NCBI GenBank assembly: GCA_963678705.1
Contig: OY783206.1
Span: 11,109,807 to 11,173,806, forward strand
Direction: 5' to 3'
Length of the DNA: 64,000 nt
Source: Panorpa germanica
Lineage: Eukaryota; Arthropoda; Insecta; Mecoptera; Panorpidae
In this document: piece by piece, positions 1 through 64,000 of the stretch
Layout of the letters: every line of letters begins with the position of its first letter
Position numbering within the stretch: position 1 is the stretch's first letter
Program-made: the position numbers and the translations under genes
Notes under the pieces: model-generated
What the model saw: the letters and a program-made list of their open reading frames with translations, nothing else
Told to the model about the DNA's origin: nothing
The model's database searches: none

Positions 1-2
1 GC

Positions 3-398
3 TTTATGTTGTCAGGGTCTGCCATTTCCTGGCAAAGTAGGAAGCAGAAAACGGTTTCATTATCCAGTACTGAGGCGGAATACACTGCTCTTTCTGAAGC
101 TTCAAGAGAAGCTATTTATCTAAGAAATTTAATGCATGAAATTACTGATGTATTTAATGTAATTGATTTGTATTGTGATAACCAAAGTGCATTGAAGTTA
201 GCTTCGAGTAGTCAGAGTCATAATAGATCCAAGCATATAGATGTGCGTTGTCATTTTATTAGAGATGTTGTAAAGAACAACTTTGTAAAAGTTAAGTACA
301 TTCCTACTGAAGAAATGCCTGCAGATATTTTAACAAAAGGTCTTTGTCATCTGAAACATTATAAGTTTATGAATTTACTTGGCATTGTTTCTGTGTAA
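3..398 (+). CDS. Ty1/copia retrotransposon polyprotein, C-terminal RNase H (5' end outside window)
   Basis: This is the end of a copia-type pol polyprotein. RNase H degrades the RNA strand of the RNA:DNA hybrid during reverse transcription. The reading frame is open from the window edge to a stop at 396-398. It shows the copia RNase H hallmarks in order: SSTEAEYTALSEASREA with the catalytic Glu, then LYCDNQSALKLA with the catalytic Asp, then NRSKHIDVRCHFIRD with the last acidic and His residues, then the typical tail ending in PADILTKGL. The stretch has no stop or frameshift, so this end of the element is young or conserved. The rest of pol and the 5' LTR must lie upstream of base 1, so autonomy cannot be judged. 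A purine tract and probable LTR follow directly. The family assignment is secure. Confidence 0.93.
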   Translation, partial: FMLSGSAISWQSRKQKTVSLSSTEAEYTALSEASREAIYLRNLMHEITDVFNVIDLYCDNQSALKLASSSQSHNRSKHIDVRCHFIRDVVKNNFVKVKYIPTEEMPADILTKGLCHLKHYKFMNLLGIVSV

Positions 399-423
399 TC
401 ATGTGTACTTAGATTATTCTGAT

Positions 424-650
424 AAGTGGGGGTATTGTAATAGGTATCAAAATATCACTACTTTGTAACTAGTAACGCCATCTGTAATCTGTTGTGTAAA
501 AACTTTTTCTTATGTCAAATATAGTCTGTTGCGAACTGCTAACGTGTCTTTATAGAACTTTATATTTACTTGCAGATAAAGTAATCTTTTAAATCAATAA
601 TCTTTATTCTATATTAATCTCTAATCTATATTATCTTTAAAAATATTAAA
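424..650 (+). repeat. Polypurine tract and probable 3' LTR of the copia element
   Basis: A purine run AAGTGGGGG (424-432) lies 26 bases after the pol stop, where plus-strand DNA synthesis is primed. A TGT suited to an LTR start follows at 436. The right edge is uncertain because the 5' LTR is not in the window to compare; the region stays AT-rich to about 650. Confidence 0.5.
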
Positions 651-691
651 CAAGATATAATGAAATCTGTGATTAAACAATAATATGTATT

Positions 692-1209
692 TAGGAGATA
701 TATTGAACTCAGAACTTTTTTTTGGAAAAGCTCTTTATTTCTCAAGAAAAAATATTTCTTTCGGAAAAGCCCTTTATTTATCAACATATCTCCTTTAAAC
801 TCGATACATTTAGTCCAGCGTTTTTCCAATTTTCTTATTAATTCGAAATCATAGGATTTCTCAAGGCACTCAAAATAGGCGTTTGTTTCAGTCCTTTTAA
901 GATGACCTCTTTATTAGACCAAATATCTTACCGCCAAGCCATTTATTCAGGTTTGGCAACAGGAAATATTCAGTTCGTAGCCCAATTTATGAATTTTTGC
1001 CATAGTGACTAAAGATTCAATTGCATCGCGGCATCCATCTCGCGGATAACTGTCAATGGCTGATTTTCTGCTTCTAATGGCTATCAAACACAAACTAAAT
1101 CATGCAGCTTGCTCACAATTTGATAGTAAGTAATCTATTAATAGATGGCAGTTGACGTGAGCTGCGCGGGAAATTCAAAAAGTCACTGAATCATCAAACT
1201 ACTATCGCA
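692..1209 (-). mobile_element. Mariner-family deletion derivative, copy 1
   Basis: Read on the minus strand, this carries the 3' part of a mariner transposase frame. The most recognisable piece is EKRWTKCIEFKGDMLINK near the C-terminus, preceded by relics of the KLG...YFLFPNLKKW region. Several frame breaks separate the pieces, so it cannot make transposase. The 3' coding part is fused to the opposite terminal region, so the middle of the original 1.3 kb element is lost. The ends resemble those of the copies at 27,715-28,208 and 41,213-42,013. Confidence 0.8.
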
Positions 1210-2274
1210 TCTTACATACTGTTAAAACTATACTTGGAACAAGTGGATCAAATTTTTTTGAAATAAAATAAACATGTTTAAATCGTCAATTATTTAATGT
1301 AACTTTATTTATTACAGCTATCGTATCGTAAATCAAATATTTACACATTATACTAACACATTTAACAAATAATTTATGTAAAATTTAGTGAACTAAACAA
1401 CTAGTGGGCAAGATGGAGCAGGACATGACATAAATTGATGAATAATTGATGGGGTTATGAAATATTATACACAATGAAAATGAATATTAAAAGTAGATTA
1501 TTTTGATTGTAATTACCTATAACAGAAATGACAAACTATAAATTTGTACGGACGAATAATACGACACGCATGCCAAATGTTTGCCATCCCTGTAATTTTA
1601 CTAGACACCTAAGAGTCTAAGATTTTTCAATAGTCTGTTAAACTACGGTTATTGCAATTACAATTAGAGTAACCGAAGTGTTTGGCTTGGTTAAAATGTG
1701 AATTAAGAAATGAGAAAAGTATCAACCAAGGTTTATAATGAACCACAGTTAACTGGTTATTGAAAAATCGACCCTATAACGTAAATATACATATTTACAC
1801 AAGATTAGAGGAATTTCGGACAAAATCAAATACAAAATATCATACCAGTGCTGGTAATCGTAACATTGTATTTTAGATACAGATACTAGTGTCATTTTTA
1901 ATACAGCAAAAGTATCTAGTTACTAAATGTAACTAAATGCATTGCAAAACTACTAATAAGATTCAATTTTGTCTGAAATCCTTTAGTAATCTAATATTAT
2001 GAATAAATAACGCTAGCAACTTAACAATTGCACAATATTTTGCAGAAGCAAATTCTCTCAAAATATTTTTAATACTTTTAAATACGTATATTGATTCCTG
2101 AGTAAGTTTCAGAGAATAATACGACACGCTTTTTATATAACACTTTTACAATCAATTTAACTAGTATTACTGCGAGCTAAGTTAGCTCATGTGACTAGAA
2201 TACGCCCCACGCCTTCTTACACGTATTTTAATTAAAATAAAGGAACATGCAGTTGGCAATCTTGAAGGTGATGA
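1210..2274. other. AT-rich stretch with no gene seen
   Basis: About 1.1 kb of AT-rich sequence with no supported reading frame, no recognisable inverted repeat and no exon-like piece. It forms the 3' flank of the small secreted-protein gene on the minus strand. I saw no AATAAA close to that gene's stop. Confidence 0.5.
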
Positions 2275-3528
2275 TTACCGAAACCTCAACATACATGACA
2301 CAAATTTTCCATTTGCAAAAACTGGTCCATAGATCACGTGTTCAAATTTACGACCCTGAGAATCTATTAAATTTTTTTCAGGATCCTCGTTGAGATTTTG
2401 AGTGAACTCAGGCGTGATGAATTTGCATTTGTCGAAACCCTTCTGCAGTTCCTTATCCGGAACAACGTCTTCTGAGTCTGTTGGAGAAAAATAACAGTTA
2501 TTAGCAGATGTAGATATTAAATTGCTATTAAAATATTATCATATGAAATATAATTTTTGTGCTTCAATTGTTTTATATTAGGTTTCTATATCCAAAGGAG
2601 TTAGAAATGTTACTCAATTTACCCCAAGAAAATTCAAAATTTAATTTTCTTAAATATTATTTATTATTATCTATAACTTTTGAATTATTTTTTAGCCGTC
2701 CTTTATTTTTTAATTTCATATTTGACTTTTTACATGATGGTTATTTGTATTTTTGGAGTTTATTTTTGGGGACAATGACGCAACAGAGATAAAACTAGAG
2801 CTAGAAATGAAATTTAGTATGTGCAGAATCATTAAACAACAAAATAGAAAACCACTATTTTTCAGAGTCAGCGAACACTGAGAGGCAAACACCAGATACG
2901 TACATATTAAAAAGAGATAGAGAGCTATAATTTGGTATATATGTAAAATTTGATAAACTTATTCAGGCTGTGAATGGGAGGGCTAATACTAAAATGTAGA
3001 TATGAAATTAACTTAGTATGTAGATTTAGATTAGAACTTAAATAAAGTTAATCAATTAGAAATTACATTCTCTTTAGAGTAGGGGCGAGAAACTGAAATA
3101 TATAAAATATTGCAAGCAGTTTTTCATTATTTAAATCTCAAATTGGAGAGCGTGGCGTTAAATATTGCATAGCTCAATTCAAATATTTTAATTTAACAAT
3201 GGAATTAGAATTTGAAATAGCATAACAAATTCATTTGTTTCATTTAAATACAATACACTCACAAAAGAAGCATCGTTTTGTGACGGTGCAAGCTAGTTAT
3301 GATTTAAAAATAAATTTGTAAACAAAAAAATAAACCACAAGAATTTAAAAACGAAGATTGATAAATAAATTAAGTATAATATTCACCGAATATAAATGAA
3401 TGCATTAATTAATAAATAAATATAAACTTACCAGACATTAAATTAAAATGTTCTTTAACATTCAATGGTTTCGCAATCACCAAGGTCACTAACGTAACAC
3501 TGAAGACGATAAAGAAAGATAATTTCAT
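2275..3528 (-). CDS. Small secreted protein, two exons, unrecognised (99 residues)
   Basis: I assembled this gene from the minus strand: exon 1 is 3,528-3,432 and exon 2 is 2,477-2,275. The donor reads G|GTAAGT and the acceptor TTTTTCTCCAACAG|A; 97 + 203 nt join in phase to give 99 residues and a TAA stop. Exon 1 encodes a textbook signal peptide (MKLSFFIVFSVTLVTLVIA, then KPLNVKEH). The mature part is charged and has only two cysteines, in FDKCKF and VSCMLRF, so at most one disulfide. It contains the stretch EHVIYGPVFANGKF and ends in LRFR. A TATA box and an initiator lie at the right distance upstream. The intron (2,478-3,431) is AT-rich. I do not recognise the family; length and layout fit an insect secreted effector, hormone or gland protein, but no function is claimed. 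Neighbours are transposon relics only. Confidence 0.72.
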
Positions 3529-3574
3529 TTTAACGTTTGCTTCTACAACTTGCTTTGCTAAATTTTATAAACAG

Positions 3575-3609
3575 AATGATACAAATACATTGCAGCAGTC
3601 AGTTTTATA
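3575..3609 (-). promoter_or_regulatory. TATA box and initiator of the 99-residue secreted-protein gene
   Basis: On the minus strand TATAAAA spans 3,609-3,603 and an arthropod-like initiator TCATT has its A at 3,577, 32 bases downstream. That spacing is what a TATA-Inr core promoter uses. It predicts a 5' UTR of about 49 bases before the ATG at 3,528. Confidence 0.6.
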
Positions 3610-3916
3610 GCAAATCAACAGTCGATAGCCTAACCTGGAAAACCCCAACCGACCGACTTGATCTTTTGAACGGGGAAATTCCAATGTATAATAACATTTG
3701 GTTTAAATGGTTACTATATAGTAAGCACGTGTTAAAGAAAGTAAATAAAAGAAAGGAATGCAAATATATATACACTCGTGCTAGAAGGGAATGGGTGTAT
3801 TTGTTGACATATGAGAAATGGACGAATTTATCTGGACGTACAGGGTGTTTTTAATTATTTTAGTGCGCCATTTCTGTTGTATGCGTTTCTAACGGTTCAT
3901 ATTTTCCTGGTATGTA

Positions 3917-4461
3917 CAGAGTCAGATTAACCATGTCGGGGCCCTTATACCGTATTAAAATATATATTTCTTTTACCACAACGGAATTTTATTTATAATT
4001 GTGTCGTTTTTTTACTATACTACGAAGGTTGAAAATTTGAAACAAATGAAATGAAAATATGCGCATTATTTTTACTAAATCTTTTTGTAAAATACAATAT
4101 GCTAAAATGTGAACTCTTCTAACTTTTTTAGATACAAAATCGTTTAAAACATTTTGAAAGTTAATCTTTTCCTATAGATCATTCCAATCGCCATTATCGC
4201 CAATGAATTTAAACGGTTCTGAGACATTGATGAACGAAGACAATTTTTGATCAGGTTTAATTTCAAAAAGTTGCGTTCATCCGTGGCGTTTGTAATCATC
4301 AGACCTCTGTATAATTGCAATGCTGTCATTACATTCGGGAAAGTTGATTGTACCATAATACTACCAAAAATTAGTGTATACGATTCCTCGGCTTTTTATT
4401 TTTTTTCGGGGCTGGGCACTTAGGCGGTTGCCGACACTGCCTAATGGATAATGCGGCCCTG
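3917..4461 (-). mobile_element. hAT transposon derivative with 8 bp target duplication
   Basis: The ends are imperfect inverted repeats: CAGAGTCAGATTAACCAT on the left, and CAGGGCCGCATTATCCAT read inward from the right. The flanks GGTATGTA (3,909-3,916) and GATATGTA (4,462-4,469) match at 7 of 8 bases, the 8 bp duplication expected of hAT elements. Inside lies a broken piece of the transposase C-terminus. At 545 bp it is an internally deleted, immobile copy. Confidence 0.78.
4100..4370 (-). pseudogene. hAT transposase C-terminal dimerisation region, broken
   Basis: On the minus strand the text FPNVMTALQLYRGLMITNAT is followed by DERNFLKLNLIKNCLRSSM and SQNRLNSLAIMAI. It matches the conserved hAT C-terminal dimerisation block (family pattern: aliphatic run, then ERSFSKLK-like, then LRS-M). 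After this the frame slips by one base and continues as a related tail that includes KINFQNVLNDFVSKK, with an in-frame stop before it. The start and all upstream domains are missing. It is a relic within the hAT element at 3,917-4,461. Confidence 0.8.
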
Positions 4462-4572
4462 GATATGTAGTATAGACATTTACAATTTGTCAGTGTATTA
4501 TACATAATTCTGTAGCAAGTTTTAATTCAAGAAAATAATTATAAATGTAATCGTTCCATTACGCAAATATAT

Positions 4573-4926
4573 AGAAAACTAGCTGTCCCGGCCACGCGTT
4601 GCTGTGACTAACGTTTTTGTCATATTACATTACATAGCGCCATCTATTGAATATTTACTCAATCTAGTCAACAGAATATTTACTCAATCTAGTCAACAGA
4701 TGTCGCCATCATCGTCGCCAGATGTCATCGTTTGGAGCTAACAGATAATTAATAGACAAATAATTTGCAATAAGATAATATTGCAATCATAAATTGAGAT
4801 GTAAGCTATCCTATCTTTCAAGTTGGATCAAACTGCACACGGTGTACAAATTTGATTAAAATCGGTTAAGTAGTTTAGGAGTCCATCGCGGACGAACAAC
4901 ATGACACGTAATTTATATATATTAAG
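4573..4926 (+). repeat. Dispersed arthropod repeat of the CTAGCTG...TATATATTAAGA type
   Basis: It begins CTAGCTGTCCCGGCCACGCG and ends with AAATCGGTTAAGTAGTTTAG, GTCCATCGCGGACGAACAAC and a TATATATTA tail. This combination is a very common interspersed repeat in insect genomes, usually read as the 3' part of a non-LTR element or its SINE partner. It has no coding frame. A 25 bp unit (GAATATTTACTCAATCTAG plus TCAACA) is duplicated head to tail at about 4,648-4,699. Confidence 0.6.
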
Positions 4927-5289
4927 AAGATTACGTGCAAACTGGAAGAAATATTATGTCGACTTATAATAGGCAACACAAGATTTTCTTACTCGAATTA
5001 TTTATAAAAGAGCATCAATTAATTTGTGATCAATGTAATAGTCCTTGAATAGTTAAATATATTCATAATTTCTTCTTATTTTAAATTTCTCCTTATAATT
5101 TTCAACATTTCAAGAGATTTAAACAAATACTTTATAAAAATGATGATCTTTTTCAGTTACTAGTATACCTTTCGTTTTGTTTTATTTTTATTTGTTTATA
5201 TTTAATGTTTTATTCGCAAATATGCGAGTAGATAAAATGTACGGCGCAAATAACTAATCCAAGTTGATGAACTCGATTAATCACAAGAG

Positions 5290-5478
5290 CAGTGCCGTAT
5301 TTAGAGGTGTGGAGGCCCTGGAGCAACAAAGGAGCGGACCCTAATTATTTTCCGAATAAAAGGATTTATTTTAAAATAAAACAATTTTTTTCCGTCAAGC
5401 CTTTCAAACATTAATTGCTTTTATCTCTATTGTGAAAGCCCCGGAGCAATAGCCTGCCCTTCCTCAAATCCGGGCCTA
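5290..5478. mobile_element. Short hAT-like MITE with 8 bp target duplication
   Basis: The ends CAGTGCCGTATTTAGAGG and TAGGCCCGGATTTGAGGA (the latter read inward from the right) are imperfect inverted repeats rich in GGCCC/GGGGC, as in many hAT MITEs. The flanks CACAAGAG (5,282-5,289) and CAAAAGAG (5,479-5,486) match at 7 of 8 positions. There is no coding capacity. Confidence 0.65.
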
Positions 5479-5877
5479 CAAAAGAGTTTGCAATTATACC
5501 TCCTCATCTAGGGTGTCTATTTAAATGGAGTATAGTATTAGATACACAATTAGGATTTAAATGATGCCTCATTTCATTGATATTTAATTTACATTTTAAT
5601 TTAATATTTTAATCTAGATTTAGGTTTTCAAAATAAGCACTCTTTGCCACATTCGTGTTTTAATTTGAATTTAGTTAATTTATTTGGTGCGCATGCTTTG
5701 TTAGTAATATAAATTTTGACAGTTCGACAGTTTTTAGTAACAATTAGTAATAGAAATTGTTTTTACTTTTGATAAACTGACATTGAACTCTTTTAAAAAT
5801 AAATCCTACTACATTTTGTCAGATTGTCACATTTTGAAGGTTATATATATATATATATATTTAGTATTTATAAACAT

Positions 5878-6252
5878 CCCAGTAAACATTTTGGAGTAAA
5901 TTCGACTTAATTTCTATTACATATCATGAATTTTTTGTCTGGAACGTGTTCGTTTTCTATTCAGTCGTTCAAAGGAAAGGTCCTTTTTATGAGCTACAGA
6001 CATTGCAACGACGGTTCACTGCTGAATTAAAAGCGGAGTAGGTTTATGATTTATGACCGGATAATAAAAATATACCCATGTGGGAAAGAAACAGAAATAC
6101 TTAATGAATGATGTTGGAAAAAGAAAGAATATTATTATGAAAAACTAACACAAAATCTGTGACAGGTAGAGAACTTGTAAAGCGTTAGAATAGAATTGTA
6201 CGAGTGACTCGAACTTCACCAAATAGGACACTTCACCAAATTGTTTACTGGG
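5878..6252. mobile_element. CCCAG-family element, internally deleted copy (375 bp)
   Basis: It starts CCCAGTAAACATTTTGG and ends CCAAATTGTTTACTGGG, flanked on both sides by AT. Its sequence matches the longer copies at 31,037-31,794 and 48,573-49,415 in reverse orientation, with the middle deleted. A (TA)n stretch precedes it at about 5,842-5,860. Confidence 0.82.
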
Positions 6253-7540
6253 ATTGGACCTTGAAAAGTTCTAAAAAAACAAAGAAAACGTAAATTAAAT
6301 TCTAAATTAAAGCGCATATTCCTATATGCTATACAATTTACATTAAATACAAAATTAACACATTGAGTGGGAATGATATTTAACTTTTTAATGTGTTAAT
6401 AATGAATTATATATCATGTTATTTCAGGCACCCTGTAGTTTAAATATCTGATCCGTCAATTCTGTGCATTCTGGCAATTCTTCTCTGCGTACATCTTGAC
6501 TACACACGGGTTTTTCTGCATTCTTGTAATCGAATTGAACTTTAATTTGGGGTCGTTTTCACTGATACAATTAATGTAATAAGGAGGTCAGGACCGTATT
6601 TACGAGAACTAGCGTGCAGCTGACACTATGACGTTATTGCATTTCCGCTTATCTGTACTTTAAATATAAAAAATAAATTTATTAACTATGGGAAAATTAT
6701 TTGATAATTTAAAGACGAGCACGCACATTCAGTTAATAAAGAATGCTTAATAGCATAAGCAGGCATTCTTCATAAAACGATAAAATCACAGTTTTGTATA
6801 AAAGTACAATTTCATTAGTAAGACAACTCTGAATATTTAGATTTGAGTTGTCCCGGTAATGAACTGTACGATAGATGTGATGCTTAATATCACTCCACTA
6901 TAAACCTTAGCGCACGCTACAAACACGATTTGTAGTAGTAAGATAAGGACAAATCTATATGAATAAGAGAGATAACACTAACATTTTTTTATACTTGTCA
7001 GAAGTTTTAAAATGACCCATTTGAACCTGAAATCCACTTCTACCTTAACTTTGAAGTGACATACTCATTTAAATGATGTAATTGATTTGTGTCACTCACA
7101 TTACGTAATATATGACATCACCATTACGTAACTACTTTGATTATACGTCACATCATACTAAGAATGTGATTTATGATAATAAATAATATTTATAAATAAT
7201 TTTTATGTATTTTTTGCAATAGTCATATAAATTTTTGTTGAATAAAAATATAAGAAATATGATAGACGCTGTACAAACCGAGATTTGTGGTTTCTTACTA
7301 GATAAGTCATTATAGGATGATACAACGGCCTTTACATTTGCTTTGACCTTCGATTTGTTATTGCTCGGTGTTCGGGGCTCCCTCATTTCTACATCCGGTC
7401 ATGTACATACGACGTTCTGTTCAATATGTGGTTTTTTTTGTATATGACGTATGACGTATGAAATAGATACATACTATCTGTGTGCGTAACATTTTGTAAA
7501 TAAAGAAATATTTAGTTACAAATACAAAGTTTAAGTTATG
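6253..7540. other. No gene seen; AT-rich with TGACGT-like motifs
   Basis: About 1.3 kb without a supported reading frame. Around 7,050-7,160 several TTACGTAA/TACGTCAC-like motifs lie close together and resemble the termini of the ACGTCAC elements at 8,238 and 28,430. They may be a decayed copy of that family. Confidence 0.4.
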
Positions 7541-7942
7541 CCGATTTCACACCAGAGAGACAGTTTTGAAAACAGTTTTGTCATGTTTTGTTTTATTATA
7601 AAACAGTTCTGTTTTCCGAAAACAGACTGTTCATACTAAACAGACGAGTGGTTTTGTTTTTAGTGTGTTTCTGTGTGTCCCATAAAAATTATAAAGATGA
7701 TAAACGACAACTGACAAGCGCAAATGTCCACAAAAAGCAAAACTGCGTGTTCAAACCAAGCAGACTAAAAAACAACAACAAACGTGTTTTTCTTGATCAT
7801 ACCAACTCCAAGCGCGAATGTGTTTTATTTACTAAAACAGCAATAAAAGACAAAAATGTTTTAAGGACTGTTTTTTTGGTGTAAATTTTGGTGTTTTTGT
7901 TCGTGTTTTATTGAACTGTGTCTGGTGTCTCTCTGCCGGTAT
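7541..7942. mobile_element. Probable MITE with imperfect inverted ends, about 400 bp
   Basis: The left end TTATGCCGATTTCACACCAG and the right end, read inward as CGTAATACCGGCAGAGAGAC, share a diverged core followed by CACCAGA...ACAGTT and AAAACA on both sides. The interior is rich in AAACAGT/ACTGTTT pairs that can fold back. The open frame inside (7,588-7,884) has no protein-like composition. Confidence 0.5.
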
Positions 7943-8237
7943 TACGTTTTAAAAATATTTAGATGTAACTAGATACATAACAAGTGAAAGATCGCTGTAT
8001 TTTTATTTAAATTGACAGAGTCCGATATTCTAAATGAGATCTATGTATCTGTTTAAATCTTGATCGTATTAATTTTATATTATTTCTCAGATTGCTGTAT
8101 ATATTTTGCAAGATATCAGTTGATGCTATTTGACAGTAATATATTTTTGTTGTTGGTAATTGTTGGTTTGGTAATTAATATAGGTTTATCAGTTTTTGTG
8201 GAGATATAAAATAATAAAAATGAAGATCAATGTGTGC

Positions 8238-8405
8238 AAGAACCGTTTATTACGTCACATGCAAAGAAGGTAAACAATATGTGACAAGAATGTGAGGGGA
8301 GTCACAAGTTTTGGACGTCACATGTAATCTAAAATGTTTGACGTCACAGAGTGATGAGGAGAATTAAAAAAACTTGAAATTTGTGTGACGTAATTTATAG
8401 ATGAC
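8238..8405. mobile_element. Short ACGTCAC-terminal MITE, copy 1
   Basis: The ends read AACCGTTTATTACGTCACAT, and from the right GAGGTCATCTATAAATTACG continuing TCACAC. They match the ends of the copy at 28,430-28,720. The interior has extra ACGTCAC motifs. No coding capacity. Confidence 0.55.
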
Positions 8406-8620
8406 CTCTAATGAATATATTAAAAATTTAATGAATTATTCAGTGAACTTGTTATTAAAATAGTCATTAATTTCTTGTCGGACAATAAAATTGATATTTA
8501 AAAAATAAAAGTTATGTTGTTATACACTATCATTAACACTGTTATATAATTTATAATATAAGCTGTAATAATATAGGTTAAATAATTTAAGGTTGTAAAT
8601 TTCAATCTATGTAAATTATA

Positions 8621-9650
8621 CCGGGTGTCCCAAAAGTAGCACGTCATACTAACACCGGATGTAGACTTGCATCAGGCGCATCGAATAAGCCTAACATGAT
8701 CACATATCGTCAGTTTAAAGTTTTTTTTAAGTTCTTCATTTTTTAGCATTGTTAGTGGCAGCGTTTTCAAATTTTTCTTTCCCTAAAACCTTATTCAGAC
8801 TTTTGAATAAAAAATTAGCCAAATCGGTAGCCTTATCAACGTACTGCATTTAATTTTTATTAATATTAGAAGATTTTTAAACAACGTATTTATGAATCGT
8901 ACAACATCGTATTTATGAATTTCTATAGTAAATCTACTAAGTTTGTTTTGTTTTTATTAAGGTTTTTTTGTTAAGTGATTTTATTAAGATTTGTTAAGTG
9001 ATTCAAAATTAATTAGTGAATTATTAAAATATTTAGAAATTTGTTAAATTGAATTATAAATTATAAAAGATGTATAAAAAATGTTTGATGGTAGCTATGA
9101 CGAAAGAAAGTCAAGGCAAATAAGTAAATAAATATAAAAAAAAAACAATTGGTCTTTGTTTAGAAAAGTTAACTGGATTTCCTTTATATATTATATATAA
9201 ATATATAGTATATATTTATACCTATATTAATAAGATAGTATCAAACCATTCCAGAATCGGCATAACATTTCACGGCTTATTTCGTGTCTAGCATTTCTTT
9301 TTCACGACAGCTGGTCAAAGATGAAGTTAATGTTATTGCTGTGAATTTAAGTCAAGATTAAAATAGCAATTTGTCTTATTTTACATAAGTCATGGACAAA
9401 GTAACGCTTGTGTCGTCTTAAGTAACTATTCACGATAACGTAGAAATAAAGAAAACTAAAAGAGAGAGCTATCCCAGAAAATGCTGGCACTAACAATGTT
9501 AAAAAATGGAGAATTTAAAAAAAACTTTAAACTGGCGATATCTCGAAAACCATGCGGTTTGTACTAAGGTACTTTTTAATTAGGCGTACTCGATGCGTCT
9601 GAAGTAGGTCTACGTCCGGTGTCAGTGTGACGTGCTACTTTTGGGACACC

Positions 9651-9653
<3 letters not shown>
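8621..9653. mobile_element. Long-inverted-repeat TA-target element, 1,033 bp (Tc1/mariner-type ends)
   Basis: The termini are CCGGGTGTCCCAAAAGTAGC and CAGGGTGTCCCAAAAGTAGC read inward. TA flanks both sides (8,619-8,620 and 9,654-9,655), as for Tc1/mariner insertions. The inverted repeats run about 145-170 bp: matching blocks at TTTAAAGTTTTTTTTAA and CATTGTTAGTG recur inside both arms, separated by an indel. The middle has no transposase frame. The right end abuts a (TA)n tract. Confidence 0.8.

Positions 9654-9706
<53 letters not shown>
9654..9706. repeat. (TA)n microsatellite, 53 bp
   Basis: A pure TA run directly adjoining the right end of the long-inverted-repeat element, whose TA target site it contains. 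It probably expanded from, or received, the insertion. Confidence 0.95.
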
Positions 9707-9710
<4 letters not shown>

Positions 9711-10717
9711 TAAATTTGTAATTTGTAAAAAAAAGATTAGCCTGTTTACTAAACGTATGAGTATAAAAAATATCAATATAGAAAATATAACGCTAGTTCG
9801 CGAATCGAAACCGAAGAAACTGCTGTCTCTTTTTAAATTTATTTTTAAACGGCCAGACTGTATAACACTGCAGTCTGTCTGGCCAAGCGCTCTCGGTCAA
9901 ACTAACGAAATATTTTTGATCAGTTATAATTTTAGATTCATATTTATGTATTTCAAGTATTTTGACCTTGACATTTTCAGTAATGAGGTTACATAAAATG
10001 ACTATAGGTTAATTTTATTAATCATAATACTTAGTATACTAGAAATTTTATAATTACATTGCGTTCACCGGCGTCCGTAGAAACTTGACAGATGCGGGAA
10101 AAAATATGACTAAATTATCTATAGATTCCAATACTCGATATCCAGAGATGCGAGTCCCTCGTTTGCATTTACCTGCGGACGCCCATGATAGCACGTAACG
10201 AGTTTTGCCTCGGGCCATGACATTAATAAGTCGCACTAATAAACAATGATAACATTATTAGTAAAAATTGAATTTCTATTTACTGAGAATTATTAAGACC
10301 GCAATGTCCAAACCACTAATTAGATGTATGTGTGTGGTGTGTAGCTTTGAGTGGTATATGCCACACATATGTCAGTGTTAGAAAAAACAAATATATTGAT
10401 TCGTGCAATATGAAGTTCTTATTTTTTATATTTCTGTTTCTATAACAGAGGCGTATCGTTGATCGCAAATAGGTTTGTTAAATCCGAATTTGAGATTTGA
10501 CCTATGTAAAAAATAGTTTAGATTTGATACAAATTGGCTAATTTCTTTTTGTTTTATAAAGCTTTAGCTTATTCAGGCTGCTTGCCTAAATTCATTTCAT
10601 TTCAGGCTAAAATTATAATAAGCGTTTTAGTACTTTAAGCTAGTTTGGCCGTGACAATCGGAGACAGGAGTACATTCCGACAGTCAATACGAAAATTTTA
10701 AAATACTTAAAAACGAT
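9707..10717. other. No gene seen
   Basis: About 1 kb with short frames only. A small imperfect hairpin with arms GGCCAGAC and GTCTGGCC sits at about 9,850-9,885. Nothing else could be assigned. Confidence 0.4.
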
Positions 10718-11016
10718 CATAGAGATATAAGAATAGAGTGCGCGAAGGATACGTCCGCGTATAAGAGGAAGCGATAAAGGCAAAGAGAGAGATAGCTGAC
10801 AAGTGTCCTATCTGTCTATTCCTAACCGAACCGCTGCTGCTGCCTTGACTGATTGGCGGTGAGGTAGAGGGTAAGCAAGCAAGCAGACGCTGTAGTTAAA
10901 ATAAAAATCACAGTGCTCGACTACAAAGAGACACAGAGGACGCTCGGCAACTATCTCTCTCTTTGCCTTTATCGCAGTATTCAGCCTCTTGCGCACTCTA
11001 TTCTTATACCTCTATG
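10718..11016. mobile_element. hAT-like MITE with long inverted repeats (299 bp)
   Basis: The ends CATAGAGATATAAGAATAGA (continuing GTGCGC) and CATAGAGGTATAAGAATAGA (read inward, same continuation) are near-identical. A second pair, GCGATAAAGGCAAAGAGAGA, pairs with its complement further in. The flanks AAAACGAT (10,710-10,717) and GAAACGAT (11,017-11,024) match at 7 of 8 bases, an 8 bp duplication of hAT type. Its GC content exceeds the surroundings. No coding capacity. Confidence 0.8.
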
Positions 11017-11297
11017 GAAACGATACATAGAAACTTTCATAATTACGCATATCTCACTTCACAATTTATAGAAAAATGAAATTATTTTTTTTTTTGACAA
11101 ATTGAATACACCTAGATTACCACTGTATTTTGATTTTATCAAATTTTTAAGAAAAGTGGGATTACGATCAGACTACCTTAATTTTTTTTTTTAACATGGT
11201 AACATTGTTTTAGTTGGTTCTAAATCAGCATTATTAATCACGCCAAAAATATAGATAACTGGCAAGTAGCATATGGAATAATACATAACAATATTTC

Positions 11298-11525
11298 AGT
11301 GGCCTGGTGGTAAAAGGGCCAATGTCAGTATCTTCAAAATATTAAATTTAACAAAACATGAATTAAATAAACAAATTCTACGCAATTATAACTATGTCTT
11401 AACCAAAAGGGAATGTGAAATTCTACTTTATATTGATTGAAATTAAAATAATTTTAATTAATGAAACTTTTATCTAGCTACTTAATTTGGAATTTTTACA
11501 TTGGCCCTTTTAGAACCCAGCCACT
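11298..11525. mobile_element. MITE with AAAAGGGCCAATGT inverted ends, copy 1
   Basis: The left arm AGTGGCCTGGTGGTAAAAGG and the right arm read inward (AGTGGCTGGGTTCTAAAAGG) both continue GCCAATGT. They form a 27-28 bp imperfect inverted repeat round an AT-rich core. A diverged second copy lies at 14,231-14,463. Confidence 0.7.
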
Positions 11526-12240
11526 AATTTATTACTGGGTTTTCCATAGAAGGAGATTAAAAAACTTTTTTTAGATTTATTATACCTCTTAATAGGAAAT
11601 TCCCTTATATATACTCGTACGATAATACCGTTGGGGTAATATCCACAAAAATTCCCGGACCCCTGCTGTTTATTTTGAAGGTATTTTTCAAGATTAACAT
11701 CAACATACCTAACACCCTGTTTGAATAGTTCCATCTGAGACGAATCGATTGTTGAACATTTAAATTGTCTTTTTATTTGCATGAAATTGTTGTTACGCTT
11801 CATTAGTGCGATTCAACGATGTTTAACTGCATTCATGTTATTTAGGGAAGTACGACCAGGTGGCTAATTCTGGGAAAAACCATTTCACCACATGTGTTCT
11901 CCCTAATTCCTCGCAATCAGTCACTTGGGAAAGTTCAGGTAGAGCACTAATATTATTTACTCATTAACGGAATTTTGTGTTCAATAATTTATAATCACAT
12001 TTATAGCATAACTATTTAAATAGTTTAATAAATTTTTAAATTATGGGAATGTACAGAAATTATCTTCATTAACATAATCTGTAGACATGCAAAATATTTC
12101 GGCAAAGCACCAGACCCGAATTTACTAATAGTCAAATTACTAAATACAAATGTATAGGGCGCGTCATTTTTTTTTTTTTTGCTCTTAATTTAAATGGCTT
12201 CTTAGGTAATTAGCGTAGGGCCTGTAAATCTGAGGGGCCC

Positions 12241-12291
<51 letters not shown>
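12241..12291. repeat. (AT)n microsatellite, about 50 bp
   Basis: A pure AT dinucleotide run. A T14 homopolymer lies shortly before it near 12,167-12,180. Confidence 0.95.
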
Positions 12292-12294
<3 letters not shown>

Positions 12295-12728
12295 TTTTTT
12301 TTTTGTAGACTAGAAGACCGATACACATTCAATAAAAAGAAACTTTTAAGTTATCTATATTATTTTAACATAAGAGCAAGATCTTTCGATTGCTGTACAA
12401 TCAACATCAGGTTTTAAGAATGAATGTCAAAATTAATTTTAAACATTATTAACAAATAAAATTAACAAAGAAATACATTAAATACAATGACAACAAATTA
12501 AAATCAAATCAATGGAAAACAATGTAGTAACTATAGTTTTTAAATTAATAATACAATAGATAGAATGAGTATTTTGTATTTAGAATTAAAACAAATGTAT
12601 AGTGTTAGAGAAACAGTAAACAGTTCGCTCAAAGAAGCCAATGAATTTTTCTCCTTCTCAACTGAACAATTAAATTGAACTCATTCAATTCATATTGCAT
12701 GAATCCTTAGCAAGGGCGGCCTTAGCCA

Positions 12729-12866
12729 TTGCGAGGCCCCGGGCAGCAGACCTTTGCGAGGCACCGGGCGGCAGAAATTTGCGAGGCCCCGGGGTGGCAG
12801 ATCTTTGCGATGCCCCGGGGTGGCAGATTTTTGCTAGGCACCGGGCGACAGATCTTTGCGATTCTT
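12729..12866 (+). repeat. GC-rich 25-26 bp tandem repeat, five units
   Basis: Five head-to-tail units of the form TTGCGAGGCCCCGGG, then YGGCAGATCT. They are strikingly GC-rich against AT-rich surroundings. The array keeps a continuous frame (12,695-12,889), but the protein is just the repeat and looks incidental. The GGCCCCGGG-type sequence resembles hAT MITE termini seen elsewhere here. A second GC-rich patch, possibly the other end of the same element, lies at 13,100-13,205. Confidence 0.75.
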
Positions 12867-13730
12867 TGTATAATTTATGTAAATTGTAAGTAAGTATTTT
12901 TGATGATAATTGACGAGAAATAAAATTTTATATTGGAAGATTTATAAAAGTTAACAAGCACAAAGACGACAAATATTAATGATGATAAACTAAGGAACAT
13001 GAATGCCTTGAAAGATATACGCAGTGATTCTAGTGGGACTTCTAAAGAGCTAGGCGCGAGATTCAAATACATATATAGCAATGAATTTTTCTACTTGGGT
13101 TACTGCGCGAAAAGGCGGGTCCCCTGCAAGAGCGAGACCCCAGGCGGTTGCCCTGCTTATAAGGCAACATTCCAGAGTGAGCCTCTTTTCAAGCCACGGC
13201 TCTGCAGCAAGAATAGTTGATATAGAATGCTATGTTATTGATATAAATATATAAATGGGGCTCTGATTTTATATTTTGTCTAGTTAGCAGATTAGCTGCG
13301 TGAGAATTTATGTGAGAATGACGCCATTGAAATTTAAAAAGAAAACTCTTTTAAATAATGTTTTCTGTATTTATGATAATATACTAATACATCTTCCAGT
13401 CTATTTAACATATTTTTATTTTCGATACCAAGTCCGAAGATGGTGGCTGTGTCTGTGTCTATTGTGTGTATGTAAACACATAATTAATTAAACGTTGTTA
13501 AATATCAAACAATTGATCAATTCTCTTACTTAACCAAATAAAATAATGAATACTGAGAATAAATTTATTGTATTGACACAATTACATTTTAAAAGAATGT
13601 CACAAAATTATTGTATCAAATAGTATCTACCAAAGTTACAACGTATCTTCAACAAAGACGTTAAGCAATTAGATACTTTAACAGTGTTTTAAAACGTATC
13701 TAATGCTTTGAATATGTATCTAGATATATA

Positions 13731-14582
13731 TTAAATGGGTTCCAATGAAAGTTCTTTACTTAATTTTCTGTACTTTTGAATATTACTTTCAGTCAAATTA
13801 AATCGCCCATACGTATCAATCATAAGATTGTATTTTGCTTGTGCCACTTCTCTTATCAGTTGAATTACCATATATCTTTCTTCCTGATCTGCCTTTATTA
13901 TTATTGGCTTAATTTTTCTATTTTTCAAACCTCCAGGAACTGCTGGTTGTGGAGTAGTTGTACTAGTTTTCCAACCCATACCAATGAAAAAAGATTCATC
14001 TACTTTCTCAAATTTTGAGGGAATGGTAATACTATCGAGTAGTCTTGAATTACTGGCATCTTTCTTTACGCTTGAAGACCGACGAATCCGTGGAGGCATG
14101 TTTATTTCGTTAGACTTTGACTGTTCTTCCTTACCTTGAAAATCAGAGAAATATATTTATTCAACCTGTGATAATTAATCAATATGTGACGTATTCTTAC
14201 AACGAGGAGGAATGAGATTTTAATAATATTGCCTGGTCTACGTGCTAAAAGAGCAATGTCATTTTCTCTGTCTTCAAAATTTTCAAAATATTAAATACAT
14301 AATCAGATTGTATGTAGACAAATCTATGTTTTAGCTAGTGCTAAAAAATTATGTCAGGTGAAATTAACGTATCTTTAGATAGAAACTTTCAAAGCGATAC
14401 CTTCAAATATTCATTCAAATCTTGGTTTCAAGTGTAGAAATTTGATTTATGCCCTTTTCGAACTATACCGTTGAATTAATTATTAATTTCTCACCTGAAT
14501 TAGCGCTTGTGCATCCAAGTATATATGAAGACACTAAGATGATGCACGTCAATTTCAGAACAAAGATGTTAATTATTTTCAT
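13731..14582 (-). CDS. Secreted protein, two exons, unrecognised (163 residues)
   Basis: Assembled from the minus strand: exon 1 is 14,582-14,495 (ATG to G|GTGAGA) and exon 2 is 14,134-13,731 (acceptor TTTCTCTGATTTTCAAG|G). The 88 + 404 nt join in phase to give 163 residues. Exon 1 is a signal peptide, MKIINIFVLKLTCIILVSSY, then ILGCTSANS. The mature part has no cysteine. It runs GKEEQSKSNEINMPP, then RIRRSSSVKKDAS (basic), then SFFIGMGWKTSTTTPQPAVP, then a charged C-terminal segment containing QEERYMVIQLIREVAQAKYN that looks helical. RR, KK and KNRK sites could be processed if this were a prohormone, but there is no amidation signal and no repeated peptide. A start at the internal Met (14,099) would lose the secretion signal; the upstream exon matches in phase, so I prefer the longer form. 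Family unknown. Confidence 0.68.
14231..14463. mobile_element. Decayed AAAAGGGCCAATGT-type MITE, copy 2, in the intron of the 163-residue gene
   Basis: It starts GCCTGGTCTACGTGCTAAAA then GAGCAATGTC, and shares TCTTCAAAAT...AATATTAAAT with the copy at 11,298-11,525. The right end (TATGCCCTTTTCGAAC) is worn. It fills most of the 360 bp intron. Confidence 0.5.
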
Positions 14583-15000
14583 TGTTCTCTTGCCTTCTAT
14601 TATTATAGTTAAATAAGAAATGTATTCCTTCTTCAGTGTTTGTACCTGCAGTACAAAAGCCGTGTGTTTTACCTGCTCTACCCAGAAACTAGCATGATCA
14701 ACTTATTAAATACTGACTATAAAATATTAACTGGAAAGGTTCTACCTGTGGTGCATAAAGTTGTGTGTCCACTTATCAGCATGGTCGTCATTGGATGCAT
14801 CGTACCAAATCAATTCAATGGCAATAGCGCTTCTTAGATTGGTAGAGGATTTTAGCACTATTTTTCATAATTCCATGCGGATTTGTATACGCGTAACTTA
14901 ACACAGAAATTATTTTTAGTGTTTTTCCAATATTAACATATACAAAATTGACAACAATGTGAATGAAGTTGTTGTTTGCATATATTTTCCTTATAGATTA

Positions 15001-15528
15001 TCCAGTAAACATTTTGGATTTACTTTGACGTCATATTGAAGATGCGTATGATGTTTTGTCATGAAATAATTAAATTTGATTTCAATCGTTCAGGAGAAAT
15101 GTCAGTGATATGCACTACAAATGACAAAATCACTTCACTAATCTCAATACTATGAGAAACCGAAATTTATAACAGCAGTAGCCATGAATAGATCATTCTT
15201 GTTGTCGGGATATAAAGTATAAGAAGAAGCAGAACAATATTAGGGGCGATAAAAAAATCTCAATGCTATACCAGTATTGAATGTATATAGTTGCAAATTA
15301 ACCATTAAAGTGTAACAGACACAGATATATATTGCTTCTTTTTCTAAAATCTACTAAAATAAATATTTTCAAATGTAAAAGAGACAACAACTATATCTCC
15401 ATTTAAATGTATGATGTTAGAAAGAGAAAGAATATTTTTATGAATAGATTCTGACAATTTTTCTTTCATAGTTGATTTTTTGACAGGAATTTCACTTATT
15501 TATACCGTTTCACCAAAATTTTACTGGG
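15001..15528. mobile_element. CCCAG-family element, 528 bp
   Basis: It begins TCCAGTAAACATTTTGG (first C changed to T) and ends CCAAAATTTTACTGGG, with TA on both flanks. The internal phrase TATTGAAGATGCGT links it to the short copies at 24,678 and 38,475. Confidence 0.75.
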
Positions 15529-15671
15529 TAGTACAAAATTTATCTATATAATTAAAAAGTCGCAATAAATCTAATCACAATATAAAAGACCAATCCCTCT
15601 GGACAACTATTCTTTTAATTTTAAGTTTTACTTTTAAATGTCTGTTTTGACCTTAAATTGTATGTTTTAAC

Positions 15672-16002
15672 CTGCGTAGACATACGTGCGACTTGAACAT
15701 GCTACATCCAACATTTGATGTAATAAGTTTACAACACGTCCACATTAGTGCTAGTTCTAGTTCTTTAGATGTTCCGACTTAGCTTTGAAACATTTTTGTT
15801 CCATAAAAATACTATCTAGAATTTTTAAAAAAAGCATAAGTAAAAGTTTTATTAGTGTCGCATGTTTGTGTCGCATTACTCTGTATGTTAAAAGTACAAC
15901 ACATTTAGTATTTTCATGTCTAAATAATGTCAACTTATTAATGAAAATATATAAATGTTGGATGTCGCATGTTTATGTCGCACCAATCTGTACGAGGCAT
16001 CA
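15672..16002. mobile_element. MITE with roughly 50 bp inverted ends (GCGACAT...CATCCAACATTT)
   Basis: The left arm TGCGACTTGAACATGCTACA then TCCAACATTT is mirrored on the right by TGCGACATAAACATGCGACA then TCCAACATTT. Both continue to AATAAGT with indels. A further partial GTGTCGCATGTTTGTGTCGC lies inside. No coding capacity. Confidence 0.65.
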
Positions 16003-16988
16003 GCACAGAACAGAGTAACGTTTCTTTGTAATGTTTTTGTTTTAGTTTTGAATGTACCTAAGCCGTATTCCCACTCGTTTTAATGATATAATTTAAGCAT
16101 AAAAATAAGTTCAGCTCGTGAAATATAAACAAATAAAAGTAATTATATTAAATAATTTATAGTACAATTCATATTAAATAAATGATGAAAGAAGCACGGT
16201 TTCATAAGCAGAAACTTACATTTAAGGTTAAAACATTAAATTAAAATTAAAACTCAATGAGTGAATGATACTTTAGTACGCATGCGTCATGCAACACAAA
16301 TTATTATGTTAATTTAATTCTATGCCTCTTTAATTTAAAACAAACAAATTCTATGTATTTTACACATTTTGTATTATTTTAATTAATATTTGAGCTTTTA
16401 TTCTGAACTATATACTTTGCAGACTTTTTACTATATGTTTAAACATAATAAGTAAAATTAAATCCTTGAAACGTAGATTTTTCACTATACCACACGATTA
16501 TACTGAATAAAAAAGTGCAGACGCTTTCCTAAGAGACGAGACGAGACGAGTATGTTTCGTTGGGTCGCGACGACGAGCTTTCAAAGCTTGCGGCATCAGC
16601 GTCGACGGCTCCATGCTTGTTTAGCCGATATTTTACAAAACATAACAGCAAAGGCGATGTTTTGCAAGCAAAAAAAAGAAAATAATGATTTATTACCGGC
16701 AAACACGGAAGCTGACGTGACCACGTGACTTACTGGTTGATTTTTAGACAAGTATGGTACACTCAGTGCAACGCCTTTGTCAGTCACGAGGCCATGACAC
16801 ATTAATTAAATTATTTTTAGTAATGCCATCCGTCATTCTCACTACTTTAATATAACAAATGGTCGGCATATCCGAGTCATTAAAAATATGCATAAATTAT
16901 TGTATTATTAAGAGAAGTTAATTTATTAGGTTAGTCATTAGGACAGGAAAACTGTTTTACCGACATTTAGGGTTGCTGGTCTCGTAAT
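16003..16988. other. No gene seen
   Basis: AT-rich DNA with one short GC-richer patch at 16,540-16,760 (GACGAGACGAGACGAG, then GGTCGCGACGACGAGC and a CACGTG). An open frame on the minus strand there (16,596-16,802) lacks any recognisable motif or splice context, so it is not called a gene. Confidence 0.35.
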
Positions 16989-17592
16989 AATGGGCTTGTG
17001 TCCTATGTCTTAATTTCTATAAAACTACTATATATTGATAAAATTGGTTACTAGATCCTCAAATGTCCAATTATGTTTTAATAACTCCTTACATTTCAGA
17101 AGATATTAACAATTAAAAAAGTCATTTTTTCTCTTTAATTATTAAAGGGATTCAATGTTAGATAACATTTTAACTGCATGTGACATCACAGCCGCTAGTT
17201 ACTATCTGTTTTATACAACAGAGCGTAAAAGAGATATTCAAGAATGAACTCTGGCAAGTTTACAGGTTACCAACCTTACAGCTCATAAATCTCTTCTATA
17301 TGTATTTATATATCAAAATATCAAATATTATTTACAGCTATTTCAAGGAACAATGAAATTCCAATATTATGTCTGCCGTAACAGGGGTAGATAAAATAAA
17401 AACTTATTATTCTTTGATTTGACTTGATTTTTTCGACTACCAACGGCTACAAAACATTACCACTGCACTGACCTACTCAACAAATAACTGACGTTAAAAT
17501 GCATTTTACGTCATACAAGTATGGCCTACTTTTTTAGCGCTAAAACTATAATTCAAATTTTTAATTGCTATATCTCCGTCAACATTTAGATA
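16989..17592. mobile_element. AATGGGCTTGTGTCC-family element, truncated on the right
   Basis: It starts AATGGGCTTGTGTCCTATGT and runs through the family hallmarks (AATTATTAAAGGGATTCAA, TTGCTATATCTCCGTCAACA). It stops before the usual GACACGCCAATACAC section and right inverted end. It extends the same orientation as the copy at 34,888. Confidence 0.8.
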
Positions 17593-18194
17593 TAATGATT
17601 GCTTTTTAATTACTAGAGCGCATAATGCGGCATTATGCTCAGCATTGAACGTTGTAACTACAGGAATGACTCGTACAGTTGAGCACTTTAAAAAATTCTG
17701 TTCTCGCATTATGTGCGCAATTGATAGCAATTAATTAGCATAAAATATAAAAATTTTTGATATTTATATATTGTTGACAATTACTATTGATTATTATTTC
17801 CAATATCATTGTTTGAATTGATTTAATAGCTTTAATAATAATTTGTATTATATTTAAATCACAAAACAATTTTTTGAAATAAAATTGTATGTAAAATTAA
17901 CCTACAAGATATACAAGATTTAAAAAAAATTAAGATGAACAAGTATAAATGAAGGTACAGATTTAAAAGTAAAGCATGTTCCAATTAAACATCCACATAA
18001 TTCGGCACAGTGCTGCACTAAGCTGCATTGTTGTTTGTAATTGGAAAATTCCCAATATGTACTAGTAAAGTTGCCTACCAGGATCAAAAATGTATTTTCT
18101 TTTCAATTATTTTGAAAAATTAACATAATCATTTAAGAAACCAGGATAATTAAATTAAAAATATAAGGAAAAAGAAAAAAAAATATTTTAGGAA

Positions 18195-18215
18195 AGGTTA
18201 TCTAATAGATAACCT
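18195..18215. repeat. Perfect short palindrome AGGTTATCTAATAGATAACCT
   Basis: The 21 bases from 18,195 form two 9-10 base arms (AGGTTATCTA and its complement) around a single central base. It is not linked to any other feature. Confidence 0.7.
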
Positions 18216-18500
18216 AAATAATCTAAAACTGATTTTTAAGAGGAAAAGATTAAGTATTATAATAGTGGATTTACCCAATAATTTTATTATATGTTTCCTT
18301 AAACTAAATTTAGACACACAGAGACGTACTTCAACAAAATTAGCAGACTTAATAGATTTACCATTAGGTCAGGAGTCAAATTCCCTAAATGTTTCACAAC
18401 CAAAGTTGTCATTATTGCAGCCAGGGAAACAGATTTAAAACAATTTACGATATGTTTCTTTTGGCGGCATTCATTCGACCGCTAATAGTAAGGAAGAGCA

Positions 18501-18857
18501 TAAGGCCTGCCACACACTGCAAGCGTATTTAAGCGAATTTTAACCAAGCGAATACATGCTACAACACTAAACCTATCCCTACCTTGTAAATACCATCAGC
18601 CGGTTCAGACTAGAAGGAAACAGTGGTGTATCGATAAAAATTCAAGTAAAAGTATGTTCTCATGATAAATTATGTTAGTGCAAAACAACTTCATTTCAAC
18701 ACAAGAGACTTGGCATATCGGTATATACCACATATACGTATTGTAATACAACACATGCAAAGAAAACACGAGTCGGCTTGCTTTGAGAGTTCTATCCGCT
18801 CAACCAATCCAATTTACGTCCGAATTCACCGTCGCTTACAGTGTGCGACAGGCCTAA
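18501..18857. mobile_element. MITE with AGGCCTG...CACACTG inverted ends (about 357 bp)
   Basis: The left end TAAGGCCTGCCACACACTGC then AAGCG, and the right end read inward TTAGGCCTGTCGCACACTGT then AAGCG, form an inverted repeat of at least 25 bp. The interior has no coding frame. I could not see a clear target duplication. Confidence 0.72.
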
Positions 18858-19629
18858 GGTAGAACACATTTGGGGATAACCATTTGTGAGCACAAGAAAA
18901 TCAGAGACCTAAACAAAGGTTATTCACAGCGCAATGAAAAAACCCCTTTGAATTGATTTACGAGTTACTAATATTAAAGGTGTTATGTCCACGTCTACAG
19001 TGTGATTTAAAAGTTGTGTTGGATCTGCGGACTACTAGTGAACCGATTTATAGTATAAACTGTACCACCTGTACCTGTATAAACCACACTGTATAAAAAT
19101 TGTTTTAAAATAATCTTTAGATGCGTCGTTCTTAGCGTAGAAAATGCGCGAAGTAAATATGCTATTTTAAACACATGGAATCATAAGAGAAAATATGGTC
19201 CGGTCTTGTGTTACATATGCTTAAAGCCGGCACTTATAAGGGAGACCTTAAGAGTGCGGCACTAAAACAGCAGATAGAATTAATTTCGCGAGAACAATGT
19301 TTTTGCATTTTTGTCCTGCTTGAGGACTTTTGAAATCTGAGCATTTAATATCTTAGAACAAAAATCTACCTTTTATCAAATTTCATACCATTTTCTTTTT
19401 GTTAATTTCTTCACAGATAATAAATTTAACACATACAATCAACAAATGTATATATCGCATTTAAAATACAATCACAAATTTATATTTCTCCATTAAATAT
19501 AAAGTTTCGCTAAGAGCATTTCCATTATTAACAGTAGTGGATATGCAGAACCCTGTATCACTATATGTAAAAACAGTGCTATTTTCCGATAAAATCAGAA
19601 AACAAAAAAAGTGTTAATAAGTAGACTGT

Positions 19630-19642
19630 AGGTCAAAGGTCA
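19630..19642 (+). promoter_or_regulatory. Perfect DR1 nuclear-receptor half-site repeat
   Basis: AGGTCAAAGGTCA is two exact AGGTCA half-sites spaced by one base. That is the DR1 layout bound by HNF4- and USP/RXR-type receptors. No gene is within several kb, so any role is speculative. Confidence 0.4.
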
Positions 19643-20088
19643 CTATTGCAGTCGACATGTTCCAGGTTCAATAATGTCAAGCCACATTGCCACGTGGCAA
19701 TCAATAATGTGATGTCATAGGTTGGCTGGTAAATCTTTGGTTGATTGACAGTAAATTATGTAACATGTATGCAGTTTTGCAACTGATTTTTGATTTGTCA
19801 CTCAATTTCAAATTATTTTGTAAAACCTGTTAATTTTTAGCTGATTATACTAGGCGTCGTTACGTAATAGCGATGATCGATGCGTACTCAGAAACACAAG
19901 GCTTCTGACTTGTGGTTAGTTAAGTGAACTGTGAGTTCCACTTAGACCAAACTGTAAATGACGTAAGATGATCTCCATTTCGGAAACGAAGTAGAACGCG
20001 TTTGAACGAGGGAGCACGGCCATTCTTTAGAGAAAAGAAAAATTTTACAACACAATAAAAAATCACGATAACCCATTAATTCACCATC

Positions 20089-20345
20089 TTAGACAATACA
20101 TACACGACAGCCTACCGTTCAAGATCAAATACAGATTATCAAAGGACACAATCTTCTAGGTGCATGTTGCACAACATATTTCTCCATATGTAAAATTCCA
20201 CCATACCAAAGTAGGGTTTTTTAACCATGTTTCCCTACACAAACACACAAGACAATATTATATTATATAAGACATCATCTCAGAACATTGACAATACGGA
20301 TTAGGGCTTAGGCACCATACTTTAGCATAAGATACACTGTAACTA
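20089..20345. repeat. Dispersed repeat R, copy 1
   Basis: The stretch with ACACGACAGCCTACC near its start and GACATCATCTCAGAACATTG near its end is matched, with indels, by 29,566-29,783. A weaker match follows the MITE at 37,788. No coding frame or inverted ends were found. Confidence 0.6.
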
Positions 20346-20482
20346 ATAGCACTTATTGTAATAACATTTGACGAATAAATACCTTTTAACTTGTACTTAG
20401 AGAAAAGTTATCTTTACAGCAAGTGTCTATCATGAACGCTAACAAGTTTATAAAGAATATCTGTTTCACAAAACATAAGACT

Positions 20483-21018
20483 AAGGCCCTCCGCACACGA
20501 GGCGACTGGTTGCAAACCTTAGCCCCGTATCTGCCCGAACCGAATGTCATTACAACTGTGTTGTTAGTAAAAGAACGAACGTGTTTACGAGTGAGATAAA
20601 ACACACGGCACGAACGTAACTAAAATGATTTTAAACTGGTTTTGAGCATATATTCAGCGACTAGATTTCTCGGTCGCAGGGGATTGTTGGTTTCATCAAC
20701 AGAGATGTTTACGAATACTATTGAAAAATATTTAAATACATACATACAATCAAATATAACACAACAGAATCCCCTGTTTTGCTATTGTTAAAAATTCTAT
20801 AGAGTCACGATACACGGCTCGACATGGCTCGTGCTCGTTTTCGTTGAAAACTTTGTTTCACGTTTAGTTTGCAATCACCCGACTCGTGTGCCTTTCCTCG
20901 TGCTTTATCTCACTCGCATACAAGTTCGATCTCTCACTAACAACAGTTGTAATCACATTCGCTTCCGGTAGATTCGGAACTAAGGTTTGCAACCAGTCGC
21001 ATCGTGTGCGGACGTCCT
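20483..21018. mobile_element. MITE with about 150 bp inverted repeats (CCGCACACGA ends)
   Basis: The left arm runs TAAGGCCCTCCGCACACGAG then GCGACTGGTTGCAAACCTTA; the right arm read inward runs TTAGGACGTCCGCACACGAT then GCGACTGGTTGCAAACCTTA. Similarity continues through GATTACAACTGT and GCGAGTGAGATAAA for about 150 bp. The arms are GC-richer than the AT-rich centre. No transposase. A hAT affiliation is plausible from the GC-rich ends but unproven. Confidence 0.78.
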
Positions 21019-21329
21019 AACTTGCAAAAGACATAAGAAACCTTGAACATAAAAATATACAGTACGACATATTAAAATACTAGATCAATTCTCAACCAGC
21101 TATTTAGTAATTGTGTAAATATAAATGACTCTACATAATTCTATGGTCACCTAGTTTCGTCGTTGAATATAAAACGAATCTAAATAAATCCACTTAATTT
21201 GTTTACCGCACAATAACTCATCAATTTTTAATTCTAGCAAAGATTTTAACTTTATCAGTTGATAAGAATTTCATCAATTATCCAGAGTCGTATAAAACAG
21301 ACAATAAAACCTCTTAATTTAGAAGAGCA

Positions 21330-21495
21330 GGGCACCTCAAACGCCAATCACTCTATTTCTGAAGTACCACCACTTCTTTATTCGCTGTAAACACGCAAAC
21401 TTCGTGGCGGAGAGCATCTACGTGACCTGTCATCAGGCGGACACCTGGAGAGGATGAAGAGGACGTTCGCCACAACGATTTGTACCCAGTGAACT
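21330..21495. other. GC-rich island open in opposing frames, possible exon or gene remnant
   Basis: About 150 bases stand out by base composition. On the minus strand a 50-codon frame runs from after a TAA near 21,510 to a stop near 21,356; it includes GVRLMTGHVDALRHEVCVFT and ends ANKEVVVLQK. On the plus strand an overlapping frame reads KYHHFFIRCKHANFVAESIY then VTCHQADTWRG. Both look more protein-like than chance, but only one at most can be real. I recognise neither and cannot connect either to other exons. It may be a gene fragment carried by a transposon. Confidence 0.3.
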
Positions 21496-21574
21496 TTTTG
21501 TATGATTAAATAATGTTATATTTACAAAACTTGTAAAATATATCTGCGCTTTACTGTGTCATGTCATGATTTAC

Positions 21575-21620
21575 CTTACATCTTAGTAATTGGCCTGGTT
21601 CCCAATTACTAAGATGTAAG
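21575..21620. repeat. Perfect 19 bp hairpin with 8-base loop
   Basis: The arms CTTACATCTTAGTAATTGG (21,575-21,593) and its exact complement (21,602-21,620) flank CCTGGTTC. There is no mismatch. It is shorter than a typical pre-miRNA stem and is not part of a recognised MITE. Confidence 0.8.
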
Positions 21621-24600
21621 ACTAAATTCTTTAAAGTTATAGCCACCACTCTGTACTTACATCTATTAAAAATTAATTATAAAAAAGTGGAATTCTTTTT
21701 TATACAATGAACACATAAATCTACAGAATTGAATCATATTTGAATACGATGTTGATGATAAGTGTGCTTCAATTTCAAATGTTTTGGTCAGTTGTGAAGC
21801 GAGATATTAATAATTAAAGTGCGCATATTTAACATTAGGAAGATCCACAAAGTAAAAAATGGCATTAACCTATATCTCGAGAATGGTTTTATAGTTTAAA
21901 AATAACTGATATTGTATAAGAATAAATTATGTAAATGCTGACTGTTTTTTAGATTCTTGATACCTTTTAGTTCATATTTTATTGAATGCAGGTATAAAAA
22001 TATTAACAGAAAATAGAAATTTGTTTTTCAAAACGCTACATGTTTCTAAATAATTGATATACTAATTAATGATCTATTTATAAACAAAGCTTGAACATTT
22101 CATCTGACTCCTAATATTTATTTTTTTATATTTGGAAACATGGAGTGTTAGTACAAGGTTGCAAATCGATTGTCATTTTAGTACACTGTTACCTTTTATA
22201 TCTAACTATATAACCATGAAGTAATGTTTCACCTTAAACAGCGCACTGGAGATAGCTATCGAACTTTGCAACGTTGTTTGTTGGCATGCTCTGCGCGCAG
22301 AAGCGTGCGAAGTACATCTTAATTGTACCACAGTGGTTGTTTAGCATTGTCATACTCATATTTTTCAACATATAACGCCATTAAAGCTGCAGTTTGATAC
22401 AAATTCGTACTACGAATTTATTTTCGCGAGACTTTTATAAGTGCGGCATTTGCCTTTAAATTTATTACAGAAAGATATTCACTTAAAAATCATACATATT
22501 TACAGTGGATAGATATTTATAGGTTATAGGTAGTATATAGGTTATATTTTCGTTAATTTTACATTTCATACCTTTTACCTGTAATAATACCTATTATAAA
22601 TTTCAGGTAGCCGTAAGATGGCGCTATTAAAGGTAAGAAGATTTTGTTTAACTTCCAAAGTAATGTATGTCCTTAGGTTACCTTGGGTCGATTTTTTTTG
22701 GTCGAAAGTTAAGATCATACTTCACAGGATCATTTCTGTAGTATGTCTTCACAATCTCTCTACGCAAATGTAGAGTTGATGCAGCCATGATGATGAGAAG
22801 TGGCATTGTTTCCTGAGCGTGAGGCAGGCTTCTAAGTTCCCTTGAGGATCTCTAGAAGCCATCGATGACCGTTCAGCTGAAGTCCTTTGGAGTTCAGTGA
22901 TGGAAGCAATGCTTTCTGAGTGGTGTTTTTTGAAAACATATTTATTAAAAATTTATTTATTTAAAAAATGTAAAGGTTTATTAAGGTACTTAATATACTT
23001 TTTCCGACTTAGCTTTTACTTGTTTTGTCACTGAGACATTTTTGAAAGGCTGTCACAATTTTTGCTTAACTTTTTTTAGTATTTTCTCTTCGTGTTATTT
23101 TCTAACGTTGTTTTTCCAATAATGACAAATCCATTATATCATCTTTAGACATCTTGCATTCTTATCACCAAGTCAATTTGATGAAATATTCAGTCTTCTC
23201 ACAGATCCCAAACATTCTTTAGTATTCCAGCTGTAGCTCTACATCAGCACGGCGTGGCATAGCATGGTACCACGTGATTATTCTCAAAGTAATTAGTATA
23301 TTTGAACTCTGTGGAAGTCAGTTGTTAAAACAAAGCACGTGTGAACGGCGAGGAACACAAGAACACGTGACTGCTAATTGGCTTTTGCATCTCTACAACT
23401 TCTAGTTGTGAGATCTTAGAAGTTTACAATGCTACAGTATAAGTATAACGCATTTTACTTATAAAGATATTATAATATAAGAAAAGTTCATATTTGTAAT
23501 TTTATTATTTTACTTCAATTAACTAATTATGAATTTATAACTTTCGTTTGTCTGTTGAATAATATTTATATTCCTTGACAAGATTAGATTATAAGAGCAC
23601 AGATTTTGGACAAAATATTAAAGGACGTTCCCAAGGTCAACCTACTAACCTCTTTCGGTCAGTCTCATATGCGCAGAAATAAAAAAAATATTCTGCTGCG
23701 TTGTGTATTTTAAATATGGGAACGTTGCATTCTTATATTCACCAAAACACAACTCTTTACTTTGCTTTGCTCTTACGATAGTTTAAACTTCCCGCTTAGT
23801 GCAACGTTGCAAAGTCGCAATCAAAGAAAAGTAGCTCATTAAACTATTTCTATGAAAACATGAATACCGCATGCTATAATTTTTTTTACAGTAGAATATT
23901 TGTTCTATTCTCAATTAATAACTGTCACTTTTGCAAATCCTAAGAAAGTACCATTGTTACATCATATATTATATATATATTTATATACATAATTAAAAAT
24001 AACCAATTTCCATGAAAAAAGGGTGATACGCGTTTTCAAAAACTACGTCTATAAAAAAAATCTTTTTGAAACTATTAGAATATTATTTAAAATATAAGAA
24101 CTTTGCTGTCCAAACTAAATCACGTATGCGTAAACACAAGTAAATTTGCAGTGTTGCCAAGTTTATTATTATTTTTTCAAAACAGTGAAATTGAATTGAA
24201 TGAACAAAAATTTGAATTGAATTAATATAAATTTCATATTAATTATAGGCAATTTTTTATTTATTAAACTGTAATATAAAAATATAATTTTAACAGGCTA
24301 AAAGCCATTTAATTTGGAAAATTCATTTTCAAACGTAGAGTCTTCGTACTTCGTATTACATAAATATAAACTTTTTGCATTGACGGTACCTTAACAATCT
24401 ATATCAGTCTATATCTAAAAGTTTACCAAAGCAGAAGGTATTGAAGCATTTTCTACGTATAAAAGACACTAATAAATATATATTTAAAATATTTAAAGTC
24501 TTCTTTAGCTTCTTAATCAGGGATTGGATAATTTTGAATATTATTCGAAAATATATGAAGTTGCAATGAACTTGTAAACGACACAGTGGTTGAAAGCATT

Positions 24601-24677
24601 GATACTAACACTGACTGCTGTGTCTTCGGATTCAATCAATCCCCAGACCAAAGTTATATTTTCTGGGTTTACTGGTT
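21621..24677. other. Long AT-rich stretch with no gene seen
   Basis: About 3 kb without a supported gene. It contains only short chance frames, some TATATA-rich patches near 23,970, and the CACGTG cluster annotated separately at 23,271-23,369. Confidence 0.4.
23271..23369. promoter_or_regulatory. Cluster of three perfect CACGTG E-boxes
   Basis: CACGTG occurs at 23,271-23,276, 23,336-23,341 and 23,364-23,369. This palindrome is bound by bHLH factors such as CLOCK/CYCLE and MYC/MAX. Three within 99 bases is denser than the rest of the window. No adjacent gene is visible, so this is only a candidate element. Confidence 0.35.
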
Positions 24678-24930
24678 CCCAGTACACATTTTGGAGTCAC
24701 TTTGCCAGCACATTGAAGATGCGTGTGATTCTTTGGTCATGAAAGAGCTAATTTACATTTCAGTTTCTCACAGTCGTTCATATGAAATATCTATTTTATC
24801 GGCTACAAATGGTGAATCCACTCCACCTGTCGGAATAAAAATGAAGATAAAGTTGATGCGAACTATAATTGAAGTGCAATAGTGATAGAAACGTCACAAA
24901 ATATGACACTTTGCCAAATTGTTTACTGGG
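24678..24930. mobile_element. CCCAG-family element, short subfamily (253 bp)
   Basis: The ends are CCCAGTACACATTTTGGAGT and GCCAAATTGTTTACTGGG, flanked by TT on each side. The interior is nearly the same as the copy at 38,475-38,728. A long open frame crosses it (24,586-24,882) but starts outside and has no homology that I recognise. Confidence 0.8.
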
Positions 24931-26414
24931 TTGTACATGAAACTACAACATCTGTAGGTTATCAATATAGAAGGTGATCGCCGGTGATAGGATTCAGCAT
25001 AGAAAATAGTTTGACGTAACATAAATTATACTAAAAAGAAATAATAATAAACAAGAACACAGTTTTTAAATTTCATAAGAATACTGAAGAAACTTTCACC
25101 GCCGCTGTTGAAGAAAGTTATCAAAGGCCGCTAATTTATTCAATAAGTTTGCAACACTGCATAAATACATATCCAAGAAGTCAACTGAAGTTAGTTATAA
25201 AATAATTCCTTTTTGAACTATGCAATAACAGTTGCAAAAGTGTGAGAGGTCTAAGTGAGAGGGAGGACTGTCCAAAGAAGTCAGTGGCTGGTTGTCGACA
25301 TGAGCTGCAGGGGATGTCAGAATCTCAACACGTCCATGGTACGAGTATTTATCGGAAGTAATTTCACGCTTGACGTCACATCTGAGACTTCACAACATCT
25401 ACCATCTACCGTCTACCGTCGGAGAGGATCACAGCATCTAAGTCTGCTTCATCCTCATTCCCACATTGGCTAATCATCTCTTCGAATACAACGTAATTCG
25501 TAATTAAGAAGCAAAATCTCGTGCCGCATTACCACACAGATGAGGTGATGTTATAATAGACTAAGTATTAGGCGTTGCTGAAGGGATGGGGAAATGGGTG
25601 GACAGGTAGGCGATGAGTGGGGTGGAGATTCTCGGCTAGAGACTTTAGCAAAAGTTTGCAAGTTTCCGGAGCATCTTCTAACTAAATATTAATACCAGGT
25701 ATACGCTTAAAAGAAGTAAATCACAAGAAACATATAAACTAATTATAAAGACTTTGTATATGTACAGATCTTTTTTCGTCATCTTCATTTATCATCTCAA
25801 AAATTACAAAAGCACATTTTTAACCATACGTTGATTTTTGGTCCAGTTCATAAGTCAGACATCTCGAAATATTATGTCTTAAGTTAACGAAGAAAGCAAT
25901 ATTACAAATATTGCAACGGTATTTGACAATAAATTTGTCTGCGTTACTTTTTGTTTTTTAATATTTATTTGAGTGCATCAACTTTTGATACTTATTGTCA
26001 CTAAAAACAAGATCTACATTTATAAAAATTTACAACACATCATTTATAAATACGAGTATAGGACCTGACTTTTGCTTTCCTATTTCTCATTATTTTCCAT
26101 ATGTTTTCCAATTGTATACTGGCATTATAATTTTGTTCGGTTGCATTTATGAGTTATCTATGTATTGAATCAAATAGACAGTACACTTTTTTTCGAAGAT
26201 GCGTGAGTAATGAACGGACTCACTGTCTACGAATTTCCCGGTGGCCAGTAGCGTGATTATTAGAACTGTTTATTATAACATCAAGCATTTGGTCCGAATC
26301 CTTAATCGTAAAAATCTTCTAAAATTTAATTCAAATATAATAGACAAATGTATAATAAAATTAAGGACCGGTTATATTAATTATTTTTAAGAAGAATTTT
26401 TTTTAATTTATTAG
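24931..26414. other. No gene seen; contains one dispersed-repeat piece
   Basis: There is no supported gene. At 25,950-26,062 the phrase ATATTTATTTGAGTGCATCA begins a stretch also present at 39,951-40,068, so it is a dispersed repeat end. A GC-richer patch at 25,270-25,480 is open on the plus strand but shows no recognisable motif. Confidence 0.4.
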
Positions 26415-26852
26415 AATGGGTTTGTTAACTCATTTTTCTGGGGTGAATTTTTTAATTGTTGATTATAATAGATGTTAATAAATGTGTATTGACGTGTTTA
26501 TTTTATTAAATATCTAAATGTTGACGGAGATATAGCAATTAGAAATTGGAATTGTAGTTTTAGCGCTGCAGATGTCGGCCATATTTATGACTTAATATGT
26601 CGCACTATTAAGGTATATGTTAGTTATTTGTAATATGTAAAAGTAAAAATTTTTGTATTAAGTATGCTATCTCTTTTACGCTCAGTTGTATAAAAAAGAT
26701 GGCAACATAGTGGCCGTGACGTTACATGTATGGAATTTTTGAATGACTATTTTAGCTGTTTATATCTCTTAAAATATAGGGAATTATTAAAAAAGAATTG
26801 GTCATTTGAGGTCCTTGCAGCCAACTTTATCAATATATTGCACAAGCCCATT
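26415..26852. mobile_element. AATGGGCTTGTGTCC-family element, divergent subfamily (438 bp)
   Basis: It starts AATGGGTTTGTTAACTCATT and ends TTGCACAAGCCCATT. The middle holds TAAATGTTGACGGAGATATA and TAGTTTTAGCGCT like the main family. It then carries TTAATATGTCGCACTATTAA and a CTCTTTTACGCTC...GTATAAAA block shared with the copies at 54,875 and 56,567. Confidence 0.78.
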
Positions 26853-27714
26853 AATATAATTTTACAAAACAAAGTAATGTTACAAAAATAAAAATACGGG
26901 TTCTAAATTCATTATTTTTCAATGCACTGATTGTAAAACATGCTTCAGAAATGTTATTAAGAGTTTTTGATTTTCGCCAACCAATCGTGACTAGATACAA
27001 TTAATTTATTTGCTATTACGCCAGATCTACAGAAAGGTTGAACACAAAATGGTTGAACTCAAATTTGAACATAAAGAAATTATGTTTTATTGAAACTGTT
27101 GGTGCATTAAACATTTTTGTTTTAAAATATTTCCAAAAATTCAATTTTTTTTAGTCCTCTTGTAGCCTATATCCATTGGAATACAAGCAGTTAAGGTCAC
27201 TAAATGCATAGACCAGTTATCTACGACCTACTTTTTCAGTTTGGACCGTTACACCTTAACATTTACACGAACACTCCGTTTCGTGCGTAAAACTTTGACA
27301 ATTTGACAACAAACGATGATTATAATTGACTGGAAAATCAATGTCAATAGAAATAATTCCAATAACATGACGTCTATTGAATTTGACATGAAGTAGGACC
27401 ACGAGATGTGAGATACGAGACATGGTAAGCGGGCGCGGGCCTGACGCTCTGACGCCCTGACGCTGTGAGTTACCAGGCAATCTGAGTAAGTGGCAATCCA
27501 TTAAGTGCACGTGACATCCGCGTTCTCGACACGTTCACAGCGGTTGTACAAGCATTAACTGAACTCACCGTTAACGTAGTGTTTTAGAGCAGCGCTTCTC
27601 AAAATATGGCATACCAAGTATAACACAGAAGTGTCAACATCTCATGTAACGACCGTTACACTCACTCTCGCATATTAAATTAAAGAATTTCGTATTTATA
27701 AAATAATAAAATGA

Positions 27715-28208
27715 ATTTTACAGTGACTTTTTTTTTTGATAAAGCGCTTTATTTACCAACATAGTTAAGTTCGATAAATTTAGTACAGCGTTTTCCCAAT
27801 TTTTTCAAATAATAGGTTTTCTCAAGGCCCTCACAATTGTTTCAGTGATTTCAGTGATGATCTCTTTGTTAGAGTCAAATCTCTTAGAGCCCAGCCATTT
27901 TTACAGGTTTAGAAACAGAAAATAGCCGCAGGAGGTTAAATCTGGCGAATATGTTGGATGCGGTTGTAGTTCGCAGCTTAATTTAAGAATTCTTGCCATG
28001 GTTACTACGCACTCAATTGTAATCGCGGCATCCACCGCACGGATAGCTGCTATCAATGGCTGGTTGTCTCCTTTCAATTACTGTCAAACCCAAAGTAAAT
28101 GATGTAGCTTGCTCAAAATTTGACAGTAGTCTATTAAGAGATGGCAGTTGACCGGAACTGCGCGGGAAATTCAAAGAGACACGGAAATATAAAACTACGC
28201 TCGCATAT
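27715..28208 (-). mobile_element. Mariner-family deletion derivative, copy 2
   Basis: It has the same structure as the copy at 692-1,209: a minus-strand relic of the transposase C-terminus (W-R-K-F-like and SNPHIRQI-like pieces in broken frames) fused to the opposite end at CTGCGCGGGAAATTCAAAGA. There are several indels and stops. Between the mariner copies and 26,853 there is no gene. Confidence 0.7.
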
Positions 28209-28429
28209 GTATAGATAGTAAAAAGTTAAGTTCATTAAAGCTAAATATTAAATGAAAAATGTATTCAATTATATCTATAAGTTTAAATGGTTTGTATGTT
28301 TAAGTTTTGCTATACAAAAAGTGCGACTTTTGGCTAATAACTAATTTCCTACTATGGTATACCATAGCCTAATAAAATGAAATGTTATATAACAATCAAT
28401 ATATTAATTAGTTTCTAAAGCTCATACTT

Positions 28430-28720
28430 AGAGGACATTCATAAATTACGTCACACAAATTTCATGATTTTTAATCCCCGCCCTCCTCCAAATTTATCAT
28501 ACATTGCGTAATATGTTGTGTCGTCACATATTTGAATAAAAATAATTTCCTTTACTTTTGCTTCTTTTGCTCTTTGGTCTTTATATTTTTTAAGTCTTAT
28601 TTTAGATTAGATGTGACATCACAATTCCAATGACACCTTCTCCCCCTATGTAACATCTTGTCACACTTTGAGAACTCCTTCCCTCCTGGTCTGTGACGTC
28701 ATTAATGGATGGTCCCTTAT
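28430..28720. mobile_element. ACGTCAC-terminal MITE, copy 2
   Basis: The left end GAGGACATTCATAAATTACG then TCACAC and the right end read inward GGGACCATCCATTAATGACG then TCACAG form an inverted repeat of about 25 bp. The interior has more TGACATCAC motifs. No coding capacity. A decayed half copy may sit at 30,940-31,030. Confidence 0.68.
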
Positions 28721-29289
28721 TGTTCAGCAAAAGTTTAGTATACAACGCAGTTCCACTTATTAACAAAATATCATTTCTTTAATTTTGTCATAAATAGAAC
28801 AATTTTTAAGGTTTTGTGTGCTTGAAACAACATTTTTGACATTGAAGATGAAACATTTTTACAGCTACTCACAGTTTTAGAACTGCCGTGATAAACCAAG
28901 AGTGTTCGTTCGATTTATAATGTCTGATACTGATGTTTGGTGTTAAAGGATTATTTTACTGATAGCCGGAGTTTAGAATTTATTTACAATGTATATAAGA
29001 CGGATATAGTAGCAATAAAGTATTTCTGTTTCGTTTCAATTTTTATATTTTATTAAACAGATGTCACTTGTAATTTAATTTAAAAAAGGAGACTTTATTG
29101 TAATCGTTGAGATTTAACTAAGTACAAACATAAATCGCTATAAATTGTGCATTCATGAGGCGGAAATGACAACAACAGTCAACAAGGAACAAATTTTTAA
29201 AACTAGCACTCGACTTAAGAAACTGACTCAATGTACAATCATAAAGCAGCAAACAGACAAATTTTACAGCACTATAAAAACTCACGACA

Positions 29290-29560
29290 ATACACTAATG
29301 CAACATCTGTGATTAGGCCTGCATCTGGAGGGGGCACTTTCATCGGCCAGGCAATAATGCACGGGGCGCTAAATTCCGAACAGCATACAAAAAAAAATAT
29401 TTTCAGTTTTTTAAAAAAAATGTTGTTTGGGGAAATGTCAAGATCTAAAAGAAAAAAATTCTTTACCCAATAATTTGCCGTATGTAGGAGGTAGGGGGAA
29501 CCAAAGTCAAGTTCTTGCCTCGATTCGAAAAGTTCGTAGATCCACTACTGCCTCAGATAA
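29290..29560. repeat. Dispersed repeat S, copy 1
   Basis: The features GGGGGCACT, a poly(A)-rich middle with TTTGGGGAAATG, and CAAGTTCTTGCCTCGATTCG near the end recur in order at 35,824-36,135. No coding frame. Confidence 0.5.
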
Positions 29561-29565
29561 TACAA

Positions 29566-29783
29566 ACACGACAGCCTACCCTTAAAGATACACATTACCA
29601 AAAAGCACAACTTCTAGGTGCTATGCTGTACAAGTCATAGCATAGAAAGACATATTTTTTTATATAAAAATTATACCATAGCAAAATAGGGTTTTCTAAT
29701 CATATTTCATACATAAATACACAAGATAAAATATAATACAAGACATCAACTAAGAACATCGACAATGCGGATTTAGGCACTGT
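29566..29783. repeat. Dispersed repeat R, copy 2
   Basis: It matches 20,089-20,345 (ACACGACAGCCTACC near the start; ATACAAGACATCAACTAAGA near the end). It ends exactly where the MITE at 29,784 begins, so the MITE probably inserted into it. Confidence 0.6.
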
Positions 29784-30412
29784 AATGGGCTTGTGTCCTC
29801 ATTTTTTAGTGGTCGATTTTTCAATTGTTGATTGAAATTGATGTTATTAAATGTGTATTGGCGTGTCTATTTTATTAAATATCTAAATGTTGACGGAGAT
29901 ATAGCAATTCAAAATTTGAATTGTAGTTTTAGCGCTAGAAATGGTCGGCCATATTTGTATGACGTGAAATGTATTTTAACGTCATTTATTTGTTGAGTAC
30001 GTCAGTGATGTGGTAATGTTTTGTAGCTGTTGGTAGTCAAATAATCAAGTCAAGTCAAAGAATAATAAGTTTTTATTTTATTTAAGCCTGCTAAGGCAGA
30101 CATAATATTGAAATTTTATTGTTCCTTGAAATAGATGTAAATAATATTTGATATTTTGATATATAAATACATATAGCAGAGATTTATGAGCTATAAGGTT
30201 GACAGCGGTTGTGATGTCACATGCATTTGGATTGTGTACAACGTTGAATCTCTTTAATAATTAAAGAGACAAAATGACTTTTTTAATTGTTAATATCTCT
30301 TAACATATAAGGAGTTATTAAAAAATAATTGAACATTTGAGGTTCTAGTAACCCATTTTATCAATACATAGTACACTTTTATAGAAATTAAGACATAGGA
30401 CACAAGCCCATT
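29784..30412. mobile_element. AATGGGCTTGTGTCC-family element, full length (629 bp)
   Basis: It has complete inverted ends, AATGGGCTTGTGTCCTCATT and AGGACACAAGCCCATT, around the common interior (TGTTGACGGAGATATAGCAA, GAAATGGTCGGCCATATTTG, GGAGTTATTAAAAAATAATT). No transposase frame. No clear target duplication. Confidence 0.85.
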
Positions 30413-31036
30413 AAAATTAATTATTACTTTTTATTTACTTGACTACGAAGTGACAATTTTATTTTCACTACTCGAGCAATATTTTTTTAAATGTCCAACT
30501 GAACCTTACCAACTTACCTAGTCTGGTTACATTATGTGAATTACTATGTTTATTTCATCTTCTGAATAAATAATTAAAATGTATTTTTAATTGAAATCTG
30601 TCATTGGTTTTCAAAGTTGTTAAACATAATTGAGCAGGAGGGTGTCATTAGGGTCCGCCATCCCTATCGCAATTAGAAGTTTGTATTCTGATTGATATAA
30701 ATGTTTTTGTAATAAATCAATATTCATTACGGTTAAATTACAACAATTGAAAGTTTCAGGGGTTCGATGCCGATACATGATACATGGTGGCTGTTTTGGT
30801 GATCAATCATGTTTAATGACAACAACAAAATAACCCAATTTATGCTAAATTATAAAGATTACTTTATTGCCATGTGTTATAAGTTATACTCTTCGCGAAA
30901 ATTCAACTTTGGAAAAAAAGAAAGACCAAAAAAGAATTATTACTTATTACAGGGGGGAGAAATCCACAATGTGTAATACGACGTGGCAAGTAAAGGGGGG
31001 TAATTAAATAACCTTAAAATTTGTGTGATACAATTT

Positions 31037-31794
31037 CCCAGTAAACAATTTGGTGAAGTGCCCTATTTGGTGAAGTTTGAGTCACTCGTACAATTCTATT
31101 CTAACGCTTTACAAGTTCGAAGCAACAACACAGAAACCAATTTTAGTTCAAATTCATTCTCTACCTGTCACAGATTTTGTGTAAGTTGTTAGAATTTTTT
31201 CATAATAATATTCTTTCTTTTTCCAACATCATTCATTAAGTAGCAGTTGTTTCTTTCATATTTTCCTTAGTTCACTTTCATTCCAAAGTTAGAGAGAAAC
31301 GAGATGCGGTTAGACAAGTAAAATATATTTTTCACCGTTACACTTGTACAGTTTTCGTTCAGTACAGTATGTTTAAAGTATATGCTATCCTTTTTCAACA
31401 AATATTTCTTTAATGGTAATAGACAGACGCTATCTCCCTCTTTCCCCGAATATAATGTATTTAAACGAAGATAGTATCTAGCGATGGTAAGACAGAGGTT
31501 TTAAACCTAACGCAGACCTGCCGATCGTGGATTTTTGAATCACCAAAACAAAAAGTAGACTTCCATTAAGTTTTATACCCCTGCTATCCCTGCTAGTGTC
31601 AAGTTTATAACTCCGGTCATAAATCATAACCGACTCCGCTTTTAATTCAGCAGTGAACCGTCGTTGCGATCTCTGTAGGTCATAAAAAGGGCCTTTCCTA
31701 TGAACGACTGAATAGAAAACGAACACGTTCCAGACAAAAAACTCATGATATGTAATAGAAATTAAGTAGAATTTACTCCAAAATGTTTACTGGG
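31037..31794. mobile_element. CCCAG-family element, long form (758 bp)
   Basis: It starts CCCAGTAAACAATTTGGTGA and ends CCAAAATGTTTACTGGG, with TT on both flanks. It is the longest clean copy without the 120 bp insertion seen at 48,573. The minus-strand open frame inside (31,478-31,726) has no recognisable transposase motif. Confidence 0.85.
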
Positions 31795-34700
31795 TTATAG
31801 ATAACTTATAAAAATGTTTCAATTTATTGTTATTACTTTCTATTTAGGTTTGGTTATTTTATAATACACAATATTTAAACCGTTTAAAAGAATAGTCCGT
31901 TCGACATGTCTGAAAAATAAACTGAAGTTAGTAAAGGTACCTAATTGACCGTTTATAAAATTCATGTAACGGCGAAACGACGACTACTAAGCCCGTGCGG
32001 CCCGCGGTCGTTCGGATAAACGGTTCGTTGTAGATTAACGGCATTGGCTTATACTCGTATAAAACACTAAGGTAAATAAAGTGGCCTTGATCCCACTAAA
32101 TTGAAACTGCGCATTTACAAGTCAATATTACTAAAACAAAATTAGAAACAGACGTTTAGATTTTCATTATATTTAAAACTGTCGTAAAATTAGATACGAA
32201 GTATATTCAGATTTATTAAAGATTTTTACAAATATAAATAGTTTCGTTCAACAAAAATAAATTTTCTCCATTGGACAGGAAGCTTCCTGATCGCTTCATG
32301 GACAGAAGAAGATAACTGCTCCTCACAACCAATTTGTAGCAGTCCACTAACAGTAAACGATATTATTCTTCGATATCAGAGTTGGTAGGTCTGAAAAAAA
32401 AGTTATGGTACCAACACTGTAAAATTATGGTACATTTTTAAAATTATGGCAAAAAATATGGTAGATTAAATCAATACATATATTTCGATGCTTCATAGCG
32501 CCAAATTCAAATTTGATTAAAATAAAAGTAGGATTAGATGTATTTTAGATGTTATATATATCTTTTTTTAAGTAACGAATAAAATACTCATATTATGAAT
32601 ATATTTTATTAGTATGAATATAAATTGGTAGCGCTTGACAAATACTTGTAAATTTAAAAATTATACTTACTAAATATTTGGCAAAAAAACTTCATCATTG
32701 TCGTCTGAATTGAATTGGAATTGTTTTGGAATATTGTCGGTTGAAAGCACTTAATGTAATAATGTAATAAAATTTTAACCGTTAAAAGGGCATGTGGGGC
32801 GAGTGGGGACATGAATCATTAAACATCCAGTCGTCATTTAAGACGGCAGCGCCATCTCATGTATAATTTAGAATATAGTAATAAATTCTATTTTTGCGCT
32901 TAAATTCAAATTTATAAAAGTTAATTGATTACAAATATTAATAAAAATTCATATAATAATAAATAAGAATTATTAATAAAAAATCAAATTCATAATTCAT
33001 AAATTTTTGATTCTTCAAAATTATGATATATCTACCTCCATTATGGTATGATTGCCAACACTGTTCGATGCTACAAGCAGGGGTGGCTGTACCTTAAGTG
33101 CACTCGTACGCTGCGCTACCAAATATTTATAAATAGGAAAAGAAAAATGAATCACAAAATATCATATAAAACCTCAATTACATACTGACTTCATAATTAA
33201 AAATCAACTTAATCTCTATACCGAATTAATTAGACTTATTTTCCCTCGAAGAAATATTCCCCGTGCGCTCGCCACAGCGCACGTAGCTGCTTAACATAAC
33301 TACTATGGAGTATGCGATAAATTAAGCATGAGACAGAAAATACTCAGTGTAAACTGTATGAAGAATCTGGCGTTGATCCGTGCACCGCACGAGAATGAAG
33401 ATTACCGGGGTTTGCTAACCTGTGACGCGTCATTTATTGTAAGATTATTTTTGATTACATTATTAAGAAAACTAAAAACTTAGAAACACTATGTCTCAGG
33501 ATAGACTAAATGCACTTTCTGTGCTAAGCATTGAAAGAAAATTCATTCATTCAATACCGGATTTCAATAAAAAAGTCATTCACTATTAAAAGCCGCCGAA
33601 GATAAAAGACGTCGGATTGATTTAATATATAAAAAATTAAATTATCGATAAGAAAATGTCGTTTTATTGCAACTCAAAGTCATAATTCTCTATAAGCTGG
33701 TAAAGTGCAATACCACTTCTTATAGCCAATAACCGCCATTGGTTACAACTACTCATCGCAAAGACAAAATTGTAATATTTCTGAAGACTATTAACAGATA
33801 TTTGAAAGCTAAGAAATTCAAATAACCTTATTGATTAATTTAATCACCTTATTTTAAATACACATACTCGTATTTATAAATGTAAATTATGTATTGTAAA
33901 TGTTTATAAATGTATATAATGTTTTTATTAATATTAGGAAAAGACGACTGCCCCAGTAAGTACTTGGGTTTTACTCAGAGTAGCCTCACCGAACTGTGCT
34001 GGGAGTCTCTTCAATACGTCACTCGAAGAGTGATTCATAATTTGATATAAAGTTACATCCCTTAATAAATAAAGATTTTGAACATTTCTTTTTTAAATGA
34101 AATGAATTCTTTAATGAATCATTTATTATATTTGTCAAATTGTACCTTTGGAAACGGTTCCTTTTTTATTTGTTTTTAGCCTATGCTGCAGAGTAGCGGC
34201 TTGTAAATGGGTTTCGACACACCCCTAATTGTGTAGTGGTGGTGGCTGCGACGTCAGCGTATTTCTCTTACTACTTACGAGTCATGTTGGCGTGCTGACA
34301 TACTAGAAAATGTGAAAATGTGCCGACAGGAAAAACCATTCATTGGGAAAACATTTACGTTGGATAAATGAACATTTGTTCAAAAATATCAAAGACGACA
34401 AATAGCTTATACGATGATGGTACTACAAGAGTTTAAAAAACTTATCTTAATCAAGATTTTTTTTATTGTTACTATGATTCAACAGAAATGGTAAGAAAAA
34501 TAAATAATAAAAATTAAAATAGTCATTAGTTTATCAGGAATTAGGTATGACTGTTTCAGATTTATCAAAATAATAACGATTACCATTTACGTAAGCAATT
34601 ACATTTTGTACATATTGTTCAGTATTGCGTGGATCGAAGCAAACATGTGGGATGCATTTTCTTATAGTTTTTAATTTAAATGTTTCTCATTGAAGTGTCC

Positions 34701-34887
34701 GCAAATTCAACACTGGTTTTATTGAATTAACACTTTTTACATAATATTTTTGTTCATTGTTATATAGAACCTTCTCCGCCTAAGAGAAAAGATATCTTGT
34801 CTTTTGTTATCTACGGCTTCTTGCCTTGCACATTGTCTTAATGTTAATAAAATTGTTAGTTTTAATTTTCTAAAATACGTGTGTTGC
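31795..34887. other. No gene seen
   Basis: About 3 kb of AT-rich sequence. At 33,945-34,050 a short plus-strand frame (KDDCPSKYLGFTQSSLTELC, then WESLQYVTRRVIHNLI and stop) follows an AG acceptor-like TTAATATTAG. It is too short and isolated to call a gene. Nothing else stands out. Confidence 0.35.
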
Positions 34888-35526
34888 AATGGGCTTGTGT
34901 CCTATGTCTTAATTTCTATAAAAATGTACTATATGTTGATAAAGTGGGTTACTAGAACCTCAAATGTTCAATTATTTTTTAATAACTCCTTATATTTCAG
35001 GAGATATTAACAATTAAAAAAGTCATTTTGTCTCTTTAATTAGTAAAGGGATTCAATGTTGTACACATTCCAAGTGCATGTGACATCACAATCCTTGTGT
35101 AAGGTTACCAATCTTACAGCTCTTAAATCTCTGCTATATGTATTTATACATCAAAATATCAAATATTATTTACAGCTATTTCAAGGAACAATAAAATTTC
35201 AATATTATGTCTGCCGTAACTGGGTTAAATAAAATAAAAACTTATTATTCTTTGATTTGACTTGATTATTTGACTACCAACAGCTACAGAACATTACCAC
35301 AGCACTGACCTACTCAACAAATAACTGACGTTAAAATGCATTTCACGTCATACAAAACTGGCCGGCTATTTCTAGCGCTAAAACTACAATTCAAACTTCT
35401 AATTGCTATATCTCCGTCAATATTTAGATATTTAATAAAATAGACACGCCAATACACATTTATTAACATCAATTTCAATCAACAATTGAAAAATCGACCA
35501 CTAAAAAATGAGGACACAAGCCCATT
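34888..35526. mobile_element. AATGGGCTTGTGTCC-family element, full length (639 bp)
   Basis: It is in inverted orientation relative to 29,784: it starts AATGGGCTTGTGTCCTATGT and ends AGGACACAAGCCCATT. The interior is nearly the same as the copies at 29,784, 37,228 and 51,018. Confidence 0.85.
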
Positions 35527-35823
35527 GTACGTTCAACCTGTAAACGTCTAGAATATTAGTATTAAACTCACTTCCGTTATATTTCCCTACCCCCAGTTTT
35601 ATAAAAGAGATAATAGAGATTTATACAATAAAAATATATAATTAAAATAAATAAACAATCAATCAATAAACTCGCGCTCGATTATTTCTTACGCCACGTC
35701 CCTTATAGAAAACTAAACAGGTTTTTTATAAAACTTAACATACTCGTATATCTAATTTATTTTACATAATTTCATATTTTCTGGTGTCGTATATGTTTAC
35801 TACATTGATGCACAGTTCCGGGT

Positions 35824-36135
35824 TTAAAGGGGGGGGGGGGGGTTGTAGTTGAAACCAAAATACTTGCTCTAGGCAGCTAATAATTCATGGGGGCACTGAA
35901 TTTCTAAAGGCACTGCGTATACTTTTTGTTTGTTAAAAAAAATATTTTTGGGGAAATGACCCCTTTTTTGTAGTCCTTTTTGAGATTGTTCCGAAAAAAC
36001 TAACTTACTCTGTTACTATTTTTTGACTTCATTTGTGTTCGTCAATGAAGAAAGGAAACACAGTATGTAGGTGATACATAGGCGCCAATATCAAGTTCTT
36101 ATCCCGGTTCGAAAAAATCGTAAATACGTTCCTGT
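35824..36135. repeat. Dispersed repeat S, copy 2, with a poly(G) tract
   Basis: It shares its order of motifs with 29,290-29,560 (GGGGCACT, TTTTTGGGGAAATG, ATCAAGTTCTTATCCCGGTT). It begins with a run of 13-14 G at 35,829-35,842, the longest G tract in the window. Confidence 0.5.
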
Positions 36136-37227
36136 CGCTGCCTAATAAGTTAAGATATATTTAAGTACATAAGCAACTTGATTTCAACCACACCCAGAAA
36201 ATATAGCTCTCGTCATAAGTTCGAATCCGAAGACACAGTAGTCAAGCATTAATCCTCTCACACACTGTCTCATCTACAGACTCTGTCATGCTCAAAATTG
36301 CTTCCATATTTCCTTTAGATAATTTTAATGATAATTAACAAATGTAACCTCTTAGGAATCTAATTTAAAAGATTACTCTCCTAATTATAAAAAGATAATT
36401 TTTTCTTAATTAAAAATCTTTCTTGTTGCATATGTTTAAAATAAAAAGTATATCAACTATAATTATACAGTAGACTTGTGAAAAACATAAAAATAAAAAA
36501 AATTAAAAATGAAAAACTTTTTTGAAAGATAAAACTTCATAAAATATTCATAGTTCAAACAGCGGGACCGGGACCGGGATCGGGACAGCCCGGATAATGA
36601 AGTTATGAGAATTATAATAAAATTATCGCATTAGATGAATTTATTTCCATATTTTACTGCATTAGACTAGACCTAGCCTTCCTTCCCGAGCTTCCGTTGC
36701 CTTTTGGCAGACGACAGTCTATGGTAGACATCCCATTACAGTATAGCCACCATGCTTGATGCTAGGAGACGTTTGGAGAAAAATAAAAAAAAACATAAAC
36801 CATACCAGCGAAAAGAGGATTGAGTCTACGTTTGCAAACTTTATTATTAGTCAGTTGTCCTTTTTTGCAATTGTCAGTAACTAAGATGATGAAAGAGTAC
36901 AGTCAAAAAAAAATATTTTAAAAATTAAAATCTTAACCTTTCAAAAGATATTAATGAGCGTTTTTATAGCATCCAATCAAACTCAGACAGGTTAACTAAA
37001 ACCTTTGAATAATGAAATGGATTGTATAGAAAAAGATGCTGTAATCTGAGCAGCTTATACCTGAATTTATAATTCATAAAGAACCCGTCTCGTCCATGCT
37101 GTAGGTATAAATAGACACTACTCGAAAGTAGATGGCGTTGGATGTTTTAGAGCAGTGTATACTTAAATAACTTAATAAAACACCAAAAATACCGAAGAGT
37201 TTTACAACAGCTTACGAATTTGCAAAT
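36136..37227. other. No gene seen
   Basis: About 1.1 kb with no supported frame. A short GGGACCGGGACCGGGATCGG tract lies at 36,563-36,583. No inverted ends or exon-like pieces were found. Confidence 0.4.
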
Positions 37228-37787
37228 AATGGGCTTGTGTCCTCATTTTTTAGTGGTCTATTTTTCAATTGTTGATTGAAATTGATGTTAATAAATGTGT
37301 ATTGGCGTGTCTATTTTATTAAATATCTAAATGTTGACGGAGATATAGCAATTAAAAGTTTGAATTGTAGTTTTAGCGCTAGAAATGGTCGGCCATATTT
37401 GTATGTCGAAATAATCAAGTCAAAGAATAATAAGTTTTTACTTTATTTAACCCTGTTAAGGCAGACATAATATTGATATTTTATTGTTCATTGAAATAAC
37501 TGTAAATAATATTTGATATTTTGATATATAAATACATATAGCAGGGATTTATGAGCTGTAAGGTTGGTAACCTTACACAAGGATTGTGATGTCACATGCA
37601 CTTGGAATGTCTACAACGTTGAATCCCTTTAATAATTAAAGAGACAAAATGACTTTTTTAATTGTTAATATCTCTTAACATATAAGGAGTTATTAAAAAA
37701 TAATTGAACATTTGAGGTTTTAGTAACCCACTTTGTCAATATATAGTACACTTTTATAGAAATTAAGGCATAGGACACAAGCCCATT
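37228..37787. mobile_element. AATGGGCTTGTGTCC-family element (560 bp, internal deletion)
   Basis: Both ends are intact (AATGGGCTTGTGTCCTCATT; AGGACACAAGCCCATT). A stretch after GGCCATATTTGTATG is missing relative to 29,784. A weak match to repeat R begins just after it. Confidence 0.85.
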
Positions 37788-38474
37788 GGACAATACACAC
37801 ACGATAGCCCGCCACAGAAAATTAAATATATACTACACAGGCACAAGAAGTACCGCAAATACACATATTGTAATAATAAATAAAAATACCGTATATGAAT
37901 AACACTTGTCAAGCTATTGCTTTACTTAAACGGTATTTTCCCCAATAAAAAGCAATGCTTTATCAACATACGAAATTCAGTATTTTCGATTTTTAAAATT
38001 ATAAAAGCAGCATCACTAAAACCAGTATAACTTGTAAAGTAATGGTCAGCATATAATGAAATTTTCACGCGTATCATTTGAAGGTTTATACTATCTAAAT
38101 ATGGTTTTGTTATAGTGGCACCATCTATATGTCATCCGACGAACTTATTGAGATTTATGTTGAGTGACAAGCTATAGTCCAAATCACGATAGTTCGGCGG
38201 CGACTTATACTTAAAAGAGGTTATAAGAGCGGTATAAATCTATAATACGATAATGAATTTTATCTTATTCGTTTCTATATACATTATAGAAAAATAAGTG
38301 AGTCAGTGCTTCTTAGTTATATCGGCAGTTTATACCCCACAACTAGTTTTAAGTACGAGTCGCCGTCAAACTCTTGTAATTTGAACTGTAATTTATATAT
38401 GTTACATATATAAATTAGTTTGTGAACCATGTCTCAATTACTACAACACTTTAATACCAAATAAAAATGCTATA

Positions 38475-38728
38475 CCCAGTAAACATTTTGGAGTCACTTT
38501 GACATCATATTGAAGATGCGTCATGATTTTTTTGTCATGAAAGAGTTCATTTATAGTTCAGTTTCTCACATTTTTTCATATAAAATGTCTACTTTATCGG
38601 CTACAAATGGCAAAATTACTCCACCTGTCGGAATACAAATAAAGATAAAGTTGATGCGAACTATAATTGAAGTGAAATCGTGATAGAAACGTCACTAAAT
38701 AGGGCACTTCACCAAATTGTTTACTGGG
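38475..38728. mobile_element. CCCAG-family element, short subfamily (254 bp)
   Basis: It starts CCCAGTAAACATTTTGGAGT and ends CCAAATTGTTTACTGGG, with TA on both flanks. It is the cleanest short copy; the interior equals that at 24,678-24,930 (GAAGATGCGT, CCACCTGTCGGAATA). Confidence 0.88.
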
Positions 38729-41212
38729 TAGTTTCATCAATTGTGAATTTCTTTTTAATAATATTAGGAAAATGTTGAAGATGCATACAATTTGATGAAT
38801 GCAACTCACTGTTTGATATTGATACATCTACTGCGGATGAGAGCAAATCTTACAAAGACAATGCACGAATGTTCTCACTGGACAAATTCTATTTGGAATA
38901 TTTCTTTTTAAGTACGACGTAGAATGATAGAATGTTTGCAGTGTAATGAACTCAGGTTACACAGTCATTAGTAGTTGTTATGACATAGGTGCGTAGCTGC
39001 TGTGAATTGTGTTGTGTGTTGATGTCCCGCTAGCACAATTACTAGTGAGGTGTGAGAAAAGGTCAGTGATAGTAAAAATAAAAATGTTATAGTAACTTGC
39101 ATGCGAGTTAACGAATCATTCGCACATGACAGTAACTCGCATCGAGTTACTTTGTCATAAGTATATCGATTTTTCCATGAAATACTTCTACATACTTCTA
39201 TATTATTATTATTCTTCTTTTTGGTAAAAAAAAGGAAATTGTTTTTTTTTTTCAAACATTAATAATGCAGGTGTGATGTAAATTGGCGTAGCCTGATATT
39301 CATTCTGCAGAATAAAATAATAAACGCTTTTAATAATGTTGGTAAACCTCATCATACCACTCCTAACCTCACTCCCCCTCACCCCCAAACACAAACTGAA
39401 GAAAATCAAATTCAGTTTCATTATACCAGTATCCTCTACTCGTACAAGGTGTGAAAAACACAATACAACTATTTGTAAGGTTTTCCCTCAAACTCTGGTC
39501 TTGTATATTAATTTTTCTGAAAAGAAATAATAAACAAGTAACTTGCAAAAAAAAAAACTTAACGGCAACATAACGAAAAGAAATGTTATTAGGCAGTGTG
39601 CATAATAAGAAAACTTAGATATTTTATTATAAAGAAAAGTAAAAAAGAAAAATAAATACCTATGAAGGAAACTTTGTATGCAAATATTACTTTTACGTAC
39701 AGTCCACAAAAATAGAAAATGAATTAAATTTAAGGGGTTTCACCACTGTGATGTATTTTTGATTCCTTGTTTGGATCTTATCATAAAATTATTTTTAAGC
39801 TTATAAAACATACACAATATTTAACTGTAAGATTGATTTATTTAGTCCTTCACTATCATCCAATCCTCCTTGTTTTTTCTTCTTGTTGCTACTAGTTCCT
39901 TATATTCCTTATTTTTCTCTATTTTGTATTTTCTGGAAGCCCATAATTTTTTTTAAAATATTTATTTGAGTGCATCAACTTTCAAAAGTTATTAACACTT
40001 AAAAGAATATATACATTTATAAACATTTAAAATATATAATTTACAACTTATAGACACGAGTATGGGTACTTAAAATAAAGAGATAAATTTGTTTCATTGA
40101 TAGAGTCAATAAGGTTTTTCAGACTTTCCCTGCTTTCAAATATCTGCCTGTATTTGTCAGGCATATTACAGCCTTGTCTATAAGTTTGAATATCTAGAGC
40201 ATTGAAGAATAATATGCTATACCGTTAGTGGGCTGTTTTATTATTGGCATATTGGTTGTAGTTCTCTTTTGAATAAGTAGGATCCATAATTTTGCAAAAA
40301 CTTGGGCACTTCTTGTTTTATAACTTTTAATCCGTAATAGATAGAAATACAAGATTTTAGAGATTGTACAGATTTTCTCTACACATTGTTTCTCAGTTTA
40401 AAATCACTTAAATGTAATGTGTCATAGTGGTGTCTTACCCCTTAAAGATTCCTTCCCTTAAAATGAACATAGCAGTAACTGCAACAATACTATATATGGG
40501 CTCAATCTTTAATACATACATATTACTCGTACTAATATTTTCTTCTTCTGCAGAGATTTCTACCATGGAGAGTCAGTATCAGTATCAGCATCAGCATCAG
40601 TATCAGTATCAGTATCAGTATCAGTTTCAGTATATAACAACATACTCACTACGTATTCAATCTATATGAAAATAAGTTTCTGATTGAAGGGAAAAACTTT
40701 TAAGATGAGGTTTTTAGATATTTTAAAAGTATTCTGTATTTTTAATGGAAAGGGGTTGAAAATATACATTGAAGATTTCTTTTCACATCAAAAACTTTAT
40801 GATTGATGTATGTACTTTAGTTTCAGACAACATGTTGACTTCCAGTAAATATGTTGGATGAAGGAATGAAGGAGGAAGGGAGAGGCGTTAACCTTATAAA
40901 ATGAAGTAAATCGAACTTTATGAAGTAATCGTAGCAGATGTTACACTTTAGCTTGAGTCAAAAGTATACGTTTGCTGAAATTGTTATCAGTGATAATGTT
41001 GTAAGAATCAAGAGTTTACTGTTGCTTTGTGTTTATGTTTGGATAGTTTATTGCATACCAATTCATCGTAGTGTAGTTCATCGCAGAAATAATGTATAAC
41101 TATAAATTGAAATGGCTCTAAGAAATTATTTAAAATGATTTTTTAATGTACTAAATGGCTTATAGCCATTTCCCCTAAACTCAAAACGTAAACTAAAAAA
41201 GTAAAAATGTAT
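38729..41212. other. No intact gene; dispersed repeat and a degraded coding-like tract
   Basis: About 2.5 kb. At 39,951-40,068 lies the ATTTATTTGAGTGCATCAAC repeat also found at 25,950. Directly adjoining it, to about 40,430 on the minus strand, is a protein-like tract in two frames: MDPTYSKENYNQYANN, then after a frameshift ALDIQTYRQGCNMPDKYRQI with FESRESLKNLIDSINE. It is probably the decayed end of a transposon open frame or a retrocopy. A hexamer microsatellite follows at 40,573. Several short frames near 39,000-39,700 look incidental. Confidence 0.35.
40573..40632 (+). repeat. (CAGTAT)n microsatellite
   Basis: Ten CAGTAT-type hexamers with a few CAGCAT and CAGTTT variants, so YQYQHQ if translated. 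Not part of a recognisable gene. Confidence 0.92.
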
Positions 41213-42013
41213 TACGAGGGTAGTTCGATATTTCAGAGACCTTTTTTGAAAAAGCGCTTTATTTCTCAATAAGAGATATATTTTTTTCGCAAAAAAGCGA
41301 TTTATTTATCAACGTAGTCTTTTTTAAGCTTGAAACATTTTAGTTCAGCGTTTGTCCAATTGTTGTATTCCTCCAAATAATAGGTCTTTTCAAGGCTCTT
41401 AAAATAGGCATTTGTTTCAGTGATTTCTCACCGACCAGCCACTTTTTAGGGTTTGGAAACAGGAAATAGTCGTAGGGGGCTAAATCTGGAGTATATACTG
41501 GATGCGTTAGCAGTTCGTTGCCCAATTTATGATTTTTTGCCATGGTGATGGATAGCTATTTCATGTCCAAATATTCAAGTAAGATGAGATATACCAACTC
41601 AATTTAGATGCCTATAGCTTCAGCCACCTCACGCAATTTCATTCTCCGATCATCCAATATAATTCCATAAATTTTATCGACTATTTCTAACGTGATGACT
41701 TATTTTCGGCGACTTGAACATTCCGCGTTACTTGTGTGAGTACGACCACTTCTTTACAATTAAAATTGATGGTGCAGAGTCGTTATGGTATTTATCAAGC
41801 CTTTTATTGGTTTCGATGATGTTTTTTATGCAAAAAAATAATGGTTAATCAGCACACGAAATACAATTTTTTCATTTTCGTTAAAATTCACGAGATTGTC
41901 TCCTTTCAATGGCAGTAGTCTATTACTACATAGCAATTAACGCGAGCAGTGTTATATTTAAAATTACTGCGCGGAAAATTTAAAAGTCACTCATTTATCA
42001 AACTGCTCTCGCA
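41213..42013 (-). mobile_element. Mariner-family deletion derivative, copy 3 (longest, about 800 bp)
   Basis: The ends TACGAGGGTAGTTCGATATT and TGCGAGAGCAGTTTGATAAA (the latter read inward) form the mariner terminal repeat. On the minus strand the transposase catalytic end survives in part: HPVYTPDLAPYDYFLFPNPK, then KWLVGEKSLKQ, which contains the third acidic residue of the DD34D signature (PDLAPYDYF). Frameshifts follow, and the first two catalytic Asp regions are missing, so the copy is inactive. Confidence 0.85.
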
Positions 42014-42530
42014 TTTAACGTAATATATTGTACCTATCGTTACGTGTTATTTTTTACCTAAGTTTATCATAATTCTGTTACATATTCATAAAGTAAATGC
42101 TAAGAAAATTATAGATCTTTTATTAATTTATAATTTTATTATGTAACAATATACATACTTGCACAAAAGCTTTATTGACATCAGAAAGCATAAAGTTATG
42201 TCCACAGATAATTTTTTCTATAAATACTAGGTTATATTAAGATAAACATGTAAGAGATATTTTTTTAATATTAAATAAACCTTAAATACATGCAATTGTG
42301 TTTAGTGGATCTAGTACGTAGCAGTGTATCACACATATAACTAATTCTAGTTCTTTTTATGGTATTAAAAGTTTTTAATAACCTAAAAATCTATTCTGGT
42401 TTTAATACAACAAATAAAACCTAATAACACAAGTTATTTTCATGCTGAATTTCTATTTTTCATTTAAACAAATAATTTTCATATTACTGTTTGATTAATT
42501 TATGTTCTTCATGCAGTTTACACCGAACAA

Positions 42531-42818
42531 TCAAGCTTTGTAGACGTTAGCTTCTGCATAATTCATGAAAGCTTTTGTAAGCTCCGGACAATGTTTGATA
42601 ACTATAATAGCGTCCAGACGGTCGTCGGGTCGGTGAATCGGCCTCGGCATATAAAGCTCTAGTGAACAAATGAAAGCTCTTTTGAACAACTTGGAAACTA
42701 AGAGGAGTGTTCTCTCTCTCTGAATCAGAACAAAATAATAACTACCATTTATGAAAATAGAACAGTCTGGAGAATGCGGTGTTTTCACAACAATCGCCAA
42801 CTTTCGAGAGCTAATGAA
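42531..42818 (-). CDS. Unrecognised open frame, possible terminal exon
   Basis: An uninterrupted frame of about 95 codons runs from a TAA near 42,818 to a stop at 42,531-42,533. An acceptor-like TTATTTTAATTCATTAG lies just upstream of it (42,815-42,831). There is no good ATG at its start; the first Met begins MPRPIHRPDDRLDAIIVIKH. The protein is mixed in composition (SPDCSIFINGSYYFVLIQRE, later HCPELTKAFMNYAEANVYKA) and its GC content is above its surroundings. It could be the last exon of a minus-strand gene, a transposon fragment or a chance frame. I found no matching upstream exon and recognise no domain. Low confidence. Confidence 0.28.
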   Translation of the reverse strand, partial: FISSRKLAIVVKTPHSPDCSIFINGSYYFVLIQRERTLLLVSKLFKRAFICSLELYMPRPIHRPDDRLDAIIVIKHCPELTKAFMNYAEANVYKA

Positions 42819-44141
42819 TTAAAATAAGTGACTATAAAAGTTAAGAGGTTTGAAGAATTCCATCAGTTTTATTATAATTTTTTTTCAAAAATTACGAAGT
42901 TTTACGACCAAATTTTTTTTTATATTATTTACGATTTTTCGGGCTTCCTAAACACGTGGCCTTTTATCGCCCTTAATAATGTTCTGCACTTTTTTAAACT
43001 TTATATCCCGACAACAAGAACGATCTATTCATGACCACTGCCTTTATAAATTTCGGTGTCGCATTCAAAACGGCGATGTTAACATTAAGCGTCAGCGAAG
43101 TCTACAGCATCTCCCATTTCTTTATTTGCCGTTCTACATTGCCGCAGATTGTGGTCAGGATCTCTTCACCACATACGCACTTAATGTTGGAAATGATTTT
43201 GTTTTTGTTAGATGTTTCGGAGCTCCACTATTAGTATTGAGGTCATTGTCAGAATTATCCCAATTGTGTTGCCAATTTTTCATTTCATTTTTTTTCTAAT
43301 TCAGCTTTCATATCCGATTTTAGAAAATATGAAATATAGTTATCACAAGAAGCTTGGCCATTTATCTTATCTATTTCCCACTTTATTTTCTCTTTGACTC
43401 AATAAATTTTGTTGTCTAATTTTGTATTGATTCCCTTACTGCTTAACGACTGTATGACTGATAATGAGTCAGAACAATGAAATATTCTAGGCAATAATAT
43501 CAACCATTTGTGAAGCATATTCTGTCTTTCAAGTTAATACTATTACTAAAAAAACGTTTCAAAGAACTTTGCATTATAAAAAGCAATTTCTAATATTACT
43601 GAAATCACATTTCGTAGACTAACGATTTGAACACATAAAAATAGATCTTATGTGCCAGTGTATATATATTAGCGTGACAAGACCTTACATAGTATGGAAA
43701 AGACATCGTTTAACGTTTATCTCGGGAAAGGTTCTACAGATTTAGAAAAAAAAATGGAGATATTACGGAGGAATGAATTTGGAAAATTGTTTGGAAGATT
43801 GCTTGATTAATTAGGAAAAAAAATATAAAGGATTAAAGTTGACATTTTTTGAAACGGTAAACGTAATGTTGGTACTGAATCTTAACATCAAATTAAAATG
43901 TAAATTGATGTCTAAAGATAACTATTGTTATGTAACTTTACATTATATAAATATAAAAAATGTTAAACAATACATAAACTTTTTTATATTAAATAAAACG
44001 TATGTATTCTGCGGGATATATCTTTTAAATTCAACATTAAATAGAGTTATCCTTAATAGATTTTTCTAGTATTCATTAAATAAACTTCGTTTATTTCTCT
44101 CAATAGGAAATCTAATTTACCCCCAGGAGTTGAACTAGAAG
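42819..44141. other. No gene seen upstream of the eclosion hormone promoter
   Basis: About 1.3 kb with overlapping plus-strand frames (42,828-43,397) that carry no recognisable motif or splice signals. It would hold any proximal enhancers of the eclosion hormone gene, but no specific site could be singled out. Confidence 0.4.
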
Positions 44142-44247
44142 TATAAAAGGCACTCGATGGTTCAGTGGAGTATCAATAACCATCAGTTCTCCGACGAGAT
44201 AGACAGATTCTTCTTATTACACCTGCAGCATCTAATTCAAACTCCGA
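44142..44247 (+). promoter_or_regulatory. Eclosion hormone core promoter and 5' untranslated exon
   Basis: TATAAAA lies at 44,142-44,148. TCAATA with A at 44,175 is 33 bases downstream; TCAGT at 44,162 is an alternative but rather close start. The leader exon would then end at 44,247, before GTAAGT, and is spliced to an AG at 44,321-44,322 just ahead of the ATG. A separate 5' untranslated exon is usual for insect neuropeptide genes. Confidence 0.65.
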
Positions 44248-44324
44248 GTAAGTATCTCTTGAATAATTCAGTTCAATTCATTTTACTTTAGAATTAATCT
44301 TCTAAATAATTAATTGTTTTAGAA

Positions 44325-44785
44325 ATGGCTTCTTCCAAAACTATCGTCTTATTATTATGCGTGGTTGCTGCCTGCATTGTTGGACTCTCATTGGCTAATC
44401 CTGTTCCACAATTTGGTAAGTTAAATTTCATTTGTTTGTTAATAATTCTTTTTTTAATTTAATGCTTAAAAAGAACAACGCCATCTCTTGACACTTTAAA
44501 GTCAACATTCTAATAATTTATTTATTTACAAAACTACAATATATATATAAATTACGAACATTGCATTATATTAACTGTTGCATAATAATTAACGGATTAT
44601 ATTTTACAGGTGACTTCGATTTCCTAGGGGTGTGCATCCGCAACTGTGCTCAATGCAAGAAAATGTTTGGACCCTACTTCGAAGGAGAATTATGCGCCGA
44701 GTCTTGTGTTAAATTCAAGGGAAAAGTTATTCCAGATTGTCAAGATGCAACATCCATTGAATCATTCCTTACAAAATATGAATAA
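44325..44785 (+). CDS. Eh: Eclosion hormone precursor (88 residues)
   Basis: Coding exons 44,325-44,415 and 44,610-44,785 (donor G|GTAAGT, acceptor TTTTACAG|G) join in phase; a 5' untranslated exon precedes them. Eclosion hormone is a secreted brain neuropeptide that triggers ecdysis behaviour, in known insects through a membrane guanylate cyclase on ETH-producing cells. Residues 1-24 form a signal peptide with a hydrophobic core (IVLLLCVVAACIVG, then LSLA), and the mature peptide begins NPVPQF. It has the six cysteines of the family at 39, 43, 46, 59, 63 and 74, in CIRNCAQCKKM, CAESCVKFKGK and IPDC, and the usual tail SIESFL. Mature length (64) fits the family. Compared with the well-known moth hormones the segment between the signal peptide and the first Cys differs, so this could be a second paralogue. 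Two AATAAA signals follow at 44,878 and 44,888. Confidence 0.95.
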
Positions 44786-44877
44786 TATCTATATACCAAT
44801 TAAATTATTATAACATTATAATTAATAACGTTTGACCCGTCGCAAAACTATGTTTGTTTTATTTATACATGTATATG

Positions 44878-44893
44878 AATAAAATTCAATAAA
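44878..44893 (+). terminator. Poly(A) signals of the eclosion hormone gene
   Basis: Two AATAAA hexamers (44,878-44,883 and 44,888-44,893), about 93 and 103 bases after the stop codon, set the end of the transcript. Confidence 0.75.
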
Positions 44894-45079
44894 GTAATTT
44901 GTTATTTCATTTAAAATTTTATTTTATTTATATAGTTCTTTTTAGAGTGTACTCTTAACAATAGGTGCAATATTAAAAATATTTCTTTCATTTAATTTAC
45001 AAAACAAAAAATGTTTTCAATTTTCTTTCACAATTTGGAAATTCTTTATTTGATTTTTAAATTAGTTACTACATAAAAA

Positions 45080-45540
45080 ATTTAAGAATTTTAGCAAGAG
45101 TATAACCTTCTTTCGTTTCAAGAAATGAGGAAAATCCTATTTTTACTAAAATTCAAATACAACGTTTTTATCAATTTTAACAAGAGTATAACCTATCATC
45201 TCAAGAAATGGAGAAAATCTTTTTTTATTTAAAATAAAAATACTGAAAATTTATCAATTTTAACCTTCTACCATCTGAAAAAATGAAGAAAACCTTATTT
45301 CAGCTAAAATTAAAAACACAATAAATTTATCAAATTTAACAAGAGAATAACCTTCTGTCATCTCAAGAAATGGAGAAAATCTTATATTTGATAAAATTAA
45401 AAATTCAATATTGTATATGATTTTAGAGTATAACCTTCTTTCATCTCAAGAAATGGAAAAAATCCTATTTTTGCTAAAATTCAAAATACAACATTTTTAT
45501 CAATTTTAGCAAGAGTATAACATTCTCTCATCGGATTTTC
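45080..45540 (+). repeat. Degenerate 87 bp tandem repeats (type A), first block
   Basis: About five worn units with the hallmarks AACAAGAGTATAACCTTC, TCATCTCAAGAAATGGAGAA and TTTTTGCTAAAATTCAAAAT. The same unit recurs at 46,855-47,395 and 53,525-53,800. No coding frame. Confidence 0.8.
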
Positions 45541-45789
45541 CCCTGAATTTCCTGAGAACCCGTAATTTTGGATAAACTATAAAAAAATTTCCTACTTTTT
45601 GCTGTATAACTCATAATTAATTTTAACAAAAACGGTTAAATTTAATTGTTAATTGGTGAATAAAAATGGTATAAGAATGTAATATTTTTTCCGCCAATTA
45701 ATTGTTATATTTAGTCTGTAAATATTGTCAGAAAATAATAGCAAAATACATGATTTTCTTGTACTGTAAATTTTGCTCGTAAATAATGT

Positions 45790-46510
45790 TGCCACTCTGT
45801 CAGGCGCAATGATGTAGAAATTTTATTAAGTTCATTTTTTCTAATTTTTTTTCATTCTTTGAAATATTTTGTAACAGTTATATTCCTTATGCTCTAAAAT
45901 AAAATACTGCATCATTAGATTTTAAATACCTACGCGATATTGGTTTTTATCCGACCTTTTTTATTTTCATGGACATTTATAAAAAAAAATTAAAATCCAT
46001 TTTCTTAATTTTTTTTGATGCAGTTATGTTCGTTATCTTCTAAAATAAGAAACTGCTTCATTAGGTTTTAAATATCTACGCGATTCTGGCTTTTAAGCGA
46101 CCTTTTTTATTTTCATGGACATATTTAAAAAAAGATTAAAATTAATTTTCTTGAAAATTGTTGATGCAGTTATGTTCCTTATGCTCTAAATTAAAAAATT
46201 GCATCATTAGATTTTAAATACCTACGCGATTTTAGGTTTTATGCGACCATTTTTAAATCCATGGACATTTTTTTTCTAAAATTATTTTCTGATTCTTTGG
46301 AATAATTTGATGCAGTTATGTTCGTTATGCTCTAAAATAAAAAACTCCATCATTAGATTTTAAATACCTACGCGATTTTGGCTTTTAATCGTCCTTTTTT
46401 ATTTTCATGGACATTTTATTCAAAAAGAAAAAATTACATTTTCTTGAATTTTTTTGATGCAGTTATGTTCGTTATGCTTTAAAATAAAAAACTGCATCAT
46501 TAGATTTTAA
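45790..46510 (+). repeat. About 145 bp tandem repeats (type B)
   Basis: About five units, each with TGATGCAGTTATGTTCGTTA, then TGCATCATTAGATTTTAAAT, ACCTACGCGATTTTGGCTTT and TTATTTTCATGGACATTT. The block is inserted between the two type A blocks. Not seen elsewhere in the window. Confidence 0.82.
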
Positions 46511-46854
46511 ATATCTATGCAGAAACTCAAAAAATTGCATTGCTCTTAAAATCATAAAAGTGAACCTTTTCATCATTTTTAACAAGATTATAGTCTTCTT
46601 TCATTGCACACTCCGATAATGAAATTTAATATATTGATATATCATAAACTAAAATACTTATTTAAAAATGAATTATAAATTTGAAATCAGCATTCAAAAT
46701 TAAGTTAAAATCCGTTATAAAATGACGTATATTTTTCTTAAATTTTTATGAAAAATGAGAAGGTTATACTCTTCTTACTTTTCATAAAAATTGAAAAAAA
46801 ATATATCTCATTTTTATAACGGTTTGTTAAAACTAAAAAAACTACATTTAAAAA

Positions 46855-47480
46855 AATAACATTGTTATCAATTTTAACAAGAGTATAACCTTCTTTCATC
46901 ACAAGAAATTGGAGAAAATCCTATTTTTGCTAAAATTCAAAATACAACATTTTTATCAATTTTAACAAGAGTATAACCTTCTTTCATCACAAGAAATGTA
47001 GAAAATCTTAATTTTGCTAAAATTAAAAAAACAACATTTTTATCAATTTTAATAAGAGTATAACCTGCTATCATCGCAAAAAATGGAGAAAATCATATTT
47101 TAACTAATATTAAAAAAACAACATTTTATCAATGTTAACAAGAGTACAACCTTCTATCATCACAAGAAATCGAGAGAATCTTATCTCTGCTTAAATTCAA
47201 AATACAACATTTTATCAATTTTAACAAGAGTATAACCTTCTTTCACCTCAAGAAATGGAGTAAATCTTATTTTTGCTAAAATTCAAAATACAACATTTTT
47301 ATCAATTTTAACAAGAGTATAACCTTCTTTCATCTCAAGAAATGGAGAAAATCTAATTTTTGCTAAAATTAAAAATACAGCATATTTATCATTTTTAGAT
47401 TTGCTTGTGTGTATAAATAGTAGCATGTAAATCAGGCGTTGTAAAATTAACTGCTAGTGTCATCTGTAAAACTAATATTT
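46855..47480 (+). repeat. 87 bp tandem repeats (type A), second block, plus shared tail
   Basis: Six to seven better-kept type A units end at about 47,395. They are followed by a single-copy tail (GATTTGCTTGTGTGTATAAA, TAGTAGCATGTAAATCAGGC). The same tail follows the type A units at 53,806-53,880, so the array and tail moved as one unit. Confidence 0.85.
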
Positions 47481-48129
47481 AACTGTGGTTGTTTTGTCTA
47501 CTATCCAAAAGATGGCGCAATTTTGGTTCAACTATTTACTAAGTATTGTTGTTACATAAATCAATTTAATAATATTAAAAGTAATTGAATTAAATAATAT
47601 ACAATAAATAATTTATTAAGTTGTTCAGAATTACAAATATTTAGTGTTATAAACTTTTGAATATATCTGTTTCTTTTTTAATAATGTGCTAATACAAATG
47701 GTGGAGTAGGTGTTGCATATTATCCAGGCGTTTCTCAATTCAATTTTTTTGGTTTATTAAAAACAAGATAAGATTTATATCTAAGTTTATAGAACATAGT
47801 ACAAAATTTGGTATAAAGTGTTGAAATTATTGGGTAGAAATGTATGTATGTATAACTTATGAAACTTGAAAATTTAAAAATTAAACTAAACTTTTGAAAT
47901 TTTCAAAATAAAATTTAGGCAGTCTTCAAAAGACAATTAGAAGTAAAATACTTGATACAAATAATATTGGGTTGTTAATTTGAAAGAAATTTATTATTGA
48001 AAATTTTTAAAATAAATTTAAAAAAAATTGAATCAAGTCTTCATAAAAATTTTATTTTCCTGTCAATTGGTTTTAAATTTATTCTGAAATAAATATATAT
48101 TTTTTATACTATTTTTAAAATTCGTTATA
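47481..48129. other. No gene seen; upstream region of the F-box gene
   Basis: AT-rich sequence with no supported frame. No clear TATA box was found within 100 bases of the F-box ATG; the gene may use a TATA-less promoter. Confidence 0.4.
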
Positions 48130-51100
48130 ATGCAATCTTTACTTGAACCTGATATTGAAAAACGAATCGATGATGTTATGAATCTCATACGAGAAGCATC
48201 GAGGAGCAACAGCTTTTGCTCCACAAGTTTCGTTAGATCGGAGAAAGAGTTCTTCTTAACTGACGACTCGGTCAAAGAGGAATCTAATTTACCATCAGGC
48301 AGGAGTGACTGTTCTTGTGAGGATGACATTGGATCAGTCTCTGAAGTAGACTTACTACCAAAAGTTGAATATCCTGTATTACCAATAATAAAAGAAGACC
48401 CGCCACCGCCAGCACCACCGCCACCACCGCCTGCCGAAGTTCTAAATCTCTTTCTTCTGCCAGACAATGTCATGCTGAATGTATTCAGATATTTGGATGA
48501 CAAAATAATACGTTCTAAAATACATTTGGTAGAAAAAATTGCTTTACTACCCGATAAAAGCATAGTATGAAACCCAGTAAACAATTTGGTGAAGTGCCCT
48601 ATTTGGTGAAGTTCGAGTCACTCGTAACATTCTATTCTAACGCTTTACAAATTCTCTACCTGTCACAGATTTTGTGTTAGTTTTTCATAATAATATTCTT
48701 TCTTTTTCCAACATCATTCATTAAGTATTTCTGTTTCTTTCCCACATGGATATATTTTTTTTAAGTTCACTTTCATCTCATTTATTCCAAAGTGAGAGAG
48801 AAACGAGATGCGGTTAGACAAGTAAAATATATTTTTCACCGTTACACTTGTATAGTTTTCGTTCAGTACAGTATGCTTAAAGTAAATGCTATCCTTTTTC
48901 AACAAATATTTCTTTAATGGTAATAGACAGACGCTATCTCCCTCAATCCCCGAATATAATGTATATAAACGAAGATAGAATCTAGCGATGGTAAGACAGA
49001 GGTTTTAAACCTAACGCAGACCTGCCGATCGTGGATTTTTGAATCACCAAAACAATGTAAAAAACTAATATAACGAGTATTGTTGAAGATGAATAATATT
49101 CATTAAAAAAATCACGATCCGTACTAAAGATTACATCTATTTATTTCTTCATTTAAATATTTATATTTTGCAGACTCTAAAAAGTAGAATTTCATTAAGT
49201 TTTATACCCATGCTAGTGTCAAGTTTATAACTCCGGTCATAAATCATAAACCGACTCCGCTTTTAATTCAGCAGTGAAACGTCGTTGCGATCTCTGTAGC
49301 TCATAAAAAGGGCATTTTCTATGAACGACTGAATAGAAAACGAACACGTTCCAGACAAAAAACTCATGATATGTAATAGAAATTAATTAGAATTTACTCC
49401 AAAATGTTTATTGGGAATCGTATTGTATCAAATGAATTCAATAACATCAGTGCGTGATTAGAAGTATACGCGCATAAGTCAGTACCGCAAGCATCAAATT
49501 CATCATGTCATCGATTTTAATATTATTTCTAATGGCAGTCATTCAAGTGCGTTCACTTATCACACAGCCCTAAAAGTATAAGTCCTTTCCACTTCTGCCA
49601 ACACGTTCTTCGTCCCTTTTTATGCTCGTCGTACGATTATCTGTACGCTACTGTACGATTTTAATGAATTTGTTTGATACAAACCGCTAAATACTAATTT
49701 ATGCACGCATGTATATCAGCAGCATTCGATTTTAAATATTTAAAATATTTGAAAAGGTTTGTAAGAAGTGGAAGACCATATGTAAAGATTCGTCCATTTA
49801 CAACCGCTTAAAGTTCACCGACAAAGATTCAGAGCTAATTAATGTCTGCAAATCTCTGCAGAATGCGCATCAGCTACAAGAACTTAAATTACACAAAGTG
49901 AGAGACATCTGCACAGTGATCCGTCAACTATGCAGGTCTTTATTTGACTCTAGTCTATTTTATGTTGATGTTATTATTTTCTAAGTCATATCCTTTCAGA
50001 TCTAATCCAACAATTAAACTCTTACATGTTAAGTACTGTATCGCGGATCAAAATATAGAAAAAGTTCCTGAAGCTGTTTTTGTCAATCTTATTCTATGTT
50101 GTAAGGCACTGGAACATCTTAATTTGAAAGGAACCCCTTTCAAAGCGAAAAAGTTTTACCAACAACTGCCGTGCTCGGAGAAGCTGAAGTAAACATAAAA
50201 AAATATTTTGAAAATTTTAACGTATTGCTTATTTGATATTATTATTATTATTTATTATATTAATTGTGTGCCTTTCGGCTTTACAATCTACATTATTATA
50301 TTTCTTAATGCATTTCATATAAATTCAAAGTTAAAAACTAAACTTAAACTATTCTAGACTATTACTACTTCGAATAGTACTTTCTGTTTCTTCTTTTCTT
50401 GATCCTCTCTCTTCATGTCCCCTACTCCTCCTTTATTTACACCGTTTCCTGCTTCTCCTTCCTTATTGCCTGTATCTTCATCTATCACCTCTTGCCTTCC
50501 TTGTCTCCTCTCGACAAACCCTCTATTATCTTTTCACTATCCTTCCTGCCTTCTCTCTTCGTTTTCACTTCTCCACTTATGTCTATTACAGGCATAAACA
50601 CTCTATCTTTCCTATTTCCTCTTGACTCTCTTACTTTACTATTTCTTCTTGACTCTCTTCCTTTACTTTTTTATTATTGTCTCTATCTCCGTCATTCACC
50701 TCTTGTCCTTATCTCCTTCCGAAAAACAATTATAATAAATAATAATAATAATAATATTTTATATTATAAATATTTTAGATCATTTGGTTTTGGAGCCAAT
50801 CCATTCTTAAGATCAACTGACATCTTAACTGTCGCCTACAACTGTCGTACGTTGAATGAATTCAACATGTCAAGAAGACCACACACGTTAACTTTAACAG
50901 ACCAAGATATTGCTTTTATTTTCTCCAAGACGAATATGGCATCCAGAATAACATCTCTCAAGTTTGACGCTATTGGGTTAACACCATTGCAATTTCAGGT
51001 AAATTTTATATTCCTTAAATGGGCTTGTGTCCTCATTTTTTAGTGGTCGATTTTTTAATTGTTATTTGAAATTGATGTTAATAAATGTGTAATGACGTGT

Positions 51101-52482
51101 CTATTTTATTAAATATCTAAATGTTGACGGAGATATAGCAATTAAAAATTTGAATTGCAGTTTTAGCGCTAGAAATGGTCGTCCATATTTGTATGACGTG
51201 AATGCATTTTAACGTCAGTTATTTGATGAGTAGGTCAGTGCTGTGGTAATGTTTTGTAGCTGTTGGTAGTGAAATAATCAAGTCAGGTCAAAGAATAATA
51301 CGTTTTTATTTTATGTAACCCTGCTAAGGCAGACATAATGTTGAAATTTTATTGTTCCTTGAAATAGCTGTAAATAATATTTGATATATAAATACATATA
51401 ACAGAGATTTATGAGCTGTAAGGTTGGCAGCGGTTGTAATGTCACATGCATTTGGGATGTGTACAACGTTGAATCCCTGTAATAATTAAAGAGACAAAAT
51501 GATTTTTTTTATTGTTAATATCTCTTAACATATAAGGAGTTATTAAAAAATAATTGAACATTTGAGGTTCTAGTAACCCACTTTATCAATATATAGTACA
51601 CTTTTATAGAAATTAAGACATAGGACACTAGCCCATTGTAATTTTATTATTATCCCTAAGTACAGGAAGTATTCCAGTAAATAATCTGGAGAAACTTTGG
51701 GAAGTTTCAAAAACTGAACTGGGAGGAACTCTTTCATAACAAAAATTCATGACATAAATTTTATAATATTTGTTTAATAAAGTATTTACTTATTTTAGGA
51801 TATCTTGAACTGCAGAAAATTGGAGCAATTGACACTGAACAATGCAGTAAGCATTCCTGGACATGTGTTTCAAAAAATCACCAGGAAAATGCCAAGACTA
51901 AGGAAAATGAAAATAAGGCAGGGATACGAGATAAAACCATTTGATTTCATTGAAGTTTTCAAGTTTAATAATCTTACGAAGTTGACCCATTTAGACTTTT
52001 ACGGTAAGATTAATTATGAAATGTTATCAGACATATTTTTGCAAAAAATTAACATCTAAACACTAGGATGAAATGAATGCTCTTTAAGGATTAATAATTA
52101 AATGCTAGAGCTACAATTTAATCCCAAATTATTTAATTCAGGATGCTGGAGGCTGAATAACAATGCATTATCAGCAATCGTTGGATGCACCTTCCCTAAT
52201 TTGGAACATTTCTCAATCTCCAGTTGTTCAGAAGTAAATTCCGTCCAGGAAATTTTCAAATGCACTCAACTCAGGTTCTTGAACGTGTCTTACATCGGGA
52301 AGGTAGACAAAGAATCAGTAAAGCTCTTGGGGCTGTCATTGCCTCTTCTAAAAGTTTTTGTAGTTGATGGAAACGACGATTATCCTAAAATATTAAGTGA
52401 AATGAAGTTGGAGAAACGAAGAGGCCTCAAACTATTGCAAGCAATTTCCCAATATAATCCTAAAAAACTTATTGAGATTTGA
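48130..52482 (+). CDS. F-box and leucine-rich-repeat protein, six exons (510 residues)
   Basis: Exons: 48,130-48,528; 49,757-49,935; 50,000-50,188; 50,779-50,998; 51,799-52,003; 52,142-52,482. All junctions are GT-AG and in phase (1,533 nt). F-box proteins bind SKP1 and bring substrates to an SCF ubiquitin ligase. Residues 1-90 are acidic and Ser-rich. Residues 91-101 are a proline run broken by one Ala. The F-box spans about 107-150 (LFLLPDNVMLNVFRYLDDKI, then VCKKWKTICKDSS) and is split by intron 1 between HL and VCKKW. The rest holds irregular leucine-rich repeats, such as ALEHLNLKGTPF, KLEQLTLNNAVSIP, LTHLDFYG, LEHFSISSCSEV and LRFLNVSYIG, which probably form the substrate-binding surface. 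Introns 1 and 4 carry transposons. I cannot name the orthologue. The structure is well supported; the exon 1 donor was chosen because it alone restores the F-box. Confidence 0.88.
48573..49415. mobile_element. CCCAG-family element, long form, in F-box intron 1 (843 bp)
   Basis: It starts CCCAGTAAACAATTTGGTGA and ends CCAAAATGTTTATTGGG, with AA on both flanks. It matches 31,037-31,794 in the same orientation but has about 120 bases extra around 49,055-49,180. It begins only 44 bases after the exon 1 donor. Confidence 0.85.
51018..51637. mobile_element. AATGGGCTTGTGTCC-family element in F-box intron 4 (620 bp)
   Basis: Both inverted ends are present, AATGGGCTTGTGTCCTCATT and AGGACACTAGCCCATT (one change). 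It begins 20 bases after the exon 4 donor and fills most of the intron. Confidence 0.88.
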
Positions 52483-52485
52483 TAC

Positions 52486-52491
52486 AATAAA
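52486..52491 (+). terminator. Poly(A) signal of the F-box gene
   Basis: AATAAA begins 4 bases after the TGA stop at 52,480-52,482, giving an unusually short 3' untranslated region that ends before the converging gene. Confidence 0.7.
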
Positions 52492-52563
52492 ATATATAAT
52501 TTTTGTACTTGTTTCTTTTACTTTGAAATTAAATGACTCAACCTCTTTTAAAGAAATATTTCA

Positions 52564-52569
52564 TTTATT
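52564..52569 (-). terminator. Poly(A) signal of the HYDIN-like gene
   Basis: TTTATT on the plus strand is AATAAA on the minus strand, 81 bases past the stop codon that ends at 52,650. Confidence 0.6.
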
Positions 52570-52649
52570 GATAAAAATTTCAAAATCATTGAATAAATTT
52601 CTAAATACATATAGATTTTCGAATTACAAAATGTTTCGACTTGAAATAT

Positions 52650-55600
52650 TTATTTAGCTTTCTTTTTTTCTGCAGATTTTGGTGGTGGCGGTGGTGGTGG
52701 TTCAGGCACTGGTATTTTATTGCCTTCACCAATTAATAAAAACTTTAAATCAGTTCCAAATTTATCAATATTCATCAGCCAGACAGCTCTATTTTTTCCC
52801 TCGTAACATGGAGTAAAACTAAAAAATATATAATTCAAAATTGAAAACCGAGCGCCATCTCTGAGAGAGAAGTGGTTCATGTCTCTGCTATTACCTAAAC
52901 TTGACAGTTGAACGCCTTCTAGCAGCTACTTTCTGTCCTTGTGTCAAGCATTTGAAAGTACACATACCAGGTTCTGAAGTTTCAACTTCATTAGTTGCAG
53001 TAACATTAGGCACATTTGTTTCTTCTTCTTCTTCCTCCGTCTCCGCTGTCAAACAATAACATTCCATCCAATCCACATAGTAATCCTCGTAAGTGCAGTT
53101 ATATATATCAAAGGTTCTTGAAAAATAAGTTGCCGTTATAAAGAGTTTCTGAAACTAGATCATTAAAGAGACTAAAAATACACACTTAATTCCAGTTTCT
53201 CCAATATCCATAGGATCAAACTCAATAACGCGTAGCGTGGAATACACCTGGTCTTCCGTGTCGTAATAGATATCTGGAATGTCCAGCAGACAGTAAGGAT
53301 CCGTTGCAACCCCTTCCATGATGACGTAGTTACTAGGTAGCTAAAATGTAAGAAGAGTAAATAAAACCCTTATCATTATATTAGACGGCACATTAAGGTC
53401 AAACGATACTTGGCCATTTTTGACTCGCGAAATATAGATGGCGATACTATGCAGCAGGTTAAATATTATCAAAAATAACCATGTTTTTTTATGTTTAAAT
53501 CGTTTTATGTAAGTAACTATAAACTGTAAATTTATAAATTTTAACAAGAAACTAACCTTCTTTCATCACAAAAAATGGAGAAAATCTCATTTTAGCCAAA
53601 ATTAAAAATACTGTAAATTTATCAATTTTGACAAGAGTATAACCTTCTTTCATCACAAGAAATGCAGAAAATCTTATTTTTGCTAAAATTAAAAATTCAA
53701 CATTTTTATCATTTTTAACAAGAGTATAACCTTCTTTCATCTCAAGAAATGGAGAAAATCTAATTTTTGTTAAAATTAAAAATAGAGCATATTCATCAAT
53801 TTTAGATTTGCTGGTGTGTATAAATAGTAGCATATAAATCAGGCGTTGTAAAATTAGTTGCTAGTGTGATCTGTTAAACTAATATATAACTGGTTTATGT
53901 AAGTAACTATAAACGTGAATGAAAATCTAAAGATGCAATTAGTTAGATGAATAACGTATCTACATTTTAAGCTTTCTTCCACTGACTTTTAATGAGTTGG
54001 AACAGCTATAACTTTTGAAAATTAATATCGCTATATTTTCTAGTTAAATTCCAATTTTTATATTTTTATTCTATATATATTTTTAAGTCTTAAGCGTAAG
54101 TTTGAAAACCATAATAAAGGTTATAAAATTTATGACAAACCCTTAAAATGTAGATACGTTATTCATCTAACTAATTGCAGCTTTAGATTTTGATTCGCGT
54201 TTATAGTTACTTACATAAAACGATTTAAACATAAAAAACATGATTTTTTTGATAATATTTAACCTGCTGTATAGTATCGCTATCTATATTCCGCGAGTCA
54301 AAAATAGCCAAATATCGTTCACCTTAAATCACGTTACCTGATCCTCGTCAATGTTATCTACCCTAATACACAACCCCCTGGAATACGTGCCGGTTCTATT
54401 CGGCTGGAAAACCACTGTAACAGTGGCGGTGGTACCTGGGTCAACTTGATCATCAAGTGGATAGACGTAGAAAGCTTCTCGAGCTGTGATGATGGGATAC
54501 TCCTGCGATTTGACACTAAATATGCTATCTTCAGATGTTGGTGGTTTGTTTACCAACGATTTAATATTTGGATCTAAAAAAATCAATTCCATTATTAAAA
54601 TGTTGAAGAAAATATTCACCAAAGTCAATAAAGGTTGTACCTGCTTCATCAAGTTCAACTATATCATACAGCGGACCACGTTTCTTTGGTGGAACATCTA
54701 TTCCGTTTTCGCTAGATTCGTCAGTTAGTGGCACTTTAGCATCTTCAACTTTATTTATACTTTCTTCAGATTCTACAGGTTTTGGTTTATATTTATCACA
54801 TATATCACCTGATGATGAAGACATCTCCAGCGACGCTTCTTCAAGTACGCTCTGTGAATCATAGAACATAATTAAATAGGCTTGTGTCCTCATTTTTTTG
54901 TGGTCGAGTTTTCAATTATTGATTGAAATTGATGTTAATAAATGTGTATTAGCGTGCCTATTTTATTAAATATCTAAATGTTGACGGAGATATAGCAGTT
55001 AAAAATTTGAATTGTAGTTTTAGCGCTAGAAATGGTCGTGAAATGCATTTTAACGTCAGTTATTTGTTGATTTGGTCAGTGCTGTGGTAATGTTTTGTAG
55101 CTGTTGGTAGTCGAAATAATCAAGTCAAGTCAAAAAATAATAAGTGTTTATTTTATTTAACCCTGTATTTAACAGCCCATATAATATTGAAATTTCATTG
55201 TTCTTCGAAATAGCTGTAAATAATATATTTTGATATATAAATACATATAGCAGAGATTTATGAGCTGTAAGGTTGGTAACCTGTAAACTTGTCAGGGTTC
55301 TGTCAAGAATATATCTCTTTTACGCTCTCTTGTATAAAAGAGATAGCAACTAGCGGTTGTGAGGTCACATGCATTTGTTGTACAACGTTGAATCCCTTTA
55401 ATAATTAAAGAGACAAAATGACTTTTATGCTACACAATGTAAATACAATCTTAGGCTAAAGCATGTAATATTAAATTACCTCTTCTTCTGATATTATCGG
55501 CCTTGGTTTACAATAAGACTCCTCAGTCAAGTTCAATTTGTACCGTAGAGGAACGTTGCCCGTGTTGTTAAAGGTAAATGTATAGATCCTTCTCTAAAAA

Positions 55601-58600
55601 CAGAATACAAAAATTACAAAAAATGTGATTTAAATTTTAGAGAAGACAACCTCTAAAAATAACAAAATTACCTGCATTATAAATGTATCCTTAAATACGA
55701 TAGCAGTCTTCATATCAGTCTCAAACTCAGTTTTTTCAGCGCAGCCACTCACCAAGATATGCAGCGCGTTTGTTGGGGTAGTGAGACAACTATGCACTAC
55801 TGATACTACAGAAGGTTCTGGTGATTCTGAATTTCCCAAACCGATAACATTGTATTCTGGTTCTGGCATTGGGGTCTCTATTCGCTTAGTGACAGAAAAA
55901 CCACTAAAATATTTTCAATATTTTAAAATGAAAACATATTAATGAAATAAAACTTCAATAGAAATACAAATACCTCTCTTCTACTTCCTCCTCAGTAAGG
56001 TAGCTAACAGTTACCATGGAATTGTCCCAACAAATCCCCTTAGTATCTTCTAGTAAAGTTATGGGATACAATGAAACGGTGTAGACATTCTGAAAGCAAG
56101 TTATAGCAGTAAATTCTCAGAGACTTCTAGTCTCTCAGGTTTATAGAACAGTAATTTCACTCAATGAGGCATTAATTTTTACTCCTGCGGCTCCTACATT
56201 CGACTAAATCTTTAACCATAATTATTCAGTACCAACCTTATCGTATTTAACATTTTTATACGATTTAAAAGTTGCACAAAATTGTTTACTTCTCATCGGC
56301 ATCAAATGTGCAATGCTTGGTGTCATTGTCACGTGATCATGACTAGGGAACTCAAGTCTATAGGTAAGTATGTCCGAAGTATTCATTATAATGTAATAAC
56401 GTTTCTCATCAACATTCAAAAAACACCCACCTATTGAAGTACAGTAAATCATTACTTGCATTATTCGCTAAACAAAAATGATATTATAAGAATGTCAGCA
56501 ATGGTTTGTTTACTGGGTGAATAAAAAACATATCCGTTTACCCAGTAAACAAACCATTTAAATGTCTAATGGGCTTGCGAACCATGACTTTAATTTCTAT
56601 AACTCGCTATATTTTAGTTGACAATAACAAGTAAAATAGTTATTTTTCCACTTTAATTATTAAAGGGATTCAACGTTATAGAAAATTCCAAGACATGTAA
56701 CGTCACGTCCGTTAAGTTGCCATCTCTTTTATACAACAAAGCGTAAAATATTATACACTTAACACAGAACTCTTAGATATATAAAATAAATAATTGACCT
56801 ATCCCTTAATAGTGCGACATGTTACATCATAAATATAATTTTTAATTACTATTATATCTCCGTCAACATTTAACAATATACAGTGCAGTTTTACATAAAT
56901 TCATTTATGGTTCACAAACCAATAGAATATAAATATGTTTTTAAAGATACAGAGCCGATTTCGTGGAGTATGCAATAGATGGAGACCCTACTGTATTTTA
57001 ATTTTACATTAATCATCATCTACTATAAATTTATCTCGAACCATTTCTATAAAGACAATTTTTGTTTCTGATAGTTAACTGAATTATATTACATAAATAA
57101 TTAATAAAATAAATTTTATATAACAATATTTAATTTATAAAATATTGCATATTTTTGAAAACTTACCAAATTCTAAATTGTAAACCACGTGGTATTGTCT
57201 GGTTTTGGAATAGTCGATATCGATTTTACTAACAGATTGCTGACTAGTCCGACTTTTTATTGATTGAGCACTACGTCTATAACAAGAAAAACATCAAACA
57301 GCATTAGATGTAATGGAAATATAATTTTTGAACTCATAAAATTCATTATTTAAACCCTTAATACATGATATTTTTTTCAATGAAAATATCTTTTTTTGTA
57401 TTTATAATACTTGTAGAGCTTAATGGAAAATATTTTTTAAAATCCGGTTTGCTTATGTGGGGGAGAGGGGGGTTAAGGTTTCAAATATTTTTTAAAATAT
57501 ATTTATATTAATGTACAGCACAAGTTTATTGTGCGAAAATTTAAAGTCTATTGAAGTAAAAATGTCGGAGATACAGAGTTTTAGGTCTTCATTTCTCTGG
57601 TCTGGTTTCGTCTTTCTTTGAAACTTTTAAGCGCGTTTTTCTCACATTTGACTTTTTCGAAGTCGGTGCTCATCCTTTAGCTCAAAATTTACTGCACCGA
57701 TACTTTTGAAATTTTGTACACTCTTTCTTTACATAAATGCAGATGTAACGCTGTCCAGATTATTTATATTTTTTAGTTTTAACGTATTTTAAAATAACCA
57801 AGTTCCTGATTTTTCCATGAAAAATCGGTATTTTGACTTCTAAGTGCTGTAAAAAATTCAACAATCCAATAAAACTCGTCAGGGTAACCTGCATAAACTA
57901 TTCAACTAATAAAATCATTTTGGATTTTTTGATTTCAAATAATCCAATGCTAAGTTATGAGTGGCACCGTAATGAAAGTTTCTCTTTTAGCGTCTGTGGA
58001 GATTCGCTGTCAATACGAGGTATGACTTGATATTTATTTACAAAATTTCACAAAGTATTTTTTAAATGTTCTTTTATCATGTAGTAATTATAGAAATAAA
58101 TAAATATTAATTGCGTCGTCAAAAAACATTATTCAAGATATGCTATCGATTTAACCGCCCTTAAATTCAATTTTATGTTGTTTCCATTTACTCTTTTATA
58201 GAAGCTCCATAAGCATTTAACTGAATTAAAAAGTGATCGATTTTGTTTGAAGTAGCATTGTTTAGTGAAAATCTAATTTAGTTTGGTTTTATATTTAGAT
58301 TTATATCTTCCTATATTTTTGAATTTGTTATACTAACCGTGTTTTCAATTTGCTGGGTGTTTTCTTTGGCTTGCTATCTCCACTACTCAATGATGCTAAT
58401 GTTATACTAGATGCTAGATCAGAAATTTGAAATTGCGGCAGGGTAGGTATGTCTTTAACCACAATATCTGCATTGTATGAGTCGCCAAGTAATGTCAACT
58501 AAAATTAAAATTTCATTGAGTTAAATTACATGTGAGTCACATTTATATGTTTGCATACTAGTTTCATTAGGTGTTAAGTTGTTGTTCATAAATGCATGCA

Positions 58601-61600
58601 ATATTCATATTTGTATATCAATATCTTGCCTTTATTTTTAATTAATGTTAGTTTTAAGATTTCTTTGTTTTAATTCATTTATATTTTATGCCTATTTGTT
58701 TTTATATACACATATACACTACTCGCTTTGTGCAAGCCCTAATATTGCTTATGTAAACATCCTTTGTTTTACGATCCACTTATACTAGGCATTGACACTA
58801 CGTTTGTGTTCCTAATTCTTTCTTATTAATTCAACATGCAAACGTAACGCACGCTTTTGGTGCATAAACATAAAATAAAAAATACACATATTTTTTATAA
58901 CTAAAACCGCGAGTTACATTTACTTAGTGTCGTAACTAGTATTCTCATCAATTAAAATATTCAATCAATTTATTTGTAATTCAATAGTGTAGTTTTAAAA
59001 TAAATGTAATCTAAAAAAGTTCTGATGTTTTGCTGTGTCTTTTGATATAAATAAAAAATTGCTATTAATTAGTTAATAACATAAAGGTCCTTCATAACAA
59101 ATTGTGCGCACCCTAAGCTATTGAAAGGAACTGAGCGACATTTGCCGTTCGAGAACTTGGATACCGCCGACAGATCGCAGATACGCCCTAGCCAGCCTAT
59201 AGATCTCTATAAGGTCCAAACTCCCCAAACAGTTGTTATATGCGTTAATTGCGTTTTTACACCTATACCTGGGATAGGTTTCTCTCATGAAAATATAGCA
59301 TTATCTGAATTCAATTCGTGTAGTAAAAGCTAGTAACATAACCTCAGATAGGCTGGAAGAGAATTATCACTAGACACAATTAAAAAAATATTAAAATGCT
59401 TGTAAAACATGACTTAATTTCTATGAAAACTGTACTATATATAGACGAATCAGCTACCAGTGTCTTTAATCATGAAAGGAATCCAACGTTATAGAAAATT
59501 CCAATGCATGGCACATCACATTCAACGATTTGTCATCTCCTTTAAACAACGAAAACGAATACGTGTATGATATGTTATTTACTACTAATAGCTGCATTGT
59601 CTATCCCATGAAGTGTTATATAAAGAAGGTTGTCAACAATGAAAAATATTCTCGATTACATATTTCTTGTAAAACAAGCGTAAACAAATTAAAAACATAA
59701 AAACATACATGTATTAAAATTTACCGGTATTTTAATTGGAAATTAAATAATACATTAGGAAAATTAACATCTATCTACCGATAAATGCGAGTAAAGAATG
59801 CTAGGTTCTATCTGGGTGTATTTAAATCTGGGTGTATAAAATCCTGGTAAACTTACAGCATATTTCTGAAGTTTGTTGTCCATGGTAAATATATTGATCG
59901 TTGCAATGTTCTCATCATATTCAGTAGGTTTGTACAACGCAGAAAATTCAGCACATTCGGATATTGGGACAATGACTGTTGTTACTCGAGTATCGTATTC
60001 TAAAAGTAACAAAGAAAAACATAAGAACAATATGTTTAATTACAGAATTTCAGAAAAACAAAAAGAAATAACACTGGTAACTTGGAATATCACAAACCTT
60101 TTGGAACCCAAAGTAATTTGGACGAGTTCCCCAATACCTCAACGCAAAAGGCGTCAGATGCAGTGCTCACAATTTCCAATAAAACAAGACATGGAATTTC
60201 CCCAACGTTTTTAATTCCAAAAGGTATCGATGAATAATTTCCAACGTGAGTCATTGGGAATACAATGCGCTCCATGAATGAATCAGGAGCAAATTCAGGA
60301 TACAGTGGCTCTATTTGTGGAAGTAATCCCTGCCCTTGCAACATTATGATCAATGGTGGTTCTGCATACATTGATGGTAGTTTGACTGTGCATGATAATT
60401 TGGCTTCATAGAACTTTAAATAAAAATAAAGACACATGTGAAATAAGAACTGAAGGACATAAACTGCGTATTTTTTCTTAATAAACTGGAAATTGGTGAT
60501 TCAATATACACTATATTTTACTTTTAAAATATTTAGTAATTAAACATTATAATATTAACGGGAAAAAAATTGGATCTAAACAATAGCCTATACATGTAAG
60601 TTTATCAAGTTATAAAGAAATAAAAAACAACCTGAACTGTATTAGTTGGAGTAAATGTAATTTCCATCCATTTTTCAACACCAGATTCCACTGAAATGCT
60701 GGTACAGCTGATTTCAAATCCAGGCTGTTCCTGAAATTGTTAAAAATAGAATTATGTCATTCAAACAGTTTTATAAAAAAGTGTGCGCTTATTCACTAAT
60801 TCTCATTATCCTTACCTTCAGTTTTTCATCCACCTTATTGACTAGTGAGAACGAAACTGTTCCCTCAACAAGTCCAGTATTTTTAAAAAATAATCTCACA
60901 GAAGTTTTGTGGTTGATACACACTCTCAAAAACTTCAAAATATTTTCACATATATCGAAAACATAAATTTCTTTTAAAGTATTAGGAAAGTCGAGATTTT
61001 CAAGTGTTTGAGTAACGATACAGTCCTGGCACAAAATTTCGTAATTGTTGAGTTTGATTATTGGCAGCACTCCTGTAACGCTCAAATAAACAGGAAGAAA
61101 ATTCCTCTTTGGATTTGCATTGTTAAATTGAACATAAAACTTCACTTTGGTGTAATCTTTAACGGTGCATGTACAAGACATGTTGATAGTCAACGATTCG
61201 TTGGGTAAAATAACGGCTACTGATGGTGATACCACGAATTGGCCGACCTTCAAACTCTCCACTCTGTGGAATTATTAACATTACATTTTAAAAACTATGC
61301 AAATATATTATTTATATAAAAATGTAATACGAACTTCTTTTTTCCTTTTCCGCTTCCTTTAGCACTGTCTTTAACACTCTTCGTCCCTAAATTTTATTTT
61401 ATTTAAAAAGAAGAAATGTTTTTATTATCCACATTAAATCGAAATATAGCGCACTACTGTAGATTATCGTATTTACTAGATTATTTTTATTACCTTTTTC
61501 CTTTTTGCCTTTTCCTTTTGGTGAGTCTGTCTCTAAAGAATTATTAGTAATAAATATTACGTATTGAATTTATATTATTTAATTTATTTATTTTACTTAC

Positions 61601-63980
61601 TACTTGCTGCTTCTGCAGCAGCCAATGCAGCTGCTCTTGCTTCATCTGCAGGGTTCATCAGGACGCAAGTCATGTTTACCGCAAATGTTCCAGTATTCGT
61701 TACAACTACGGTATCACTACCACTTTCACCAACTTTTAAAATATTATAATCATATTCAGAGTTTGAAATTTTTCCTCTGCAAAGCGCATACTCATAGAAC
61801 ATAAAATTGAAAAAACAAGTCATATTTTTACCAATCTCTTACCTGTTGTAAACCACAGCTGCAGTCATTGCAATTGGGATATGCGCGACCTGTGCATTTG
61901 ATGACGTGTCAATCAACGATATGAACAAAATAGGCGTCTGTAACAAATACCAAGCGTTGTTAATCACTAATATTCTTTATTCGTTGAAATCTAATTAACA
62001 CGTAGTACAAACCGTCTTTATTGTAAAGCATCTAGTAGGGGTCATTTTAATGACCACGTCAATTGTTTTATCCTTGCCTTTTGGGATATTTCCAATCTCG
62101 TCTTCGTAAGTAACCCATATTATCATGTCACGAAGAAGTTTCTTCATTTGTTTATCAGCTAAAATTACAGGCTTCCAACTCATTTGCAGAACACCCATCC
62201 TAAAATATCAAATATTAGTAACATATTACAACTTAATTTTTTTGAGTCAATTTAACAATTGACTTACTTATAAGCAAGATCATATTTTCCACGATTACGC
62301 ATTGTTAAGGTGTTTTGAACTGAAGAATTGATCAGAATTGTGCCGAAATTCAAATGATGCTTACTTGCATCCTTCATGTAAGTGATATCCACAAGAACAT
62401 CGTAGCATTCACCGTTCATGGTTACGTTTACAACTTTCAGTGCGGGGGTTCGACCAAATTGATCTAAAATCTAAAGAACCAAATGACTTAAGAATATACA
62501 GATAATAGAATTTCCAGTCAAACAGAATAATTGTTTACTTGAATATCCATTGACTCTTCAAGAGTTTCAACTCTTAAACCAGTATAGATAGCATTAATAA
62601 TTTGTTCTTCTTCAGGATTTATTTTGCCAGTTGTTGGAAATATTCTCACACATGGAGCAACGGGAATTTTTACCACTGTTAAAGGATATTCATCTCTGAA
62701 TGACATATTGATTACATTGAATAATACTGGAACTGGAGATGAATTTGATAGTTTAACCATCCTTAATTCTTTCCTAAACATCAACAATCTACCGAATGCA
62801 AGTGATAGTGGTGCCATCTATAAAATATAAAAAAGATTTTATTTTAATTTACTTATAGTCTATATGATACATATGATATTAGAAGAAATAGAATCCTGCC
62901 CCAATAACTGGAACGACTGCTTCGAAGCTCAATGTTAGTTGAATTATATCTGGATTATTCTTCACATAAATCAACATCGTATCCTCGAATTTTCCAACTG
63001 TTGTGGGTTCGCAAAACATGCATTGTTGAAGACAATCGAACGGCTGGAAGAATGGAATAAATACATTATTGAAGGCTGCTCCATATTAAATTACTAATAA
63101 CTCGTTCTTCACCTCTAATTTAAACTCATTTGCAACCATGGAGAAATACGAAGCATCCTCTTCTTTAAATCTTATTTTGGTGGATACAAAGGCAATAGTA
63201 TTGTTCATAAAATTAAGCGGTGTTCCAATTTCGTAAGCCCTAATGCATACAAACTATAATTAGTTCTAAGATTTATTAAGAATATCTTTTTAGAGCTTAA
63301 TGGATTATATAGTATTATTATACACATAGATATGCGTTTTTCAAATACATATACTCAAAATGCATATACAAAATAGTAAATACCTATTTTCTATTATTTC
63401 TTAGGTATTTACTATTTTGGATCTTGTTGGATTAATTGGTACTATGCTTCACTTAAGTAAAGTGTATGCATGTAAAGTAATATCAATGTTTTGTTTTTAG
63501 CTGGTACATACAATTCTTTAAAAGTACACTAATTATTATTATTGTAAACCTACTGCAATTAAATATAATAACAATTACTATGTATACCTTTTGTATTCAG
63601 AATCAGGGTTTATCGCAATGCAACCAAAGTCTAAAACATTTTCATCAGTGATATATATAGGCCTTGGAAAAAATTTCTCTCGTAGTTTATCGGCAGCTGC
63701 TCGGGTTTTAATTATGTCAAATACTTTTTCTGGTACCCAGTCAATTCTTGGTATGGTACAGTCGGCTGAAAAAGTATTCTCAAGTTACACAAAAACTTTT
63801 GTGTTAAGTAGGACTATTCCATCTACATACCTGCAATACATATCTCGTATAGTTTGCTGCGCCCCACTACCCCTACTCTGAGAGTCATATTGTAATTCCC
63901 TTCAGCAATCGGAGCAAATCTTAATTTATAGCCCACGCATTCGCCAGGAATAAGTCCGAATCTGACCTTCAATTGTGAAG
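52650..63980 (-). CDS. HYDIN-like axonemal central-apparatus protein, 3' part (26 exons, about 1,529 residues)
   Basis: Exons in transcript order: 63,980-63,831; 63,765-63,588; 63,239-63,113; 63,043-62,909; 62,817-62,539; 62,470-62,268; 62,199-62,013; 61,937-61,843; 61,776-61,601; 61,532-61,494; 61,386-61,335; 61,263-60,816; 60,730-60,632; 60,413-60,098; 59,999-59,857; 58,498-58,338; 57,276-57,167; 56,454-56,237; 56,089-55,974; 55,903-55,672; 55,593-55,480; 54,851-54,620; 54,573-54,338; 53,340-53,186; 53,116-52,895; 52,818-52,650. Phases agree throughout. The protein is a string of MSP/ASH-type immunoglobulin-like domains, with motifs like VPVLFNVINMS, TVVVTNTGTFAVNMTC, TATVTVVFQPNRTGTYSRGL and SFTPCYEGKNRAVWLMN. 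This pattern, plus size, fits HYDIN of the C2 central-pair projection; CFAP47 or another ASH-repeat protein remains possible. Ala-rich and Lys/Gly-rich linkers are encoded at 61,335-61,640. The C-terminus is Pro-rich then KSAEKKKAK. The acceptor at 56,455 and the 69 bp intron at 53,117 are the least certain joins. The start lies beyond base 64,000. Confidence 0.85.
53397..54323. mobile_element. TTAA-flanked element with 128 bp inverted ends and 87 bp tandem repeats
   Basis: TTAA lies on both sides (53,393-53,396 and 54,324-54,327). The ends GGTCAAACGATACTTGGCCA and GGTGAACGATATTTGGCTAT (read inward) start inverted repeats that run about 128 bp to ATGTAAGTAACTATAAAC. Inside are three type A 87 bp units (53,525-53,800) and the tail seen at 47,396. 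An inner copy of the right end in opposite orientation (53,893-53,971 against 54,118-54,203) makes a second stem. TTAA targets are typical of piggyBac and Kolobok. No transposase. It fills the intron between two HYDIN-like exons. Confidence 0.85.
54875..55422. mobile_element. AATGGGCTTGTGTCC-family element in a HYDIN-like intron, right end lost
   Basis: It starts AATAGGCTTGTGTCCTCATT 24 bases beyond the acceptor side of the exon ending at 54,851. It follows the family interior to GAGACAAAATGACTTTTAT and stops. It includes the CTCTTTTACGCTC block of the subfamily at 26,415. Confidence 0.8.
56500..56558. repeat. Perfect 19 bp hairpin made of two outward-facing CCCAGTAAACA ends
   Basis: AATGGTTTGTTTACTGGGT (56,500-56,518) and its exact complement (56,540-56,558) flank a 21-base spacer. 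Each arm resembles a terminus of the CCCAG family, but the ends face away from one another, with no element between them. Confidence 0.75.
56567..56873. mobile_element. AATGGGCTTG-family fragment in a HYDIN-like intron
   Basis: It starts AATGGGCTTGCGAACCATGA and keeps AATTATTAAAGGGATTCAAC and ATCTCCGTCAACATTTAACA. The right end is missing. It includes the AATAGTGCGACAT block of the 26,415 subfamily. Confidence 0.65.
59390..59560. mobile_element. Badly worn AATGGGCTTG-family fragment in a HYDIN-like intron
   Basis: AATGCTTGTAAAACATGACT, AAAGGAATCCAACGTTATAG and AATTCCAATGCATGGCACAT follow the order of the element at 56,567 with many changes. It is the oldest-looking member of the family here. 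Confidence 0.5.
63369..63419. repeat. Perfect 18 bp hairpin with 15-base loop in a HYDIN-like intron
   Basis: The arms CAAAATAGTAAATACCTA (63,369-63,386) and its exact complement (63,402-63,419) enclose an AT-rich loop. It lies in the intron between exons 63,765-63,588 and 63,239-63,113. Confidence 0.8.
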
Positions 63981-64000
63981 CTAAAAAGATATGTAATCTC

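Follow-up and report, generated by a model that had tools for sequence, protein, structure and literature searches.

A TTAA-inserted MITE copy in Panorpa germanica with a left arm split by a secondary insert

The window analysed here is a 64,000-nucleotide stretch of the Panorpa germanica genome (contig OY783206.1, forward strand), and it contains a 927-bp element flanked by TTAA. We regard it as an unremarkable copy from a large, Kolobok-like MITE family with TTAA targets, carrying a nested insertion that is absent from the other copies fetched. Its two stems are a single pair of inverted arms (185/182 bp) whose left arm has been split. A MITE of about 537 bp took up a secondary insert of 369 bp, because the arms join once the insert is taken out, 21 bp are duplicated at its edges, and the internal array is missing from 20/20 other complete copies. 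The nested shape looks like an accident in one copy, not a novel element type. The features are as follows, in window positions.

53341–54337, minus strand: predicted host intron holding the element (splice sites by eye)
53393–53396, no strand: left TTAA target duplication, read directly
53397–53524, plus strand: left inverted arm, outer part (128 bp), beginning GGTCAAACG; family form GGTGAAACGATACTTGGC
53504–53524, plus strand: first copy of the 21-bp duplication TTTATGTAAGTAACTATAAAC, an exact repeat
53525–53893, plus strand: secondary insert, 369 bp long, made up of an 87-bp array (about 3.2 units) and a unique tail
53804–53892, plus strand: tail of the insert, from about 53814 on part of another dispersed repeat
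53894–53914, plus strand: second copy of the 21-bp duplication, an exact repeat of 53504–53524
53915–53971, plus strand: inner left arm, displaced (the nested stem of the earlier note)
53972–54141, plus strand: loop separating the arms, 170 bp
54142–54323, minus strand: right inverted arm, unbroken, 182 bp
54324–54327, no strand: right TTAA target duplication, read directly
46842–47485, plus strand: 87-bp array and tail without inverted arms, the best full-length match of the insert (89%)

The layout given in the earlier note (exact TTAA flanks, long inverted ends, three 87-bp tandem units and an inner stem of about 80 bp) was reproduced in each respect. TTAA was read at 53393–53396 and 54324–54327. 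The inverted ends align over 123 bp at 93% with gaps, the ungapped arms being 87 and 40 nt, and this alignment scores 202, whereas the highest of 200 dinucleotide shuffles reached 44. The array occupies 53528–53804 with a period of 87, 3.2 copies and 85% matches, and the inner stem pairs 53894–53971 with 54142–54219 (78 nt, 96% complementary). With TTAA on both sides, the whole 927 bp folds as a stem plus a side hairpin.

The side hairpin resolves into the main stem once the direct repeat is considered. The last 21 bp of the outer left arm, on its inner side, recur without mismatch at the start of the inner left arm (53504–53524 = 53894–53914); the probability of such an exact repeat arising somewhere in the element is about 8e-6. 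When 53525–53914 is left out, a left arm of 185 bp pairs continuously with the 182 bp on the right, and removal of these 390 bp lifts the alignment score of 202 to 301. When deletions of 180 different lengths were made from 53525 on, pairing was best at exactly 390 bp; the top score was common to 22 start positions, 53504–53525, which is the span of the 21-bp repeat. Two stems sharing a short direct repeat are a sign of one split arm.

The element was used to search the genome to which the window belongs, 464 Mb in 249 contigs, where the best 40 of 3,145 first-look candidates were scored and 30 loci taken. Arms are present in 28/30 loci, counting the present copy, and 2/30 hold the 87-bp array only. 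An end probe requiring at least 14 of 20 bases located 49 ends in the 30 loci. TTAA lies directly outside 42/49 of these by script, and outside 44/49 after direct reading of the right ends of L001 and L028; T stands at −4 in 46/49 ends and A at −1 in 47/49. Besides the present copy, 20 loci are complete elements of 486–645 bp, with TTAA on both sides in 15 and on one side only in 5, and the array occurs in none of them. Where their arm aligns, 18/20 run through the split point, while L016 is about 12 nt short beside it and in L018 a deletion of about 42 nt spans it. Some longer family copies (e.g. L021, L023) have about 92 bp of the loop inverted as well. The split junctions (up to 3 mismatches) were found in 0/37 other family loci fetched, a part of the family made up of the best matches of the element search and ten stretches at or near listed ends; the unsplit sequence (up to 4 mismatches) is present in 32/37, and 5/37 are without that part.

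Across the whole genome, allowing up to 3 mismatches, TTAAGGTGAAACGATACTTGGC was matched 1485 times forward and 1468 times in reverse (2,953), compared with 1 and 0 for the reversed control. A genome search with the terminus had been set as a check by the earlier note, and it yielded many copies with the same ends and TTAA flanks. The family is a high-copy non-coding MITE with long inverted arms, beginning GG and ending CC, and precise insertion at TTAA. Its members are short, have inverted ends, are present in high copy and carry a target duplication; their non-coding nature is judged from the short length. Any annotation of this genome's repeats will meet it as a large TTAA MITE family, with about 3,000 recognisable ends. 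Nested insertion into an arm extends beyond the present copy, because the arm of L071 (C1:21374008-21374905) is also split, near base 152, by an insert of about 214 bp that has inverted ends and carries TATAGT at each edge; by its look, that insert is another MITE.

Empty sites were sought by joining the flanks of ten copies (L001–L010), a search in which the best 40 of 3,388 first-look candidates were scored and 70 matches returned. The L007 junction is crossed by 40/70 matches, the other 30 being short second pieces of the same repeat: L007 sits in another abundant repeat, and all 40 candidate empty sites belong to it. All five of the sites fetched from these 40 contain a single TTAA at the junction, so that the empty-site check set by the earlier note was borne out for one copy, L007. 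For the present copy the indication is indirect: removal of the element and one TTAA leaves a minus-strand intron of 66 nt (GTAACG..TTTTAG, thus with GT..AG ends, splice sites by eye) with two open exon frames on either side. Separately, L007 and L011 apparently occupy one TTAA of the same abundant repeat in opposite orientations, which may reflect either two insertions at one site or a repeat that spread with its passenger. A by-eye reading also suggests that the following host-gene intron may be as short as about 37 nt (GTGTGTATTTTT..TTTCAG, window 53100–53200, minus strand).

The superfamily was assessed from target and termini. Passages of PMC9587614 give Kolobok elements a TTAA duplication and 5'-RR..YY-3' termini, and KolobokP inverted repeats of 11–18 bp. 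In the present family TTAA is found at 44/49 ends and at 5/5 fetched L007 empty sites, and GG..CC occurs here and in most ends listed, with a one-base deviation in a few (e.g. L003, L009, L017, L019, L020). We use 'Kolobok-like' because of the TTAA and the RR..YY end rule alone; from these sequence features, the family would most likely have been moved in trans by a Kolobok-type transposase. The earlier note had suggested a non-autonomous piggyBac or Kolobok lineage. Its non-autonomous TTAA element stands, with ends at 53397 and 54323 that the copies share, and GG..CC fits Kolobok; piggyBac is disfavoured by the different termini.

It is unlikely, though it retains some weight, that the family belongs to another superfamily, namely piggyBac, Sola3, or a TA-inserting Tc1/mariner group with coincidental TTAA. 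Sola3 also uses a TTAA duplication, as does piggyBac, and this single copy could be read as T[TA]AGGT..ACCT[TA]A; insect MITE surveys list several such superfamilies. A bare TA duplication of the Tc1/mariner kind was rejected on T at −4 in 46/49 ends and A at −1 in 47/49. The family shares TTAA with piggyBac, but the piggyBac termini cited in a paper on coral MITEs are CC[C/T]T with short inverted repeats of 12–19 bp, whereas here the termini are GG..CC and the arms 182–185 bp. The piggyBac elements of this genome itself differ too. Among 123 matches to PF13843 (piggyBac), seven loci were fetched: 4/7 have TTAA-flanked CCCATTWTCTACC ends, unlike GG..CC, and at 3/7 no TTAA-flanked end pair was found. 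The MITE end was found at 0/7 of these loci, where the best match is 11–13 of 18 bases. Membership in piggyBac was rejected on the termini, which depart both from CC[C/T]T and from CCCATTWTCTACC.

An autonomous partner with the MITE ends, which for Kolobok would encode a DDD/E + C/DxxH transposase, was not found at the 7 piggyBac loci, at 6 THAP loci or in ten stretches at listed ends. The THAP domain has 127 matches in the genome, and of the six loci followed, 2/6 are a P element, in copies 99.6% alike over 3.5 kb, and the other four carry frames; MITE ends were found at 0/6, with best matches of 11–12 of 18. The ten stretches at listed ends contain no recognised transposase frame (frames above 65 aa in 6/10, read without a family search). 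Virus contigs scanned for the MITE end and for the 87-bp unit gave 0 matches each.

These searches also brought up other transposons. Five piggyBac copies on C5 (L073–L077) are 96–99.5% alike, with CCCATTWTCTACC ends in 4/5, and are probably recent. The P element at L078 and L079 has a 910-aa stop-free frame in two copies that are 99.6% alike. Many THAP matches of the same short form occur on most chromosomes, and the P element has probably expanded recently.

We then consider where the 369-bp insert came from. A genome search with its tail gave 33 candidates, 33/33 of which were scored. The junction between array and tail occurs at 2/33 scored places: the element itself and C3:11157189-11157291, which is window 47383–47485, 6 kb away. 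The other 31 tail matches start at query base 6–36; at L034, the one starting at 6, the sequence upstream is a different one. For the last unit of the insert, the closest counterpart in the 47-kb array is again the last unit (96.6%). Of eight registers compared, the one in which the tails line up scores best (88.5%), and over its whole length the insert is 89% like the 47-kb locus. The insert is probably a patch copied from the 46842–47485 locus, and copying is suggested because the array–tail junction is found only here and at 47383–47485 among the 33 places. Against direct copying stand the likeness of only 89% and the order of units, which is not followed: insert units 1 and 2 match best k6 (the last) and k2 (the second) of the 47-kb array. 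This array extends beyond the content of the insert.

In a different account, which we consider improbable, the insert was itself mobile, or was a transcript placed by a LINE enzyme, and the 21 bp are its target duplication. LINE enzymes can make duplications of this length, and the start of the insert falls within a repeat unit, as expected of a 5'-truncated copy. By eye, however, no poly(A), simple tail or TTTT/A site is present at 53525, at 53893 or at the edges of the duplication. Both edges of the insert lie within other repeats, because the tail family runs on beyond the right edge in many printed copies and at the 47-kb locus. In the flanks compared, the windows around the 45- and 47-kb arrays have no shared stretch of at least 8 bp, and for the C1 array the longest one measures 9 bp. 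Passages of PMC5110952 divide human templated insertions into LINE-made ones, with duplications and poly(A), and repair patches, with neither. A duplication of at least 5 bp, as in class 1, the LINE-made one, is present here (21 bp), whereas poly(A) and TTTT/A are not. Edges in repeats, unshared flanks and absent poly(A) led us to reject a free-standing mobile element or a LINE insertion as first choice.

The repeats that resemble the insert have an organisation of their own. The 87-bp arrays (window 45078–47485) adjoin 146-bp tandem units (45859–46517, 4.5 copies), and at L030 (C1:21.285 Mb) an 87-bp array again lies beside 146-bp units, on the other strand and with a shared spacer; arrays and units may be parts of one larger repeat. 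The tail segment 53814–53892 is part of a repeat that is dispersed in low copy number (L033–L060) and measures perhaps 250 bp; by eye, its ends resemble inverted AAGTAAATGTTTTTGG and its core, TATATATAG...CAGGCGTTGTAAAATT, is conserved. Some of its copies on C7 form inverted pairs about 4.8 kb apart.

We regard it as highly probable that a TTAA/Kolobok-type MITE copy settled in the intron and that its left arm was later patched from the 47-kb repeat locus. The MITE would first have inserted at a TTAA within an otherwise 66-nt intron. Later, the 369-bp patch would have entered the left arm, copied in the same orientation from 46842–47485, with 21 bp of the arm duplicated during patching. This could have happened at a staggered break filled in with a DNA patch, or through a template switch where the hairpin stalled replication, the 21 bp being re-copied. 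Direction of copying and mechanism are what we infer from the present arrangement; fill-in and template switch leave the same trace in one copy, and a lost third locus could be the source. More tentatively, and with rather more doubt than confidence, palindromic MITE arms may be fragile sites at which a stalled hairpin led to a switch to the repeat 6 kb away, with a 21-bp overlap. If such events recur in the family, hairpin MITEs would act as landing pads that scatter immobile satellite fragments. If the patch reading is true, this copy clearly illustrates, at a local scale, how a transposon arm can capture a piece of satellite.

The earlier note saw in a foldback architecture with a TTAA target a possible undescribed lineage. 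In a true foldback-type lineage, array and nested stem would belong to the mobile unit, and although TTAA brackets all 927 bp and these fold into a stem with a side hairpin, we hold this to be very improbable and reject a foldback element of the Galileo/FB/Tetris type, since the array is in 0/20 other complete copies where tandem repeats in the arms should be a family trait, the split junctions are in 0/37 other fetched family loci, the array–tail junction is at 2/33 scored places, one of them armless, and the duplication is TTAA only in place of some 7–10 bp. A would-be new foldback lineage is removed, and a nested insertion can imitate one.

Elsewhere in the window, a U3 small nucleolar RNA lies at 22711–22924 on the plus strand (149 bits, full model length), the sole Rfam match in the window. 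Pfam searches with five window ORFs gave weak matches in 3/5 (HYDIN-like Ig / motile sperm, LRR and F-box), below the curated cut-offs, and no match for the other two; a PDB search with one neighbouring exon gave 0 matches. Three further inverted structures were observed. A large inverted repeat at 34887–37788 has arms of 374 and 181 nt at 94–96% and spans 2.9 kb in all; sequence related to it lies near 30.3 kb. An inverted pair at 8617–9657 has ends TACAGGGTGTCCCAAAAGTAGCACGTCA and adjoins a long TA run, and another at 20484–21018 has arms of 76 and 46 nt with GC-rich ends.

In the literature on the MITE end sequence and on nested TTAA MITEs in insects, nothing relevant was found. The closest known systems compare as follows. 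The Kolobok superfamily is alike in its TTAA duplication and 5'-RR..YY-3' termini; it differs in that the arms here are far longer than the 11–18 bp of KolobokP, and a transposase was not found in the loci examined. Long inverted arms, with tandem repeats within an arm, are shared with the foldback elements Tetris and Galileo. Galileo duplications are 7 bp long. In Drosophila Tetris, as described in passages of PMC4079207, tandem repeats in the arms are a family trait, the duplications are 8–10 bp and the arms reach 1.7 kb, which sets it apart from the present copy.

The coral element CMITE-IN is a piggyBac-type TTAA composite formed by insertion according to passages of PMC2872659, and direct repeats border its inserted part. 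In that case the incoming element was itself a TTAA MITE, its target was a TTAA and the direct repeats were older than the insertion, whereas here a non-MITE fragment lies in an arm and 21 bp were duplicated. Human templated sequence insertions (TSIPs) likewise hold a fragment copied from elsewhere with arbitrary ends, but a 21-bp duplication without poly(A) corresponds to neither human class, and the likely source here is 6 kb away. T2-MITE/Xmix of Xenopus, a Kolobok-type group, resembles the present family in TTAA, in a purine-rich AGGRR end within the inverted repeat, in being non-autonomous and in high copy number. It also has an internal tandem repeat within a TTAA MITE; in passages of PMC6004289, Xmix with Xstir is such an element, so that the combination of a TTAA MITE with an internal tandem repeat has been published before. 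The repeat is a family trait of Xmix, whereas here it marks one copy among those fetched and arrived by secondary insertion.
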